Of a stretch of DNA of 64,000 nucleotides, positions 1-64,000 are shown one piece after another. Under the pieces are notes generated by a model. The model saw only the letters and a program-made list of their open reading frames with translations. It was not told the DNA's origin and searched no databases. A program made the translations under genes and the position numbers. This stretch comes from an uncultured Caryophanales bacterium (lineage in GTDB: Bacteria; Bacillota_I; Bacilli_A; Acholeplasmatales; Anaeroplasmataceae), in the NCBI GenBank assembly GCA_946405105.1, contig CAMJFY010000002.1:62001-126000 (forward strand). The letters are read 5' to 3'. Position 1 is the stretch's first letter; the number at the start of each line of letters is the position of its first letter.

Positions 1-230
1 AAAAGATATATGATGATGCATTCTTCAATAATTATAGTTGTCCTGAAGAATTCAAGAAGGAATATAAGGGTAAAGAATATACTGTTAAGGGAAAAGGAGT
101 TAGAACTCTAACAATTGGTTCAAGCCTTGACGAAAAATATGATAAGAAGATTACAAGCTTCAAGAAGAAAGCAAAGAAGAATAATGTATACAAGAAGATT
201 GATATGACTTACGAAAAGGAGGGTAACTAA
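1..230 (+). CDS. Partial lipoprotein-family protein (3' end only)
   Basis: Only the last 75 codons are in the window, read in the frame beginning at base 3 and ending in TAA at 228-230. The C-terminal stretch YDKKITSFKKKAKKNN closely resembles YDKKIERLYKKAKKNN near the end of the next gene, so the two are tandem paralogs. By analogy with that neighbour it is probably a secreted lipoprotein, but its N-terminus is outside the window. The stop lies two bases before the next ATG, and the next gene's GGAGG ribosome site is inside this coding sequence, so the two are probably co-translated. The function is not recognised. Confidence 0.75.
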   Translation, partial: KIYDDAFFNNYSCPEEFKKEYKGKEYTVKGKGVRTLTIGSSLDEKYDKKITSFKKKAKKNNVYKKIDMTYEKEGN

Positions 231-232
231 TT

Positions 233-1573
233 ATGAAAAAAGCATTTATTTCTGTAGCTGGCCTAGCTATGGCTACTTTAATTTTAGCTTCATGCTCTAG
301 CAATTCAGTTAAGGCTCCTAAAAAAGGTAAGGCTGTTGATGAAATTAAATTAATTTCAAAGACAGGTAGCACAATTGAATTTAAACAATCTGATGAATTA
401 AAAGATGTTGTTGATAAAATTTTCACTGAGTCAAATGGTATTGGGCTTGATTATGATGATTCAAATTATAATTATAAGGATTCTACAGGTTTTAGATCTG
501 TTGGATATAAAACAGTAAGAAAAGTAACAGATAAATATAAAGAAGAAAATGGCTATAATAAATCAGAATCATATTTATTTGGTAAGAGATCAGTTTCTGC
601 TAAAAGAACTACGGCTTCTGATGCTTATAAGTCTTTAGATCAAAAGTCTGATGTAGAATTTTCTCAAAAATGCTATGAATCTAATTCAAATAAGATTACT
701 ACAAATGAAACTATTGATAAATTAAAGTACAGTAGTAAAAGAAATGGAGAAAGTGCTGTTGCAGCAGAGAAATCATTTGATTCTAGCTATATGAATATTG
801 AGGCAGCAACATATGGTAAAGGCTCTACGAAGGCTTCTCAAGGTGCCAACCACCAAAGCGAAAAACTAAGTAGCAAGAGTAATGAATACACATATGTAAC
901 TGATAAGGTTTCTGTTAATGATGAAAATAAATTGTATGGAACTTATTATGGATATAAGGGTGAACGCGAATATAGCTACAATTATAATTTTACTTATCCT
1001 TTTGATGTTCATGTAGATTCACTTTACGTACTTAATGAAGACGATATATATGAAGATTATGTTAAGGATTTATATGAGAGCGCAACTTTTGAATTAACTG
1101 ATAAGGAAATCATTATTAAGACTAAATCAATTAATCTTCCTATAATTCATGATCGTGTTTGGGAAAAATATGATTATAGTGATGTTTCTACTACAGAAAA
1201 ATTTGTTGAGGCAATGAAGAAGGTTGCAGCAGATGAATTTAAGGGCTCATATTATGAAAAAGAAATTTGGATTAGCTATGAGTCTGAAAACTTTGCAGAA
1301 AAAGGATTCACTTATTCATATGAAAAATCTGTTAATTATGCAAATTTCAAGATTGAATATGAATGGACAAAGGATAAGCTAGAAGACCTTGGTATTTATA
1401 ACGAAATTAATAAACCATTCGTTGGAAAGAAGTATCGTAAAGAAGGAACTTCTAAAGAAGAATATACTATAGCAGCAAATTCTTCAAGCTATGATAAGAA
1501 AATAGAAAGATTATATAAGAAAGCTAAGAAGAATAATGCATATGATGGAATATATTTCACATTGTTTTATTAA
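233..1573 (+). CDS. Secreted lipoprotein of unknown function, paralog of upstream gene
   Basis: This 446-residue protein begins with a clear lipoprotein signal peptide: MKKAFIS, then a hydrophobic stretch, then the lipobox LASC with lipidation Cys near residue 21. The mature part is rich in Lys, Tyr, Ser and Asp, is hydrophilic, has no further membrane segment and matches no family I recognise. The start is fixed by AAGGAGGG about 10 bases upstream of ATG. The C-terminus is homologous to the truncated gene just upstream, pointing to a locally duplicated surface lipoprotein family. A strong intrinsic terminator follows. It is probably anchored on the outer face of the membrane; any substrate or partner is unknown. 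Confidence 0.85.
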   Translation: MKKAFISVAGLAMATLILASCSSNSVKAPKKGKAVDEIKLISKTGSTIEFKQSDELKDVVDKIFTESNGIGLDYDDSNYNYKDSTGFRSVGYKTVRKVTDKYKEENGYNKSESYLFGKRSVSAKRTTASDAYKSLDQKSDVEFSQKCYESNSNKITTNETIDKLKYSSKRNGESAVAAEKSFDSSYMNIEAATYGKGSTKASQGANHQSEKLSSKSNEYTYVTDKVSVNDENKLYGTYYGYKGEREYSYNYNFTYPFDVHVDSLYVLNEDDIYEDYVKDLYESATFELTDKEIIIKTKSINLPIIHDRVWEKYDYSDVSTTEKFVEAMKKVAADEFKGSYYEKEIWISYESENFAEKGFTYSYEKSVNYANFKIEYEWTKDKLEDLGIYNEINKPFVGKKYRKEGTSKEEYTIAANSSSYDKKIERLYKKAKKNNAYDGIYFTLFY

Positions 1574-1596
1574 TCTTGATATAATTAATAAAAATT

Positions 1597-1622
1597 GGAA
1601 GCAAGAAATTGCTTCCTTTTTT
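1597..1622 (+). terminator. Rho-independent terminator after the lipoprotein pair
   Basis: An 8-bp stem GGAAGCAA/TTGCTTCC with a GAAA tetraloop is followed by six T residues, 24 bases after the lipoprotein stop codon. Confidence 0.9.
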
Positions 1623-2076
1623 GCGTAAAAAAAAGCAGCGGTAAGAGGGGAGTCAGAAAATTCTTACAGCTGCCGCTAAAAGAGAAACTAATTAACAAAT
1701 TTTTAATTAGTATTAAAAGAAAATAATACTAGAATATATTGTAAGGCTTGTTATTGTTTCTTTTTAGATTTTTTATATACACCTCACAATACATCTTGAA
1801 TTATAGCATCAAAAATCACAAAAGTAAACGATTTTCAGATAAAAAATGTAAGATAATCTTATTTTTTGTGTTTTTTCTACTTTTAAAAGTAATAAATATT
1901 ACAAAAAATGTAAAAATAGGCCAAAAATGTAAGGTCTTCAGAAATCATATATAAAAATTGGCTTCTAATCCTACTAAAAACAGGGAAAAGATATATTGGG
2001 GTTTTCTTTTTTTATTTATAAAAATGTGATAAAATTATTTTGTACGTTTCTATTTAAAAATCAAGAGGGTGATTAT
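1623..2076. other. AT-rich intergenic region with one GC-richer hairpin
   Basis: No convincing gene is present. At about 1634-1677 a GC-richer stretch can fold, with GCAGCGGTAAG facing CTTACAGCTGCCGC. It stands out from the surrounding DNA and could be a small RNA, a second terminator or a degraded repeat. The rest (about 1680-2060) is A/T-rich leader DNA before the esterase gene. The 68-codon ORF at 1748-1954 is low-complexity (poly-Leu/Phe/Lys), lacks a good ribosome site and is not accepted. Confidence 0.4.
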
Positions 2077-2829
2077 ATGCAAATTAATTATTATAATGTT
2101 TTCAGTAAAACATTAAATAGAAATATGGAGTTTAAGATATATGGCTTATCTGGAAAACCATGTATTGCATTCCCAAGTCAAAATGATAGATTCTATACAT
2201 ATGAGGATATGGGAATAATTAATTCTATGAGTAAATATATAGAAGATGGATCTATTCAGGTTATATGTGTAGATAATTATGATTATGAATCATTTTCTGC
2301 AATATATAGAAATGGAAAAGATAGAATAGATGCTCAAGAAAGATATTTTAATTACATAATTAATGAAATCATTCCTTTTATAAAAGAAATAAATGATTAT
2401 GATGGCAAATACATGACATATGGAGTTTCATTAGGTGCATATCATGCTGTTAATTTTTTCTTAAGAAGACCAGATTTATTTGATTATGTATTAGCATTAT
2501 CTGGTATTTATCATATTGGATATTTCATTAAAGATTATTCTGATTTATATACATTCTTAAATTCTCCAATTGACACATTAAAGCATATGTCTCTAGAACA
2601 TGAATATGTAGAATTATATAAGAAGAGTCAGATTATTGTTTGTGTAGGACAAGGAGCATGGGAATCTGATTGTGTTGTAGAGACTAGAGAGCTAGAAAAT
2701 GGATTTAATAATCTAGGAGTAGAATGCTGGTTTGATTATTGGTCACATGAATATGTACATGATTGGTGCTCATGGGTAATTCAAACACCACATTTCTTAT
2801 ATTATTTATTAAAGGAAAAGAATGTATGA
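2077..2829 (+). CDS. Putative esterase, alpha/beta hydrolase fold
   Basis: The 250-residue protein resembles bacterial esterase-D-type putative esterases. A nucleophile elbow G-V-S-L-G (in YGVSLGAYHA) lies near residue 120, and a conserved-looking SHEYVHDW near the C-terminus probably supplies the catalytic His. There is no signal peptide, so it should be cytoplasmic. The ORF track starts at 1996, but ATG 2077 is preceded by AGAGGGTGA and begins at the expected N-terminus of the family, so I prefer it. The stop overlaps the next ATG (ATGA), implying translational coupling to the HAD hydrolase. The substrate is unknown. Confidence 0.75.
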   Translation: MQINYYNVFSKTLNRNMEFKIYGLSGKPCIAFPSQNDRFYTYEDMGIINSMSKYIEDGSIQVICVDNYDYESFSAIYRNGKDRIDAQERYFNYIINEIIPFIKEINDYDGKYMTYGVSLGAYHAVNFFLRRPDLFDYVLALSGIYHIGYFIKDYSDLYTFLNSPIDTLKHMSLEHEYVELYKKSQIIVCVGQGAWESDCVVETRELENGFNNLGVECWFDYWSHEYVHDWCSWVIQTPHFLYYLLKEKNV

Positions 2830-3500
2830 TTGAATATGTATTAATAGATTTAGATGGAACATTATTAGATTTTAGTGCTGGCGAAAGAAATGCCTTTAAG
2901 GAAACAATAAATAAATATTCTAATTATGTTTTAAAAGAAGAAGATTATAAAAAGTTTTCTGATATAAATGAATATTATTTTAATGAATATTCTAAAGGCA
3001 ATATGGAAAGAAAAGAATTTCATTACAATAGATTTAAAAAAATATTTGAATATCTAAATTTAGATTGTCCAATAATTGAGGCAAATGCTTTTTATATTGA
3101 ATCATTAAGATATCAAGCAAATCCATTTGATGATGTATTTGAATTTTTAGATTATTTAAAAGATAAATATAGATTATTTATTGCATCTAACGGAATGACA
3201 AGTGTTCAAATTAAAAGATTAGAGCTTGCAGGTATATTAAAATATTTTGAAAAAATATATGTATCTGAAGCTATTGGATATAATAAGCCTGAAGAAGGAT
3301 TTTTTAATTATATTGTTAAGGATATCAATGATTATGATAAATCAAAATATATTATCATTGGAGATAGATTAGATTCTGATATTGAGGGTGGAAGAGGCTT
3401 TAATATAAAGACAGTATTCCTTGATCGATCTAAGAGACATGGTAATGTAGATGCTAATTACCATATCAATGATTTAAGAGAAATTAAAAAAATATTATAA
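2826..3500 (+). CDS. HAD-superfamily hydrolase, YjjG-like nucleotidase family
   Basis: This 224-residue HAD hydrolase has the nucleophile motif IDLDGTLLDF at its N-terminus (DxDGT), a cap domain between, ASNGMT as motif II (about residue 120), and IIGDRLDSDIEGG as motif IV near residue 178. This layout fits YjjG-type pyrimidine nucleotidases and related phosphatases. The start at ATG 2826 overlaps the esterase stop by 4 bases; the longer frame from 2763 would add residues that do not belong to the fold. The pair probably forms one small operon. Its physiological substrate cannot be told from sequence. Confidence 0.8.
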   Translation: MIEYVLIDLDGTLLDFSAGERNAFKETINKYSNYVLKEEDYKKFSDINEYYFNEYSKGNMERKEFHYNRFKKIFEYLNLDCPIIEANAFYIESLRYQANPFDDVFEFLDYLKDKYRLFIASNGMTSVQIKRLELAGILKYFEKIYVSEAIGYNKPEEGFFNYIVKDINDYDKSKYIIIGDRLDSDIEGGRGFNIKTVFLDRSKRHGNVDANYHINDLREIKKIL

Positions 3501-3555
3501 AATTTTTCTTTTTTTCCAATAAACATTCAATTGAGATTGTTTAAAGGTTGTATGA

Positions 3556-3570
3556 GTGAAAGCGTTTCAC
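3556..3570. promoter_or_regulatory. LacI/CcpA-type operator before the pectate lyase gene
   Basis: GTGAAAGCGTTTCAC is a 15-base palindrome with 6-base arms around GCG, 31 bases upstream of the pectate lyase start. It resembles catabolite-responsive (cre) and LacI-family operators, but it is one base shorter in the right half than a canonical cre. Its position suggests repression near the transcription start. Confidence 0.55.
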
Positions 3571-3601
3571 TAACAAAATTTTATTTTAGGAGTCGAATAA
3601 A

Positions 3602-6600
3602 ATGAAAAAAAGAAAAATTTTTTTAGGAGTTTTATTAGCATCAACAATAATTGGTATGGCAGCATGCAGTAATGGATCAGATAAAAATAAAAATGATTCA
3701 AATTCAAATAACCAAACTGTTGTTGAAAAAACAAGTTTTACAGTAACATTTGATACAAATGGTGGTAGTACTGTATCATCTCAAACTATTGAGGAAGGGA
3801 ACAAGGTAACTAGACCTCAAAATCCAACAAAGGCTGATGATGAAAATTATTTTTACGATTTTGCAGGTTGGTATACAGATCAAGCATGTACACAAGCTTT
3901 TGATTTCGATACATCAATCACAGCAGCAACAACTTTATATGCAAAATGGACAGCAACTGCAAAGGCAATTGCTCCAGCTACATTTGAAATAACATTTAAT
4001 ACAAATGGTGGAAATAATATTGCATCTCAAACTATTGAAGTAGGTTCTAAGGTAGCAAGACCAGAGAATCCAACAAAGGCTGAAGATGATAATTATACAT
4101 ATACATTTGTTAATTGGTATTCAGATTCAAATTTATCAACAGTTTATGATTTTGAAACATTAGTTTTTGATTCATTTACTTTATATGCAAAATGGGAACC
4201 AACTGCAAAGGTAGCACCAGAGCCAGATAAATTTATTGTTACATTTAACTCAAATGGTGGTTCTAGTGTTGCTCCAGTTCAAGTTGTAGATGGTGGAAAG
4301 GTAGAAGAACCTACTGCACCTACAAAGACTGCAACAGTAGCAGAGACATATACATTTGCAGGCTGGTATAAGGATGAAGGATTACAAACTCCATTCGACT
4401 TTAATACAGATACAATTACAGAGGCTACAACATTATATGCAAAATGGACTGCAACACCAGTTCAATATGCAGTAACATTTAATGCAAATAATGGTACAGA
4501 AGCGACTACAGTAAATGTTAATTATGGACAAACTGTAGCAAAACCTACTGCACCTACAAAGACTGCAACAGTAGCAGAGACATATACATTTGCAGGCTGG
4601 TATAAGGATTCAATATTCCAAACTCCATTTGATTTCGATAATGATACAATTACATCAAATATAACATTATATGCAAAATGGAATAATACAGCAATTGAAT
4701 ATACAGTAACATTTAATTCAAACGGAGGAACATCTGTTGAATCACAAACTGTATATTATGATAAAAAAATAACAAAACCAGCTGACCCTACAAAGGCTGC
4801 AACAGCAGCAGAGACATATACATTTGGAGGTTGGTATGTGGATGCAGGATTCCAATTTCCATTCGAGTTCAGAGATGATGCTATTACATCAAATATAACA
4901 TTATACGCAAAATGGATTTCAACACCAGTAGAATATACAGTAACATTTAATTCAAACGGAGGAACATCTGTTGAATCACAGACTGTATATTATGGATCAA
5001 CAATAACTGCACCTACAGCACCTACAAAGGCTGAAGATGAAAATTATACATATACATTTGCAGGTTGGTATAAAGATTCTGGATTACAAACATCATTTGA
5101 TTTTACAAATGATACAATTACAGGAGCAACTACTCTATATGCAAAGTGGACTCCAACTGCAATCCAAAAATATACATATACTTTCTATAATGAAGATAGA
5201 AGTGTAGTTAAGACTGAAACAATTAAAGAAGGAGAATTAATTGTTGCCCCTACTACAAATCCAACAAAAGCTGAAGATAGTAATTTCACATATACATTCT
5301 TAGGATGGTATGACAAAGCAAATGCTGGAAACAAAGTTACGACATTTGGAGCAATAACAGGCGATGTGTCTTATTATGCACAATACCTAGGAGTTGCAAA
5401 GCTTACAGTATCATTTGTTGTTAACCAAGGTGATCAACAATTTGAATCTGTTAAGGTAGCTAGTGGTAATTCAGTAACATTACCTACAGCAAACACTATT
5501 GAAGGATACAGATTTGATGGTTGGTATTTAGAAGATACATATGAAACTAAATATACAAATCAAGCTATTACTAGCGCTACAACTTTATATGGTAACTATG
5601 TACAACAAATAAATGTAACATTTATTGCTGATGGAGTTGAATATTTAGTATCATCTATTGATAAGAGTTCTAAGGTTTCTGAACCTACAGCTCCTACAAA
5701 AGATGGATATTATTTAAGCTCATGGCAATTAGATGGTGTTGATTTTGATTTCAACACAACAATTGATGAAAATATTACATTAATAGCAGTATTTGAAGAA
5801 GTAAAAGAAACTGAAAATGTTGGCTTCGGTGGATCTTACACATCATGGCAAACATTATTTGATTATACAGGTAGTACAAGAACTGAAGACAAAAAAAATA
5901 GAACATATTTAGGTCCTACAAGTGATACTGAAGAAATTACAATGAATGGATTTACATTCTTAGGAAAAGCATTATTAGATTCTGGTGTTTTAAATACTAA
6001 TGCTTCAGTTATCAAAATTCAAATTCCTAATAATGGATCATCTATTAATATGACAGCAACTTGGGGTTCTTCAAATGATTCTGGTGTTATTAGAGTATAC
6101 AAAAATGGTAATTTATTCTATGAATCAGAAACTACTTATTCAAAGAATACTACAACTGCAGTAACATTAGCATTAACTAATTTATCTGCAGGTACATATG
6201 AAATTAAGGCTGAAAAGACAAATACAACAGGTCAAGCAGGATTAATGGTTTCAACTATTTATTATTCTAGATTAGTTGAATATGTTAATGTGTCATATGT
6301 CGGAAATAATAATCAAACAATTGAATCTACACAAATTAAAAAAGGTAATACATTAGATTCATTACCAACATTAAACGATAAATCTGGATATAGATTTATT
6401 GGTTGGTATACAACAGAAGATTTCAAAGCAGGAACTGAGTTTAATGTACCTTCAACTATTTCTTCAAGCATAACATTATATGCATGTTGGGAAGAATTAA
6501 CTGCAGAAGATATCGTTACAATTTCATTCAATATCAATGTTAATGGTCAAACAATTGAACCTGTTGAGATTGAAAAGGGAACTAAGCTATCTGCATTACC

Positions 6601-9600
6601 TGTATTAAATATTTCAGGATATAGATTAGAAGGTTGGTTTATAACTTCAACATTCAGTCAAGCATTTAATGTTGATACATATACATTTAATGCTGATACA
6701 ACATTATATGCTGAATATATTAAGATTTATAATGTTACATTCTTAGATAATGATGGTAATCTGATTAAGACTGTAACAGTTGATACAGATACAAAGGTAA
6801 CAGAATCAATTACAATTCCTTATATTGAAGGATATAAATTCTCTTATTGGAAGAATACAAGTAATAATCAAGAATTTGATATAACAGAAGAATATATTGC
6901 AGCTGATTATACATTAAGAGCAGTATATGTTGTAGATACTAATCCAGTTGATAAGATGAGCATTATAAAGTCTGAAGGATTACAAGAGGCTGCATATGTT
7001 ACATTTAATGAATATAAGAATTCAAGTAATGTCGCAGCTGATGGATATAGTGTATATATTAATGGAAATGGATATAATAATAAGAAATTAGATAAAAATA
7101 ATGTATACATTACTAAATCAGGATCTACTTATAGAGCAGATTTAATGGGAATAAAGGCTGGTAGTTATAGTGTTACAGTATTACCTATATTCTCTGAATC
7201 AGAGATTCCAGCAGCTCAAACAAGCTCTAATGTAACTATTTCAGCTTATGATAGATCAGGCTATGCACACTTTAATTATTCAGATGGTGTAGGTGCTTAT
7301 AAGGATGATGGTACATTAAAGGATAACGCAATTGTTCTTTATGTTACAGATGAAAATAAAAATACTATTTCATTATCATTTGGTGGTGTTACAGTAACAG
7401 GTATTGGTAATATCTTAAACTCTGTAGGTGCTGATAATGGTACAGGAACAGCATCAAATGGTGGTGCAGCAAACACAAACCAAGGTATTTTAAAGAAACT
7501 TGGAGAAGCAGGTATTCCACTTGTTGTTAGATTTGTTGGATGTGTATCTGATTCTGGCTTATATGCTAAGGGTAGTTTCACTGCAGCAAATACATCATTA
7601 ATTAATGGTTTAACTAAATTTAATTCTGCTGATTATGGTGGAACAGAAGGCGATAATGGTCATATGGCTCGTATGAAATCTGCTAAGGATGTTACACTTG
7701 AAGGTGTTGGAAACGATGCAACTATTGATGGTTGGGGATTCCACTTCATGTGTGAAAGTTCAGCTCCAGATTTAGGAAAGAGCTTTGAAGTTAGAAACCT
7801 AAAATTTATTAATACTCCAGAGGATGCAATTGGTATGGAAGGAGTTCAAGCATCAAAGAATGCTTCATCTGATTTATCTGCATCAGTTGAAAGATGCTGG
7901 ATCCATAACAACGAATTCTATGGACCTACAATTGTTGGTCCAGCTGAAAGCGATAAAAAAGAGGGCGATGGTTCTTGTGATTTTAAGCGTGGACAATTCT
8001 TAACAGTTAGCTACAATTATTTTGAAGGATGCCATAAGACAAACCTAGTTGGTTCAGCTGATTATTCATTACAATTTAATTTAACATATCATCATAATTT
8101 CTGGTATATGTGTAAAGCAAGAGGACCATTAACAAGAAGAGCTAATGTACATATGTATAATAATATTTTCTATGGTCAAACAGATTATGCAGTAAACACT
8201 AGAGCTGATGCATATATCTTTACTGAATATAACCAATTCTATTTATGTAAGTCACCATTTGCAGTAGAAGGTGGTGCTATTAAGAGCTATAATGATAACA
8301 TTTCAAGTGTTATTTGGAACAAAGGCTCTGAACCTACTTACGTAACAGATAAATCTCAAACTGTAAGCAATAATTGTCAATTTAGTGCAAGAGGAGTTAA
8401 TTATTCTCAATTTGATACAGATTCAAGCTTGTCATATATTCCAACTAATGATTATGATTTACAAGAAGACATAGTTGAAGCTAGAAAAGTAATTTATGCA
8501 AGATGTGGTGTTGCGAAGAGTGAATTAATTGACCCATCAACTGTAACTATGGATGATATATCACTATTAAATAAGATGATTTCTAATCCGACAATTAATA
8601 ATTTATCAGTTGGACAAACAGTTACACCTGGTAAGCTTACAAAGGCCATTTATGCATTCAAGATTACATCTTATGCAACAGCAACAATCAGTTATGCATC
8701 AGATGCAGATGCTTCTACAGGTGTATTATGTAATCAAGCAGGCGTATCATTACTTAAGGGTAGTGGTACAGTAGTACTTGCTCCTGGTATTTATTGGGTT
8801 CAAGCAAACCAATTCCAACCTGGTGATTCTGCGACATTAGCCCAAGGCTCATTCAAAGAATTTACAATTAATTCATTAACACTTTCTGAATATGATAGCT
8901 CAGCATTAAATGCAGAATTAATTGCAAATTATAATAATGCCGTTGCTAATATTCCATCTACAATTACTTATACAGATTCATGCTATAGCGCTATAAATGC
9001 TGCAAAGAATGCCTACATTAATTTAGGTGCTTCATTACAATCAGAAGTAGATTATTCGCCTGTTACTACAGCATTAAATGCTTATAAGATAGCTGGTGAA
9101 GCATATGTTGAAGGATTAATTAATCAAATTGAATTACCTGTTACAGCATCTAATTCAGCTCCTATCTTAACTGCAAGAGCTGCATACAATGCTTTAGTTG
9201 CAAAGATTAGTGATGCAACAGTATCTAATTATTCAACATTAGCAACAGCTGAAGCTCAGATGTCTGAATTAGCAGTTGATATATTCTTAAATGCAGTATC
9301 TGAAATTCCATCTACAATTACATACACTTCAGCATGTAATAATGCAATCTCAAATGCAGAAGCAGCATATGCTAACTTGGATGAAAATCAAGTTAAAATA
9401 TCTAGCGTTGTTAGTGCATATAACACAATGACTGCAGCAAGAACACAATATGATAATTTAGCAGCAGTAGCTGAAGTAGATGCATTAATTGCAGCTGCTT
9501 CACTAAGTGGAACTAAAGCAGAATTAAAGGCTGTTATGGATGCTTATAGTGAATTAACATCAGCACAACAATCATTAATTGCAGATTCAAGCAAGTATAA

Positions 9601-10180
9601 TAGTATTTGTGCTAAATATGTTGATTTATTAATTAATGATATCCCATCAACAATTACATTTAATGATATCTCTATTGTTACAGCAGCAAGAACAGCATAT
9701 AATTCATTAACAAATGCTCAACAGGCTTTAGTTAATAATTTATCAACATTAGAGACTGCAGAAGCAGCAGTAGCTGATTTAGGCATTGAAACTTTAGATA
9801 GCTATTCAACAACTGATTTCAGTAGTGGTTGGACAATTACTGGTACAGCTACATCGACTGCTACAGGGTTAACAGCAAATTTATCTGTAGATAATACTGT
9901 GACTTTAGTATCTGACTTTATGATGAGTTCAGTTTCTAATGTTACATTAAAAGCTAAAATTGTTGATAAATCTATAAATTATGCTGTTTATACATCTACA
10001 GATGGTAAAACTTGGACAGAAATATATTCTGGAAGACCAGGATCAAATAATGCTGAAGCAGATTTAACTGCTACAGTTACAGTTTCTGGCCCTGTATATA
10101 TTAAAGTAGAAATGACATGTACTAAGCCTGCAAATAATCCTAAGTCAGGTTCATTACTAGGTATATCAATTAATAAATAA
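3602..10180 (+). CDS. Giant lipoprotein pectate lyase (PL1) with InlB-type repeats
   Basis: This 2192-residue extracellular enzyme starts with a lipoprotein signal (lipobox MAAC, Cys near 22). Residues about 45-735 hold nine InlB B-repeat (Listeria-Bacteroides) units of the form VTFNSNGG ... TLYAKW. A beta-sandwich, carbohydrate-binding-like domain follows at about 740-885, then three more repeats to about 1115. A polysaccharide lyase family 1 domain occupies about 1215-1600, with the PL1 signature YHHNFWYMCKARGPLTRR near 1494 and a beta-helix pattern (VHMYNNIFYG). Helical FIVAR-like repeats (about 1765-2070) and a final beta-sandwich complete it. It should cleave pectin or polygalacturonate at the cell surface, with the repeats acting as a stalk. 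The start is set by TAGGAG upstream of ATG. A terminator follows. Confidence 0.9.
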   Translation: MKKRKIFLGVLLASTIIGMAACSNGSDKNKNDSNSNNQTVVEKTSFTVTFDTNGGSTVSSQTIEEGNKVTRPQNPTKADDENYFYDFAGWYTDQACTQAFDFDTSITAATTLYAKWTATAKAIAPATFEITFNTNGGNNIASQTIEVGSKVARPENPTKAEDDNYTYTFVNWYSDSNLSTVYDFETLVFDSFTLYAKWEPTAKVAPEPDKFIVTFNSNGGSSVAPVQVVDGGKVEEPTAPTKTATVAETYTFAGWYKDEGLQTPFDFNTDTITEATTLYAKWTATPVQYAVTFNANNGTEATTVNVNYGQTVAKPTAPTKTATVAETYTFAGWYKDSIFQTPFDFDNDTITSNITLYAKWNNTAIEYTVTFNSNGGTSVESQTVYYDKKITKPADPTKAATAAETYTFGGWYVDAGFQFPFEFRDDAITSNITLYAKWISTPVEYTVTFNSNGGTSVESQTVYYGSTITAPTAPTKAEDENYTYTFAGWYKDSGLQTSFDFTNDTITGATTLYAKWTPTAIQKYTYTFYNEDRSVVKTETIKEGELIVAPTTNPTKAEDSNFTYTFLGWYDKANAGNKVTTFGAITGDVSYYAQYLGVAKLTVSFVVNQGDQQFESVKVASGNSVTLPTANTIEGYRFDGWYLEDTYETKYTNQAITSATTLYGNYVQQINVTFIADGVEYLVSSIDKSSKVSEPTAPTKDGYYLSSWQLDGVDFDFNTTIDENITLIAVFEEVKETENVGFGGSYTSWQTLFDYTGSTRTEDKKNRTYLGPTSDTEEITMNGFTFLGKALLDSGVLNTNASVIKIQIPNNGSSINMTATWGSSNDSGVIRVYKNGNLFYESETTYSKNTTTAVTLALTNLSAGTYEIKAEKTNTTGQAGLMVSTIYYSRLVEYVNVSYVGNNNQTIESTQIKKGNTLDSLPTLNDKSGYRFIGWYTTEDFKAGTEFNVPSTISSSITLYACWEELTAEDIVTISFNINVNGQTIEPVEIEKGTKLSALPVLNISGYRLEGWFITSTFSQAFNVDTYTFNADTTLYAEYIKIYNVTFLDNDGNLIKTVTVDTDTKVTESITIPYIEGYKFSYWKNTSNNQEFDITEEYIAADYTLRAVYVVDTNPVDKMSIIKSEGLQEAAYVTFNEYKNSSNVAADGYSVYINGNGYNNKKLDKNNVYITKSGSTYRADLMGIKAGSYSVTVLPIFSESEIPAAQTSSNVTISAYDRSGYAHFNYSDGVGAYKDDGTLKDNAIVLYVTDENKNTISLSFGGVTVTGIGNILNSVGADNGTGTASNGGAANTNQGILKKLGEAGIPLVVRFVGCVSDSGLYAKGSFTAANTSLINGLTKFNSADYGGTEGDNGHMARMKSAKDVTLEGVGNDATIDGWGFHFMCESSAPDLGKSFEVRNLKFINTPEDAIGMEGVQASKNASSDLSASVERCWIHNNEFYGPTIVGPAESDKKEGDGSCDFKRGQFLTVSYNYFEGCHKTNLVGSADYSLQFNLTYHHNFWYMCKARGPLTRRANVHMYNNIFYGQTDYAVNTRADAYIFTEYNQFYLCKSPFAVEGGAIKSYNDNISSVIWNKGSEPTYVTDKSQTVSNNCQFSARGVNYSQFDTDSSLSYIPTNDYDLQEDIVEARKVIYARCGVAKSELIDPSTVTMDDISLLNKMISNPTINNLSVGQTVTPGKLTKAIYAFKITSYATATISYASDADASTGVLCNQAGVSLLKGSGTVVLAPGIYWVQANQFQPGDSATLAQGSFKEFTINSLTLSEYDSSALNAELIANYNNAVANIPSTITYTDSCYSAINAAKNAYINLGASLQSEVDYSPVTTALNAYKIAGEAYVEGLINQIELPVTASNSAPILTARAAYNALVAKISDATVSNYSTLATAEAQMSELAVDIFLNAVSEIPSTITYTSACNNAISNAEAAYANLDENQVKISSVVSAYNTMTAARTQYDNLAAVAEVDALIAAASLSGTKAELKAVMDAYSELTSAQQSLIADSSKYNSICAKYVDLLINDIPSTITFNDISIVTAARTAYNSLTNAQQALVNNLSTLETAEAAVADLGIETLDSYSTTDFSSGWTITGTATSTATGLTANLSVDNTVTLVSDFMMSSVSNVTLKAKIVDKSINYAVYTSTDGKTWTEIYSGRPGSNNAEADLTATVTVSGPVYIKVEMTCTKPANNPKSGSLLGISINK
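4308..4994 (+). repeat. Near-identical DNA repeats inside the InlB-repeat region
   Basis: Two stretches recur with the same 234-base offset. A 68-base stretch is identical at 4308-4375 and 4542-4609. A 64-base stretch at 4697-4760 recurs at 4931-4994 with one mismatch. The 234-base period is one 78-residue repeat unit, so these look like recent unit duplications or gene conversion within the stalk. Confidence 0.85.
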
Positions 10181-10308
10181 ACTAGATAGAATTGCTTCTA
10201 TATTAATTGATTACAATAAAACATATTTAATTTGTGTAAAATAATACGATTTATTAAATGTTTATGAATCCCCCAATTTTATCTCGTTTAATAATAGTGT
10301 TATTTTTG

Positions 10309-10332
10309 GGGCAGAGCAATCTGCCCTTTTTT
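10309..10332 (+). terminator. Terminator after the pectate lyase gene
   Basis: The stem GGGCAGA/TCTGCCC with a GCAA loop is followed by a T run. It lies about 130 bases beyond the lyase stop. Confidence 0.85.
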
Positions 10333-10390
10333 ATATTTCTATTTTTAACAAAATTTTATACTTAATTTTGTAAATATTATATAAAATGAT

Positions 10391-10418
10391 AAAAAAATGG
10401 CTTAACAAAGCCGTTTTT
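10391..10418. terminator. Second hairpin with A and T tracts, possible bidirectional terminator
   Basis: AAAAATGGCTT and AAAGCCGTTTTT face each other across a short AAC loop, with an A tract before and a T tract after. It could stop read-through into the oxidoreductase promoter. Confidence 0.6.
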
Positions 10419-10424
10419 AAGCAC

Positions 10425-10487
10425 TTTATATTTTAATATAAAATGTATACTTTAATTGTTGAATAATTGACCCAAAAGTTTTATAAT
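10425..10487 (+). promoter_or_regulatory. Promoter of the pyruvate:ferredoxin oxidoreductase gene with upstream inverted repeat
   Basis: The -35 box TTGAAT (10459-10464) and the consensus -10 box TATAAT (10482-10487) are separated by 17 bases. Just upstream, TTTATATT-TT-AATATAAA (10425-10442) is a perfect inverted repeat that could be an operator or UP-like element. A strong AGGAGGA ribosome site precedes the ATG. Confidence 0.75.
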
Positions 10488-10524
10488 ATTATTGTCTAAA
10501 AAAATCTCATTAGGAGGAAATAAA

Positions 10525-13500
10525 ATGAGCAAAGAAGTAAAAAGAATGGCCATAGACGGAAACTATGCTGCTGCATATTCTGCCTATGCTTTCACTGAGG
10601 TAGCTGGTATTTACCCTATCACTCCATCTTCACCAATGGCTGAATATACAGATGAGTGGGCTTCTCAAGGAAAGAAAAATTTATTTGGAATGCCTGTTAA
10701 GGTAGTAGAAATGGAATCAGAGGGTGGTGCTGCTGGTACTGTTCACGGTTCTCTTGAAGCTGGTGCTTTAACAACTACATATACAGCATCACAAGGTTTA
10801 TTATTAAAAATTCCTAACATGTATAAGATCGCTGGTGAATGTTTACCAGGTGTTATCCATGTTTCTGCACGTGCATTAGCTGCACAATCACTTGCAATCT
10901 TCGGTGACCACCAAGACGTTATGGCTTGCCGTCAAACAGGTTTCGCAATGTTATGTTCAAACTCTGTACAAGAAGTTATGGATTTAGCTGGTGTTGCACA
11001 TTTATCTGCAATTAAATCATCTATTCCTTTCTTACATTTCTTCGATGGTTTCAGAACATCTCATGAAGTTAACACTGTTGAACCAATTGATTACAAGGTA
11101 TTCAATAGATTATTAGATAAGAACGCTGTTGCAAAGTTTAGAGAAGAAGCTTTAAACCCTGCACATCCTAAGACACGTGGTACTGCACAAAACGATGACG
11201 TTTACATGCAAACTCGTGAATTACAAGCTCAAAAATATGATATCGTATACCCTATCGTTGAGAAGTATATGAAGTCAATTTCTAAGGCTACTGGTAGAAA
11301 TTATCAACCATACCAATACTATGGTTCACCTGCAGCAACTAGAGTAATCATTGCTATGGGTTCAGTTAACCAATGTGCTGAGGAAGTTGTTGATTATTTA
11401 AGAAAGAAAGGCGAAAGAGTTGGTTTATTAGAAATCCATCTATATCGTCCATTCGTAGTTAAGAAATTCTTAGCTGCATTACCTAAGACAGTAAAGAAGA
11501 TTGCTGTATTAGATAGAACAATCGAGCAAGGTTCTTTATATGAGCCATTAGCTCTAGATGTTAAGGCTGCATTCGCTGACGTTAAGAATGCACCAAAGAT
11601 CGTTGCTGGTCGTTATGGTCTATCTTCAAAGGATACTACACCAGATATGATCAACGCAGTATTTGCTAACTTAAAGAAGGTTAATCCAAAAGATCATTTC
11701 ACAATTGGTATTAACGATGATATTAGATATTCATCTTTAAATGTAACTACATCAATTGACGTTGCTGATCCTTCAACTACTGAATTATTATTCTTCGGTT
11801 TAGGTGGAGATGGTATCGTAGGTGCATGTAAGAACATTTCTAAGATTGTTGGTGACTACACTGATTTATATGCTCAATCTTATGCTGCATATGACTCTAA
11901 GAAGTCAGGAGGTTCTACAAGATTACACTTAAGATTCTCTAAGAACCCAATTAGATCTACATATTTAGTTAACCAACCTCACTTCGTTGCTTGTACAACT
12001 GATGCATATTTAGACAAGTTCGATATGATCGATGGTTTACGTGAAGGTGGTACATTCTTATTAAATACAGTTGTTGATAAGGACAACATTGAGAATAGAT
12101 TACCTAACAAGTATAAGAGATTATTAGCTCAAAAGAAGGCTAAATTATATATTATCAATGCTTACGAGGGTGCTAAGCAAGCAGGATTCCGTGCTGGTTT
12201 AGGTGTTAACACAATCATCCAATCTGCATTCTTCAAATTAAACCAAAATATTATGGATTATGAAGAAGCTAAGCAACACATGAAGGACTTCGCTACAAAG
12301 ACTTACTCTAAGAAGGGTGCTGATGTAGTTGAACAAAACCATATGGCAATTGATCTTGGTGGATCTATGCCAGTTGAAGTTGCTGTTAAGCCAGAATGGG
12401 CTAACTTACCAGACGATGTTAAGAAAGTTGACATGTCTCGTCCAGCATTCGTAAGAGAAATCGCTGACGTTATCAACTCTATTAAGGGTGATACATTACC
12501 ATTATCAGTATTCGCTAAGTTTGGTGAAGACTGCCATATGCCTCAAGGTACAGCTGCATTAGAAAAGCGTGGTGTAGCAACTGCAGTACCTCTATGGGTA
12601 TCTGAAAACTGTATTGGATGTAACTCATGTGCATTCTCATGTCCACATGCATGTATCCGTCCATTCTTATGTACTGAAGAAGAAGCTGCAAAGGCTCCTC
12701 AAGGTGCACAATTCAAAGATCTTAAGCAATTTGCTGGATATAAATATCATCTATCAATCTCTACATTAGATTGTACAGGTTGTGGTGTATGTTTAACAGT
12801 ATGTCCAGTTAACCAAAAGAATGCTGAAGCAAAAGAAAAACAACCACTTGTTGCTCACTCTATGGTTAAGTCTAGAGCAGCTAAGGAAGAAGTTGTTGCT
12901 CAATACTTCTTAGATAACGTTCCTTATAGAGGAGATGTTGCAACTAAGAACGGCACAGTAATTAATGCTTCATCAATTCAATTCAACCAACCATTATTCG
13001 AATTCTCAGGAGCTTGTGGTGGTTGTGGTGAAACTCCTTATGTTAAGGCAGTATCTCAATTATTCGGTGATAGAATGATGGTAGCTAACGCTACAGGATG
13101 TTCTTCAATTTATTCTGGTTCATATCCAGCATCTCCATATACAACTAATGCTGAAGGTAGAGGACCAGCTTGGGCTAACTCATTATTCGAAGACAATGCT
13201 GAATTCGGATTCGGTATGAGAATGGCTGTTGAAACATTACGTGATAGATTACAAACAGTAATGGCTTTAAATGAAGCAAAGATGCCAGCTGAGGCAGCTG
13301 CTTTATGTAAAGAATGGAGAGAAAACAGAACTTCTGGTGCTAAGACTAAAGAATTAGCTCCAAAGATTGTTGCTGCAATGGAAGCTATTGATAAGCCATT
13401 CGCAAAAGAAATCTTATCATTAAAGGATTACCTAGTTAAGGTTTCTCAATGGATCATCGGTGGTGATGGTTGGGCTTACGATATCGGTTATGGTGGATTA

Positions 13501-14100
13501 GACCATGTTATCGCTAATAACCAAGATGTTAATATCTTAGTTGTTGATACAGAGGTTTACTCTAACACTGGTGGACAAGCATCTAAGTCTTCAAGAACTG
13601 GTGCTATCGCTAAGTTCGCTGCTGCTGGTAAGCCAACATTCAAGAAGGACTTAGCTTCAATTGCTATGTCTTATGGACATGTATATGTTGCTACAGTTTC
13701 TCATGGTTATAACCAAAATCAAGTTATTAAGGCATTAAGAGAAGCAGAAGCTTATGATGGACCATCTATCGTAATCTGCTATGCTCCATGTATTGCTCAT
13801 AACATTAAGAAGGGTCTATTCATGTCTCAAATGGAAGCTAAGAAGGCTACAGAGTGTGGATACTGGCCAACATTCAGATTCAACCCTGATCTAGCTAAGG
13901 AAGGAAAGAACCCATTCACTATGGATTCTAAAGAGCCAGATTGGTCTAAATATAATGATTTCTTAATGAACGAAGGTCGTTATGCTCAATTAGTTAAGGT
14001 AAATCCTCAACAAGCTGAAGCATTACTTGACTGGAACCTAAAGGATGCTCAAAAGAGATACAATCATTATGTTGAATTAGCTAACAAGAAATTTGAATAG
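10525..14100 (+). CDS. nifJ: Pyruvate:ferredoxin (flavodoxin) oxidoreductase
   Basis: This single-chain enzyme of 1191 residues, the usual length, oxidises pyruvate and CoA to acetyl-CoA and CO2 and reduces ferredoxin; it is central to anaerobic energy metabolism. The N-terminal domain has YPITPSSPMAEY. Two 4Fe-4S clusters are bound by CIGCNSCAFSCPHAC near residue 695 and CTGCGVCLTVCPVNQ near 750. The TPP domain has CGGCGETPYVK near 830 and GGDGWAYDIGYGGLDH near 978. The track begins at TTG 10492, but ATG 10525 has an ideal AGGAGG at 7-8 bases, so I use it. The gene has its own promoter and terminator, and its codon use (many CCA, GGT, AAC codons) suggests high expression. Confidence 0.97.
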   Translation: MSKEVKRMAIDGNYAAAYSAYAFTEVAGIYPITPSSPMAEYTDEWASQGKKNLFGMPVKVVEMESEGGAAGTVHGSLEAGALTTTYTASQGLLLKIPNMYKIAGECLPGVIHVSARALAAQSLAIFGDHQDVMACRQTGFAMLCSNSVQEVMDLAGVAHLSAIKSSIPFLHFFDGFRTSHEVNTVEPIDYKVFNRLLDKNAVAKFREEALNPAHPKTRGTAQNDDVYMQTRELQAQKYDIVYPIVEKYMKSISKATGRNYQPYQYYGSPAATRVIIAMGSVNQCAEEVVDYLRKKGERVGLLEIHLYRPFVVKKFLAALPKTVKKIAVLDRTIEQGSLYEPLALDVKAAFADVKNAPKIVAGRYGLSSKDTTPDMINAVFANLKKVNPKDHFTIGINDDIRYSSLNVTTSIDVADPSTTELLFFGLGGDGIVGACKNISKIVGDYTDLYAQSYAAYDSKKSGGSTRLHLRFSKNPIRSTYLVNQPHFVACTTDAYLDKFDMIDGLREGGTFLLNTVVDKDNIENRLPNKYKRLLAQKKAKLYIINAYEGAKQAGFRAGLGVNTIIQSAFFKLNQNIMDYEEAKQHMKDFATKTYSKKGADVVEQNHMAIDLGGSMPVEVAVKPEWANLPDDVKKVDMSRPAFVREIADVINSIKGDTLPLSVFAKFGEDCHMPQGTAALEKRGVATAVPLWVSENCIGCNSCAFSCPHACIRPFLCTEEEAAKAPQGAQFKDLKQFAGYKYHLSISTLDCTGCGVCLTVCPVNQKNAEAKEKQPLVAHSMVKSRAAKEEVVAQYFLDNVPYRGDVATKNGTVINASSIQFNQPLFEFSGACGGCGETPYVKAVSQLFGDRMMVANATGCSSIYSGSYPASPYTTNAEGRGPAWANSLFEDNAEFGFGMRMAVETLRDRLQTVMALNEAKMPAEAAALCKEWRENRTSGAKTKELAPKIVAAMEAIDKPFAKEILSLKDYLVKVSQWIIGGDGWAYDIGYGGLDHVIANNQDVNILVVDTEVYSNTGGQASKSSRTGAIAKFAAAGKPTFKKDLASIAMSYGHVYVATVSHGYNQNQVIKALREAEAYDGPSIVICYAPCIAHNIKKGLFMSQMEAKKATECGYWPTFRFNPDLAKEGKNPFTMDSKEPDWSKYNDFLMNEGRYAQLVKVNPQQAEALLDWNLKDAQKRYNHYVELANKKFE

Positions 14101-14111
14101 TTAATAAAAAG

Positions 14112-14141
14112 AATATCAGGAAGCAATTCCTGATATTTTTT
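14112..14141 (+). terminator. Terminator after the oxidoreductase gene
   Basis: A 10-bp stem AATATCAGGA/TCCTGATATT with a 6-base loop is followed by Ts, 11 bases after the stop codon. Confidence 0.9.
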
Positions 14142-14157
14142 CTTTATATTTAGGGCT

Positions 14158-14175
14158 TTTAATTATATAATTAAA
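14158..14175. promoter_or_regulatory. Perfect 18-bp palindrome before the MarR gene (candidate autoregulatory operator)
   Basis: TTTAATTATATAATTAAA equals its own reverse complement and ends 25 bases before the MarR start codon. MarR proteins are dimers that often bind such AT-rich palindromes in their own promoter. No direct evidence links the two. Confidence 0.5.
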
Positions 14176-14200
14176 CTATATTTAGAAAGGCAGTTTTACT

Positions 14201-14635
14201 ATGATACCATCAGAAAAAAGATCTAAATTAATTAGATTATTAGGAACAATATCTAATCAATTTTCATATATTAGAGATGATATTTGTGTACCTTATGGAA
14301 TTACACCAGTTCAAGCTCAGCTAGTTTTACAAATTTATCATGACCCAGAAAAATCAAGAGTAACTGATATTTGTAAAAGTATGCATAAATCTACTAATGT
14401 AATATCTCCAATGATTAATAGATTAATTGAAAAGGGATTTTTAATTAAGGAAAAGGATATGGTGGACACAAGAGTTACACATATTAGAATCACTCCTAAA
14501 AGTAGAAGAATTATTGATGACATTGTTCAAGATATTAGTGATTATTCAGTTCCTTGCTTCGAAGGAATAACTGAAGAACAGGTAGATGTAGTTTACACAT
14601 ACCTATCTAAAATATTGGAGGTAATGGAAAAATGA
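14201..14635 (+). CDS. MarR-family transcriptional regulator
   Basis: This 144-residue protein has the MarR winged-helix layout: an N-terminal dimerisation helix, a recognition helix region VTDICKSMHKSTNVISPMINRLIEKGFL (about residues 50-77), and the wing DMVDTRVTHIRITPKSR (about 84-102). The DxR wing motif (DTR) is typical. It should bind DNA as a dimer and release it on binding a small ligand. The gene overlaps the next by four bases (ATGA), so regulator and phosphoesterase are co-translated. An upstream palindrome is a candidate operator. Confidence 0.85.
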   Translation: MIPSEKRSKLIRLLGTISNQFSYIRDDICVPYGITPVQAQLVLQIYHDPEKSRVTDICKSMHKSTNVISPMINRLIEKGFLIKEKDMVDTRVTHIRITPKSRRIIDDIVQDISDYSVPCFEGITEEQVDVVYTYLSKILEVMEK

Positions 14636-15159
14636 GATATTTAATTGTATCTGATATCCATGGTGATGCAACAAGCACCAAATTTATTTGTGATTATTTT
14701 AAAAATAATAATATAGATCAAATCCTATTATTAGGAGATGTATTATATCATGGCCCTAGAAATGACCTACCTGCTGGCTATAATCCAAAGGAATGCATAA
14801 AGATGCTAAATGAATTAAAAGATAAAATCATTTGGATTAGAGGCAATTGTGATGCTGAAGTAGATGAAATGGTATTAAACTTTAAGGTAAATGAAAAGCT
14901 TGATTTGGTATTAAATAAAATCAATACTCACCTTGAACATGGTCATCATTTAGATTCATATAAAGGATGTCCTGATTTAGTTTTATATGGTCATACACAT
15001 ATACCTGAATGTATGATGCATGATAAGACATTATATTTTAATCCAGGAAGCATTTCTATTCCTAAAAATAACACAAAGAAATCATTTGCTATCTTAGATG
15101 ATAGAAACATATATCTATATGATATGGAAGAAAATATATTAGATAGCTTTAGCTTTTAA
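14632..15159 (+). CDS. YfcE/MJ0936-family metallophosphoesterase
   Basis: This 175-residue calcineurin-like phosphodiesterase shows the metal-binding motifs in order: SDIHGD (residues 7-12), GDVLYHGPRND, GNCD (about 74-77), and LYGHTHIPE near 120 followed by NPGSISIPK. This is the YfcE type, a small cytoplasmic enzyme active on phosphodiesters in vitro with an unclear natural substrate. It starts within the MarR stop codon, so the regulator may control it. A terminator hairpin begins at its stop codon. Confidence 0.88.
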   Translation: MRYLIVSDIHGDATSTKFICDYFKNNNIDQILLLGDVLYHGPRNDLPAGYNPKECIKMLNELKDKIIWIRGNCDAEVDEMVLNFKVNEKLDLVLNKINTHLEHGHHLDSYKGCPDLVLYGHTHIPECMMHDKTLYFNPGSISIPKNNTKKSFAILDDRNIYLYDMEENILDSFSF

Positions 15160-15186
15160 TCGCTTTTTTTACAAAAGCGATTTTTC
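15158..15186 (+). terminator. Terminator after the phosphoesterase gene
   Basis: The stem AATCGCTTTT/AAAAGCGATT, which overlaps the TAA stop, is followed by a T-rich run. Confidence 0.85.
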
Positions 15187-15239
15187 TTTTCCAAAATTTT
15201 ATGATTTTTCGGTAAATATTATATTAGGGAGGTCATAAA

Positions 15240-15851
15240 ATGAGACGAAAAAAAGAAATAATAATTATTGCTATTATAGTAGTAGCTGCCATAATATTAA
15301 TAATTTTACCTTTTATTATTAACAACACCTCAGCTACATCTAAAGACTCTAATGCCCAATCAGGCGCCAATAATCCGTCAATAATCGATAATTCGGACGA
15401 TACAATAATAATTACTGTATATGGAGAAATAACTTATTTACCGCCAAATTCTATATCAGATGATGATATAACAAATGAATTATCATTTACTGCAATCAAA
15501 GGAATAACATATGGTGAAATAATAAATAGAGTATCAACCTATCTAACTAATTATTCAGTAGTTGATTCTAATTTTACAAAAAAATATAATGATTCAACAA
15601 AAATCAATATTAAATCATCATGTAAGACAATAGAAGAACCAATTATAAATACAAATGAAGGAAAAATTAATATTAATACAGCAACCATAGACGAGCTAAC
15701 AACGCTTCATGGCGTCGGTGAAAAAAGAGCCAATAGAATAATTGATTATATCAGCATTAATGGAGAAATAAATAGCTTTGAGGAGCTAAAGAAGCTATTA
15801 GGTGTATCAGATGAAATTATTACAATTATTAAAGAAAAAGCCTTTTTGTAA
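15240..15851 (+). CDS. comEA: ComEA-like membrane-anchored DNA-binding protein
   Basis: The 203-residue protein has one N-terminal membrane anchor (residues about 5-28), a low-complexity linker, a small beta-grasp-like region (about 55-130, containing YGEINRV-like residues), and a C-terminal helix-hairpin-helix module beginning KININTATIDELTTLHGVGEKRANRIIDY (about 141-170). That order (anchor, SLBB-like domain, HhH) is the ComEA plan: an extracellular receptor that binds double-stranded DNA and passes it to ComEC. GGGAGG precedes the ATG. The next gene starts inside its last 41 bases, the normal comEA-comEC arrangement. Confidence 0.9.
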   Translation: MRRKKEIIIIAIIVVAAIILIILPFIINNTSATSKDSNAQSGANNPSIIDNSDDTIIITVYGEITYLPPNSISDDDITNELSFTAIKGITYGEIINRVSTYLTNYSVVDSNFTKKYNDSTKINIKSSCKTIEEPIINTNEGKININTATIDELTTLHGVGEKRANRIIDYISINGEINSFEELKKLLGVSDEIITIIKEKAFL

Positions 15852-17919
15852 TGACCTACATTTCTTTTTAATTGGTGTGGTATTGTTGTTAATTGGATTA
15901 AAATATTATCCATTATTAATATTATTATTTATATATTTAGCTTTTGTATTTAAGAAAACTAAATTAATTATTTATATTTTGTTATTATTAACGATTATTA
16001 TAGCTAATATATCAATATTAAGAATAATTAGAGAAACCAATAAAAAAGAAGAATATAGAGGCTATATAGTAGATATAATAGATGATAATAATTATATTTT
16101 TAGATCTGGATTAATTAAATTAAGAATTAATGATTATAATCATAATTTATCTCCTGGAGATGTACTAGATATTAAAATAGAAATAATTAATAATGAAAAG
16201 AATTATGATGCTGATTTTGATTACAATAATTATTTATATTCTAATAATATTTCTTATTATGGAAAAATAAAGGAGAAGAAATATATAAAAAAAGGATTTT
16301 CAATATATTCACTTAAATATAATTATAAAAATTATTTAAAGAATATATTATCAGATAATTCTTATCAATATGTATCTACATTAGTATTTGGAGATAATAT
16401 CTTTGAGGATAATATAAAGGATGGATATTCCATCCTAGGATTATCCCACATATTAGCTATAAGTGGGATGCATATATTATTGTTATTTAAGATAATATCG
16501 TTCATATTATTAAAGCTATTTCATTATTATAGGGATACAATCCCTATTTTAATAATATCTTTTTTTATATTATTAATAGGAGCTCCTGCAAGCTGTATAA
16601 GAGCTTTATTATTTTTAATAATAGGAGCTCTAAATAAAAAAGGAAATATATTTTATACCAAGTTAGATATATTATCTATTTCCTTTATAATAATGATATT
16701 ATTTAATCCATATTCATTTTATTCAGTTGGATTTATATTAACCTATTTAATATCATTTATATTAATATTTGCTAGTGATATATTAGAAGAGAAAAATAAA
16801 TATAAAAGAATATATAAAAATTATTTATTAATATATTTTATTTCACTCCCATTCGTTATAGATATATCGGGTGCTATATCTATATTATCAATATTATTAT
16901 CTCCTTTTTTAACATTAGGATTAATTATAATTATTCCTATATCATATATTTTAGCAATATTTCCAATATTAGATTATATATTTAAATATTTATTTGATTT
17001 TATTAATATATACATTAATAATCTTTCAGCATTAATTCCATTATTGCATATAAAATCAATGAATATTTATTTGAAATTAATATATTATTTATTATATGGA
17101 TATTTAATATATAGATTAGTATCTAAAAAGCCAATAGGAAGAAATATTATATTTATATCTATGTATTTATTCTTATTTATTAGTATTAAATATATTAATC
17201 CAATTGCCTCAGTTACATATATAGGAGTAGGACAAGGGGATAGTGCATTAATAAGGCTTCCATATAACCAGGGAGTAGTATTAGTTGATGCATATAATTC
17301 ATATAATTATTTAAAGAGTGAAGGAATAGATAGAATAGATTATTTAGTATTAACTCATAGTGATGCTGATCATATAGGAGATTATGAAAAAATATTAAAA
17401 CATATAAATGTTAAAAATATTATATATCCAATTTATGATGATAAATTTAATGAGTTATTAAATGAATATAATAATAAAATAGCAATTAATTACAATAAAA
17501 GTATTAAATTAAAATCTACTATAATGGAAATAATGGGACCTATTAATAAATATGAAGATTCTAATAGTAATTCAATTGTTTTTAAAATAAATATTTGTAA
17601 TAATGTATTTTTATTTACCGGAGATATGACTAATAAAGAAGAAATAGATTTAATTAATAAATATGGAAATAAGCTAGATTCAGATATATTAAAGGTAGGA
17701 CATCATGGCTCTAATACATCATCTTGTGATAGCTTTATTAAATATGTATCCCCTAATTATTCAATAATATCAGTAGGAAAAAATAATAAATATAATCTTC
17801 CTAGTGAAGATGTAGTAAATAAATTAAATAAAATATCTAAATTATATATGACGTCTAATAACGGTAATATCACATTTTATATGTTAAATAATAAAATGTG
17901 GATAAAAACATATAAATAA
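15811..17919 (+). CDS. comEC: ComEC/Rec2 DNA-uptake channel
   Basis: This polytopic membrane protein of 702 residues should carry single-stranded DNA across the membrane in natural transformation. It has N-terminal membrane helices and an OB-like region (about 60-150), then the competence domain with signature GLSHILAISGMHILLL near 210 and GAPASCIRALLF near 255. Many membrane helices follow, then a C-terminal metallo-beta-lactamase-like domain from about 465 with TYIGVGQGDSALI, THSDADHIGDYE and HHGSNTSS. The HxDxDH metal motif appears intact. The track starts at GTG 15802; ATG 15811 has AGGTG six bases upstream and is preferred. Other competence genes are not in the window. Confidence 0.93.
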   Translation: MKLLQLLKKKPFCNDLHFFLIGVVLLLIGLKYYPLLILLFIYLAFVFKKTKLIIYILLLLTIIIANISILRIIRETNKKEEYRGYIVDIIDDNNYIFRSGLIKLRINDYNHNLSPGDVLDIKIEIINNEKNYDADFDYNNYLYSNNISYYGKIKEKKYIKKGFSIYSLKYNYKNYLKNILSDNSYQYVSTLVFGDNIFEDNIKDGYSILGLSHILAISGMHILLLFKIISFILLKLFHYYRDTIPILIISFFILLIGAPASCIRALLFLIIGALNKKGNIFYTKLDILSISFIIMILFNPYSFYSVGFILTYLISFILIFASDILEEKNKYKRIYKNYLLIYFISLPFVIDISGAISILSILLSPFLTLGLIIIIPISYILAIFPILDYIFKYLFDFINIYINNLSALIPLLHIKSMNIYLKLIYYLLYGYLIYRLVSKKPIGRNIIFISMYLFLFISIKYINPIASVTYIGVGQGDSALIRLPYNQGVVLVDAYNSYNYLKSEGIDRIDYLVLTHSDADHIGDYEKILKHINVKNIIYPIYDDKFNELLNEYNNKIAINYNKSIKLKSTIMEIMGPINKYEDSNSNSIVFKINICNNVFLFTGDMTNKEEIDLINKYGNKLDSDILKVGHHGSNTSSCDSFIKYVSPNYSIISVGKNNKYNLPSEDVVNKLNKISKLYMTSNNGNITFYMLNNKMWIKTYK

Positions 17920-17985
17920 AATGTTTTCAAAATAGTTTATTATATTAAATTTATGATATACTATTAATGATATGGGGTTTTGGAT

Positions 17986-18465
17986 ATGAATATAGAAGAA
18001 ATGTTAAAGTTTTTGGGTGTTAGAACTCAAAGTAAGGAATCAATTGAATTATGCTTTATGATGGATAATGAAGCATTTAATATGATGTCAAATGAGAATA
18101 ATAATTTTGACAATGAAAGAGCTATGTATAAGGCAGTATATGAAAATTTAATGGATGAATTAGGATATAAGCCATTAAATGAAAATACAAAGAAGGCTAA
18201 TGCTAAGCTAATAAATAATATCAATACAGATGAAGTAGATAAGGAATATAGAGATCTACATTTTACTGGACTTGAAAGATTATTATTAAGATTTAATAGA
18301 TTTGATTTAATCGGATATCAAACTAAGAAGGAATCTAGTATTGATGGTATGGCTAAGGATGCATATCTATATGAATTATCTGGTGATTATATGATGGCAG
18401 CTGCATATTATAAGAAGCTTGGATATAATGATAGATTAAAGATAGTAGAAGCTAAATTAAAATAA
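17986..18465 (+). CDS. Hypothetical cytoplasmic protein
   Basis: This 159-residue soluble, mostly helical protein belongs to no family I recognise. It is acidic and Asn/Met-rich at the N-terminus and ends with a helix-turn-helix-like repeat (DAYLYELSGDYMMAAAYYKKLGYNDRLKIVEAKL) that resembles a TPR-type helical pair. The track begins at TTG 17980; ATG 17986 lies 8 bases after GGGG and is more likely. Its 3' end and terminator form the left copy of a 30-bp direct repeat that reappears beyond the next gene. Confidence 0.65.
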   Translation: MNIEEMLKFLGVRTQSKESIELCFMMDNEAFNMMSNENNNFDNERAMYKAVYENLMDELGYKPLNENTKKANAKLINNINTDEVDKEYRDLHFTGLERLLLRFNRFDLIGYQTKKESSIDGMAKDAYLYELSGDYMMAAAYYKKLGYNDRLKIVEAKLK

Positions 18466-18471
18466 TAAATA

Positions 18472-18511
18472 AAATGAGCAGAAATTAATAATTTTTTCTG
18501 CTCATTTTTTT
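18472..18511 (+). terminator. Terminator after the hypothetical gene
   Basis: A 13-bp stem AAATGAGCAGAAA/TTTCTGCTCATTT is followed by Ts. It is closely related in sequence to the terminator at 20636-20672. Confidence 0.9.
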
Positions 18512-18512
18512 A

Positions 18513-18541
18513 TTGACAATTATTTTATATATCCTTATAAT
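18513..18541 (+). promoter_or_regulatory. Consensus sigma-A promoter of the Ig-like lipoprotein
   Basis: TTGACA and TATAAT are separated by exactly 17 bases, a perfect consensus promoter lying directly after the preceding terminator. It predicts strong, constitutive expression. Confidence 0.88.
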
Positions 18542-18578
18542 TGTTATTAGATTTTTTTAAAAGATTGAGGAGAGAAAA

Positions 18579-20618
18579 ATGAATAAATTATCAAAGATAA
18601 TATTTGCAAGCGCAAGCATGTTTTTGGGAGTTGTTACAGCTTGCAGCTTAACAGCATGTAATCCTAAAAAAGATACTGCAAACAATAATACAAGTACCAA
18701 TAGTGCTGCCAATGATGTAACCCTTGAGCTACCTGATACACCTTTCAAATATAGTTATGGTCTTTCTAAAGCAATCATTGAAGAAAATATCAGAAATAAT
18801 GTTAGAACAAATGGAACTATAACAATAAGTGGAGTTAATGACTCTATTGGAACACATTCAATTACTATAGTTGCTACAAAGGATGGTAAATCAGTTTCTA
18901 AAAGTGCAACATTAATTATTGCAGATGATGCTTTAACATTTACTATTTCAAACTATGTATTTACTTTTGAATATGGTGTTACAGCAGCAACTATTGAATC
19001 AACTATAAAGGCAAGCTGTTCAACTAACGGAGCGCTAACAGTAACTGGAATTGATACATCTTTAGGAGTACATACAGTAACAGTATTTGCTGTTAAGGGA
19101 AATAAATCATCTAGTAAAACAATTACAGTAAAAATATTAGAGGGTGATGTTACACTAGATATTTCAAAAGATGTATTTACTTTTGATTACGGTGTTACAG
19201 CAGCAACTATTGAATCAACTATAAAGGCAAGCTGTTCATCTAATGGAAGCATTTCAATTTATGGAATTGAAACAACTGCAGGAACTCATACAGTAACAGT
19301 ATTTGCTGTTAAGGGAAATAAATCAGTAAACCAAACAGTAGTTGTAAAAATAATAGAAGATGATGTTACATTAGATATTTCAAAAGATGAATTTACTTTT
19401 GAATATGGTGTTACAGCAGCAACTATTGAATCAACTATAAAGGCAAGCTGTTCATCTAATGGAAGCATTTCAATTTATGGAATTGAAACAACTGCAGGAA
19501 CTCATACAGTAACAGTATTTGCTGTTAAGGGAAATAAATCAGTAAATCAAACAGTAACTGTAAAAATAGTAGAGGATGATGTTATACTAGATATTTCAAA
19601 AGATGTATTTGAATTTGAATATGAAACTACAGCAAATCAAATCAAAAATGAAATATTAAAATATACATCTTCAAATGGTACTATTTCATTCTCAGATTTT
19701 TCTATTGGAAAAGCAGGTAGTCAAACAGTAGTAGTATATGCTACAAAGGGAAATAAGAGTGCATTTACGACTGTAACTATTAATATCAAGGAAGAAGTAG
19801 TTATCAATTTTGAGATAGCAAAAACAAGCTATGAATTCCCATATGGCAAATCTAGTGAATTTATTAAAGAGACAATTTCTAGTCAAATTACAACTAATGG
19901 TACAATAGCATTTAGAAATATACCTTCATCAGCTGGAACATATAATGTAATAGTTGATTCAATATTAGGAAACAAGCTTGTATCAAAGAATGTTTCTGTT
20001 ACAATTAAAAATTCATCAAGTGTTGCTCTAGATTTCACTAAAACAGATTTTGAATTCTTATATGGACAAACTGTTGATGAAATGATTACAGAAATTGCAA
20101 AATATACTATTTCAAATGGTACATTAGAAATATCATCATATTTTACTAACTGTGGTAGTGGTACTTTTAGTATAACTGCTAAATATAATGGTAATTCTAC
20201 AACTAAAAATATAAATGTTACAATTAATCCAGATAAAAGTAAACTTAAATTAACATATATAAGTACAACTAATTCAACTTCTAAATTAACTATCAGATTA
20301 ACTGTTGAAAATAACACTGGTAAAGATATTGATGAGTTCACATTTTTAGTATTAATTCATGATGGAACATATGGTAGAGGATTCTTTGGAAAAACCGTTA
20401 AATTTCCTATTAATTATGGAACAAGTACAACATTAAAAAATGGAGAAACAAATGTATTATCACTATATACGAATTATAATTCAAACTTTGTAATAAAGCG
20501 TATTGAAGATTATGAATTCTCATCATCAGATATTACAGGATATGATTATGATTATCTACATGGTGTTTCAAGTTTTTCTTGGAAATGGATAATAGGCGAC
20601 ATTGTTTTCACAGACTAA
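18579..20618 (+). CDS. Repeat-built surface lipoprotein with Ig-like domains
   Basis: This 679-residue lipoprotein has a signal peptide ending in lipobox LTAC (Cys near 27). From about residue 45 to 550 it is built from about seven units of 70-75 residues with pattern F.F.YG.T...I...I....S.NG....G......G.HTVTV.A.KGNKS...., which look like bacterial Ig-like beta-sandwiches. The C-terminal 130 residues (LTIRLTVENNTGKDIDEF) form a different beta-rich domain. It is most likely an adhesin or structural surface protein. A consensus promoter drives it, GAGGAG precedes the ATG, and direct repeats flank it. No catalytic motif is visible. Confidence 0.85.
   Translation: MNKLSKIIFASASMFLGVVTACSLTACNPKKDTANNNTSTNSAANDVTLELPDTPFKYSYGLSKAIIEENIRNNVRTNGTITISGVNDSIGTHSITIVATKDGKSVSKSATLIIADDALTFTISNYVFTFEYGVTAATIESTIKASCSTNGALTVTGIDTSLGVHTVTVFAVKGNKSSSKTITVKILEGDVTLDISKDVFTFDYGVTAATIESTIKASCSSNGSISIYGIETTAGTHTVTVFAVKGNKSVNQTVVVKIIEDDVTLDISKDEFTFEYGVTAATIESTIKASCSSNGSISIYGIETTAGTHTVTVFAVKGNKSVNQTVTVKIVEDDVILDISKDVFEFEYETTANQIKNEILKYTSSNGTISFSDFSIGKAGSQTVVVYATKGNKSAFTTVTINIKEEVVINFEIAKTSYEFPYGKSSEFIKETISSQITTNGTIAFRNIPSSAGTYNVIVDSILGNKLVSKNVSVTIKNSSSVALDFTKTDFEFLYGQTVDEMITEIAKYTISNGTLEISSYFTNCGSGTFSITAKYNGNSTTKNINVTINPDKSKLKLTYISTTNSTSKLTIRLTVENNTGKDIDEFTFLVLIHDGTYGRGFFGKTVKFPINYGTSTTLKNGETNVLSLYTNYNSNFVIKRIEDYEFSSSDITGYDYDYLHGVSSFSWKWIIGDIVFTD
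18930..19577 (+). repeat. 216-bp tandem repeats within the lipoprotein gene
   Basis: The unit has a 216-base period (72 codons): the start GATGTTACA(C/T)TAGATATTTCAAAAGATG at 19146 recurs at 19362, and the two units are almost identical. A more diverged copy lies one period upstream. Such repeats can change copy number by slippage or recombination. Confidence 0.9.
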
Positions 20619-20635
20619 ATTAAAATAATAAATAA

Positions 20636-20672
20636 AATGAGCAGGAATTATTCATTATCCTGCTCTTTTTTT
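20636..20672. terminator. Shared bidirectional terminator between lipoprotein and yidD
   Basis: The stem GAGCAGGA/TCCTGCTC is followed by Ts on the plus strand. The yidD stop codon (minus strand) lies inside the hairpin, so the element may serve both convergent genes. Confidence 0.8.
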
Positions 20673-20932
20673 AATAGTTCTTCATTTTCTAATTCAATTT
20701 GTTTTTTCTCTTCCTTAGTTAATGGTACTGGATCATATCCACCCTTAAATAATGGATTACATCTTAATAATCTTTTTGTAGTTAAGAATGAAGCTTTAAC
20801 AAAATTGAATTTTTCATAACATTCTTTAGCATATTGACTACATGTTGGTATATATCTACACTTTGGAGGAGTGTTAGGTGATATACCAGTTTGGTACCAA
20901 TTTATTAGCTTAAGTGGTAATTTATTCCTCAT
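20648..20932 (-). CDS. yidD: Membrane protein insertion efficiency factor YidD
   Basis: This 94-residue protein matches YidD, a small peripheral membrane protein that assists YidC-type insertion. The hallmark motifs are present: INWYQTGISPNTPPKCRYIPTCSQYA at the N-terminus, with three conserved Cys or CxY positions, and CNPLFKGGYDPVP near residue 58-70. It lies away from the usual rnpA-yidC locus. The start overlaps the end of the DJ-1 gene by 11 bases on the same strand, so the two form an operon. The charged tail beyond residue 75 is variable in the family. Confidence 0.93.
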   Translation of the reverse strand: MRNKLPLKLINWYQTGISPNTPPKCRYIPTCSQYAKECYEKFNFVKASFLTTKRLLRCNPLFKGGYDPVPLTKEEKKQIELENEELLKKEQDNE

Positions 20933-21458
20933 AATAGATTCTAGTCCATAATGCTTTTAAGACTGCATCACCCATAGTCTTTTTAACGATTGCATAAGCA
21001 AAATCAAGAGAATAGGCTACACTTCTTGAAGTAATTAAATTTCCATCAACTACTACACCATCATCATGGTAAGTACCACCAAAATCATCATCCATTGATG
21101 TAAAGCATGTATAATTCTTACCTTTTAGGTGTCCTAGCATACCGAAAATAGTAGGAGCGGCACAAATACCACAAACTATCTTATTTTCGTTAAAGAAATA
21201 ATTTATCATTTCATGAACATATTTTGATTCTCTAAGGAATACATAATGTGGTCCACCTGGAACTAGTAAGCAATCATAGTCTTTATAATTAATTTCATCT
21301 AATGGAGTTACATTAGATAAATAAATATTATGATTACCTTTTACTACGCTTTTAGTAGAAGCAATAGTTAGATTAGCGCCAACTCTTCTTAAAATAGCGA
21401 ATGGTGCCATTGCCTCCTCTTCCTCAAAGCCATCGAAAATAATTGCTAAAATTTTCAT
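20922..21458 (-). CDS. DJ-1/PfpI-family protein
   Basis: This 178-residue flavodoxin-like protein of the DJ-1/ThiJ/PfpI superfamily has the nucleophile-elbow Cys in KIVCGICAAP (about residue 100) and the conserved Glu in DGFEEEEA (about 14-17). It ends with the family pattern GNLITSRSVAYSLDFAYAIV. Members act as glyoxalase/deglycase-like or stress proteins; the specific activity is unknown. The track starts at 21473, but ATG 21458 has GGAGG upstream and begins MKILAIIFDGFEEEE, the normal N-terminus. It is the first gene of a two-gene operon with yidD. Confidence 0.88.
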   Translation of the reverse strand: MKILAIIFDGFEEEEAMAPFAILRRVGANLTIASTKSVVKGNHNIYLSNVTPLDEINYKDYDCLLVPGGPHYVFLRESKYVHEMINYFFNENKIVCGICAAPTIFGMLGHLKGKNYTCFTSMDDDFGGTYHDDGVVVDGNLITSRSVAYSLDFAYAIVKKTMGDAVLKALWTRIYYEE

Positions 21459-21599
21459 AATTATCCTCCACAATTTCTTTAATTATAACATTAATATATT
21501 ATTTTTCAAAATTATTTTTATGATATTCATAAACTTGTAATTTTTCAAAATATATTATATTATATATAATATGGATTATTCTTTTTCGGGAGGCTAATT

Positions 21600-23273
21600 A
21601 TGGATATTAATTTTGAAAAGGGTACGGTTACCTTATTTGGTAAATCAACTAAATTTGATACATTAATTCGTAAGTTTGCGATGCTATCAGGTGAGCAAGC
21701 TTATCACTTCTTAATTAACAGAGGTATTCAGCTTCCAAGAAGAATGAATTGTCTTGCGTTAATGTCAGTATTAAACAAGAGAATAAAGTTTTTAAATTCG
21801 AATTCATTATCTAAGGATTATTTTGCTAGATTAAAATATTATAGCTCTTTTTCTGAGCAACAATTATTTAATTTATTCCTAAAAATCTGTAATGATCCTG
21901 ATTCATTCTATGCATATAGATATAATTTATTTAAGCTTATTTTAACTAATTTCGTAGCAATGGATTTCTCTGATGGAGAATTATCATATGTTAAGAATTT
22001 AAAGAAAGCAACAGTAGAAAGCTTTGAGCAATATTTTAATTACATCAGTGGAGCTGCCCTAGAACAAGAAGATACATTTGATGGACAAAATAAAAAAGTA
22101 TTATTTGATGCGTTAGAATTTAGTGCATCTAATCAAGAAATAATTGATATTGCTGGAAAATATGGATATGTAATTCCACAATCATTAAAGAAAGATGATT
22201 ACCTTGAATATATTTTCTGGTATATGCAAGGTAATAATACATATAACGATGAAGTAGCTGAAGGCTTAAGAGAAATGACAGTAAGCCAATTAGATATATT
22301 CACAAAGAGAATGAATATACCTATGACATCTACATTATCTAAGAAAGAAATGATTACATATTTAGCATATCTATTAGATAAGGCTACATATGATATGACA
22401 AGTATCAGAAGATTTGAAACTTCTGATGAATATCAGCCATTTATATTTAGTGTAGATTTAAATTCAGTATCTGTTTTCGGTAATGGAAAGCCTAAGAAGG
22501 TAATTCATTATAAGGGCGAAGATGAAGATAAAGAAGAATTCAAGCAAGTATTAATTGCTGAAGCTGAAGAGGCTGAGGCTGAAGAAGCTGCAGAGGCAGC
22601 AGCTGCTGCAGCTGCCCTAGAAGCTCAAAAGAAGGCTGAAGAGGAAGCTTTAAGAAAAGCCGAGGAAGAACAGAAAAAGGCAGAACAGGATGCTTTACTT
22701 GAAAGTATTCCAGAAGATCCAGGTATTGATGTTGCTGAAGGAGAGACTTATGAATTTGTTGATGCAGTTTATGAGGATCCATCACAAAAGCCTGCTGAAG
22801 AGCCACAACAAGAGGAAGCAGAAGCTACTGAAGAGGTAGTTGAAGAGGTTCAAGAGGAGCCAGGCGTAGTTTATGAAGAAACTGAAGCTGCAGCTCAAGA
22901 AATTGAAAATACATATGATGAGCTAACTGAAGGAGCACCTGAGGGTACAAGTGCTGAATACCTTGAGGAACAAAATGCAGAGGAGCCTATTATCCTTGAT
23001 GAGGATTTAAGTGATGTTGAAAGTGCATCTGATGAGGAAATAGCTGCATTAATGTATGAAAATGGAATGAGAGATGCAGAAGTTGAAACTGAAGAAGCTC
23101 CTAAGGATTTAGATTTCAATGCATATGATGTAAAGAAAAATGAATTATATGGCTCAGAAACAATTATGAAATATGCTAATAACACTTCTGTTAAGACTAT
23201 AATTATTTCTATTTTCTTAGGATTAAGTGTTGTTGCAGCAATAATTGTTTTAGCTGTTGTTTTAAAAGGGTAA
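21600..23273 (+). CDS. Tail-anchored acidic protein of unknown function
   Basis: This 557-residue protein has three parts. Residues 1-300 are a soluble helical region, including a SAP/Rho-N-like patch (MTVSQLDIFTKRMNIPMTSTLSKKEMITYLAYLLD, about 225-260). Residues about 310-360 are an Ala/Glu/Lys coiled coil. Residues about 365-505 are very acidic and probably disordered. One C-terminal membrane helix (about 531-556, ending VVLKG) makes it a tail-anchored protein facing the cytoplasm. There is no signal peptide. GGGAGG precedes the ATG, and mutS starts 6 bases after its stop, so the two are co-transcribed. I do not recognise the family; a DNA- or division-related tether is only a guess. Confidence 0.75.
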   Translation: MDINFEKGTVTLFGKSTKFDTLIRKFAMLSGEQAYHFLINRGIQLPRRMNCLALMSVLNKRIKFLNSNSLSKDYFARLKYYSSFSEQQLFNLFLKICNDPDSFYAYRYNLFKLILTNFVAMDFSDGELSYVKNLKKATVESFEQYFNYISGAALEQEDTFDGQNKKVLFDALEFSASNQEIIDIAGKYGYVIPQSLKKDDYLEYIFWYMQGNNTYNDEVAEGLREMTVSQLDIFTKRMNIPMTSTLSKKEMITYLAYLLDKATYDMTSIRRFETSDEYQPFIFSVDLNSVSVFGNGKPKKVIHYKGEDEDKEEFKQVLIAEAEEAEAEEAAEAAAAAAALEAQKKAEEEALRKAEEEQKKAEQDALLESIPEDPGIDVAEGETYEFVDAVYEDPSQKPAEEPQQEEAEATEEVVEEVQEEPGVVYEETEAAAQEIENTYDELTEGAPEGTSAEYLEEQNAEEPIILDEDLSDVESASDEEIAALMYENGMRDAEVETEEAPKDLDFNAYDVKKNELYGSETIMKYANNTSVKTIIISIFLGLSVVAAIIVLAVVLKG

Positions 23274-23279
23274 TTAATT

Positions 23280-25826
23280 ATGAGTGGTGAAGCAAAATAT
23301 AGCCCAATGATTGAGCAATACCTTGAAATTAAAAATAAGTATAAGGATTATATCTTGTTTTACCGTGTTGGAGATTTTTACGAGATGTTTTTAGATGATG
23401 CTTATCTAGCATCAAGAGAATTAGAATTAGCTCTAACTGGTAAGGATGCAGGAAGAGATGAGAGAATACCTATGTGCGGTGTTCCTTTTCATGCTGCAGA
23501 TCAATATATTGAAAAGCTAGTATCAAAGGGATATAAGGTTGCGATAGGTGAACAAATAGAGGATCCTAAATCAGCAGTAGGATTAGTAAGAAGAGGAATA
23601 ACTAAAATTATTACTCCAGGTACTATTGATTCAGGATTATCTGATAAGGAAAATAATTTTATCGCATCTATAATCAATATAAAAAGAGAATATGTATTAT
23701 GCTATAGTGATATGACTACAGGTGAGGGCTATGTAGCTATTTATAAATCTGTTGATGTATTAATGAATGAAATATTATCATTACACATTAAAGAAATAGT
23801 ATTAGCTGATGATTTCAATAATAAGAGAATTGAAGATTTTATTGTTAATAATCAAATTGCCTTATCATATATTTCTGTATATGAAATACCTGATAATTTA
23901 TCATATATAGCTAAGAATATATTGCCTATATATCACAAATCTATAGGTATTTTAGTTCAGTATTTTATTGAAACTAAAAAATGTGAACCAACATTCTTTA
24001 AGGAATTTATGTCATATAATCCTAAAGAATATCTACATTTAGACGCTTTTACAAAGAAGAATCTAGAATTAATAGAAACATTAAGATTAGGACAAAAGAA
24101 TGGTTCTTTATTATGGCTAATAGATAAATGTAATACAGCTATGGGCTCTAGATTATTACATAAATGGATTGATAAGCCATTAACTGATTTAGAAGAAATC
24201 AATAAAAGATTAGATTTTGTTGATGCATTAAATAAAAATATCATCATTAAAAATGATATTAAGCAGGAATTTAAAAATGTATATGACCTAGAAAGAATTA
24301 TCGGAAGAATTTCTTCAGGTAGTGCTAATGCCAAAGATTTAGTATGGCTAAGAAGAAGCTTACATGCAGTTCCTATTTTAATTGAATCATTATCTAAATT
24401 AGATTTAGCTGATGCTAAAGATTTGGCCTCATCTATAGATGCTCATGAAAATTTATGTCATTTATTAGATATAAGCTTAGTAGAAAATCCACCACTATCT
24501 GTAAAAGAGGGCGGATTAATTAATGATGGTTATAATCAAAAGCTTGATGAAATAAGAGACATTTCTAAAAATGGTAAAGAATGGATTTTAAATTATGAAG
24601 CTAAACAAAAAGAATTAACTGGAATTAAAACCCTAAAGGTTGGATACAATAGAGTTACTGGATATTTCATTGAGGTATCTAAGGGAGCTATTAAAGATAT
24701 TCCAGAAGAATTAAATTATGTTAGAAGATCAACATTAGTTAATGCTGAAAGATTCATTACTCCAGAACTTAAGCAATATGAAGAAATGGTATTAAATGCT
24801 AAAGAACAAATAGAAGCAATTGAATATGAGCTATTTGTAGGTTTAAGAAATGAAGCTTGTAAATATATCATTAGCTTACAAAAATTAGCTGATATTATTT
24901 CAATGGTAGATTGCTTTATAGCATTATCGGATATTTCATTAAAATATAATTATGTTAGACCAACATTTAACGATAATAGAACTATAAATATTGTAGATGG
25001 AAGACACCCAGTATTAGAAACAATAATTGGTCCAAATTATATAGTTAATGATTGTGTTATTAACAAATATAACATGATGCTTATAACAGGACCTAATATG
25101 AGTGGTAAATCTACATATATGAGAATGCTAGCATTAATTATTATTCTTGCTCAAATTGGATCATTTGTTCCAGCTAAGAGTGCTGATTTAATGATATTTG
25201 ATTCTATTTATACAAGAATTGGTGCGTCTGATGATTTAGTATCTGGTCAATCAACATTCATGGTTGAAATGACTGAAGCTAATTATGCAATCTCAAACGC
25301 AACTAAGAATAGCTTAGTATTATTTGATGAAATAGGTAGAGGTACTGCAACATTTGATGGTATGGCATTAGCTCAATCTATTTTAGAATATCTACATGAA
25401 AAGGTTGGATGTATTACATTATTCTCAACACATTATCATGAATTAACTCAGCTTGAAACAAAGCTAAAGAGATTAAAGAATGTCCATGTTGAGGCAAAAG
25501 AAAGTGATAATGGTGTTGTTTTCTTACATAAGGTAATAGATGGACCTACAGATAAATCATATGGTATTAATGTTGCCTCACTTGCAGGCTTACCTAAGAG
25601 CTTAATAGAAAGAAGTAAGCAGGTATTACAAAAGCTTGAGGAAGATAATAATACAAATAACAGTATTAGCCTAGATTTATTTAATTTTGAGGAATATGAT
25701 AATAAGCCTGAGGTTAAAGAAGAAACTAAGGCTGAAAAGATAAAGAAGGCATTAGATGAAGTAGATGTTAATAGAATTTCACCTATTGAAGCCTTAAATA
25801 TTTTAAATATGCTAAAGGAGATATAA
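23280..25826 (+). CDS. mutS: DNA mismatch repair protein MutS
   Basis: This 848-residue MutS recognises mismatches and small loops. The mismatch-wedge motif is F33-Y34-E35 in VGDFYEMF. Connector, lever and clamp domains follow. The C-terminal ABC-type ATPase has Walker A GPNMSGKSTYM near 603, the TYRIGASD-like loop (IYTRIGASDDLVSGQSTFMVEM), Walker B LVLFDEIGRGT near 679, and the STHYHEL motif. The helix-turn-helix dimerisation region follows, ending without a long beta-clamp tail. It is followed two bases later by mutL, forming a repair operon. Confidence 0.98.
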   Translation: MSGEAKYSPMIEQYLEIKNKYKDYILFYRVGDFYEMFLDDAYLASRELELALTGKDAGRDERIPMCGVPFHAADQYIEKLVSKGYKVAIGEQIEDPKSAVGLVRRGITKIITPGTIDSGLSDKENNFIASIINIKREYVLCYSDMTTGEGYVAIYKSVDVLMNEILSLHIKEIVLADDFNNKRIEDFIVNNQIALSYISVYEIPDNLSYIAKNILPIYHKSIGILVQYFIETKKCEPTFFKEFMSYNPKEYLHLDAFTKKNLELIETLRLGQKNGSLLWLIDKCNTAMGSRLLHKWIDKPLTDLEEINKRLDFVDALNKNIIIKNDIKQEFKNVYDLERIIGRISSGSANAKDLVWLRRSLHAVPILIESLSKLDLADAKDLASSIDAHENLCHLLDISLVENPPLSVKEGGLINDGYNQKLDEIRDISKNGKEWILNYEAKQKELTGIKTLKVGYNRVTGYFIEVSKGAIKDIPEELNYVRRSTLVNAERFITPELKQYEEMVLNAKEQIEAIEYELFVGLRNEACKYIISLQKLADIISMVDCFIALSDISLKYNYVRPTFNDNRTINIVDGRHPVLETIIGPNYIVNDCVINKYNMMLITGPNMSGKSTYMRMLALIIILAQIGSFVPAKSADLMIFDSIYTRIGASDDLVSGQSTFMVEMTEANYAISNATKNSLVLFDEIGRGTATFDGMALAQSILEYLHEKVGCITLFSTHYHELTQLETKLKRLKNVHVEAKESDNGVVFLHKVIDGPTDKSYGINVASLAGLPKSLIERSKQVLQKLEEDNNTNNSISLDLFNFEEYDNKPEVKEETKAEKIKKALDEVDVNRISPIEALNILNMLKEI

Positions 25827-25827
25827 T

Positions 25828-27645
25828 ATGTCAAAGATTGTAAAAATGTCTCCTAAGCTAGCTAATTTAATTGCGGCAGGAGAGGTCGTTGAAAGACCAT
25901 CATCTGTTGTAAAGGAATTAATTGAAAATTCAATTGATGCCAAAGCCACTATGATTAAGCTTTATTTAAAAAATGGTGGTATTGATGAAATAATAATTGT
26001 AGATGATGGAGAAGGAATGGATAAAGAAGATGTAGTTGCTGCATTCCTACCTCATGCTACATCTAAAATTAAAAATGAATATGATTTACAAAGAATAAAA
26101 ACATTAGGCTTTAGAGGTGAAGCCATCGCGTCTATTGCCGAAGTTAGTAATATGACAATATCTTCATCAACAAATGGTAATGAAGGATATATGTGTCATT
26201 ATAAATATGGTATTAAAATTGAAGAAGGAATTATTAACCACAATAAGGGTACAACTATTACAGTTAATAATTTGTTCTTTAATACCCCAGCTAGATTAAA
26301 ATACCTTAAGCCAGCTAAAACTGAATTATCATCTATAATGTTTTTTATTGATAGAATAGCTATGGCTCATCCTGAAATCAAATTTATGATTTCATCAGAC
26401 GATAGGGTTATTTTCCAAACAACAGGACAAAATAATGATATGACATTAATGGCTGAAATATATGGTACTGATGTAGCTAAAAAGCTAATTAGCTCATCGT
26501 ATACAGATATGGGATATAAAACTAAGCTATTATTTGCCAAGCCTGAGGTATATAGATCTAACAAATTAGAAATTACAATGATATGTAATGGAAGATATGT
26601 TAAAAATTATAATATTACAAAGGCTGTAGTTGATGCCTTCCAAACATATATTCCAATTAATAAATATCCAGTTGGTATTCTTTATTTTGATATAGATCCA
26701 TTATTAATTGATGTTAATGTTCATCCAACAAAAACTGAAATTAAAATATCAAATGAAGATAAAATCTGTGAAAGATTAATCAAAGAAATAAAGGATATGC
26801 TAGAAAAATATAAGCATATACCTACAAGAGAAATAGTTCACAAGGATGCTTATGTAAAGACTTCAATCTTTGATCAGCCTATACTTGAGGAAGAAACAGT
26901 TTATGTTAGTGATTTAACTAACAAGGATTTAAATAATGTAGATTTTTCCAAAGCAGAAATAAAATCAGTATCTGAAAAGCCTAAACAGGAAAAGATAAAT
27001 GATTATAATTCTACAATGGAAATAATTAAAGATAATACAGAAATAATAATAGATAAAAAGATACCATATATGGAATATGTTGGTGAAATATTTGGAACAT
27101 ATTTAATATTCCAAAATGATGATGGTATGTATTTAGTAGATCAGCATGCTGCGGCAGAAAGAGTCAATTATGAATATTATTATGAAATATTATCTAATCC
27201 AAATCAGCCAATTACTGATTTATTGATTCCAGAAATTTATACATTCTCTAAATCAGAATCATTGTTTATTCAAGATCATTTAGCTGATTTTGAAAAAATA
27301 GGATTTAGATTAGAACAATCAGGACCTACAGATTTTACATTAAGATCTATTCCTTTATGGGTTCAGGACTCTAATTCAATTGATTGTATCTATGATTTAT
27401 TAGAGCTTATGACTGAAAATAAAAAGATAGATATAATGCATTTTAGAGATTACATAACTAAACAAATTAGCTGTAAATCATCTATTAAAGCAAATCATAG
27501 AATCTCAAATGAGGAGGTTAGTGTATTAATGGAAAGACTAAATAAATGTAAGAATCCATTTACATGCCCTCATGGTAGACCAACTATAATTAAGCTATCA
27601 ATATCTGATTTAGAAAAAATGTTTGAAAGGATTCAATCAAAATGA
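25828..27645 (+). CDS. mutL: DNA mismatch repair protein MutL with endonuclease motif
   Basis: This 605-residue MutL has an N-terminal GHKL ATPase with VVKELIENSIDA (Mg-binding Asn), DDGEGM and TLGFRGEA. The C-terminal dimerisation domain has DQHAAAERVNYE near residue 437, matching the DQHA(X)2E(X)4E metal-binding nickase motif, plus CPHGRP near the end. It should therefore nick DNA itself, as expected in bacteria without MutH. It starts right after mutS, and the next gene overlaps its stop by four bases. Confidence 0.97.
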   Translation: MSKIVKMSPKLANLIAAGEVVERPSSVVKELIENSIDAKATMIKLYLKNGGIDEIIIVDDGEGMDKEDVVAAFLPHATSKIKNEYDLQRIKTLGFRGEAIASIAEVSNMTISSSTNGNEGYMCHYKYGIKIEEGIINHNKGTTITVNNLFFNTPARLKYLKPAKTELSSIMFFIDRIAMAHPEIKFMISSDDRVIFQTTGQNNDMTLMAEIYGTDVAKKLISSSYTDMGYKTKLLFAKPEVYRSNKLEITMICNGRYVKNYNITKAVVDAFQTYIPINKYPVGILYFDIDPLLIDVNVHPTKTEIKISNEDKICERLIKEIKDMLEKYKHIPTREIVHKDAYVKTSIFDQPILEEETVYVSDLTNKDLNNVDFSKAEIKSVSEKPKQEKINDYNSTMEIIKDNTEIIIDKKIPYMEYVGEIFGTYLIFQNDDGMYLVDQHAAAERVNYEYYYEILSNPNQPITDLLIPEIYTFSKSESLFIQDHLADFEKIGFRLEQSGPTDFTLRSIPLWVQDSNSIDCIYDLLELMTENKKIDIMHFRDYITKQISCKSSIKANHRISNEEVSVLMERLNKCKNPFTCPHGRPTIIKLSISDLEKMFERIQSK

Positions 27646-28535
27646 AAAAGGTATTGGTTGTTGTAGGACCTACTGCAGTAGGTAAAACTAAGCTAGCTAT
27701 TGATTTAGCTAAGCATTATAATTATGAAATTATATCTGGTGATTCTGTAGCTATTTATAAAAGATTAGATATTGGTAGTGCTAAGCCTACAATAGAAGAA
27801 ATGGATGGGGTTAAGCATTATTTAATTGATATATTAGATCCTACAGATAATTATAGCGTTAAGGATTTCCAAGATTCTGCTAGAAAAATAATAGAAGAAT
27901 CTAATAAGCCATGTATTATTTCTGGTGGTACAGGCTTATATATTGAAAGTGTATTATATAATTATGAATTTAATGCATCTGAAAGAGATTTTTCATATGG
28001 TGATAAATATAAAGATTATTCTAATGAAGAATTATATAATTTATTATTAGAAAAGGATCCTAATATTGATAGGGAAAAGCTTCACCCTAATAATAGAAAA
28101 AGAGTCTTAAGAGCATTAGAGGTAAATCAGGAATTAAATCAATCTATTCATTCATTCAATAAAAAGGATGAAAAGGTATATGATTATTTTATCATCTATC
28201 TTTCAATGGAAAGAACAAAGCTATATGAAAGAATTGAAAAAAGAGTAGATATAATGATTAATGATGGACTATTAGATGAGGTTAAAGCATTATATGATGA
28301 TCATATTTATCCTCACGCAATAGGATATAAGGAGCTAGTACCTTATTTTGATGGATTGATTTCACTTGAGAGTGCAGTAGATGAAATCAAAAAGAATACT
28401 AGACATCTTGCGAAAAGACAAGAAACATGGTTTAGAAATCAAATGGATACACACTTTTATGATTTAACTAACAAGAGCCATGATGAAGTATTAAATGAAA
28501 TAATTAAAGACGTTGATGGGTGGTTAAAATCATGA
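27642..28535 (+). CDS. miaA: tRNA dimethylallyltransferase MiaA
   Basis: This 297-residue enzyme adds a dimethylallyl group to A37 of tRNAs reading UNN codons. It has the P-loop GPTAVGKTKLAIDLA at residues 8-22, DSVAIYKRLDIGSAKP, and DGVKHYLIDILDP, all family markers, and ends with RNTRHLAKRQETWFRNQ-like residues (KKNTRHLAKRQETWFRN). Placement after mutL is common in bacteria. It overlaps both neighbours by four bases. Confidence 0.97.
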   Translation: MKKVLVVVGPTAVGKTKLAIDLAKHYNYEIISGDSVAIYKRLDIGSAKPTIEEMDGVKHYLIDILDPTDNYSVKDFQDSARKIIEESNKPCIISGGTGLYIESVLYNYEFNASERDFSYGDKYKDYSNEELYNLLLEKDPNIDREKLHPNNRKRVLRALEVNQELNQSIHSFNKKDEKVYDYFIIYLSMERTKLYERIEKRVDIMINDGLLDEVKALYDDHIYPHAIGYKELVPYFDGLISLESAVDEIKKNTRHLAKRQETWFRNQMDTHFYDLTNKSHDEVLNEIIKDVDGWLKS

Positions 28536-29011
28536 AAATCTATTTGATTGGAATGCCAGGCTGTGGTAAATCAACACTTGGTAAAAAGCTTGCGAAAAAA
28601 ATTAATTATAAATTCATTGATATGGATAATTACATTGAAATGAAGGCAGGAATGTTTATTGATGAAATGTTTGAGGCCTATGGAGAAAAATATTTTAGAG
28701 AATTAGAAACTAATACCCTAAAGGAATTTATGGAATTAGATAATGTAATTATTTCTACTGGTGGAGGAATAATTAAAAATAAAGAGCATAAGAAGCTAAT
28801 GAATGGTTTATGTGTATTCTTAGATGTAGATTTAGCTGAGCTAGAAAAGAGAATTGCATTATCAGATACAGTAAGACCATTATTACAAACTAAAACAGTA
28901 TATACATTATATGAGGAAAGAAAGGATTTATATGATTTCTTTGCTGATATAAAGGTAAATAACCATAACATCGATGAAGCTATAGAAAAGATATGCGAGG
29001 TGCTAAAATGA
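28532..29011 (+). CDS. aroK: Shikimate kinase
   Basis: This 159-residue kinase phosphorylates shikimate at O3 in chorismate synthesis. It has the P-loop GMPGCGKSTLGKKLA at residues 6-20, the substrate motif DMDNYIE (D near 32), RELETNTLKE (Arg), and STGGGII (Walker B region). The track starts at GTG 28520; ATG 28532 overlaps the miaA stop as ATGA, places MKIYLIGMPG first, and is preferred. It is followed by aroQ, again with an ATGA overlap. Confidence 0.95.
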   Translation: MKIYLIGMPGCGKSTLGKKLAKKINYKFIDMDNYIEMKAGMFIDEMFEAYGEKYFRELETNTLKEFMELDNVIISTGGGIIKNKEHKKLMNGLCVFLDVDLAELEKRIALSDTVRPLLQTKTVYTLYEERKDLYDFFADIKVNNHNIDEAIEKICEVLK

Positions 29012-29436
29012 AAAATGTATTAGTAATTAATGGACCTAATTTAAATATGCTAGGTAAAAGACCTAAGGAGCATTATGGAACTAAAACATTAGATGAAATT
29101 AATGAATTAATAAAAAAAGAAGCAGAAGGCTTCTTTAATGTTGACTTTTATCAATCTAATTATGAAGGAGATATTGTTACTAAGATTCAAGAGGCATTAT
29201 TTAAATATGATGCCATAGTAATTAACCCAGGCGCATATACACATACATCTGTAGCAATTCATGATGCCCTAGAGATGTTTGCTGGACCAAAAATCGAAGT
29301 TCATTTATCTAAGGTAGATGAAAGAGAAGGCTTTAGAAGAATCAATTATATCAGAGATGTTTGTAGTGCAACATTCGCTGGTAGATTAGAGCTTAGCTAT
29401 ATTGATGCGATAAATTATTTGAAAAATACGAAATAA
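29008..29436 (+). CDS. aroQ: 3-dehydroquinate dehydratase, type II
   Basis: This 142-residue type II enzyme converts 3-dehydroquinate to 3-dehydroshikimate. The markers are VINGPNLNMLGKRPKEHYG at the N-terminus (catalytic Tyr in EHYG), NPGAYTHTSVAIHDAL (about 72-87), and EVHLSKVDEREGFR with the catalytic His region. ATG 29008 overlaps the aroK stop; the longer ORF from 28993 is less likely. The aroQ-efp neighbourhood is known in Bacilli. With aroK here and pheA at 44.4 kb, the strain seems to make aromatic amino acids. Confidence 0.96.
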   Translation: MKNVLVINGPNLNMLGKRPKEHYGTKTLDEINELIKKEAEGFFNVDFYQSNYEGDIVTKIQEALFKYDAIVINPGAYTHTSVAIHDALEMFAGPKIEVHLSKVDEREGFRRINYIRDVCSATFAGRLELSYIDAINYLKNTK

Positions 29437-29486
29437 TATGATAGAATAACATATATTTATTTAAAAAATAAGAGGAGAAATTTAAA

Positions 29487-30044
29487 ATGATTAATGTTAA
29501 TGAATTAAAAAATGGCGTTGTAATCGAATATGATGGTAAGCTAATGCAAATTATGGAATTCATGCATGTATTACAAAATAAGGTTGCATATGTTAGAGTT
29601 AAAATGAAAGATTTAAGAACTGGTGCCGTATTAGAAACTGCATTAAAGGGTTCTGATTCAGCATTCAAGAGATGCTTCATTGATAAGAGAGATATGCAAT
29701 ATATCTATAGCTCAGGAGATTCATATGCATTTATGGATAATGAAACTTATGAGCAAATCGAAATCCCAGCTGAAAGATTAAAGTGGGAAAAGAATTTCAT
29801 GGTAGAAGGAATGAACGTAAGTATTTCTTTCTATGAGTCTGAAATCTTAGGTGTTATTTTACCTGATAAGGTAGATTTAACAATTACTGAAACTGAACCA
29901 GCTGTAAAGGGTGATACTAAGACAAATGCATTAAAGGATGCAATTGTTGAAACTGGTTACAAAGTAAAAGTTCCTATGTTCATCGAAAAGGGCGAAAAGA
30001 TTACATTATCTACAGCTACTGGTGAATATAAGGGTAGAGCTTAA
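29487..30044 (+). CDS. efp: Translation elongation factor P, with atypical tip loop
   Basis: This 185-residue protein has the three beta-barrel domains of EF-P, which rescues ribosomes stalled on polyproline. Domain I starts MINVNELKNGVVIEYDG, and the C-terminal domain ends GEKITLSTATGEYKGRA, as expected. The tip loop is unusual: the family norm HVKPGKGAAFVR is replaced by HVLQNKVAYVR. Lys32, the position modified in Bacillus subtilis, is kept, but Pro30-Gly31 are Gln-Asn and Gly33 is missing. GAGGAG lies upstream of the ATG. No modification enzyme gene is nearby. Confidence 0.95.
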   Translation: MINVNELKNGVVIEYDGKLMQIMEFMHVLQNKVAYVRVKMKDLRTGAVLETALKGSDSAFKRCFIDKRDMQYIYSSGDSYAFMDNETYEQIEIPAERLKWEKNFMVEGMNVSISFYESEILGVILPDKVDLTITETEPAVKGDTKTNALKDAIVETGYKVKVPMFIEKGEKITLSTATGEYKGRA

Positions 30045-30065
30045 TTAATTTAGGAGTGATGGATA

Positions 30066-31454
30066 GTGGACATACAATCGTGCATCTTGTCGGAAAATCC
30101 CCCGGCCTTTAATACACCAATTTTCATATTAATGCTTGTACTAGTAGTTTTATCTGCGTTTTTCTCTATGAGTGAAACTGCGTTTTCTAGTGCGTCTGAT
30201 ACCAAGCTTAAAATAGCAGTTGAGGGTAAGGTTGCAGGTGCGAAGAAGGCAATCTATTTATATGAAAGATTTGATAAAACTGTAACTACATTATTAATCG
30301 GTAATAACTTAGTTAATGTTGGATTATCAGCAATCGCAGTTATTTTCTTTAGACAGCTTGCGTTTACTGATAATGATAATTATATCTCTTTAGTTACGAC
30401 TTTAGTAATTACCTTAACATTATTAATCTTTGGTGAAATAGTTCCAAAGATGATTGCTAAGCAGCATTCTGAAGCAGTTTGTACAAAGGTATCATGGATT
30501 GTTTATATTTTATCTTTGATATTATTCCCTTTAGTTATTTTATTTGCTGGAATTCAAAAGCTTTTAACAAAAAATAACAAGGAAGATGCTTCAATTGAAA
30601 AAGAAGAATTAAATGTTATTATTGATGAGCTTGAAAACACTGGTGAAATTGAAAATCGAGAAGCAAATGTTTTACATAATGTATTAGATTTAGGTGAAAC
30701 ATCAGTTGAAGACATAATGGTTCCTCGTATTAAGGTGGAAATGATAGATTATGAAGCTAATTTAGATGAGGTTAAGGCCTTTATGCTAGATAATGCTTTC
30801 TCTAGAGTTCCAGTTTATAAGAAGGACAAGGATCATGTTGTAGGTATTTTATACGAAAGAGATTTCTTCCCAGCATTGGTTAAGAATCCAAAGCTTAGCT
30901 GGAGAAAGCTAATTCGTCCTGTTAAATTTGTTTCAGCCGCAATGAAGGCTGATGATTTAATCCGTGAATTACAAGCTGCTAAAACTCATTTAGCTGTTGT
31001 ATCTGGAGAATATGGTGACGTACTTGGTATCGTTACTATGGAGGATGCAATAGAGGAATTAGTCGGTGAAATCTATGATGAGCATGATGTTCCTGGTGGA
31101 AATGATATTAGATTTGAAGGCTTAGAGGACGGCTCATATATTGTTGATGCTGAAATCTTCGTTGAGGATTTATTTGATAGATTAGGAATAGGTGATATTC
31201 CTGAGGATGTTCCATCTAAGGTATCAGGCTGGTTATTTGAAAAATGTGAAAGCCTTCCAGTTGCTGGCTTCCATGTTGATTATCTAGCTAGATATACTAA
31301 GCTTGATGAGGATTCAGGCGATTATAAGGATTATAATAAGATATTAACTATCGCAATTTACGAAGTAAAAAATCGTGCTATTACATTAGCTAAGGTTACT
31401 GTAAGAGACGCTACTGAGAAAGAAATTGACGATTTTGATAAGAAAGAAGAATAA
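30066..31454 (+). CDS. CNNM/HlyC-CorC family membrane protein with CBS domains
   Basis: This 462-residue protein belongs to the CNNM/CorC family of putative Mg2+ or cobalt-linked transporters. It has an N-terminal DUF21 domain of about four membrane helices (residues about 18-190) with FFSMSETAFSSA, then a CBS pair (about 205-335) beginning VEDIMVPRIKVEMID, then the C-terminal CorC_HlyC domain (about 350-440). GTG is the start codon, with AGGAGTGAT upstream. It closes the mutS-to-efp gene run, with a terminator just after its stop. Confidence 0.9.
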   Translation: MDIQSCILSENPPAFNTPIFILMLVLVVLSAFFSMSETAFSSASDTKLKIAVEGKVAGAKKAIYLYERFDKTVTTLLIGNNLVNVGLSAIAVIFFRQLAFTDNDNYISLVTTLVITLTLLIFGEIVPKMIAKQHSEAVCTKVSWIVYILSLILFPLVILFAGIQKLLTKNNKEDASIEKEELNVIIDELENTGEIENREANVLHNVLDLGETSVEDIMVPRIKVEMIDYEANLDEVKAFMLDNAFSRVPVYKKDKDHVVGILYERDFFPALVKNPKLSWRKLIRPVKFVSAAMKADDLIRELQAAKTHLAVVSGEYGDVLGIVTMEDAIEELVGEIYDEHDVPGGNDIRFEGLEDGSYIVDAEIFVEDLFDRLGIGDIPEDVPSKVSGWLFEKCESLPVAGFHVDYLARYTKLDEDSGDYKDYNKILTIAIYEVKNRAITLAKVTVRDATEKEIDDFDKKEE

Positions 31455-31455
31455 G

Positions 31456-31488
31456 AAAGCGAGGATTTTTTCCTCGCTTTATTTTTTT
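31456..31488 (+). terminator. Terminator after the CNNM gene
   Basis: The stem AAAGCGAGGA/TCCTCGCTTT with a T5 loop is followed by a T run. Confidence 0.9.
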
Positions 31489-31510
31489 AAATTTTCTTCC
31501 CTCAATATTA

Positions 31511-31539
31511 TTGAAAAATAATTATATTTAACATATAAT
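31511..31539 (+). promoter_or_regulatory. Promoter of ftsZ
   Basis: TTGAAA and TATAAT are separated by 17 bases. It sits after the CNNM terminator and 50 bases before the ftsZ start, so ftsZ is an independent transcription unit here. Confidence 0.8.
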
Positions 31540-31590
31540 TAATAATACAGGATTTTATTTATTTTAGACTAGAGAAAGGGGAATATTATC

Positions 31591-32877
31591 ATGATTTTTG
31601 ATGAATTAGATTCATTACAAGTTGTACACACACAAATCAAGGTAATAGGTGTTGGTGGAGCTGGTAAAAATGCTATTAATCATATGATTGAAAATGAAGT
31701 ACGAGGAGTAGAATTTTATGCAGTCAATACCGATGCTCAAGATTTAAAAAGATCTAGAGCTGAGAATAGATTACTTATCGGCAAAACAAAAACACATGGC
31801 CAAGGTGCTGGTGCTGAACCAGATGTAGGTCGTGCCGCTGCTTTAGAGTCTGAAGATGATATTCATGAAATGATTGGCGATGCTCAAATGGTTATTATTA
31901 CCTGCGGAATGGGCGGAGGTACTGGTACAGGTGCTGCCCCAATTATCGCAAGAATAGCTCGTGAGCATGGATGTTTAACAATCGGTGTTTGTACTAAGCC
32001 ATTCCAATTTGAAGGACCTACACGTATGGCTAACGCTGTTGCAGGTCTAGAAGAGATTAGACAATATGTAGACACATTAATTGTTGTTCCTAATCAAAGA
32101 TTATTAAAGACATTACCTAAGAATACATCAGTATTAGCTGCCTTCAGAGAAGCTGATAATGTTTTAAGAAAAGCTGTTCAAAGTATTTCTGAAACAATTG
32201 TATTACCAGAATTAATCAATATCGACTTCGCCGATATTAGACACGTTATGGCAGATAAGGGTACTGCATTATTAGGTATTGGTGTTGCTAAGGGAGAAAA
32301 TAGAGCAATAGAAGCTGCTAGATTAGCAATTCACTCAGATTTATTAGAGGTTACAATTGAAAATGCTACTGACGCAGTAGTAAATATCATTGCTAGCCAG
32401 GATTTATCTTTAGGAGAGGTAGAATCTGCACTTGCCGAAATTAGAAATAATAGTGGTAAGGATTTAAATATTATCTATGGTACAGCCGTAAATAACGATT
32501 TAGGCGATGAAATCGTAATTACTGTAATTGCTACAGGATACGAATTAAAGGCTAAAAATAACGGATTTGACGACCTTGCTGAAGAAATCTTTAGAAACAT
32601 GTCTGATACTAATATAACTTATGATATAGAAAATGATGATGTTGAAGAAACACCAGAAGATGCATCAGTTGCTAGAATTAGTGAAATTTTCGAAACTGGC
32701 ATGGGCAAAAAAGAAGAAAGACGTCAGAAAAAGGAAGAAGAAAAAAGAAGAAAGCTTCAGCTTAAAGAGCAAAAAAGAAATGAGAAGCATAGTGCTCAAC
32801 AAAACGTAGAAAAGAGTACTGAATCTCCAAAGGCACAAACTAAATCACAAGTACCTGATTGGTTAGTAAGAAAGTAA
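31591..32877 (+). CDS. ftsZ: Cell division protein FtsZ
   Basis: This 428-residue tubulin-like GTPase forms the division ring. It has IKVIGVGGAGKNAINHM at residues 17-33, the tubulin signature GGGTGTGAAP near 108-117, and the T7 loop NIDFADIRHVM. A long charged, Lys/Glu-rich linker (about 345-415) leads to the conserved C-terminal peptide PDWLVRK, the site for FtsA, SepF or ZapA-type partners. It lies outside a dcw cluster, alone between terminators. AAAGGGG precedes the ATG. Confidence 0.98.
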   Translation: MIFDELDSLQVVHTQIKVIGVGGAGKNAINHMIENEVRGVEFYAVNTDAQDLKRSRAENRLLIGKTKTHGQGAGAEPDVGRAAALESEDDIHEMIGDAQMVIITCGMGGGTGTGAAPIIARIAREHGCLTIGVCTKPFQFEGPTRMANAVAGLEEIRQYVDTLIVVPNQRLLKTLPKNTSVLAAFREADNVLRKAVQSISETIVLPELINIDFADIRHVMADKGTALLGIGVAKGENRAIEAARLAIHSDLLEVTIENATDAVVNIIASQDLSLGEVESALAEIRNNSGKDLNIIYGTAVNNDLGDEIVITVIATGYELKAKNNGFDDLAEEIFRNMSDTNITYDIENDDVEETPEDASVARISEIFETGMGKKEERRQKKEEEKRRKLQLKEQKRNEKHSAQQNVEKSTESPKAQTKSQVPDWLVRK

Positions 32878-32903
32878 AAAAAGCTATCGGAAGATAGCTT
32901 TTT
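32876..32903. terminator. Shared terminator between convergent ftsZ and coiled-coil gene
   Basis: The stem AAAAAGCTATC/GATAGCTTTTT with a GGAA loop serves both strands. The coiled-coil stop codon touches its right edge. Confidence 0.85.
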
Positions 32904-35900
32904 AATTTGCTTTAGCAAGCTCAGCACTTAAGGACTTTTTCTCCTTAGCCTTTTGATATTTTTCTCTTGCAGTAATTTTTACTAACGCAGTATTATAGTT
33001 AACCTCAATAATATTAAGGTTTTTCTTTTCTAATCTAGCCTTAGTATTTAAATCCTTTTTAGCTTGAACTGACTTAAGATCAAGCTCTTTATTTTTCTGC
33101 TTATATGTTTCTCTTAATTCCTTTTCATTAGCCTTTATAGCAGAAGGAAGATGATTAATGATAGCTTTACGATTATTAATATAATTCTTTAATGATTCGT
33201 TATAGCTTTCCTTTAATCTAATTGTTTCATCAATAATATTTTGTTTAGTTATTTCATATTGAGTAGTATGATTTTTTAAGAATTCCTCATAATCAGCCTC
33301 AATATCATGTAGGTTATCACCTACAGCATATAATTCAACATAAAATTGATTAGTATTTTGCTTCTTAGATAATAATATCTCATTAATTTCTTTCTTATGA
33401 GTAATATCATTTCTTCTGATTGTATTATCATAATTCTTTTCTATTTCAGTCTTCTCATTAATTAAGGTCTTTAAGATATTTTGATCAGTTTGATTATCTT
33501 TATTAAATTTCTCCTTAGCCTTTTCATAAATAGAAATACTATTAGATTTATATGATTCTAAATCAGATTCATAATTCTCATTTATTTTCTTAATAGAAGC
33601 ATCATAATTCTCTTGATATTTATTACTGAAAGTAGAAGTATTATTAAATAATTGTTCTGTAAGCTCCTTAGAAATAAATCTAATATCTTTCTTATAATTG
33701 CCTCTAGCATCTAATTCATCACTAGATTCCTTTTTATTAATGAATTCTTTTATTTCTTCATGAAGCTTAATAACATTATTGCTATAAAGCTGATATGGAG
33801 CATTATCAATATCCTGTTCAGATTTTATAGTATTATATTTCTTACTATATTTCTTTTCAATTTCTTCATTTTTCTTAGCTAATTCATCAACCTTTGCCTC
33901 AAGATCATTTATAACAATGAGATTAGATTTTAATTCCTTCATATATAATCTTTCATTTGTTCTCTTTGTTTTCTTTTCATCCTTATTCTTGGCACTTTCA
34001 TATTGAGATGTAAATAGCTTTAATCTTAAATCATCATTTCTTTGTCTATATCTTTCTAATTCATAAACTAAAGCTTCCCTTTGTCTTCTAACGATATCAA
34101 GCTCACCATTTAAAACCTTCTTATGGTTTTCAAAATGCTCTTTATATTTGAAATCATTATCAAACTTAAGATGATGATCTATTTCATTAGAAACTAATTC
34201 CTTATATGTATCATTTAAATTATTTAATAATTCTTTGAATTCTTTTTGTAATGTAGAAATAAATTTCTTAACGATTCTATTCTTAGTTTCTGTTATATTA
34301 TCAAATATATAATCAATTATATCATTCCAAGATTTAACCATATTAGAATGAATAATTATATATGATTGTAATACATTTTGATATTCATCTAATTCAACAA
34401 TATATTTTTCTCTTAATAACTTAGATTTATTTAAAGAAGTAGTATAATTATATTCTTTCTTCAATAACTCTAAATCATTAGTGGCAAAATAATTAATAGA
34501 ATATTCATCAAATGATGTTTTAGAAACAATCATTTCTAATTGTTTATTTTGAATTAATATATCTTGTTGTTTCAAAGATTTATATTTATCATTTTGGATT
34601 CTGATCTTATTTTTACTATAATCTAATACATTCTTAGAGTTTTTAATATTTAATTCATATTGATTAATGTTATAGATATCTAATACCTTACATTTTTCAA
34701 TTTTTAATAAATTACTAACAGTTAGGAAGCTAACCTCTCTATTATATTTTTCAGTTAAGAATAGGTCATTTAGCTCATTTAATCTTCTAGCAATTTGTAT
34801 TTCTAATTGATATTTTTTAATAACATCACTTAATGTTTCAATTTGAATTTGGAATTTAGCATCTATTTCATCTATTTCCTTTTCTATTTCTAGGTTTCTA
34901 ATAGAAGATTCTAATAATGCCTTATTTGCGTGCTTATTATAAACATTATTGGCAACAGAAGAATGATAATTATAAACATCTTCATAACCATTATTCTTTT
35001 CCTGATAATATTTATTATCTCTTGTCTGTTTTTCAGTAAGTCTAGAGAAGAAGCTATTTCTAGATATATCTAATAGCTTTTTCTGATACATTTCCTTTTT
35101 AGTATTAGATAAATATTCCTTTTCAGCAGATTTAATAATCTTTTCAGTCCTCTTATCCTCATCTACCATTCTATCGTAGAATATCTTATTAATACGTTTA
35201 ATTTCTTGTTTAACCTTATTACTATTAGCTTCACTTTCTAAGAATTGCTTTATAAGCTTTTCTTGTTCAACATGAAGATCATAAATATTATAATATTTAT
35301 TTTGATTAAGCTCCTGACAATAATTTTCAAATTTTTCACGAATATCTCTTATCTTATTATCAAGCTCATTGATGTTTTTAACGAAATCCTTATTAGCTTT
35401 AAAGTTTTGAGCCTTATAATCGTTATTGCTTTTTTCTTTTTCAACATTATCTTTATTTTGAGCTTCAGTATATGTATTTCTATAAACAGATATCTTATCA
35501 TTTTTCTCATTACTCAATTCCTTTATCTGGTTATTAAGAAGTACATATTCCTGTCTCTTTTTATTATTTAATTCAATTTTTGCTTCATTATATTCTTTTT
35601 GTTTATTTTCAATTAATTCATTTTTCTCATCAATAACTAAATTATATGATTCAACTAATGCGTTAAAATTATCATGATTTGTACGCATGTTTTTATCATA
35701 TTCAGCTTTTACTTTTTCTAATTGAAGCTCAAGCTGAGAATTAAATGTATCAATATTAGAATTATATGATGATTTAGCAACGCCAATTTGGTACGCAAAT
35801 CTATTGATATTATCTTTATATTCTATTTCAAACATATCGATATTTTGATTAGAAGAATCAACATAGAAGCTAATATCATTTAATGTTTCAAATTCACTTT

Positions 35901-36249
35901 TTTCATATTGCTTTTTCAATGCATTTAATTCAGATTTAGATGTTTTTATTTTTTCATCTAATTCCTTTTTAATAGTAGATTGTTTACCTTTTAGATCATT
36001 ATTTCTTTGTTTTTCTAGCTTATAATAATCTGATAGAATTTTATTAAAGCTTTCATCAAGCTTGTTTTTTCTTTTTTCGTAAGTGTTAACTTCATTTATA
36101 GATTCATCATAATTTTCATTAAAAATCTTAGTAATTTCTTCAATAATATCAAGAGTAAAAGGAGCTTTATCATCTAAAAGCTTATATTCCTTGATGAATT
36201 CTTCAACTTTAGTATTAAATTTTATTAAGCATTCATCGAAACTTTTCAT
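32902..36249 (-). CDS. Giant cytoplasmic coiled-coil protein
   Basis: This 1115-residue protein is almost wholly helical and extremely rich in Lys, Glu, Asn, Asp and Ile with heptad-like spacing. I see no Walker motif, so it is not an SMC or Rad50. It has no signal peptide or membrane segment and no known domain; breaks at residues about 470-700 with more Tyr and Ile could be hinges. The track starts at GTG 36258; ATG 36249 lies 8 bases after GGGGTG and is preferred. It is convergent with ftsZ. It could be a cytoskeletal or scaffolding filament, but this is inference. High A+T lets the opposite strand form small spurious ORFs. Confidence 0.8.
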   Translation of the reverse strand: MKSFDECLIKFNTKVEEFIKEYKLLDDKAPFTLDIIEEITKIFNENYDESINEVNTYEKRKNKLDESFNKILSDYYKLEKQRNNDLKGKQSTIKKELDEKIKTSKSELNALKKQYEKSEFETLNDISFYVDSSNQNIDMFEIEYKDNINRFAYQIGVAKSSYNSNIDTFNSQLELQLEKVKAEYDKNMRTNHDNFNALVESYNLVIDEKNELIENKQKEYNEAKIELNNKKRQEYVLLNNQIKELSNEKNDKISVYRNTYTEAQNKDNVEKEKSNNDYKAQNFKANKDFVKNINELDNKIRDIREKFENYCQELNQNKYYNIYDLHVEQEKLIKQFLESEANSNKVKQEIKRINKIFYDRMVDEDKRTEKIIKSAEKEYLSNTKKEMYQKKLLDISRNSFFSRLTEKQTRDNKYYQEKNNGYEDVYNYHSSVANNVYNKHANKALLESSIRNLEIEKEIDEIDAKFQIQIETLSDVIKKYQLEIQIARRLNELNDLFLTEKYNREVSFLTVSNLLKIEKCKVLDIYNINQYELNIKNSKNVLDYSKNKIRIQNDKYKSLKQQDILIQNKQLEMIVSKTSFDEYSINYFATNDLELLKKEYNYTTSLNKSKLLREKYIVELDEYQNVLQSYIIIHSNMVKSWNDIIDYIFDNITETKNRIVKKFISTLQKEFKELLNNLNDTYKELVSNEIDHHLKFDNDFKYKEHFENHKKVLNGELDIVRRQREALVYELERYRQRNDDLRLKLFTSQYESAKNKDEKKTKRTNERLYMKELKSNLIVINDLEAKVDELAKKNEEIEKKYSKKYNTIKSEQDIDNAPYQLYSNNVIKLHEEIKEFINKKESSDELDARGNYKKDIRFISKELTEQLFNNTSTFSNKYQENYDASIKKINENYESDLESYKSNSISIYEKAKEKFNKDNQTDQNILKTLINEKTEIEKNYDNTIRRNDITHKKEINEILLSKKQNTNQFYVELYAVGDNLHDIEADYEEFLKNHTTQYEITKQNIIDETIRLKESYNESLKNYINNRKAIINHLPSAIKANEKELRETYKQKNKELDLKSVQAKKDLNTKARLEKKNLNIIEVNYNTALVKITAREKYQKAKEKKSLSAELAKAN

Positions 36250-36476
36250 GATTTTCACCCCATAAAATTTAATTATATTATATAATTAAAACGCCTTTTA
36301 GTAAAGATTTTGGCAAAAACTATAAAAATTATTTTTTTCTAAAAAAATTTATTTTAAATTAAATAATATTTCTTTTTATAAAAATAAATATATATTTTTA
36401 TAAAAAGTCATCTAAAAAGTGGAATGTAATATTATATTTAATAATATTAAAGTCATTTTATATGCTTTAATTTTAG

Positions 36477-36502
36477 CCTCCTTTATGATATGATTAAGGA
36501 GG
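36477..36502 (+). promoter_or_regulatory. Hairpin that can pair the ruvA ribosome site
   Basis: CCTCCTT (36477-36483) is the exact complement of AAGGAGG (36496-36502), the Shine-Dalgarno sequence of ruvA, with a 12-base loop. If both lie in the mRNA, the ribosome site is masked. TATGAT inside the loop could instead be a -10 box, which would put the left arm outside the transcript. Confidence 0.5.
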
Positions 36503-36510
36503 TGATTAAA

Positions 36511-37077
36511 ATGTATGGTTATATAAAAGGAAAGCTAACAAAAATAACTCCAAAATATATAATTTGTGAGAATAATGGAATAGGATATTTAATTACAGTT
36601 GCTAATCCATATAATTACAAATTAAATGAGGATTATACAATATATACATATCAAGCAGTAAGAGAAGATTCTATAGATTTATATGGATTTTTACATGAAG
36701 ATGAAAAAGAACTTTTTTTAAAGCTTATTAGTGTTTCTGGAATCGGACCTAAGAGTGCTCTATCTATTTTAGCATCAGGAAGCGTTAAAGAAATAGTTAA
36801 CGCTATTGAATCTAGAAATGATAAATATTTAAGAAAATTCCCTGGCATTGGCCAAAAGGCAAGTCAACAAATTATATTAGATTTAGTTGGAAAGCTATCA
36901 TTTACAGATGAAGAGGATGGTATTATTAAATCATCATCTAATTTATCAGATGTAGAGGATGCCCTAATCGCACTTGGTTATGGAAAGAAAGAAATTACTA
37001 AGATAATTGCAAAGCTAGATCCAAGCCAGGATGTTGCAGTATTAGTTAAGGAAGCTTTAAGACAGCTAGTTAAGTAG
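36511..37077 (+). CDS. ruvA: Holliday junction branch migration protein RuvA
   Basis: This 188-residue RuvA begins [12 protein letters not shown], the usual OB-fold N-terminus. Two helix-hairpin-helix motifs follow: [18 protein letters not shown] (about 70-87) and [19 protein letters not shown] (about 108-126). The C-terminal RuvB-binding domain (about 140-188) is present. The track starts at 36490, but ATG 36511 has a full AAGGAGGTG and gives the family start. RuvA tetramers bind junctions and recruit RuvB, encoded 8 bases downstream. Confidence 0.96.
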
Positions 37078-37085
37078 GAGAAATT

Positions 37086-38105
37086 ATGAGTGATTTAGAA
37101 AATAGAGTTGTTGATCCAAATGAGCAATTAGATGATGAATCAGAAGAATTATCACTAAGACCTCAAAAACTAACTGAATATATAGGTCAAAAGGAAGCTA
37201 AAGAAATGCTTGAGGTCTATATTAAGGCTGCCTTAAAAAGAAATGAAGCACTTGATCATACATTATTATATGGACCTCCAGGACTAGGTAAAACTACATT
37301 AGCTCAAATTATCGCAAATGAGCTTGGAGTTAACATGAAGGTTGTTTCGGGTCCGGCGATTGAAAGAAGTGGAGATTTAGCTGCCGTATTATCAACATTA
37401 GAGGAGGGTGATGTATTATTCATTGATGAAATACATAGACTTCCTAGATATGTTGAAGAGGTGTTATATAGTGCAATGGAGGATTATCAGCTAGATATTA
37501 TGGTTGGTAAGGATTCACAAGCAAGAAGCATAAGAGTTGACCTACCTCCTTTTACTCTTGTTGGAGCAACAACAAGATTTGGTGATTTATCTGCCCCACT
37601 AAGAGATAGATTTGGTGTTGTATTAAGATTAGATTATTATACAGTTGATGAATTAAACGCTATTGTTTCAAGAACTGCGAGAGTTCATGAGACAAAGATT
37701 GATTTAAATGCCTCAATTGAGCTAGCGATGCGTTCTCGTGGAACTCCAAGAATTGCGAATAGATTATTTAGAAGAGTTAGAGATTTCGCAGATGTAAAGA
37801 ATAATGGTGAAATTACAATTGATATTTGTAAGGAAGCATTATCTAAGTTAGGAATTGATAATGATGGCTTAGATTATACTGATTATAGATATTTAAGAGC
37901 TATTGTTGAAACATTTAATGGTGGACCTGTAGGTGTTGAATCACTTGCGGCAACTATATCAGAGGAGGTTTCTACAATAGAAGATGTATATGAGCCTTAT
38001 TTATTACAGGAGGGCTATATTAAGCGTTCTAATCGTGGACGTATGGCAACCGAAAAAGCTTATAACAAGCTTGGAGTAAAATTTTATAAGGGCATTTTTG
38101 CATAG
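37086..38105 (+). CDS. ruvB: Holliday junction helicase RuvB
   Basis: This 339-residue AAA+ motor drives branch migration. It has Walker [16 protein letters not shown] near 62-76, Walker [10 protein letters not shown], sensor 1 [19 protein letters not shown] (with the Arg finger), and the C-terminal winged-helix ending [14 protein letters not shown]. Length and order are normal. GGAG precedes the ATG, and the gene sits between ruvA and queA as in many Firmicutes. RuvC is not seen in the window. Confidence 0.98.
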
Positions 38106-38113
38106 AGGTTATT

Positions 38114-39142
38114 ATGCTAAAGACAACAGATTATGACTATTTTTTACCAGAGGAATTGATAGCTCAAACTCCATTAAATGATAGAAGTTCATCAAGATTA
38201 ATGGTATTAAATAGAGAAAAGAAGACAATTGAACATAAACATTTTTATGATATTGTAGATAGATTAAGCGAAAATGATGTATTAGTTATAAATGATACAA
38301 AGGTTATTCCTGCAAGATTAATTGGTCATAAGGAGGAAACTGGAGCTGTAATAGAGGTATTGTTATTAAAGGATTTAGGAAACAATATTTGGCAAACTCT
38401 AGCTAAGCCTCAAAAAAGAGTTAAGATTGGAACAATTATTTCTTTTGGTGAAGGATTATTAAAGGCTAAATGTATTGAGCTTTTAGATATGGGTATTTGT
38501 AAATTTGAATTAATATATGATGGTATTTTAGTAGAAATATTAGATAAGCTTGGTGAAATGCCACTACCACCATATATTCATGAAAAATTACAAGATAAAA
38601 ATAGATATCAAACAGTATATGCTAAAAACCCAGGATCAGCAGCCGCACCTACTGCAGGATTACATTTTACACCTGAAATATTAGAAAAGATTAAGAATAA
38701 AGGTATTCAAATTATTCCTGTTACATTACATGTAGGTCTTGGAACATTTAGACCTGTAACAGAAGAGGATGCCTCAAAGCATGAAATGCATAGTGAATAT
38801 TATGAAATATCAGAAGAATCTGCAAGATTATTAAATGAAGCTAAGGCTAATGGAAAAAGAATTATTTCTGTAGGTACAACATCTACAAGAACATTAGAAT
38901 CAGCAATTCATGATGATGGATTATTTTATCCTGAATGTAAGAACACAAATATCTTTATTTATCCAGGATATAAATTTAAGGCTATTGATGCCCTAATTAC
39001 TAATTTCCATTTACCAAAATCAACATTAATTATGCTAGTTAGTGCATTAGCTGGTAGAGAATTTATTTTAATGGCCTATGAGGAAGCTGTAAAGGAAAGA
39101 TATAGATTTTTCTCATTTGGAGATGCAATGTTTATAGAATAG
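38114..39142 (+). CDS. queA: S-adenosylmethionine:tRNA ribosyltransferase-isomerase
   Basis: This 342-residue enzyme transfers the ribosyl group of SAM to preQ1 in tRNA to form epoxyqueuosine. Markers are [24 protein letters not shown] at the start, [12 protein letters not shown] (about 57-68), [11 protein letters not shown] (about 182-192), [10 protein letters not shown], and [19 protein letters not shown] near the C-terminus. It works with tgt two genes downstream, and the ruvB-queA-tgt order is a familiar Firmicute arrangement. Its stop is 13 bases before the PPIase gene. Confidence 0.97.
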
Positions 39143-39155
39143 AGAGGACAATAAT

Positions 39156-40789
<1,634 letters not shown>

Positions 40790-40792
40790 TAT

Positions 40793-40829
40793 ATACCCAT
40801 TAGGCTTACATGCTTAATGGGTATTTTCT
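40793..40829 (+). terminator. Terminator after the ruvAB-queA-tgt operon
   Basis: The stem ATACCCATTA/TAATGGGTAT has a 12-base loop and is followed by TTTTCTTT. Confidence 0.85.
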
Positions 40830-40971
40830 TTAAAATTATAAAAATATCATTATTTAAAGGTAATTTTAGAAATTAATTATAAAAATTAGTATTTTGTTTT
40901 ATTTGTTTCTTTACTTTTATTGATAAAAAATAAAATTTTTTATATAATATATTTAGTTAGGAGTGATTGAT

Positions 40972-41343
40972 TTGACCAACCTTACTTTTTTAAATTTCTT
41001 CACTGACAATCCATGGATATTTATAATAATTGGTGCAGTACTAATTGTCATTGTGGTTTTATTCCTTTTAATATTCCTAAAGAAGAAGGATAAAAAGGGT
41101 CCAAAGATTGATGATGAATTTATTTCAAATTTATTATCATTATTAGGTGAAGTAGAAAACATAACAGATGTAAATGTTGATAATGGAAGATTAAAGATTT
41201 CCGTTAATGATTTGGATAAAGTTAATTTAGAGGGTATCAAGGCTGTAGCAACTTCAGGAGTCTTTGTTACAGGTAATATAATAAAAACATTGTTTAGATT
41301 AGATTCCGAAACAATTAAAAAAGCATTAGATGCTAGATTATAG
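40972..41343 (+). CDS. Membrane-anchored EIIB-like domain protein lacking the phospho-Cys
   Basis: This protein of about 123 residues has one N-terminal membrane helix (about 13-37), a Lys/Asp linker, and a cytoplasmic domain resembling the glucose-type PTS EIIB. It has ENITDVNVDNGRLKISVNDL, where EIIB-Glc has [20 protein letters not shown]; the active-site Cys is Asp here. GVFVTGNIIKTLFR matches the EIIB phosphate loop region. The track starts at GTG 40963, but the AGGAG sequence overlaps that codon, so TTG 40972 fits better. HPr is encoded 12 bases downstream, which supports a sensory or regulatory role in the PTS rather than sugar transport. Confidence 0.7.
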   Translation: MTNLTFLNFFTDNPWIFIIIGAVLIVIVVLFLLIFLKKKDKKGPKIDDEFISNLLSLLGEVENITDVNVDNGRLKISVNDLDKVNLEGIKAVATSGVFVTGNIIKTLFRLDSETIKKALDARL

Positions 41344-41355
41344 GGGTTGAATAGT

Positions 41356-41628
41356 ATGGTAAGAAAGAGCTTTAGAATAACTAATGAACAAGGAATTCAT
41401 GCAAGACCTGCAACAACACTAGTAAAGGTTGCGATGGACTTCAAATCTGATATAAGCCTTACTGCTTTAAAGAAGACAGTAGATTTTAAATCGATAATGG
41501 GTGTTATGTCACTTGGAATTTATAGTGGAACAGTAATTGAAATTAAATGCGATGGTGAGGATGAGGTTGATGCTCTAAACGCAATTTCAAAAGAAATATC
41601 TACATTACAGCTTGGAAGAGAAATCTAA
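41356..41628 (+). CDS. ptsH: Phosphocarrier protein HPr
   Basis: This 90-residue HPr has the phosphorylation site GIHARPAT (His near 15) and the regulatory Ser site in FKSIMGVMSLG (Ser near 46), as in Firmicutes with HPr kinase. It carries phosphate from Enzyme I to EIIA domains and, Ser-phosphorylated, is the CcpA corepressor. The track starts at TTG 41347; ATG 41356 lies 9 bases after AGGGG and is the expected start. No ptsI is adjacent. A terminator follows. Confidence 0.95.
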   Translation: MVRKSFRITNEQGIHARPATTLVKVAMDFKSDISLTALKKTVDFKSIMGVMSLGIYSGTVIEIKCDGEDEVDALNAISKEISTLQLGREI

Positions 41629-41637
41629 TTAAAATTG

Positions 41638-41675
41638 AAACAAAATAAATTACGGCAATTTATTTTGTTTTATTT
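41638..41675 (+). terminator. Terminator after ptsH
   Basis: A 14-bp AT-rich stem AAACAAAATAAATT/AATTTATTTTGTTT with loop ACGGC is followed by a T run. Confidence 0.8.
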
Positions 41676-41690
41676 TTTTATGAGGTCATT

Positions 41691-43034
41691 ATGAATTTTC
41701 AAAATAAATTAGAAAAATATAAGGATAAGGCATTAAATATGCTAGAAGCCTTAATTTCATATCCTTCAGTATTAGATAAATATAATCCTGAAAGCATTGC
41801 TCCATTTGGTAATAATTTAAATGAATGCTTAAGCTTTGTATTGGATTATGCCATAAAGGATGGCTTTAATACCTTTAATGCTGCTAATTATGCTGGACAT
41901 ATAGAATATGGTAGTGGAAATGAAATATTAGGTATTTTAGCTCATTTAGATGTAGTGCCTGTAAATGAATCAGAATGGGATTCAAATCCTTTTAAATTAG
42001 ATATAAGAAATAATAAAATGTATGCGAGAGGAATAATGGATGATAAAGGTCCATTTGTTGCCTCATATATTGCATTAAAAATGCTAAAGGATGAAGGATA
42101 TATTTCTAATAAAAGAATTAGATTAATATTTGGATTAGATGAGGAATCAGGATCTAGATGTATTAAAAAATATTTTACATTACAGCCTGAGCCTAATCTT
42201 GCATTTTCACCAGATGCTGAATTTCCATTAATTCATGGTGAAAAGGGAATTATTAGCTATGATATATTAGTTGATGATAATATCATTATAGAATTTGATG
42301 CCGGAGATAGATATAATATCGTTCCATCAGAAGCTAAAATGAAAATTAATTTAAATTTAGATAAAGAATTTAATAATTATCTAAATGATAATAATTATAA
42401 TGGTAAAATAGAGGACGGCTATTATATAGCGTATGGTAAGGCAACACATGCAATGTGCCCTGAAAATGGTATTAACGCAGCCTATATTTTATTTGATTTC
42501 TTAAATAAATATACAGATTCAAAATTAGCTAGATTTGTATCTAATTATTATTTATTTGATGTTAATGGTAAAAAAGCTAATTATTATGATACTGATTTAG
42601 AGTTAGGTAATCTAACATCTAATTTTGCAGTAGTTAAGATTAATAATTATAAAGGAAAAATAGGTATTAATTGTCGTGTTCCTAAAGATAATGATTTTGA
42701 TTTAATCAAATCAAGTGTAGAAGCTATATCAAAGGAATATGGTTATAAATATGAATTATTATCTAAATCTAATTCACACTATATACCAAAAAATTCAGAT
42801 TTAGTAACAAAACTAATGGAAGCCTACAAGGAAGCAACAGGTGATATGTTAGGCGAGCCATTTACAATCGGTGGTGGAACATATGCTAGAGAATGCAAAT
42901 ATGCAGTAGCGTTTGGACCATTATTTCCAGAAAGAGAGGATGTTTGTCATATTGCAAATGAATATATGTATTTAGATGACTTTTATAAGCTAATCGAAAT
43001 ATATTATTATGCAATATTAAAACTAACAAAATAA
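41691..43034 (+). CDS. pepV: PepV-like dipeptidase, M20 metallopeptidase family
   Basis: This 447-residue M20 peptidase shows metal ligands in ILAHLDVVPVNE (HxD near residue 87), ARGIMDDKGPFVASY (Asp near 118), DEESGSRC (Glu pair near 151) and a C-terminal GGGTYARE ... CHIANEY (His). It lacks a signal peptide and matches cytoplasmic PepV-type dipeptidases that cleave unspecific dipeptides in the peptide-uptake pathway. Its stop overlaps the next ATG by one base (TAATG). Confidence 0.9.
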   Translation: MNFQNKLEKYKDKALNMLEALISYPSVLDKYNPESIAPFGNNLNECLSFVLDYAIKDGFNTFNAANYAGHIEYGSGNEILGILAHLDVVPVNESEWDSNPFKLDIRNNKMYARGIMDDKGPFVASYIALKMLKDEGYISNKRIRLIFGLDEESGSRCIKKYFTLQPEPNLAFSPDAEFPLIHGEKGIISYDILVDDNIIIEFDAGDRYNIVPSEAKMKINLNLDKEFNNYLNDNNYNGKIEDGYYIAYGKATHAMCPENGINAAYILFDFLNKYTDSKLARFVSNYYLFDVNGKKANYYDTDLELGNLTSNFAVVKINNYKGKIGINCRVPKDNDFDLIKSSVEAISKEYGYKYELLSKSNSHYIPKNSDLVTKLMEAYKEATGDMLGEPFTIGGGTYARECKYAVAFGPLFPEREDVCHIANEYMYLDDFYKLIEIYYYAILKLTK

Positions 43035-43687
43035 TGAGATTAAGAAAAGTTAAAAACGCAAAGGAAAGATTAGAACAAAATAATAATTCATTTTACATTT
43101 CTAACCCTGAAGAATATAAAGGTAAATGGAATGAATTATTTAATAACGATAATCCAATCCATATTGAAATAGGCTGTGGTAAGGGTCAATTTATATCTAC
43201 CCTTGCAGCTTTAAATCCAGATATCAATTATATTGCTATAGAAAAATTTGATTCAGTATTATTAAGATGTCTAGAAAAGGTATTAGATTCAAATTTATCT
43301 AATTTAAAGCTATGTGTATTAGATGCTCAAATGATATCTAATTATTTCTCACAAGAAGAGGTAAAAAGAATTTATTTGAATTTTAGTGATCCATGGCCAA
43401 AGAAGCATCATGCAAAAAGAAGATTAACATCTCCATTATTCTTAGATGAATATAAAAAGATATTACCTAAAAAGGATGGAGAAATATTCTTTAAAACTGA
43501 TAATAGAGGATTATTTGAATATTCATTAGAATCAATTTCAAATAATGGATATTCTATATCTAATATTTCTTTAGATTTACATAAGGATATAGAAAAATAT
43601 CCAGATAATATTACAACAGAATTTGAAGATAAATGGTCTAAGCTAGGACCAATTTATCGTTTAGAAGCAAGAATTAAAGGAGAATAA
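43034..43687 (+). CDS. trmB: tRNA (guanine-N7-)-methyltransferase
   Basis: This 217-residue SAM-dependent enzyme makes m7G46 in tRNA. It has the SAM motif IEIGCGKGQFI near residue 46, YIAIEKFDSVLLRCLEK, and the family signature LNFSDPWPKKHHAKRRLTSPLF near 115-136. It is translationally coupled to the peptidase upstream and is followed by the S51 peptidase two bases after its stop. Confidence 0.97.
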   Translation: MRLRKVKNAKERLEQNNNSFYISNPEEYKGKWNELFNNDNPIHIEIGCGKGQFISTLAALNPDINYIAIEKFDSVLLRCLEKVLDSNLSNLKLCVLDAQMISNYFSQEEVKRIYLNFSDPWPKKHHAKRRLTSPLFLDEYKKILPKKDGEIFFKTDNRGLFEYSLESISNNGYSISNISLDLHKDIEKYPDNITTEFEDKWSKLGPIYRLEARIKGE

Positions 43688-43688
43688 T

Positions 43689-44402
43689 ATGGTTACTTTC
43701 TGTCTTATTGGTGGAAAAATTAATAAAGAAGAATTATCCAATAGGATAGAAAATCATTTATTAGAATTATCTAATAAGAGTAAGCCTAAGGTTCTATATT
43801 TTCCATTTGCGGCAAAGAATTATAAAAAATCTAATGATAGATTTATGAAGCTAATGAATAATTTAAATGCTGATATTTATTATATGGATTTAGATTCATT
43901 AAATCATTTTGATAAATTATTAAATGAAGCTGATATTTTAAATATTGGTGGAGGAGTATCAGATGATTTAATAAGCCTTTTTAAGGAAAAGGAATTAGAT
44001 AAAATATTATATAAATATTTAAATACAAATAAGATATATGCTGGTTCATCAGCTGGGGCTATGCTTTATTGTAAGGCGTGTATGGGAGATAAGGATATGT
44101 ATACTGATAATTTCCATAATTATAATTACAAAATGGTTATGGGCCTTGGTATATTAAATTTAAGCATTTGTCCTCATTATCAAAATGAAGATTTAATTAT
44201 TTATAATGATGAAATAAAGAAATATGATTATGACGCATTTGGAATCGAAGAGGATTCTGCAGTTATAATCAAGGATAATCATTTTTATATAATAAAGGAA
44301 GAAAAGAAGATGAGTGTTTATTATTTTAATAAAAATGATTATATTATGAATGATTTAAAGGAGGGTATTATATATGAAAAAGATGGCGGTTTTAGGTCCT
44401 AA
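43689..44402 (+). CDS. Peptidase E-like S51 family protein
   Basis: This 237-residue protein has the S51 (peptidase E / cyanophycinase) core: FCLIGGKI at the N-terminus, NIGGGVSDDLISLFK (about 95-109), and the nucleophile elbow YAGSSAGAMLYCK (Ser near 120). This family cleaves Asp dipeptides or other acidic peptides. It is cytoplasmic and lies with another peptidase gene two places upstream, suggesting peptide salvage. GGAG precedes the ATG, and its last 29 bases overlap the pheA start. Confidence 0.85.
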   Translation: MVTFCLIGGKINKEELSNRIENHLLELSNKSKPKVLYFPFAAKNYKKSNDRFMKLMNNLNADIYYMDLDSLNHFDKLLNEADILNIGGGVSDDLISLFKEKELDKILYKYLNTNKIYAGSSAGAMLYCKACMGDKDMYTDNFHNYNYKMVMGLGILNLSICPHYQNEDLIIYNDEIKKYDYDAFGIEEDSAVIIKDNHFYIIKEEKKMSVYYFNKNDYIMNDLKEGIIYEKDGGFRS

Positions 44403-45195
44403 GGGGACATATTCAGATATTGCTGCAAAGGAATATATTAAAAAGAATAATTTAGATGCAGAAATAGAATATTATCCATCTATTTTAAAAACATCATTAG
44501 CTCTAAAGGAAACTGATTTAGCAATATTACCTTTTGAAAATACCCTTGATGGATTTGTATTAGAAAGCATGGATACAATTATATCTAATGATTTTAAAAT
44601 AATAGATCAAATTAAGCTTGATATTGATTTCGCATTTGTTACAAATGAGGAAAAGGCTGAGGAATGTAAGGATGTATATTGCCAATTTAAGGCATATGGT
44701 CAATGTATAGAATTTATTTCTAAATATGATTTCAATATTATTCAAACTCAATCTAATTCAGCAACAGTAAAAAAGATTAATGAAGCTGGTAAAGGCTTTG
44801 GTGCAATTGTCCCAATGCATTCATTAAAGGATAATGATTATAAAACTAAATTATTACATGTAGCTGATAGAAGACATAATCAAACTAGATTTTTTATTTG
44901 TAGTAAAGAAACTGAGCATGTTAAATATAATGATGAGATAGACGCATCTATCGTTATTGTTATTAAAGAGGATAGACCTGGTATTTTATTTGAAATATTA
45001 AAGGAATTAAGTGATTTAAATATTAATATGAATTCTATTATGTCTAGACCAATGAAGACTGAAATGGGCCAATATAAATTCTATATTGAGGTATCATTAT
45101 TAAAGGATTCAATTAAAAAATTAGATAAATTAAAAGATGAATTAAATCGAAAAGGATTCTTGATTGAAATATTAGGAATATATAATAAATTATAA
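44374..45195 (+). CDS. pheA: Prephenate dehydratase with ACT domain
   Basis: This 273-residue monofunctional enzyme converts prephenate to phenylpyruvate for phenylalanine synthesis. The N-terminus MAVLGPKGTYSDIAA, the PFENTLDGFVLESMD motif, SNSATVKKI and the catalytic TRFFI near 172 mark the catalytic domain. An ACT domain (about 190-265, with RPGILFEILKELSDLNINMNSIMSRP) binds Phe for feedback. There is no chorismate mutase part. GGAGGGT lies upstream of the ATG inside the S51 gene. Confidence 0.95.
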   Translation: MKKMAVLGPKGTYSDIAAKEYIKKNNLDAEIEYYPSILKTSLALKETDLAILPFENTLDGFVLESMDTIISNDFKIIDQIKLDIDFAFVTNEEKAEECKDVYCQFKAYGQCIEFISKYDFNIIQTQSNSATVKKINEAGKGFGAIVPMHSLKDNDYKTKLLHVADRRHNQTRFFICSKETEHVKYNDEIDASIVIVIKEDRPGILFEILKELSDLNINMNSIMSRPMKTEMGQYKFYIEVSLLKDSIKKLDKLKDELNRKGFLIEILGIYNKL

Positions 45196-45206
45196 TTGGT
45201 GAATTT

Positions 45207-46505
45207 ATGAATATAATTGATATTATTTTAAAAAAGAGAAATGGAGAAAAACTAAATAAGCAAGAAATCAATTACGTTATTAGTGAATATACTAATGATA
45301 AAATTCCTGATTATCAAATTAGTGCTCTTTTAATGGCTATTTATTTTAGAGGTATGGATGATGAGGAGGCAAGCTTCTTAACTAGCGCTATGCTAAATAG
45401 TGGTGATACCTTAGATTTATCTAAGATATCAGGTGTTAAGGTAGATAAGCATTCAACTGGCGGTGTTGGAGATAAGACATCATTAGTCGTTGCCCCAATT
45501 GTTGCCTCACTTGGAATTAAGGTTGCTAAAATGAGTGGAAGAGGCTTAGGCCACACTGGTGGTACAATTGATAAGCTAGAATCAATTCCTGGCTATGATG
45601 TATCTATATCAGAAGAAGATTTTATTAGACAAATCAATGATATAGGTATCGCATTAGTAGGTCAAACAAAAAAGCTGGCTCCTGCAGATAAGAAGCTATA
45701 TGCCCTAAGAGATGTTACAGGAACTGTAGATTCTATTCCTTTAATTGCTTCATCAATCATGTCTAAGAAGCTAGCTACAGGTGCTGATGTTATTGTATTA
45801 GATGTGAAGGTTGGAGAAGGCGCATTTATGAAAAATGTAGATGACGCTAGAAAGCTAGCAACATTAATGGTTAATATTGGTAAGCTTCAAAATAAAAAGG
45901 TTGTTGCAGTATTAACTGATATGTCAAGCCCACTAGGAATGGCAGTAGGTAATTCATTAGAGGTAATAGAAGCAATTGATACATTAAATGGTAATGGACC
46001 AAAAGATTTTACTGAACTATGCGTTGTAGCATCTGCAGAATTAATATTAGAGGCAGGCTATGCTAAAAATATTGAAGAAGCTAAAGAATTAGCTAATAGA
46101 CAAATAGCTAATAAGGAGGGCTTAAATAAGCTTGTAGAGCTTGTTAAAGCACAGCATGGTGATTATTTATATATCCTAAATCCATCTAGATTTGAAAAAT
46201 CTAAATATGTTTATAATGTATTATCTGTTAAGGAAGGATATATTAATAATATTAATTCTTTAGATATAGGAAATGCTTCAATGAAGCTTGGGGCAGGTAG
46301 ATTATCATTAGATGATAAAATTAATCCAAGAGTAGGTATTGTTCTTACTAAAAAGCCTGGAGATTATATCAACAAAGGAGATATAATCGCTAAGATTTTT
46401 TCAGATGATGTATTAGATAAAAATATTTATAATTTGATATTAAATGCATATAGAGTAGAAGATGTCTATAATAAGGTGCCTCTAATAATCGATATTATAA
46501 AATAA
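45207..46505 (+). CDS. pdp: Pyrimidine-nucleoside (thymidine) phosphorylase
   Basis: This 432-residue enzyme splits pyrimidine nucleosides with phosphate. It has DKHSTGGVGDKTSL near 78 (phosphate and base contacts) and KMSGRGLGHTGGTIDKLESIPG near 105, which is the family signature, plus a C-terminal domain ending with RVEDV. It allows salvage of uridine and thymidine. It begins 11 bases after pheA, the last gene of this run. A new promoter for secG starts just after its stop. Confidence 0.95.
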   Translation: MNIIDIILKKRNGEKLNKQEINYVISEYTNDKIPDYQISALLMAIYFRGMDDEEASFLTSAMLNSGDTLDLSKISGVKVDKHSTGGVGDKTSLVVAPIVASLGIKVAKMSGRGLGHTGGTIDKLESIPGYDVSISEEDFIRQINDIGIALVGQTKKLAPADKKLYALRDVTGTVDSIPLIASSIMSKKLATGADVIVLDVKVGEGAFMKNVDDARKLATLMVNIGKLQNKKVVAVLTDMSSPLGMAVGNSLEVIEAIDTLNGNGPKDFTELCVVASAELILEAGYAKNIEEAKELANRQIANKEGLNKLVELVKAQHGDYLYILNPSRFEKSKYVYNVLSVKEGYINNINSLDIGNASMKLGAGRLSLDDKINPRVGIVLTKKPGDYINKGDIIAKIFSDDVLDKNIYNLILNAYRVEDVYNKVPLIIDIIK

Positions 46506-46521
46506 TAAATAATAAAATCAC

Positions 46522-46550
46522 TTGCAATAAATAAATTATTTATGTATAAT
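46522..46550 (+). promoter_or_regulatory. Promoter of secG
   Basis: TTGCAA and TATAAT are separated by 17 bases. The secG start with AAAGGAGGTAT lies about 30 bases downstream. Confidence 0.85.
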
Positions 46551-46581
46551 AAACAAGTAGTTTGAAAAAGGAGGTATCAAA

Positions 46582-46812
46582 ATGTTTGTAATTGATATAT
46601 TTGTTGCCATCGTTGCAATCTTATTAATTGTTATAGTTATGCTTCAAGCATCAAAAGATGATATTAATGATGCCTTCAACGGAAGCAAATCTGAGCTATT
46701 TAAAAACCAAAAGGCTCGTGGTATTGAAGTGTTCATGCAAAGAACAACTGCAGTACTTGCGATTGTATTCGTAGTTTTAGTAGTAGCATCAGTTGCTATT
46801 CATATGAATTAA
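46582..46812 (+). CDS. secG: Preprotein translocase subunit SecG
   Basis: This 76-residue protein has two membrane helices (about 3-22 and 53-74) linked by a cytoplasmic loop QASKDDINDAFNGSKSELFKN, typical of SecG. It assists SecYE in protein export. Its position before rnr-smpB-ssrA is the classic Firmicute neighbourhood. A terminator lies between secG and rnr. Confidence 0.95.
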   Translation: MFVIDIFVAIVAILLIVIVMLQASKDDINDAFNGSKSELFKNQKARGIEVFMQRTTAVLAIVFVVLVVASVAIHMN

Positions 46813-46814
46813 TT

Positions 46815-46842
46815 GAGATTGTGAAACAATCTCTTTTTTTTA
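46815..46842 (+). terminator. Terminator between secG and rnr
   Basis: GAGATTG/CAATCTC with a TGAAA loop is followed by eight Ts. Some read-through into rnr is likely, since GCTATAATTTAGG (a possible -10) follows directly. Confidence 0.85.
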
Positions 46843-46874
46843 TGCTATAATTTAGGTAATGGAGGTGGATTTAT

Positions 46875-49181
46875 ATGGCAGATAAGAAAAAAATAAAAGA
46901 AGCTATAGGCAAAGAGAGACTACCATTTGAATTCATCGCCAAGCTAATTGGTATTGATAAGCCTGATTATCCTGATTTAGAGGATACATTAAATGAAATG
47001 GTAGAATCTGGAGAGCTTAGATATAGTGAAAACACAGGATTATATCATCTAACTAAAGGAAGAAGGCTATCTAAGGATGCTGTTTATGATTTAATTAAGG
47101 AATTAAATTATGCAAAAGAAAATACCATAGCTCGTGCATTTAATGTTAAATTTAAGGAGCTTAAGGCTATCACAAATGAATTAATTGCTGAAGGAAAAAT
47201 AGTATTCGCTCCAGCTTTTCAGGTATATGGTATACCTAAGGTAGCTAAGCTTGAATTAAAGGATAGAGGATATGCATTTGCCTTAGTTGAGGGTGAGGAT
47301 GATTATTATTTAGCCCCTGATTTTATTGGCAATGCTTATAATGGTGATACTGTAAATATTTTACCGATTGGTAAAATAAATGATGATGACAAACTTAATA
47401 GTGCGATTGTTTGTGGTGTAATTGAGCGTGCTAATAAAACTGTAGTTGGTATATTAACTAAAAAAGGAAAGAAATATATTAAGTACTATATTAAGAGCAC
47501 TAGATTAGATTTTAAATATTCAGTAGATGTATATAATAATGAGATAGGATCATTAGAGGAAGGACAAATAGTTATAGCTGATTTAATTTATGATGATTTT
47601 AGATTATTAGCTACAAATTTGAAACTTGTAGGAAATCCAAATGACCCAGGAATTGAAATTACTGAAATTGCATTAGAATATGGATTTGAATTAAATTTTT
47701 CACCAGAAACAGAAGAACAAATTAAAAAAATCCCTGATTATGTAACTGAAAAAGAATACAAAAACAGAGAAGATTATAGAGATTTATTAATCATTACAAT
47801 TGATGGTGATGATTCAAAGGATTTTGATGATGCAGTAAATGTAAGAAAGCTAGATAATGGTAATTACCTACTTGGTGTATTTATTGCGGATGTTAGCCAC
47901 TATGTAAAGGAAGGTACACCACTTGATAAGGATGCCCTAAAAAGAGGCACATCAGTTTATTTAGCGGATAGAGTAATCCCAATGATACCACATAAGCTAT
48001 CAGATGGAATTTGTTCATTAAATGAAAATGTTGATAGATTAGTCTTAGCCTGTATAATGGAAATAGATAATAAAGGTAGATTAGTAAATTATGATATCAA
48101 AGAAGGCGTAATTAAATCAAACCATAGAATGACATACCGCAAGGTAAATGCCATTTTAGAGGGCGATAAAGATTTATGCAATGAATATAGTGATATCGTA
48201 GATATGCTAAATCTAATGAAAGAATTATCTACAATCATTAGAAATATAAGACATAAAAAGGGCGCAATTGATTTTGAAACATCAGAATATAAATTCACCC
48301 TAAACCCAAACGGCTCTCCTAAATCAATATCTAAATGTGAAAGATTAGGTGCAGAAAAGCTAATAGAGGATTTTATGCTAAAGGCTAATGAAACAATAGC
48401 TTATCATATGAACATTATGAATTTGCCAATTATTTATAGAGTTCATGAGAAGCCTGATCAGGAAAAGCTACATACAATATTTGATTCATTAAAGCTATTA
48501 GGTGTTAATTATAAAACAATTAAGGATGATATAAAAACACATGATATTCAAAATGTATTAGCTAGCCTTGATGATAATCCTAATAAGGAAATCATTAATA
48601 ATATGATATTAAGAGGAATGATGAAGGCAAAATATAGTGATACATGCCTAGGCCATTACGGCTTACAAATGAATTATTATTGTCATTTCACATCACCTAT
48701 TAGAAGATATCCTGATTTAATGACTCATCGTATGATTAAAAAGCTATTATTACATCCTACTGATAAATTTGATGCTGATTTATCTAAATATATTAGCATA
48801 ATGAAGGACATTGCAGATGCTAATTCATTATCTGAAAAGAAATCAGTAGAATGTGAAAGAGAAGTAAATGATATGCTTTATGCATGGTATATGCAAAAGA
48901 GAATTGGTAATGAATATGATGCGATAATAACATCTATCACTCCATTTGGAATGTTTTGTGAAATAGGTAATGGAATAGAAGGTTTAATATCTTCTAGAAA
49001 TATGAGTGGATATTATGAATATAATGAAAAGACTATTTCAGCATCTAATGGTAAAAATACATTTACACTTGGTGATAGAATAAAAATTAGAGTTGTTAAC
49101 GCTAATAGAAAAGAAAGAACTATTGATTTTGTTTTAAGCTCAGATTATGAGGAAGGAAAATATTATGAAAATTATATGTAA
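46875..49181 (+). CDS. rnr: Ribonuclease R
   Basis: This 768-residue 3'-5' exoribonuclease degrades structured RNA and takes part in trans-translation quality control with SmpB/tmRNA. It has N-terminal winged-helix segments (about 1-130), cold-shock-like domains, and an RNB domain with the catalytic Asp cluster DGDDSKDFDDAVNV near 310 and HYGLQMNYYCHFTSPIRRYPD near 595. An S1 domain is at about 665-755. It has GGAGGTGG upstream of the ATG and overlaps smpB by 17 bases. Confidence 0.97.
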   Translation: MADKKKIKEAIGKERLPFEFIAKLIGIDKPDYPDLEDTLNEMVESGELRYSENTGLYHLTKGRRLSKDAVYDLIKELNYAKENTIARAFNVKFKELKAITNELIAEGKIVFAPAFQVYGIPKVAKLELKDRGYAFALVEGEDDYYLAPDFIGNAYNGDTVNILPIGKINDDDKLNSAIVCGVIERANKTVVGILTKKGKKYIKYYIKSTRLDFKYSVDVYNNEIGSLEEGQIVIADLIYDDFRLLATNLKLVGNPNDPGIEITEIALEYGFELNFSPETEEQIKKIPDYVTEKEYKNREDYRDLLIITIDGDDSKDFDDAVNVRKLDNGNYLLGVFIADVSHYVKEGTPLDKDALKRGTSVYLADRVIPMIPHKLSDGICSLNENVDRLVLACIMEIDNKGRLVNYDIKEGVIKSNHRMTYRKVNAILEGDKDLCNEYSDIVDMLNLMKELSTIIRNIRHKKGAIDFETSEYKFTLNPNGSPKSISKCERLGAEKLIEDFMLKANETIAYHMNIMNLPIIYRVHEKPDQEKLHTIFDSLKLLGVNYKTIKDDIKTHDIQNVLASLDDNPNKEIINNMILRGMMKAKYSDTCLGHYGLQMNYYCHFTSPIRRYPDLMTHRMIKKLLLHPTDKFDADLSKYISIMKDIADANSLSEKKSVECEREVNDMLYAWYMQKRIGNEYDAIITSITPFGMFCEIGNGIEGLISSRNMSGYYEYNEKTISASNGKNTFTLGDRIKIRVVNANRKERTIDFVLSSDYEEGKYYENYM

Positions 49182-49617
49182 TAATAAAAAGGTAACATTT
49201 GAATATTTCATTCTTGATACATTTGAAGCTGGCATTAAGCTAAGTGGTACAGAAATAAAATCAATTAGAGCTGGAAAATGTAATATTAATGATGCTTATG
49301 TAATAATAAGAAATGGAAAAGTATATTTATTAAATATGCATATTGCTAAATATGAAAATGGAAATATATTTAATCATGATGAATTAAGAACAAGAGAACT
49401 ATTATTGCATAAGCATCAAATATATAAGCTTCAGCAAAAGGTTAAGCTTGATGGCTTAACTTTAGTAGCAACTAAAGCATATTTTAAGGATGCTTTAGTA
49501 AAAATAGAAATAGCTCTAGCTAAAGGTAAAAATAAAGCTGATAAGAGAGAATCTATTAAGGAAAGAGATACTAATAGAGAAATAAGTAAGAATTATAAAA
49601 ATAGCTTAAAATACTAG
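49165..49617 (+). CDS. smpB: tmRNA-binding protein SmpB
   Basis: This 150-residue protein binds tmRNA and brings it to stalled ribosomes. It shows NKKVTFEYFILDTFEAGIKLSGTEIKSIRAGKCNINDAY at the N-terminus and the basic tail RESIKERDTNREISK, both family marks. The track starts at 49147; ATG 49165 has GAGGAAGGA at the right distance and gives the normal N-terminus. It overlaps rnr, and ssrA follows directly. Confidence 0.97.
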   Translation: MKIICNNKKVTFEYFILDTFEAGIKLSGTEIKSIRAGKCNINDAYVIIRNGKVYLLNMHIAKYENGNIFNHDELRTRELLLHKHQIYKLQQKVKLDGLTLVATKAYFKDALVKIEIALAKGKNKADKRESIKERDTNREISKNYKNSLKY

Positions 49618-49661
49618 CCACATATAGTATTTTATGCTATATTATATCTACAAATAAATAT

Positions 49662-50057
49662 GGGCTTGTTTTAGGATTCGCTGGGAGTCATAAAGATTTG
49701 TAAGCATGTGGGAGTAGTCTTCCTTAACAACGTCGGGGTTTTAAATAAACGCTGAAGAAAATAATGATTATGCATTTTTAGCTGGTAGAAATACTCAAGC
49801 TAACTATGCTTTCGCTTGCTAATATAATTTAAGCGACAGAACCCTACTGATTTCCTATGTCGGTAGGCTTTCTGACAATTGAATAGGATATATTTATTGT
49901 GCGCTACTCTAACATAGTAAATGAATTTAATAGAGTGTAGTTAGTTTTTGGTTTGATTATTCGCTTAGGGCTAATGAAGATTTAGGATAATCTAAACATG
50001 TAGAAAGCAAGTTGGAGTGGTTTTCATACGGGAGTTCGAGTCTCCCCAAGTCCACCA
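49662..50057 (+). ncRNA. ssrA: Transfer-messenger RNA (tmRNA)
   Basis: One-piece tmRNA of about 396 nt. The 5' end GGGCTTG pairs with CAAGTCC at 50047-50053, followed by A and encoded CCA (50055-50057). A tRNA-like T arm GGGAGTTCGAGTCTCCC is present. The tag ORF is 49751-49819: resume codon GCT, then AEENNDYAFLAGRNTQANYAFAC and TAA. The tag has 23 residues and ends in Cys, not the usual Ala-Ala. Its position just after smpB is standard. Pseudoknots were not fully traced. Confidence 0.95.
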
Positions 50058-50173
50058 TAATGAATAGTATATTTTGATACGATTATGTATCAAGATATTT
50101 TATATAAAACTTTAACTAAGCTATAAATTAATAATTAAGGCACTTATTAATGAAAATAAGTGTCTTTTTATTT

Positions 50174-51046
50174 TTATAAATTCTTTAATAAATCTTCTTT
50201 ACTTATTGATATAATTTTTGTCATGACAAATCTTTTCTTACCTACATCCTTAATAGAAGAACCAATAGAATATATATCATCATCTATTATTAAAAATCTA
50301 TCATGCATTATATTATTTCTAATTATAGTTAATTTATGATTAATTTGGAATTTATTAATATCTTGTTTAGAAATACTAGCTGAAGGTAATGTGTAAATAG
50401 TAATAGGTGTATTTGTTTCATTTAACATATCTAATACAGCTATATCTATATATCCATCGATAATTAATATTTCTTTCTTAGCAGATAGAAGAAGCTTTTT
50501 AATATAAGAATATGCCTCAAATATATTGTTTTCATAAAATAGCATATTTGATAATATATTGTCAGTTGATTCAAGTGATGATAATCTATTATTCATATTA
50601 GATGCATTTTCAATTAAATAATTTACTTTATTATTTAATGTAATTATATTTTCTTGGCATTCAATACACCTTTTATTATTTATAGAATAGCCATTTAGTA
50701 AATATTGCTTTAAAACTGAATTGGCCCATTTCCTAAATAATATACCACGATTTGATTTAACTCGATATCCCAATGATATTATTACATCTAAATTATAATA
50801 AGCGACATTGTATGTTTTGCCATCTAAAGCAGTTGTCGCAAAAAATGCGACAGCTGAATTATCACATTCTTCATTTAAAATGTTATTAATATGCTTTCTT
50901 ATTGTTTTTTCATCTCGTTCAAACAATTTTGCAAGATCATGAACATTTATCCATACAGTCTCTTCATTAGGTGATACATTTACATCTAAACTGAATTCTC
51001 CATCTTCAAATTTTATCAATTCGTATTTCTTTTCTTGAATATTCAT
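50174..51046 (-). CDS. RhuM-family protein with C-terminal PLD-like domain
   Basis: This 290-residue protein combines two parts. Residues about 1-130 match the RhuM family (DNA-binding-like helical start VHDLAKLFERDEKTIRKHINNI, then DGKTYNVAYYNLDVIISLGYRVKSNRG), found in mobile or pathogenicity regions. A coiled-coil linker (about 135-170) leads to a single phospholipase-D/nuclease-like half at about 185-285, with ILIIDGYID and HDRFLIIDDDIYSIGSSIKD. Only one H..D motif is visible, so dimerisation would be needed for activity. AGGAGG precedes the ATG. It lies opposite and just downstream of ssrA, a favoured site for inserted elements. A role in phage defence is possible but unproven. Confidence 0.8.
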   Translation of the reverse strand: MNIQEKKYELIKFEDGEFSLDVNVSPNEETVWINVHDLAKLFERDEKTIRKHINNILNEECDNSAVAFFATTALDGKTYNVAYYNLDVIISLGYRVKSNRGILFRKWANSVLKQYLLNGYSINNKRCIECQENIITLNNKVNYLIENASNMNNRLSSLESTDNILSNMLFYENNIFEAYSYIKKLLLSAKKEILIIDGYIDIAVLDMLNETNTPITIYTLPSASISKQDINKFQINHKLTIIRNNIMHDRFLIIDDDIYSIGSSIKDVGKKRFVMTKIISISKEDLLKNL

Positions 51047-51079
51047 ATTGTTTTCCTCCTATTTTTCTCAAAAAGAAAA

Positions 51080-51187
51080 GCCTTACTGTATCTCTACAAT
51101 AAGGCTTAAAATTTTTTATTAAGTTGTAATTTCATTTTAATAAAATGTCTCATATATACAACTTCCTTTTTATAGTTTTATTATAGC
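51080..51187 (-). promoter_or_regulatory. RhuM promoter and hairpin leader, possible attenuator or small RNA
   Basis: On the minus strand an extended -10 box TGCTATAAT (51180-51188) is followed by a leader of about 100 nt with two hairpins: AAGTTGTA/TACAACTT, then AAGCCTTATTGTA/TACAGTAAGGCTT followed by TTCTTTTT. The second looks like an intrinsic terminator upstream of the RhuM start codon. No clear -35 box is seen. It may make a short RNA or attenuate RhuM. Confidence 0.55.
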
Positions 51188-51270
51188 ACAAAATAACTTA
51201 AAATGGTATAATTCAAGTAATGTATTACATGTTTGTGATAATGTGAATAATTTAGGGTTTAAAATTGAAA

Positions 51271-51300
51271 GAAGGAGGATATATAATCAATTTTGATTAT
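51271..51300 (+). promoter_or_regulatory. Distant ribosome site and inverted repeat before the nucleosidase gene
   Basis: GAAGGAGG (51271-51278) is the only good Shine-Dalgarno sequence but lies about 33 bases before ATG 51312. Between them is ATAATCAA-TT-TTGATTAT (51283-51300), a perfect 8-bp hairpin that could shorten the distance, or an operator. No start codon fits closer to the site. Confidence 0.5.
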
Positions 51301-51311
51301 ATTAGCATAAT

Positions 51312-52094
51312 ATGAAAAGAATAATAGCTATATTTTCAGTAGTTTTAGTATTTTTATTAACGGGATGTAAAACAAATCAATTGTCACGCATAGGTATTAT
51401 ATCTGCGATGGATAATGAAATAGAATTATTATTACAAGATGCTAAAATAGATCATGTTGATAAAATTGGAACAGTAGATTATCATGTAGGAACATTACAT
51501 GGTAAGCCAGTAGTTATTTCTAGATCTGGAATTGGTAAAGTATATGCATCTTCAGGTGCGACTACAATGTTAAATAAATATAATATATCAAAATTAATAT
51601 TTACTGGTATTGCTGGTGGAGTTTCAGATGAAACAGAAGTCTTAGATGTTGTTGTTGCGACAAAACTAGTAGAGCACGATTATGGTATTCTTACTAATGA
51701 TAAATTTGAATGGGTTTCAGGAGATCCAGGCTTTAGTGATGAACCTGGTACTTATTATGAAAGTGATAAAGATTTAGTTAATTTAGCTTATAATTCATCT
51801 ATAGAAGTTATTGGCGAAAATCATTCCTTTAAAGGAGTTATAGCAACGGGTGATCAATTCATTGCATCTGAAACATATGTTCAAGAATTAAAAGATAACT
51901 ACAATGCATACGCATGTGAAATGGAAGGAGTTTCTATTGCAAAGGTATGCATGAATTATAATGTTCCTTATGTTGTGATTAGAGCATTGTCAGATAAGGC
52001 TGATGGTAATGCTCATGATAGTTATGAAAATTTTGGGGATATCGCAGCTTCTAATTCAAGTAAGATAGTTTTAAAAATGCTTGAATCATTATAA
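51312..52094 (+). CDS. Lipoprotein 5'-methylthioadenosine/S-adenosylhomocysteine nucleosidase
   Basis: This 260-residue protein is a full nucleosidase (Pfs/MTAN, about 230 residues) behind a lipoprotein signal: MKRIIAIFSVVLVFLLTGC, with lipobox LTGC. The catalytic domain has IGIISAMDNEIELLL, VISRSGIGKVYA, TGIAGGVSDE, YACEMEGVSIAKVC (Glu contacts ribose) and RALSDKADGNAHDSY with the catalytic Asp. It should remove adenine from MTA, SAH or related nucleosides, but outside the membrane, suggesting nucleoside scavenging. It is paired with RhuM between direct repeats; a terminator follows. Confidence 0.88.
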   Translation: MKRIIAIFSVVLVFLLTGCKTNQLSRIGIISAMDNEIELLLQDAKIDHVDKIGTVDYHVGTLHGKPVVISRSGIGKVYASSGATTMLNKYNISKLIFTGIAGGVSDETEVLDVVVATKLVEHDYGILTNDKFEWVSGDPGFSDEPGTYYESDKDLVNLAYNSSIEVIGENHSFKGVIATGDQFIASETYVQELKDNYNAYACEMEGVSIAKVCMNYNVPYVVIRALSDKADGNAHDSYENFGDIAASNSSKIVLKMLESL

Positions 52095-52115
52095 TTAAAT
52101 TTGATATTTTTTGAA

Positions 52116-52159
52116 AGAGTCGTTAAGAAACTAATTTGGTATTCTAACGACTCTTTTTT
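52116..52159 (+). terminator. Terminator after the nucleosidase gene
   Basis: AGAGTCGTTA/TAACGACTCT is followed by six Ts. The loop is long (19 bases). Confidence 0.85.
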
Positions 52160-52285
52160 ATAAAAAAATAAAAATTAATAAATCTTCTTTACTTATTGAT
52201 GTAATTTTAATGTTTTTCTTTTTTTCTTGAATTAGGTGAGGTTATTTGTTATTATAAGATATATGTTTTGATAAGGAAAAATATT

Positions 52286-53806
52286 ATGTTTTTAGATGCT
52301 TTAAATATTGTAGAAAATATAAATTCAGTTTTACAAGTAATAATAATGATTCTAATCTTTTCAGTAGGTATATTATTAACTGTAAAGAATAGATTTATGC
52401 AGGTTACTAAATTTGGATATAGCTTTAAAAGTACACTTGGTAAAACTATAAAGGATACTGTATCAAAGGATGCAAAAAAGGAAAAAACAAAGGTTTCTCC
52501 ATTCGCTGCATTCGCAACAGCAGTAGCAGGAACAGTAGGTACTGGAAATATTGTAGGTGTTGCTACAGCAATTGTTGCTGGAGGACCAGGGGCAATATTT
52601 TGGATGTGGTTTAGTGCTTTCTTTGGAATGGTAACAAATTATTCAGAAAATGCATTAGGTATTTATTTTAGAAATTTAGATAAAAATGGCGAATATAAGG
52701 GTGGCTCTATGTATTATATACTAAGAGGCCTTGGTAAAGGATTTAAGTGGCTTGCTATAGCATTTTCTATATTTGCTGTATTCGCATCAATTGTTTATAA
52801 TTTTGCACAATCTAATAGTATTTCAACAACTCTTGTTGGTGCATTTAATGCTCAGCTTGATGATTGGGTAATTAAGCTAATAATTGGCTTTATTTTAGCT
52901 TTATTAGTTGGTGTTGTAATTATTGGTGGAATAAAAAGAATATCAAATGTAACATCATTATTAGTTCCATTTATGGCACTTTTATATATAATTCTTGCGG
53001 TAATTATAATATTCATGAATATATCTAAATTACCTGATGCCTTTGTATCTATATTTTCTAATGCATTTAGCATAAGAAGTGCTGGGGCAGGTATATTAGG
53101 ATATACAATTGTTAAGGCATGTAGATATGGTGTTGCAAGAGGAATATTCTCTAATGAAGCAGGTTTAGGTTCATCAGTTATTGCCCATTCTCAGGCAAAT
53201 GTTAATGAGCCAGTAGATCAAGGCTTATGGGGTATATTCGAGGTTTTCCTTGATACATTCATTATTTGTACATTAACTGCATTAATTATTTTAGTATCTG
53301 GTGTAGATATATCAGGAACCCTAAAAGGCTCTGAAATAGGATTATTTATATTCAATCAAAGCTTTGGTACCTTTGGAATAGTAGTATATAGAATAATACT
53401 CCCATTATTCGCATTTACGACCATAATTTCTTGGAGTTATTATGGTGAAAAAGCAATTGAATTCTTATTTGGTTTTAAATCTAAGTTAATATATAAAATT
53501 ATATTTATAGCTTTAATAGTTATTGGAGCCACAATGTCAGTTGACCTTGTTTGGGAGCTTGCAGACACATTTAATATACTAATGGCGATTCCAAATTTAA
53601 TTGCTTTAACATTATTAAGTGGATTAATTGCCAAGATTACAAGAAATTATTTCAAGCGTAAGAAGGGATTACATGTTAAACCAATCCTTTCATATGATGA
53701 AGAACTAAATAGAAAAATGTATGTATCAGGCATGGAAAAAAGAGGTTATTCATACGAAGAAGCAGCTGATATGTATGATGCTGATATAAAATCTGAAGAA
53801 GAATAA
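52286..53806 (+). CDS. Sodium:alanine/glycine symporter, AGCS family
   Basis: This 506-residue inner-membrane transporter has about 11 helices and the family signature PFAAFATAVAGTVGTGNIVGVATAIVAGGPGAIFWMW (about 70-105). It also has NYSENALGIYFR, GSMYYI and FSNEAGLGSSVIAHSQA, all conserved in AGCS. It imports alanine or glycine with Na+. The track starts at TTG 52268; ATG 52286 has AAGGA upstream and is preferred. The C-terminus is a cytoplasmic charged tail. A terminator follows. Confidence 0.93.
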   Translation: MFLDALNIVENINSVLQVIIMILIFSVGILLTVKNRFMQVTKFGYSFKSTLGKTIKDTVSKDAKKEKTKVSPFAAFATAVAGTVGTGNIVGVATAIVAGGPGAIFWMWFSAFFGMVTNYSENALGIYFRNLDKNGEYKGGSMYYILRGLGKGFKWLAIAFSIFAVFASIVYNFAQSNSISTTLVGAFNAQLDDWVIKLIIGFILALLVGVVIIGGIKRISNVTSLLVPFMALLYIILAVIIIFMNISKLPDAFVSIFSNAFSIRSAGAGILGYTIVKACRYGVARGIFSNEAGLGSSVIAHSQANVNEPVDQGLWGIFEVFLDTFIICTLTALIILVSGVDISGTLKGSEIGLFIFNQSFGTFGIVVYRIILPLFAFTTIISWSYYGEKAIEFLFGFKSKLIYKIIFIALIVIGATMSVDLVWELADTFNILMAIPNLIALTLLSGLIAKITRNYFKRKKGLHVKPILSYDEELNRKMYVSGMEKRGYSYEEAADMYDADIKSEEE

Positions 53807-53810
53807 TTTA

Positions 53811-53833
53811 GAGGTAGAAATACCTCTTTTTTT
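53811..53833 (+). terminator. Terminator after the symporter gene
   Basis: GAGGTA/TACCTC with a GAAA loop is followed by seven Ts. Confidence 0.85.
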
Positions 53834-54094
53834 ATACCAATAAAACATACTAAAGTAGTAGTCATTTTTTCTATGAAATTTTTTTATAAATAAAATTCAA
53901 AAAAAGTATTGCAATTACATTTATAATATGATAATTTTTATTTTGTATTTTTATAAAAATGAATACAAAAAATTTAACAAAATATAAGGATTAGAAGTCT
54001 GACGATGGGAGCCTTTTATGCATAGTCATGAATATGGTAGTAATAAGCAACATTATAATCACGAAATTTGAAAATATCAAAGGAGTAATGTTTT
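53834..54094 (+). promoter_or_regulatory. Leader region of the PLP decarboxylase, possible structured RNA
   Basis: The first part is AT-rich with an inverted repeat TTGTATT/AATACAA (about 53944-53969). From about 53988 to 54060 lies a more GC-rich stretch (GAAGTCTGACGATGGGAGCC ...) that can be closed by GATTA/TAATC. It matches no riboswitch I recognise. GGAG precedes the ATG. A structured leader is plausible but unproven. Confidence 0.35.
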
Positions 54095-55411
54095 ATGAAA
54101 AATCTTATTGAAGAAAAAGATGGGAAGCTATATTATAACGGCTATTGCCTTGTAGATTTAGCAAAAAGATTTGGTACACCGCTTACTGTTACTTTTTTAG
54201 ACATTATTAAGGAACGTATCTTATCACTTAAGGAAGCATTTGAGACTGCAAGAAAGGCAACTAATTACGAGGGTAATTTCATCTACTTAAATGCTAACAA
54301 AGCTAATTATGGAAAGGATGAAATTGAATCTGCGTTCATTTTCGCAGATGGTCTTGAAACATCATCTTTCTATGATTTAGTATTATCTTTAAAAATGTAT
54401 GAAAAATATCCTTTATTCCATGACAAGCTAATTGTTTGTAATGGCTTAAAACAAGATGATTATTTAGACGCTATTATTTTAGCCCATAACATTGGCTATA
54501 ATATTATTACAGTTATTGATGATATTTATGAATATGAATATTTCAAGAAAAAGGATGTATGCTTAAAGATTGGTCTTAGAGTTCATTTATCAAGCTTATA
54601 TGAGCCTGAGGTACCAGATGATAGATTTGGTCTAACAGCTGATGAAATTGATTATATTTTAAATGATATTAAGAATACTAATATGGTTTTAAATACAATT
54701 CATTATCATCAAAGAGGATTTGATTTTGAAGAAGATAAATTCTTCAAGAACTTTGATTTAGCTTTTAAATATTATATTAAAGCTAAAAAGATGTATGATT
54801 CAGTTATCTATTTCGATTTTGGTGGAGGAACACCACTTCCAATCGAAGGAGAATTTGATTATGTAGCTTATGCAACATCAATCTTAAATCATATTAAGGA
54901 TTTATGTTCTAAGAATAAGGTTGCCATTCCTAATTTAATTAGTGAAAATGGTAAATATAGCCAAAAGGATTCAACAGTAAATATCTACAAGGTTGTAGGT
55001 ACAAAAAATACTGGTAAATATCCATGGCATATTGTTGATTCATCATTATTAATCGCATTACCTGAAATGTATGCTTTAGGTGAGCCAATGCTAATTAAGC
55101 CTATCAACAACTTAGATAAGCCAATGGTTGAGGCAAGACTAGCAGGTATCACTTGTGATTGTGATGATGTATATTTTGATAAATCAACAGGATATTTCTT
55201 AATGCCTGATTGTGAAGATAATTATATTGGATTATTAGGTACTGGTTCATACCAAAATTCAATGAATGGTAAGGGTGGAGTACATCACTGTATGTTACCA
55301 GAAGAAAAAGATGTAATTATTTATTACAAGAATGGTATTGAATTAGTTAAAGTAAGAAAAGAATTACAAACTATTGAAGATATTTATAAGATTTTAAATA
55401 TTAAACATTAA
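54095..55411 (+). CDS. PLP-dependent decarboxylase, alanine-racemase-like fold III (Arg/DAP/Orn type)
   Basis: This 438-residue enzyme has the fold-III decarboxylase plan. The PLP Lys is in IYLNANKANYG near 72, His in IHYHQRGFD near 206, the phosphate-binding Gly loop in YFDFGGGTPLP near 250, SENGKYSQ near 288, and the active-site Cys region ITCDCDDVYF near 355. The order fits diaminopimelate, ornithine, arginine (SpeA) or carboxynorspermidine decarboxylases. The end LLGTGSYQNSMNG...HHC resembles SpeA-type enzymes most. It likely makes a polyamine or an amino acid precursor. The exact substrate is not decidable here. Its neighbours are a symporter and a HAD lipoprotein. Confidence 0.8.
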   Translation: MKNLIEEKDGKLYYNGYCLVDLAKRFGTPLTVTFLDIIKERILSLKEAFETARKATNYEGNFIYLNANKANYGKDEIESAFIFADGLETSSFYDLVLSLKMYEKYPLFHDKLIVCNGLKQDDYLDAIILAHNIGYNIITVIDDIYEYEYFKKKDVCLKIGLRVHLSSLYEPEVPDDRFGLTADEIDYILNDIKNTNMVLNTIHYHQRGFDFEEDKFFKNFDLAFKYYIKAKKMYDSVIYFDFGGGTPLPIEGEFDYVAYATSILNHIKDLCSKNKVAIPNLISENGKYSQKDSTVNIYKVVGTKNTGKYPWHIVDSSLLIALPEMYALGEPMLIKPINNLDKPMVEARLAGITCDCDDVYFDKSTGYFLMPDCEDNYIGLLGTGSYQNSMNGKGGVHHCMLPEEKDVIIYYKNGIELVKVRKELQTIEDIYKILNIKH

Positions 55412-55418
55412 TAATATA

Positions 55419-55447
55419 GGATGTGGACAAATGCTCACATCCTTTTT
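55419..55447 (+). terminator. Terminator after the decarboxylase gene
   Basis: GGATGTG/CACATCC is followed by five Ts. A TATAAT box for the next gene (GGTATAATATG, about 55457-55467) lies just downstream. Confidence 0.8.
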
Positions 55448-55489
55448 ATTTCTATGGTATAATATGTATATGCTAAGGAGGTAATTATT

Positions 55490-56536
55490 ATGAAAAGATA
55501 TATAAGATTATTAATAATTCCAGCTTTAATGATAACTTTAGTAAGCTGTTCTAAAAACAAAGCTAATTATAATTTTAAAACATGGAATAAATGTGACTCA
55601 TTAGATACCTTAAAGGAATTTGTAAAAGAAGCGACTAATAAAAAATCTAAAAAATATATTCCAGTAGAAGATAGAATAGTAACATTTGATATGGATGGTA
55701 CATTTGTAGGTGAATTATATCCAACATATTTTGAATATAATTTGCTTGAATATAGAGTGTTAGATGATGAAACATATAAAAATAAGGCATCTCAATCAGA
55801 AATAGATGCAGCAAATAGTATTAGAGACTTCGTTAGAAATGGCACTAAATTACCTGATCATTTTGATATGATTCACGCAAATGCTGCAGCAAAAGCATAT
55901 GCTGGAATGACTGTAGCTGAATTTGATAAATATGTTAAGGATTATGCTAAAATGCCTGCCAATGGATTTAGTGGTATGACTTATGGAGAATCATTTTATA
56001 AGCCAATGCTAGAAATTTTTGATTATCTAGAGAAGAATGATTTCACATATTATGTTGTTAGTGGCTCTGATAGATTTATTTGTAGAGCGCTAGTTGAATC
56101 TATTGGTATTGAGCCTAATAGAGTTATTGGTATGGATGTTGTTTTAGAATCTTCTGGCCAAGGTGATACAGAAGGTGTTAATTACACATGCGGAGTTGAT
56201 GAAACTCTAATCAGAACAGATGAATTAATAATAAAAAATTTAAAAACAAATAAGGTTAAGCAAATAGCTCAAGAAATCGGAAAGATACCAGTATTATCTT
56301 TTGGAAATAGTGGTGGAGATTCAGCAATGCATAATTATTGCTTATCTAACCCTAAATATGATACAGAAGTATTTATGCTTATTGCTGATGATGAAGAAAG
56401 AGATCATGCAAATAGAGAAAAAGCATTAAATTTAAAGATTCAATGGGAAGAAGCTGGATATAATGTTATTTCTATGAAAGAAGATTTTAAAACAATTTAT
56501 GGAGATAACGTATTAAAAACAGATTTCACTTTTTAA
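55490..56536 (+). CDS. Lipid-anchored HAD-superfamily phosphatase
   Basis: This 348-residue protein has a lipoprotein signal (MKRYIRLLIIPALMITLVSC, lipobox LVSC) and a HAD phosphatase domain. The nucleophile motif is VTFDMDGTFVGE (about 66-77), the motif II Ser is in YYVVSGSDRFICRAL (about 190-204), and motif IV is SFGNSGGDSAMHNYC near 270. Secreted HAD phosphatases of this type include phosphorylcholine phosphatase-like enzymes; the substrate here is unknown. AAGGAGGT is upstream of the ATG. It probably releases phosphate from an external compound. Confidence 0.85.
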   Translation: MKRYIRLLIIPALMITLVSCSKNKANYNFKTWNKCDSLDTLKEFVKEATNKKSKKYIPVEDRIVTFDMDGTFVGELYPTYFEYNLLEYRVLDDETYKNKASQSEIDAANSIRDFVRNGTKLPDHFDMIHANAAAKAYAGMTVAEFDKYVKDYAKMPANGFSGMTYGESFYKPMLEIFDYLEKNDFTYYVVSGSDRFICRALVESIGIEPNRVIGMDVVLESSGQGDTEGVNYTCGVDETLIRTDELIIKNLKTNKVKQIAQEIGKIPVLSFGNSGGDSAMHNYCLSNPKYDTEVFMLIADDEERDHANREKALNLKIQWEEAGYNVISMKEDFKTIYGDNVLKTDFTF

Positions 56537-56571
56537 TAATATTTAAAAAAGATATAATAAGAGACTAATTT

Positions 56572-57240
56572 ATGACATATAAAGAATTAGAAGAATATTT
56601 ATTTAAAATTAAAGATAATAAATTTGCTGATTTCTCTAAATCATTATCTAATAGTGAATATATTTCTATTGGTGTTAAAAATCCTATATTAAAAGAAATA
56701 ATTAAAGAGCACAAGCTAGATAATGAATTAAATACTAATGATTTTATATTAGGCAAATATTTAGAAGTAGATCATATTTATTTTGGTTTATCATTAATTA
56801 GATTAAATAATATAGATGAGCAATTAGAATTTTTAAGTAATAATATTAAATATGCTAAATCATGGGCAGTAACTGATTGTTTATCTTCATATATGAAAAA
56901 GGTTAGCTTTGATAAATTTTATAATTTCTTTATTAACAAATATAATACAGAATATACATATGAAAGAAGAATGGCATATGTATTAGGATTAAAACAAACT
57001 AAGAATAAAGATATATTAAAGATATTACCTTTAATGAAAAATAATGAGGAATATATGGTAATGATGGCTGAGGCTTGGCTATTATCATTTATTGCCGTAA
57101 ACTATGAAAAAGAAGTATATGATTATTTATCTAAATGCACTGATAATACATTAAAGAGAAAGGCAATATCTAAAATTTGTGATTCATTAAGATTTAGTGA
57201 AGAATCAAAAAATAAATTTAAAGAATTAAGACAAAAATAG
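56572..57240 (+). CDS. DNA alkylation repair protein, AlkD-like HEAT repeat
   Basis: This 222-residue all-helical protein resembles the AlkD/AlkC family of alkylpurine DNA glycosylases built from HEAT repeats. It has GVKNPILKEIIKE at the start, a YAKSWAVTDCLSSYM segment (about 97-111, with the W and D that flank the lesion in AlkD) and the YERRMAYVLGLKQ helix. It is very Asn/Lys-rich. It would remove 3-methyl- or 7-methylpurines, but several such homologs have unknown activity. It starts 36 bases after the HAD gene and is followed by a terminator. Confidence 0.8.
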   Translation: MTYKELEEYLFKIKDNKFADFSKSLSNSEYISIGVKNPILKEIIKEHKLDNELNTNDFILGKYLEVDHIYFGLSLIRLNNIDEQLEFLSNNIKYAKSWAVTDCLSSYMKKVSFDKFYNFFINKYNTEYTYERRMAYVLGLKQTKNKDILKILPLMKNNEEYMVMMAEAWLLSFIAVNYEKEVYDYLSKCTDNTLKRKAISKICDSLRFSEESKNKFKELRQK

Positions 57241-57266
57241 ATTCATCCTAGTGGTGAATCTTTTTT
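57240..57266 (+). terminator. Terminator after the AlkD-like gene
   Basis: GATTCATC/GGTGAATC (with one G-T pair) forms a hairpin followed by six Ts. Confidence 0.8.
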
Positions 57267-57358
57267 GTTTGACAAGAAGAAGCATTACATTCATTATTAA
57301 TTCTATTTATAATTTATAAAATTAATTCATATGGGACCAAATATTCATCTTTCAAACG

Positions 57359-57376
57359 CTTTTTATGCATAAAAAG
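57359..57376. promoter_or_regulatory. Perfect 18-bp palindrome upstream of the c-di-GMP-controlled gene
   Basis: CTTTTTATGCATAAAAAG equals its own reverse complement. It could be a regulator site about 75 bases before the -35 box. A related TTTTATGCATA lies in the decarboxylase leader at about 54014. Confidence 0.4.
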
Positions 57377-57450
57377 GTCGAAAATGAAGAATTTTACACT
57401 AGATAATACACAAAAACATGCATTTTTTGTAAAAATTTCACTTTTTTCTG

Positions 57451-57478
57451 TTGATTTGACCAAAAGTTGTGCTATAAT
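57451..57478 (+). promoter_or_regulatory. Promoter of the riboswitch-controlled gene
   Basis: TTGATT and TATAAT are separated by 16 bases. The start would lie about 25 bases before the aptamer. Confidence 0.75.
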
Positions 57479-57509
57479 GTATATGGATGAAATTGGGGAA
57501 AAAATTTAA

Positions 57510-57577
57510 TTTAGCAAAGTTAGAGCAATCTAGCGACGCAAAGCTATAGGGTCCCATGTGGATAGCCAGTTGCAAAA
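57510..57577 (+). promoter_or_regulatory. Cyclic di-GMP-I (GEMM-I) riboswitch
   Basis: The aptamer has the class I hallmarks: a P1 closing stem TTTAGCAA/TTGCAAAA; a hairpin GTTAGA-GCAA-TCTAGC with a GNRA tetraloop; the conserved GACGCAAAGCTATAGGG junction; and ATAGCCAGTTGC at the 3' side. The second arm is unusually short: GCTAT/ATAGC encloses only about 14 bases. It lies between the promoter and the ribosome site of the secreted protein gene, so c-di-GMP probably controls it in cis. I infer neither on nor off switching. Confidence 0.88.
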
Positions 57578-57633
57578 AATAGACTTTCATCTTAAATGTA
57601 ATTGACTATTTATAAGGGAGGTTTTTTTTCGAC

Positions 57634-59241
57634 GTGAGAAAAAAATTTTTTGCAGGAACTGCAGTAGCTATGTGTGTGCTAGGTTTTTCTTTATGCACTG
57701 TTTCAATTGATGCGACATCTAATGATATCGTAACTAATGACCAATTTGTATTTGATGCAAATAATCTAACTTCTAATTATGAATCAGGTGCATATATTGC
57801 GCAAGACCTAAATGTAAGTGTTAAGCTTGGTAACAACTACCAAGGAAATATTTTAAATGCTGGATTTGATTTTGGAGATTATAAATTTGATTATTGCTTA
57901 TTAGCAACAACTCCAACATATTCTTCATGGGAATCATTATTCAACAGCTTCTTCAAAAAGCAATCTAAGAATCAAGATTTAGCTCAATACTATATCTCAG
58001 CTTCAGAAGGAACTAGATGTGGTGTTTACTACACTGTAGTAGATAAGACACCAGTTGATAACACTTATTATGTTTCAAATAATAATACAGTTAGTGTTAT
58101 TAAGGAAAAAGGTAAGAACAAATATACAACTGTTGATACATTCACAGAACAATTAGATTCAATGTATTATTCTGAATTTACATTTGGAACTCAAGGAACA
58201 GTTGGTTTAAAGTCTGATACACAATACATTTGCTTATTTGGAGTTACAGTTGTTACTGAAACTGAAATCGAGAATAGAGAAGAATCAAATCAAGCTATTG
58301 AAAATTTAATTAATTATTATAATACATATGGTGTATCTACATCAGAAGAATTTACAAATCTTGTAGATGCTGCAAAGGAATCTTTAGAAGGTGTTAACCA
58401 TGTTTCTAAGATTGCTGATTATGATACATATCAAGATATCTTAGCTAAATATGATGAATTAGCTAATGTTGAAGCTAAGATTTCAGAATTAAGATTATTT
58501 AGTGCTTTTGCAAGAACAACAATGCCTTTATTAAATGTATCATATGATGATGCAACTAAAGAATTATTAGATGATATTGCAAATGAAATTGCAGCAGCAA
58601 ATGCATTAGGTATCTCAAATGAAGAAATTTCTAATTATAATTTATATTTAGAAGCGTTAAATATGTATAATGAAATGTCAAATGCTGCTATTGAAGCATT
58701 TGTTAATAAAGTAGCTGAAGCTAACGCTGTAAAGGGTGAAACTTCATCTTATGCATTAATTAATGAAGCAGAAGAATTATATAATGCTTTAAATTCTTAT
58801 GATAAAGAAAATGAAGCAGTAGTTGCTGCATATAATGCATTACAAGAAGTAAAAGCAGCTTATACTGAATATCAAGCATCTGTAACAGATAATGATATTG
58901 TATTCAATTACAATGAAGATGGTTTAATAAGCTCAATTGTATTTATTGGAACAATCAAGAATTTTGTATCAGCAAGTGAAATTGAGAATATTGTAATGGT
59001 TATTACTGATGAAACAACTGGTGAATCAGCTGAATACACATTAGAATCAGTATATAAGTCATTAAAGCAAAATGGTCAAGCTTTAAAAACTGCTGCTGAA
59101 GGTGTTAGATATATTTATAAGAAAATTGTTAATACAGATGGACAATATGATGGACATAAGCTTACAATGGCTTATTCAGTAGAATATACTGATGGTCATG
59201 TTGTAACATCAACACCAAAATCAGTAATAGTTGAGGCTTAA
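57634..59241 (+). CDS. Secreted protein under c-di-GMP riboswitch control
   Basis: This 535-residue protein has a type I signal peptide (MRKKFFAGTAVAMCVLGFSLCTVSIDA, cleavage near 27) without a lipobox. Residues about 35-205 are a beta-rich domain, about 210-430 are helical with repeats like EAANALGISNEEISNYNLYLEALNMYNEM and EAEELYNALNSYDKENEAVVAAYNAL (FIVAR-like), and about 430-535 are a beta domain (ending TPKSVIVEA). No sortase motif or catalytic signature is seen. GTG is the start codon, with AAGGGAGGT upstream. Known c-di-GMP-I targets include adhesins and surface enzymes, so a biofilm or attachment role is inferred. Confidence 0.82.
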   Translation: MRKKFFAGTAVAMCVLGFSLCTVSIDATSNDIVTNDQFVFDANNLTSNYESGAYIAQDLNVSVKLGNNYQGNILNAGFDFGDYKFDYCLLATTPTYSSWESLFNSFFKKQSKNQDLAQYYISASEGTRCGVYYTVVDKTPVDNTYYVSNNNTVSVIKEKGKNKYTTVDTFTEQLDSMYYSEFTFGTQGTVGLKSDTQYICLFGVTVVTETEIENREESNQAIENLINYYNTYGVSTSEEFTNLVDAAKESLEGVNHVSKIADYDTYQDILAKYDELANVEAKISELRLFSAFARTTMPLLNVSYDDATKELLDDIANEIAAANALGISNEEISNYNLYLEALNMYNEMSNAAIEAFVNKVAEANAVKGETSSYALINEAEELYNALNSYDKENEAVVAAYNALQEVKAAYTEYQASVTDNDIVFNYNEDGLISSIVFIGTIKNFVSASEIENIVMVITDETTGESAEYTLESVYKSLKQNGQALKTAAEGVRYIYKKIVNTDGQYDGHKLTMAYSVEYTDGHVVTSTPKSVIVEA

Positions 59242-59243
59242 TA

Positions 59244-59360
59244 ATGAAAGAATACAATAAACCTTTCTTAGAAGAAGAGCTTATAGAAATTGAGGATATA
59301 ATTTCTGTAAGCGATAAAGATGGCGACGATGTTGGAGACGATGTCGAAGGAAACGTTTAA
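59244..59360 (+). CDS. Small acidic ORF of 38 codons after the secreted protein
   Basis: MKEYNKPFLEEELIEIEDI then ISVSDKDGDDVGDDVEGNV. It starts two bases after the secreted protein stop (TAATAATG), and its ribosome site would be a weak GAGG in that gene's last codons. The N-terminus resembles short leader-like peptides with KP.L.EE.IE.EDII found in Firmicutes, and the C-terminus is very acidic. It is followed by a terminator, so it is the last unit of the same transcript. It is absent from the ORF track because of its size. Confidence 0.6.
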   Translation: MKEYNKPFLEEELIEIEDIISVSDKDGDDVGDDVEGNV

Positions 59361-59368
59361 TTAGTAAT

Positions 59369-59396
59369 AAACTGAGCATTTTTGCTCAGTTTTTTT
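59369..59396 (+). terminator. Terminator after the c-di-GMP-controlled transcript
   Basis: AAACTGAGCA/TGCTCAGTTT with a TTTT loop is followed by Ts. Confidence 0.9.
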
Positions 59397-59461
59397 ATTT
59401 CTCTTAATATTATGCTATAATTAATCTATAGATTACGATTATTTAGATTAAGGAGGATAAT

Positions 59462-60328
59462 ATGGGCTTTGATCCTAAAACAAAGAAGTATCCTTATCCA
59501 AAGGATACCTCAGAACACTATTTAAAAATAAAAAAGAATAGAAATATAAAGTTTGATTCAAATTATCCTTTTGTTAATACTAAAAAATCATTTAGATTCC
59601 TAAGATTCTTAGTAAGAATAGTATTAGTTATTATAGTATTTCCATATTCTAGATTGTATCTAGGATTAAAAATAAAAGGAAAGAAGAACCTAAAAGAAAA
59701 CAAGGCATTAATCAAACAAGGTGTAATATCTGTTAGTAACCATATTCATATGTGGGACTACATTTCAATAATGAAAGCTATAAAACCTATTAAGCCATAC
59801 ACTATTGTATGGGATAAGAATGTCAATGGTGAAAGTGGAAATCTAGTTAGACTTGTAGGTGGTATTCCTATCCCAAATAATGTAGGTGGAAAGATTAAAT
59901 TCTTTAAGACAATAAATGAATTGTTAAATACAGGACACTGGATTCATATTTATGCTGAAGGAAGCATGTGGGAATATTATTATCCTATTAGACCATTTAA
60001 GGATGGTGCGGCAGCACTTGCTATAAAGATGAATAAGCCTATTATTCCTATGGCATTTTCTTATAGAGAGCCAGGCTGGATAAGAAGAAAGATATTTAAA
60101 CAGCCAGCAGCATTAACTCTAAATATAGGGAAGCCTATATTTAAGAATAATGAATTAGAATATACATTACAAAAAGATGATTTAACTAAAAGAGTACACG
60201 ATGAAGTATGTATATTAGCTGGTATTAATCCAGAAGAAAATATTTATTCTCCTTATTATAATAATAGTGAAAGAATTGATTATTATGAATTAGAAGAATA
60301 TAATATTAATGGTGAAAAAAATGAGTAA
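59462..60328 (+). CDS. 1-acyl-glycerol-3-phosphate acyltransferase family (PlsC-like)
   Basis: This 288-residue acyltransferase has an N-terminal membrane-facing helix (FLRFLVRIVLVIIVFPYSRLYLGL, about 44-67), the catalytic HX4D in SVSNHIHMWDYIS (about 91-103), and the acceptor motif IYAEGSMWEY followed by PFKDGAAALAIKMNKPIIPM. It probably acylates lysophosphatidate in phospholipid synthesis. GGAGG precedes the ATG, with GCTATAATTAA as a possible -10 box. It overlaps bioY by 8 bases. Confidence 0.88.
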   Translation: MGFDPKTKKYPYPKDTSEHYLKIKKNRNIKFDSNYPFVNTKKSFRFLRFLVRIVLVIIVFPYSRLYLGLKIKGKKNLKENKALIKQGVISVSNHIHMWDYISIMKAIKPIKPYTIVWDKNVNGESGNLVRLVGGIPIPNNVGGKIKFFKTINELLNTGHWIHIYAEGSMWEYYYPIRPFKDGAAALAIKMNKPIIPMAFSYREPGWIRRKIFKQPAALTLNIGKPIFKNNELEYTLQKDDLTKRVHDEVCILAGINPEENIYSPYYNNSERIDYYELEEYNINGEKNE

Positions 60329-60905
60329 AAATAGAAGTAAAATTTATGATTTAACATTAATGTCTATTTGTTTAGCATTAATGATTGTTGGAGCTAAGCT
60401 TGCAATACCAATTGGACCTATTCCAGTTACATTTCAAACATTAGCTGTATTTATAATTTCATTAGTATTAGGTACTAAGCGTGCAGCTATAGTATTTACT
60501 ATATACATTATATTAGGATTAATAGGACTTCCTGTATTCTCAACTGGTGGAGGTATTCAATATATTTATATGCCATCATTTGGATTTGTTGTAGGATTCC
60601 TTCTAGCATCATTAGTAATTGGACTTGAGCCTAGATTTAATAAATTCTATGCTAAATATATCTTATCATTTATTGGATTAATAATTATTAATGTTTGTGG
60701 CTTATCATATATGTTTGTAGTATTTAATTTATATAAAGGATTAAATAAAGATTTTATTTATGTTATTCAGGTTGGATTATTACCATTTATTACTAAAGAT
60801 ATATTTATGGTAATTCTAGCATGCATTATTTATTCTAGATTAAAGATAGTTCTACATAGAGAAGAAAAAGAAGAAATAATATTAATAAATGATGAAAGAG
60901 TATAG
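60321..60905 (+). CDS. bioY: BioY-type biotin transporter substrate-binding subunit
   Basis: This 194-residue membrane protein has about six helices and the BioY marks AKLAIPIGPIPVTFQTLAVFI (about 22-42) and GLPVFSTGGGIQYIYMPSFGFVVGFLLA (about 73-100). It is the S component of an ECF-type biotin importer; no biotin synthesis gene is near, suggesting biotin uptake. The track starts at GTG 60309; ATG 60321 with GGTG upstream is preferred. It overlaps the acyltransferase, so lipid synthesis and biotin supply may be linked. Confidence 0.9.
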   Translation: MSKNRSKIYDLTLMSICLALMIVGAKLAIPIGPIPVTFQTLAVFIISLVLGTKRAAIVFTIYIILGLIGLPVFSTGGGIQYIYMPSFGFVVGFLLASLVIGLEPRFNKFYAKYILSFIGLIIINVCGLSYMFVVFNLYKGLNKDFIYVIQVGLLPFITKDIFMVILACIIYSRLKIVLHREEKEEIILINDERV

Positions 60906-60922
60906 CATTTGCTATACTTTTT
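60899..60922 (+). terminator. Terminator after bioY
   Basis: AGTATAGCA/TGCTATACT with a short TT loop is followed by Ts; it overlaps the stop codon. Confidence 0.85.
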
Positions 60923-60935
60923 TCATTGCATAATA

Positions 60936-60960
60936 AAAGCCCCTTGTCTTAAGGGGCTTT
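60936..60960. terminator. Bidirectional terminator between bioY and pyridoxal kinase
   Basis: AAAGCCCCTT/AAGGGGCTTT with a GTCTT loop. On the minus strand it is followed by TTTTA after the kinase stop, so it probably ends that gene. Confidence 0.85.
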
Positions 60961-60964
60961 CATA

Positions 60965-61786
60965 CTATTCTTCATTTTTTAATACTTCTTCAAATTTAAC
61001 ACCATATCCATGCTTGTCATCATCAATAGTTTCATTTATCGCATCAATGATGAAATCTGTAGCGTGGTGTAATGTTTCTCTCATTGATTTGCCATTTAAT
61101 ATATCGGCAACAATAACACTAGAGAAGATGTCACCAGTACCATGGTATGATTTAGGCTGTAATTCCTTTAATACTGTAGTTCTTGTAATTCCATCGAATC
61201 CAATTGCTCCTATAGAATCTTCACCATCCATAACACCAGTAAGAATAACATTTTTAGCACCTAATCTATATAATTCAACTAATAAATTTTGATAAAATTC
61301 AATTGTTTGATCTTTTGGTTCAACATAATCTATACCAGTAAGAAGACATGCTTCAGTTACATTAGGGATAATATAATCTGCCTCCATACACATTTTCTTC
61401 ATACCTAATACAATAAATTCATCTAATCCAGGATATAGCTTACCATTATCAGCCATTGCAGGATCTACGATAAATAATCCTCCATCCTTTAATAGCTTAT
61501 GCTTATTGTTTAAAATAATATCAAATTGCTTTCTATTGCCAATATATCCAGTATATATACAATCAACCTCGATATGTTCAGAAACCCAATGGTCAATTAT
61601 TTTAGGCATTTCATCAGTTAAATCTAGGAATGTGAAATCAGTAAATCCACATGTATGTGTAGATAATATTGCAGATGGAAGAATAACTGTTTCAATACCA
61701 TAATGTGATAATATAGGTAAGGCAACAGTAGTAGAGCATTGTCCATAACATGAAATGTCTTGAATTGTTAATACCTTTTTACTCAT
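60965..61786 (-). CDS. pdxY: Pyridoxal/pyridoxamine kinase
   Basis: This 273-residue ribokinase-fold enzyme phosphorylates vitamin B6 forms. It has the start VLTIQDISCYGQCSTTVALP, DPAMADNGKLYPG, PNVTEACLLTG near 137 and the anion-hole motif SYHGTGDIFSSVIVADIL near 223 (GTGD catalytic Asp). AGGAGG precedes the ATG. It follows the XRE gene by 11 bases on the minus strand, so the two are probably one operon. It supplies PLP for enzymes such as the decarboxylase above (inference). Confidence 0.92.
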   Translation of the reverse strand: MSKKVLTIQDISCYGQCSTTVALPILSHYGIETVILPSAILSTHTCGFTDFTFLDLTDEMPKIIDHWVSEHIEVDCIYTGYIGNRKQFDIILNNKHKLLKDGGLFIVDPAMADNGKLYPGLDEFIVLGMKKMCMEADYIIPNVTEACLLTGIDYVEPKDQTIEFYQNLLVELYRLGAKNVILTGVMDGEDSIGAIGFDGITRTTVLKELQPKSYHGTGDIFSSVIVADILNGKSMRETLHHATDFIIDAINETIDDDKHGYGVKFEEVLKNEE

Positions 61787-61797
61787 ATTTAATCCTC

Positions 61798-62325
61798 CTA
61801 TAGGAATTCTAATAATTTTTTTATTGCATGTATTTTTTCTATTGGTAAAGTTTTTAATTTTTCAATAGAATATAATCTATCTAAATCTTCTTTAGATGAA
61901 ATAGGTAAATTACCTAATAATATTTCTAATTCATCAAGGCTTTCTATATTTTGCATTAGGTTAGATAAATTAAGTCCACTTTTAATACCTAATAATTCAT
62001 TAATATTAATATATCTTCTATAGCTATCATCCTTATAATAAATAACCTTTTTATTAAGGTATTCATTTAGCTTTTGTTCTGATATTTGAAATTCAACTAT
62101 AGATTCTCCTTCAAAATAAACATATATACCTTCATCTTTAATACCAAGTATATAATCTATAGATGCTTTAAACAAATCATTTAATTTAATTAATAGCTTA
62201 GTAGAGAAATCTCTTTTCTCTTGTTCATAATATCCAATATTTGTAGAAGTGGTACCTAAAATATTAGCTAAATCAGCCTGAGTTAAGCCGAATTCTTTTC
62301 TTAATTTACCTAAATTATTAGCCAT
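61798..62325 (-). CDS. XRE-family transcriptional regulator
   Basis: This 175-residue protein has an N-terminal helix-turn-helix (KEFGLTQADLANILGTTSTNIGYYEQEKRDFSTKLLIKL, about 9-48) of Cro/CI type followed by a roughly 110-residue C-terminal part of unknown fold, probably for ligand binding or dimerisation. AAGGTGAT precedes the ATG. It lies upstream of the pyridoxal kinase on the same strand and may control it or the divergent lipoprotein. Confidence 0.88.
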   Translation of the reverse strand: MANNLGKLRKEFGLTQADLANILGTTSTNIGYYEQEKRDFSTKLLIKLNDLFKASIDYILGIKDEGIYVYFEGESIVEFQISEQKLNEYLNKKVIYYKDDSYRRYININELLGIKSGLNLSNLMQNIESLDELEILLGNLPISSKEDLDRLYSIEKLKTLPIEKIHAIKKLLEFL

Positions 62326-62357
62326 ATAATCACCTTATTTTTATAGTAGAAATATCA

Positions 62358-62418
62358 CTTATAATTATATTTTAATTATAAGCTTATTACAAGTTATATT
62401 AATATAAATGTTTATATT
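62358..62418. promoter_or_regulatory. Two inverted repeats in the XRE/lipoprotein divergent promoter
   Basis: CTTATAATTA-TATTT-TAATTATAAG (62358-62382) has 10-bp arms; AATATAAA-TG-TTTATATT (62401-62418) has 8-bp arms. Both are candidate binding sites of the XRE repressor. Confidence 0.5.
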
Positions 62419-62461
62419 TAAGCCTTCTTGTGATAAAATATATATACAAGGACGTGGTATT

Positions 62462-63589
62462 ATGAAATTTAAGAGAGTTTTAATCCCCGCATTATTATCA
62501 CTATGCGTGCTATCTTTATCATCATGTGATATCATGGGCTTTATTAAGGACAATACTGGAATTGACCCAAGTGGTATAATCAACACTATTCCAGAAGAAA
62601 CATATACACCTGTTGATATAGATGAAGATAATGAAGATTATGGATATTTAGATTTACAAAAATATGAAAGCATTAAAAATCAGCTAATAGGATTATATAC
62701 AGATATTGATAATGCATGTAAGGAATTTATGAATTCTGATAGAACATTAGCAAAAGAAACAAGATTTGTTGATGGTTCTAATAATGATTATTACATTATT
62801 AAGGATCAAATAAGCTATTCTGTATACGGTTTAACTTATTCTGAGGCTGCCGCAGTATATAAAACTGTAACATTAGATAGACCTGAATATTATTTCTTAT
62901 CTAATACATTCTTAAGTTCAATTTATGAAATTGGCGATTCAAGAAGAGAATATTTAGCATTAGTATGTGATCCTGATTATTATCAAGGATCTGTTAGACA
63001 GCAATATAATCAGCAGCTTGAAGCTTATGATGCAACAATAAAGGCTACATTCACTACTGGAGATGATATATTAACAAAGATTCAAAAGATTCATGATTAT
63101 ATTGTTACTCACTCACAATATGCATTTAAAGCCGATGGTGAGACTCCTGATGATTCATCATTTGCTCATAATTTATTGGGTATCGTTGTAAATCAAAAGG
63201 GTGTATGTGAATCATATGCTGAATTATTCCAATATTTATTAAATAAGAATGATATTTATTGTATATTAGTAACTGGTGATGCATATACTGAACTCCCTGC
63301 AATAGGAGAAGGTGAAGCACATGCTTGGAACTATGTTAAGTTAGATTATTCTATTGATGGTGAAACAGTTTCAAAGTGGTATGGATTTGATGTAACATGG
63401 GATGATCCAGTGCCAAATCAGCCATTTCCAAAATATACTTATTATGGTAGAGTAGATTCTGGATTTACAGATAGTCATGTTCCAGATTTAAGTGGTAATT
63501 TAAGCACAGGGCTAAGATATATGTATTCATTACCTACATTGGCAGATGCCCCAATTCATAATCCCGGAGGATTAACTTTTCCAGCTTAG
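62462..63589 (+). CDS. Lipoprotein with transglutaminase-like domain
   Basis: This 375-residue protein has a lipoprotein signal (MKFKRVLIPALLSLCVLSLSSC, lipobox LSSC) and a transglutaminase-like core at about 215-330: IQKIHDYIVTHSQY, then VNQKGVCESYAELFQYLLN with the catalytic Cys near 247, then AHAWNYVKLD with His near 288, and WYGFDVTWDDP with Asp. The Cys-His-Asp triad is intact. Related proteins act as proteases or transglutaminases on the surface. The track starts at 62408; ATG 62462 with AAGGA upstream is the real start. A terminator overlaps the stop. Confidence 0.85.
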   Translation: MKFKRVLIPALLSLCVLSLSSCDIMGFIKDNTGIDPSGIINTIPEETYTPVDIDEDNEDYGYLDLQKYESIKNQLIGLYTDIDNACKEFMNSDRTLAKETRFVDGSNNDYYIIKDQISYSVYGLTYSEAAAVYKTVTLDRPEYYFLSNTFLSSIYEIGDSRREYLALVCDPDYYQGSVRQQYNQQLEAYDATIKATFTTGDDILTKIQKIHDYIVTHSQYAFKADGETPDDSSFAHNLLGIVVNQKGVCESYAELFQYLLNKNDIYCILVTGDAYTELPAIGEGEAHAWNYVKLDYSIDGETVSKWYGFDVTWDDPVPNQPFPKYTYYGRVDSGFTDSHVPDLSGNLSTGLRYMYSLPTLADAPIHNPGGLTFPA

Positions 63590-63608
63590 GCTTAGGCCTA
63601 GGCTTTTT
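63584..63608 (+). terminator. Terminator overlapping the lipoprotein stop
   Basis: GCTTAGG/CCTAGGC (one G-T pair) is followed by five Ts. The stop TAG is in the stem. Confidence 0.75.
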
Positions 63609-63712
63609 CTTTGTATTTTTTAAAATCTTTAATTATTTTAATAATTATGTTAAAATATTTTTAAATATTGCCAATAAAACCGATATTATAATTGTTTAAA
63701 GGATGTGAGGAA

Positions 63713-64000
63713 ATGAAATTAGATGAAATTATAGAAGAATTTCGTGAATGTAATTATAATCATTTTAATGAATTCTATAATGAAACAAAAAAAAGAGTTT
63801 TCTTCACAATTGCCGCAATTATAAAGGATAAGGATGCAGTAGATGATTTAATGCAGGATACCTACATTAAATTCTTGGAAAATATTTCTAAGTATCAATC
63901 GAAAACAAATATTAATGCATATTTATCAACAATTGCTCACAACATTGCAATCAATTATTATAACCGAGAAAAGAAGTTGGTTCATAATGAGGAAATAATT
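63713..64000 (+). CDS. Partial ECF-type sigma-70 factor (N-terminal 96 codons)
   Basis: The reading frame from ATG 63713 runs off the window edge. It begins MKLDEIIEEFRECNY and has an RNA polymerase sigma region 2 pattern: FNEFYNETKKRVFFTIAAI, KDKDAVDDLMQDTYIKFLEN and INAYLSTIAHNIAINYYNREK. This fits an ECF sigma factor. GGATGTGAGG precedes the ATG. Region 4 is outside the window. Its regulon and any anti-sigma partner are unknown. Confidence 0.85.
   Translation, partial: MKLDEIIEEFRECNYNHFNEFYNETKKRVFFTIAAIIKDKDAVDDLMQDTYIKFLENISKYQSKTNINAYLSTIAHNIAINYYNREKKLVHNEEII

Follow-up and report, generated by a model that had tools for sequence, protein, structure and literature searches.

The window, that is, the whole analysed stretch of 64,000 nucleotides from an uncultured Caryophanales bacterium, carries on its forward strand a GEMM-I (c-di-GMP-I) riboswitch aptamer (positions 57503–57577), a gene for a secreted protein (57634–59241) and a mini-ORF of 38 amino acids (59244–59360), followed by a predicted terminator (59369–59392). 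Upstream of the aptamer, a promoter-like site was found at 57451–57478 (TTGATT and TATAAT, 16 nucleotides apart, with TG before the second hexamer), and transcription would be expected to start near 57484. Promoter-like sites were about equally frequent in shuffled sequences and the site is a consensus match only; TATAAT is present at the matching place in four orthologues of the leader. A Shine-Dalgarno-like sequence, AAGGGAGG (57614–57621), and a run of eight T (57622–57629) precede the GTG start codon of the first gene. Elsewhere in the window, a decarboxylase-like gene was located at 54095–55411; in genome G007 (L073) this gene lies immediately 5' of the orthologous operon, and in the window two genes intervene. 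An antisense ORF at 8997–9062 repeats part of another antisense ORF at 54939–55088, which suggests a second copy of the decarboxylase-like gene near 9 kb.

The first-pass annotation had assigned the leader to the c-di-GMP-I class, and the Rfam search agreed with this assignment: positions 57503–57577 gave a full-length match to RF01051 with 51.4 bits (E 3.9e-7, gathering threshold 35), tmRNA being the sole further Rfam family in the window. The switch shares with GEMM-I the GCAAA, GACGCAAAGCU and GCCAGUUGC parts, the full-length score above gathering and a place ahead of a secreted-protein gene, and differs in having A at the position of G20 and a Shine-Dalgarno sequence inside the 3' arm of a terminator-like hairpin. 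Its second arm, described earlier as shortened, is indeed short, but this is nothing special: the P3 insert is 19 nt long here, and 67 of the 106 distinct lineage switches surveyed have one of 19 or 20 nt. RF01051 was present in 69 of 120 related genomes, and the window riboswitch is real and, as a riboswitch, ordinary.

The genome to which the window belongs (1.43 Mb in 34 contigs, 91% complete) was characterized by profile searches, on which all whole-genome statements about it are based. It contains three RF01051 sites, 21 GGDEF and 6 EAL domain matches and no PilZ match, a dense c-di-GMP network for a small genome. Further GEMM-I sites and GGDEF and EAL genes, which had been proposed as checks of the initial reading, were thus found, and the lineage is rich in c-di-GMP enzymes. 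Neither of the two outcomes that the first-pass annotation had set against itself, a lack of RF01051 hits and an absence of diguanylate cyclases, was observed, since the family matched and the cyclases are abundant. The second switch of this genome (L024, C17:3499–3573) has A at the specificity base and a terminator overlapping the aptamer 3' strand; it precedes several consecutive genes for exported proteins whose N-termini are of the TTFAWY type, and two GGDEF-EAL genes adjoin. The third (L025, C4:91891–91967) has G at the specificity base, a terminator without aptamer overlap and a GGDEF gene immediately 3', a position in which feedback control of a cyclase is possible. Tandem GEMM-I aptamers are common among relatives (L087, L088, L178, L034, L077, L163), and one tandem copy of L163 carries C at the specificity base.

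Folding of the leader gave an alternative hairpin at 57552–57619, whose 5' arm (57552–57574) belongs to the aptamer and whose 3' arm (57597–57619) extends into the Shine-Dalgarno-like sequence, with the U-run directly behind. This hairpin was the minimum free energy structure in all five leaders compared (the window, G025, G007, G008 and G009), despite differing loops and lower stems, with z-scores from -2.4 to -4.9 against dinucleotide-preserving shuffles, and five to eight T follow at the equivalent place in the orthologues. The hairpin base in G007 is GUCCCUC/GAGGGAC, immediately 5' of the U-run; the same arms pair in G008 with one bulged A, while in G009 an upper-stem G-U is replaced by G-C and another stem occupies the loop. 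Apart from this the upper stem hardly varies, partly because the same strand is also aptamer, and covariation support is weak. No terminator or anti-Shine-Dalgarno helix that leaves the aptamer unused was found by folding between the aptamer and the start codon. Since the alternative hairpin excludes the aptamer, ligand should favour expression, and the window switch is probably an ON switch, the direction and level of control being read from predicted folds. An expression platform that uses and excludes the aptamer was likewise predicted for all five orthologues, and several other switches of the genus have terminators that begin in the aptamer 3' strand, again pointing to ON switches.

The complementary arms GATGAAA (57486–57492) and TTTCATC (57585–57591) had been put forward as the possible switch. 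Both are present, but the switching hairpin is the one at 57552–57619 with its U-run, and TTTCATC falls only in the loop of that hairpin; the pair therefore supports the aptamer and not the OFF state, and it was rejected as the switching helix. It is best read as a stem closing the aptamer on the P1 side, which joins the inferred 5' end of the RNA to the stretch just 3' of the aptamer. The pairing is kept in three of the four orthologues (G025, G007 and, with one G-U as GATGGAA, G008), and was not evident in G009 when the leaders were compared. The pilM riboswitch of Geobacter metallireducens is also an ON switch with a terminator built from aptamer strands (PMC9262584). The window switch has in common with it the predicted mutual exclusion of aptamer and terminator and, with its class, an A at the specificity base; it differs in that the ribosome-binding site lies within the hairpin and in that no Hypr GGDEF was found in its genome.

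Position 11 of the RF01051 alignment, which we take to be G20 of Vc2, sets ligand specificity and is A in the window switch (57513). Among 106 sites of the lineage this base is G in 86, A in 18 or 19 (one entry, L090, is an overlapping frame of a G site) and C in one. The G20A mutant of Vc2 binds cGAMP, and the A is as in the cGAMP switches of Geobacter (PMC6274999, PMC7288161). These data, together with the share of A in the lineage, speak for a switch of GEMM-Ib type that senses 3',3'-cGAMP and not c-di-GMP. In the cGAMP-producing Hypr GGDEF enzymes a conserved Asp is replaced by Ser (PMC6456294). Among the GGDEF domains with intact motif in the 91%-complete assembly of the window's genome none has this Ser and one has Cys, so that cGAMP synthesis of the Hypr type, the only type covered by the search, was rejected for this genome. 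The domain with Cys (C2:34701–35162, L015) has an intact GGDEF motif and Cys for the conserved Asp of GHxxGD (GHHFGC), where Hypr enzymes have Ser. Moreover, many canonical GGDEF proteins are encoded, and the orthologous switches before the same secreted gene mix the two bases, four species having A and one having G; both points argue against cGAMP. Sensing of cGAMP is accordingly judged improbable, and c-di-GMP is the likelier ligand; of the earlier proposal the class stands, and the ligand is no more than probable, the specificity base being A and not G.

The first gene encodes a protein of 535 amino acids with a GTG start and, as had been claimed, a signal peptide; its AlphaFold model (mean pLDDT 64) has beta domains besides a helical middle region. 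It belongs to no known family. The suggestion of a FIVAR-like protein was abandoned, as no Pfam family matched and FIVAR did not appear at E ≤ 1; the helical middle region, in a model of modest quality, is all that recalls it. A fold search with the same model returned nothing specific: the matches were unspecific or of a generic beta-sandwich type, and their TM scores were low. Orthologues were found in G025, G007, G008 and G009, and in all four a riboswitch lies 5' and a related mini-ORF 3' of the gene. In Bacillota, surface proteins under riboswitch control are well documented (PMC4933901, PMC7423583, PMC6200980). As with the riboswitch-controlled adhesins of Bacillus thuringiensis (PMC4933901, PMC7423583), an exported protein stands behind a c-di-GMP-class switch in a member of the Bacillota; however, no homology of these adhesins with the window protein is shown, and no peptide precursor is known to accompany them.

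The mini-ORF, already noted but left uninterpreted in the first reading, tells the most about the locus. It starts 2 nt past the stop codon of the secreted protein. Its 38-residue product has a leader (YNKP...IEIEDII), a conserved Ser and a variable tail. With a profile built from six such mini-ORFs, the taxonomic family to which the window's genome belongs yielded about 68 short ORFs (E ≤ 1e-4), including a second one in that genome (C2:144121); both precursors of this genome are intact, with leader and Ser conserved. The shared part reads M(K/R)xYxKPxIxEExIEIEDxIxxS, with a nearly invariant Ser, and the sequences diverge thereafter. Of 37 collected mini-ORFs, 35 follow closely on a long ORF (290 amino acids or more), with a distance of -1 to 22 nt between its stop and their start. 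A simple hydropathy rule assigns a signal peptide to nearly every complete upstream protein, and the upstream proteins form two similarity groups, the window protein belonging to the larger one. A GEMM-I aptamer lies directly 5' of eight such operons (the window, G025, G007, G008, G009, G006 C46, G015 C23 and G005 C285); most mini-ORF operons are without a riboswitch. No model in NCBIfam fitted the mini-ORFs. A phage origin was discarded, as no phage DNA match was obtained and viral contigs yielded no peptide relative.

In four relatives (G009, G015, G023 and G027), a PqqD-type protein, a signal-peptidase-like protein and an ABC transporter were found nearby. An HprK-like ORF is present at these loci in G009, G015 and G023, and NTP_transf_5-like ORFs in G027, G015 and G023. 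Example profile matches were PqqD 5e-17, ABC_tran 2.5e-25 and NTP_transf_5 7e-28 and, for the signal-peptidase-like protein, Peptidase_S24 9.5e-8 and archaeal-type signal peptidase I 1.2e-10; the HprK-like proteins matched HprK-related models weakly (about 1e-3 to 1e-2) and have a clear P-loop, SGTGKST. Lasso cyclase and B2 peptidase were not noticed in the four cassettes, which were inspected by reading alone. Direct control of the G009 modification cassette by the riboswitch is unlikely, because a terminator follows the G009 mini-ORF.

The distribution of the peptide (E ≤ 1e-4) and the PqqD-type element (E ≤ 1e-20) was compared in 55 genomes, namely the window's own and 54 others of the family. 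Both were present in 24, the peptide alone in three, the element alone in none and neither in 28 (Fisher p 1e-12, a value inflated by relatedness; the thresholds were chosen after viewing the lists, and a weak element match of 2e-7 in G039 was left out). The corresponding counts (both/peptide only/element only/neither) were 13/3/0/11 within the genus and 11/0/0/17 outside it. In each of the nine positive genomes tested the HprK-like gene lies beside the element, whereas six negative genomes lack it. Element, NTP_transf_5 and HprK-like gene were not found in the searches of the window's genome (assembly 91% complete), nor were element and kinase in two other peptide-bearing genomes, which are 84% and 73% complete. 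Both a gap at a single locus and a true loss are possible explanations for the machinery missing from the window's genome.

Linear polyphosphorylated peptides (LPP), described in May 2026 by Popov et al., have no known role, biofilm formation being offered by their authors as speculation; their core Ser 3 is phosphorylated, their recognition element, kinase and NTP transferase are related to those of paeninodin-type lasso peptides, and LppB holds the YxxP motif through Asn and Asp (PMC13381572). Comparison with structures 9x8z and 9x90 showed that the element of the relatives carries both of these residues. The mini-ORF peptides share with LPP the YxxP leader, the variable tail and a conserved Ser near the leader end, and the relatives share the PqqD-type element, HprK-like kinase, archaeal-type signal peptidase-like protein, ABC transporter and NTP transferase; polysaccharide genes lie nearby in some genomes in both cases. 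In contrast, the mini-ORF consensus is YxKPxIxEExIEIEDxIxxS and that of LPP YxxPxVLxHQxIxFETxxS, so that HQ is missing from the mini-ORF leader and its Ser lies one residue further from the Tyr. The arrangement also differs: the mini-ORF precursors are scattered, each right behind a secreted-protein gene, with one machinery locus per genome, some of them stand under a cyclic-dinucleotide riboswitch, and no machinery was found in the genome of the window. As the full published leader consensus is not reproduced, the mini-ORF is called LPP-like and not a strict LPP member. Paeninodin-type lasso peptides have Trp (WxxP) where the mini-ORF leader has Tyr (YxKP), and the paeninodin element has Gly where that of the relatives has Asn. 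The mini-ORF is a strong candidate precursor of LPP-like RiPP type; its pairing with secreted proteins is a new arrangement, to which this clade probably adds riboswitch control. No report linking a c-di-GMP riboswitch to a RiPP precursor was found in the literature covered, which was incomplete.

On the whole, the locus is read as a ligand-ON two-gene transcript for a secreted protein and an LPP-like RiPP precursor, with a probability of about 0.6. Its transcript would start near the predicted site with the GEMM-I aptamer first. Without ligand, the 3' half of the aptamer would pair around the ribosome-binding site, forming the long hairpin followed by the U-run, and transcription would stop early and/or the ribosome-binding site would be hidden. 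When a cyclic dinucleotide, most likely c-di-GMP, is bound, the aptamer, closed by GATGAAA/TTTCATC, would retain its 3' half, and both genes would be expressed, the first yielding the secreted protein and the second the putative precursor. In relatives, the PqqD-type recognition element may hold the YxKP leader, the HprK-like kinase may phosphorylate the conserved Ser, the signal-peptidase-like protein may remove the leader and the ABC transporter may export the product. Secreted protein and modified peptide would then appear together under surface-life signalling. Of this picture, the aptamer, the alternative hairpin, the gene pair, the peptide family, the co-occurrence and the gene set of the relatives are computational results, whereas ligand, direction of control, peptide modification and joint function are inferred.

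Two other accounts of the second gene were weighed against this reading. In the first, a surface or secreted protein would be controlled by c-di-GMP in the ordinary way, and the mini-ORF would encode a conserved small protein that is no RiPP, such as a partner or chaperone of the secreted protein. The known riboswitch-controlled surface proteins of the Bacillota would be precedents, the peptide seldom occurs uncoupled from a secreted protein, and the window's genome yielded no modification machinery; but the presence of the PqqD-type element in 24 of 27 peptide-bearing genomes and never apart from the peptide would be left unexplained, as would the YxxP leader, the conserved N-terminal part and the variable tail, and this account is held to be rather unlikely. 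A more serious contender, although not favoured, is that the mini-ORF is an orphan precursor in this species, the modification locus having been lost, so that only the secreted protein matters. It would fit an assembly in which two precursors remain and the element, the NTP transferase and the HprK-like gene are absent; against it, both precursors have kept leader and Ser, and, because the machinery is one locus in relatives and about 9% of the assembly is lacking, a gap would explain the absence. 

A wider proposal, doubtful at present, builds on this reading: a riboswitch for a cyclic dinucleotide might induce the secreted protein jointly with its own phosphorylated, perhaps further modified, peptide, which would act on the protein or together with it in a two-part surface system, and one modification locus might serve many scattered protein-precursor pairs in this family of Bacillota. 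Within one genome both A and G occur at the specificity base, which raises the question of whether the lineage senses c-di-GMP with two thresholds or senses two messengers. In eight operons of one genus, LPP-like precursors lie behind a riboswitch for a messenger of surface life and right after a secreted-protein gene. This pairing of riboswitch and mini-ORF links the LPP-like peptide family to surface-life signalling, and for the LPP family, whose final products are unidentified, it names the secreted protein as a candidate partner and a high level of cyclic dinucleotide as a condition that can be tested.
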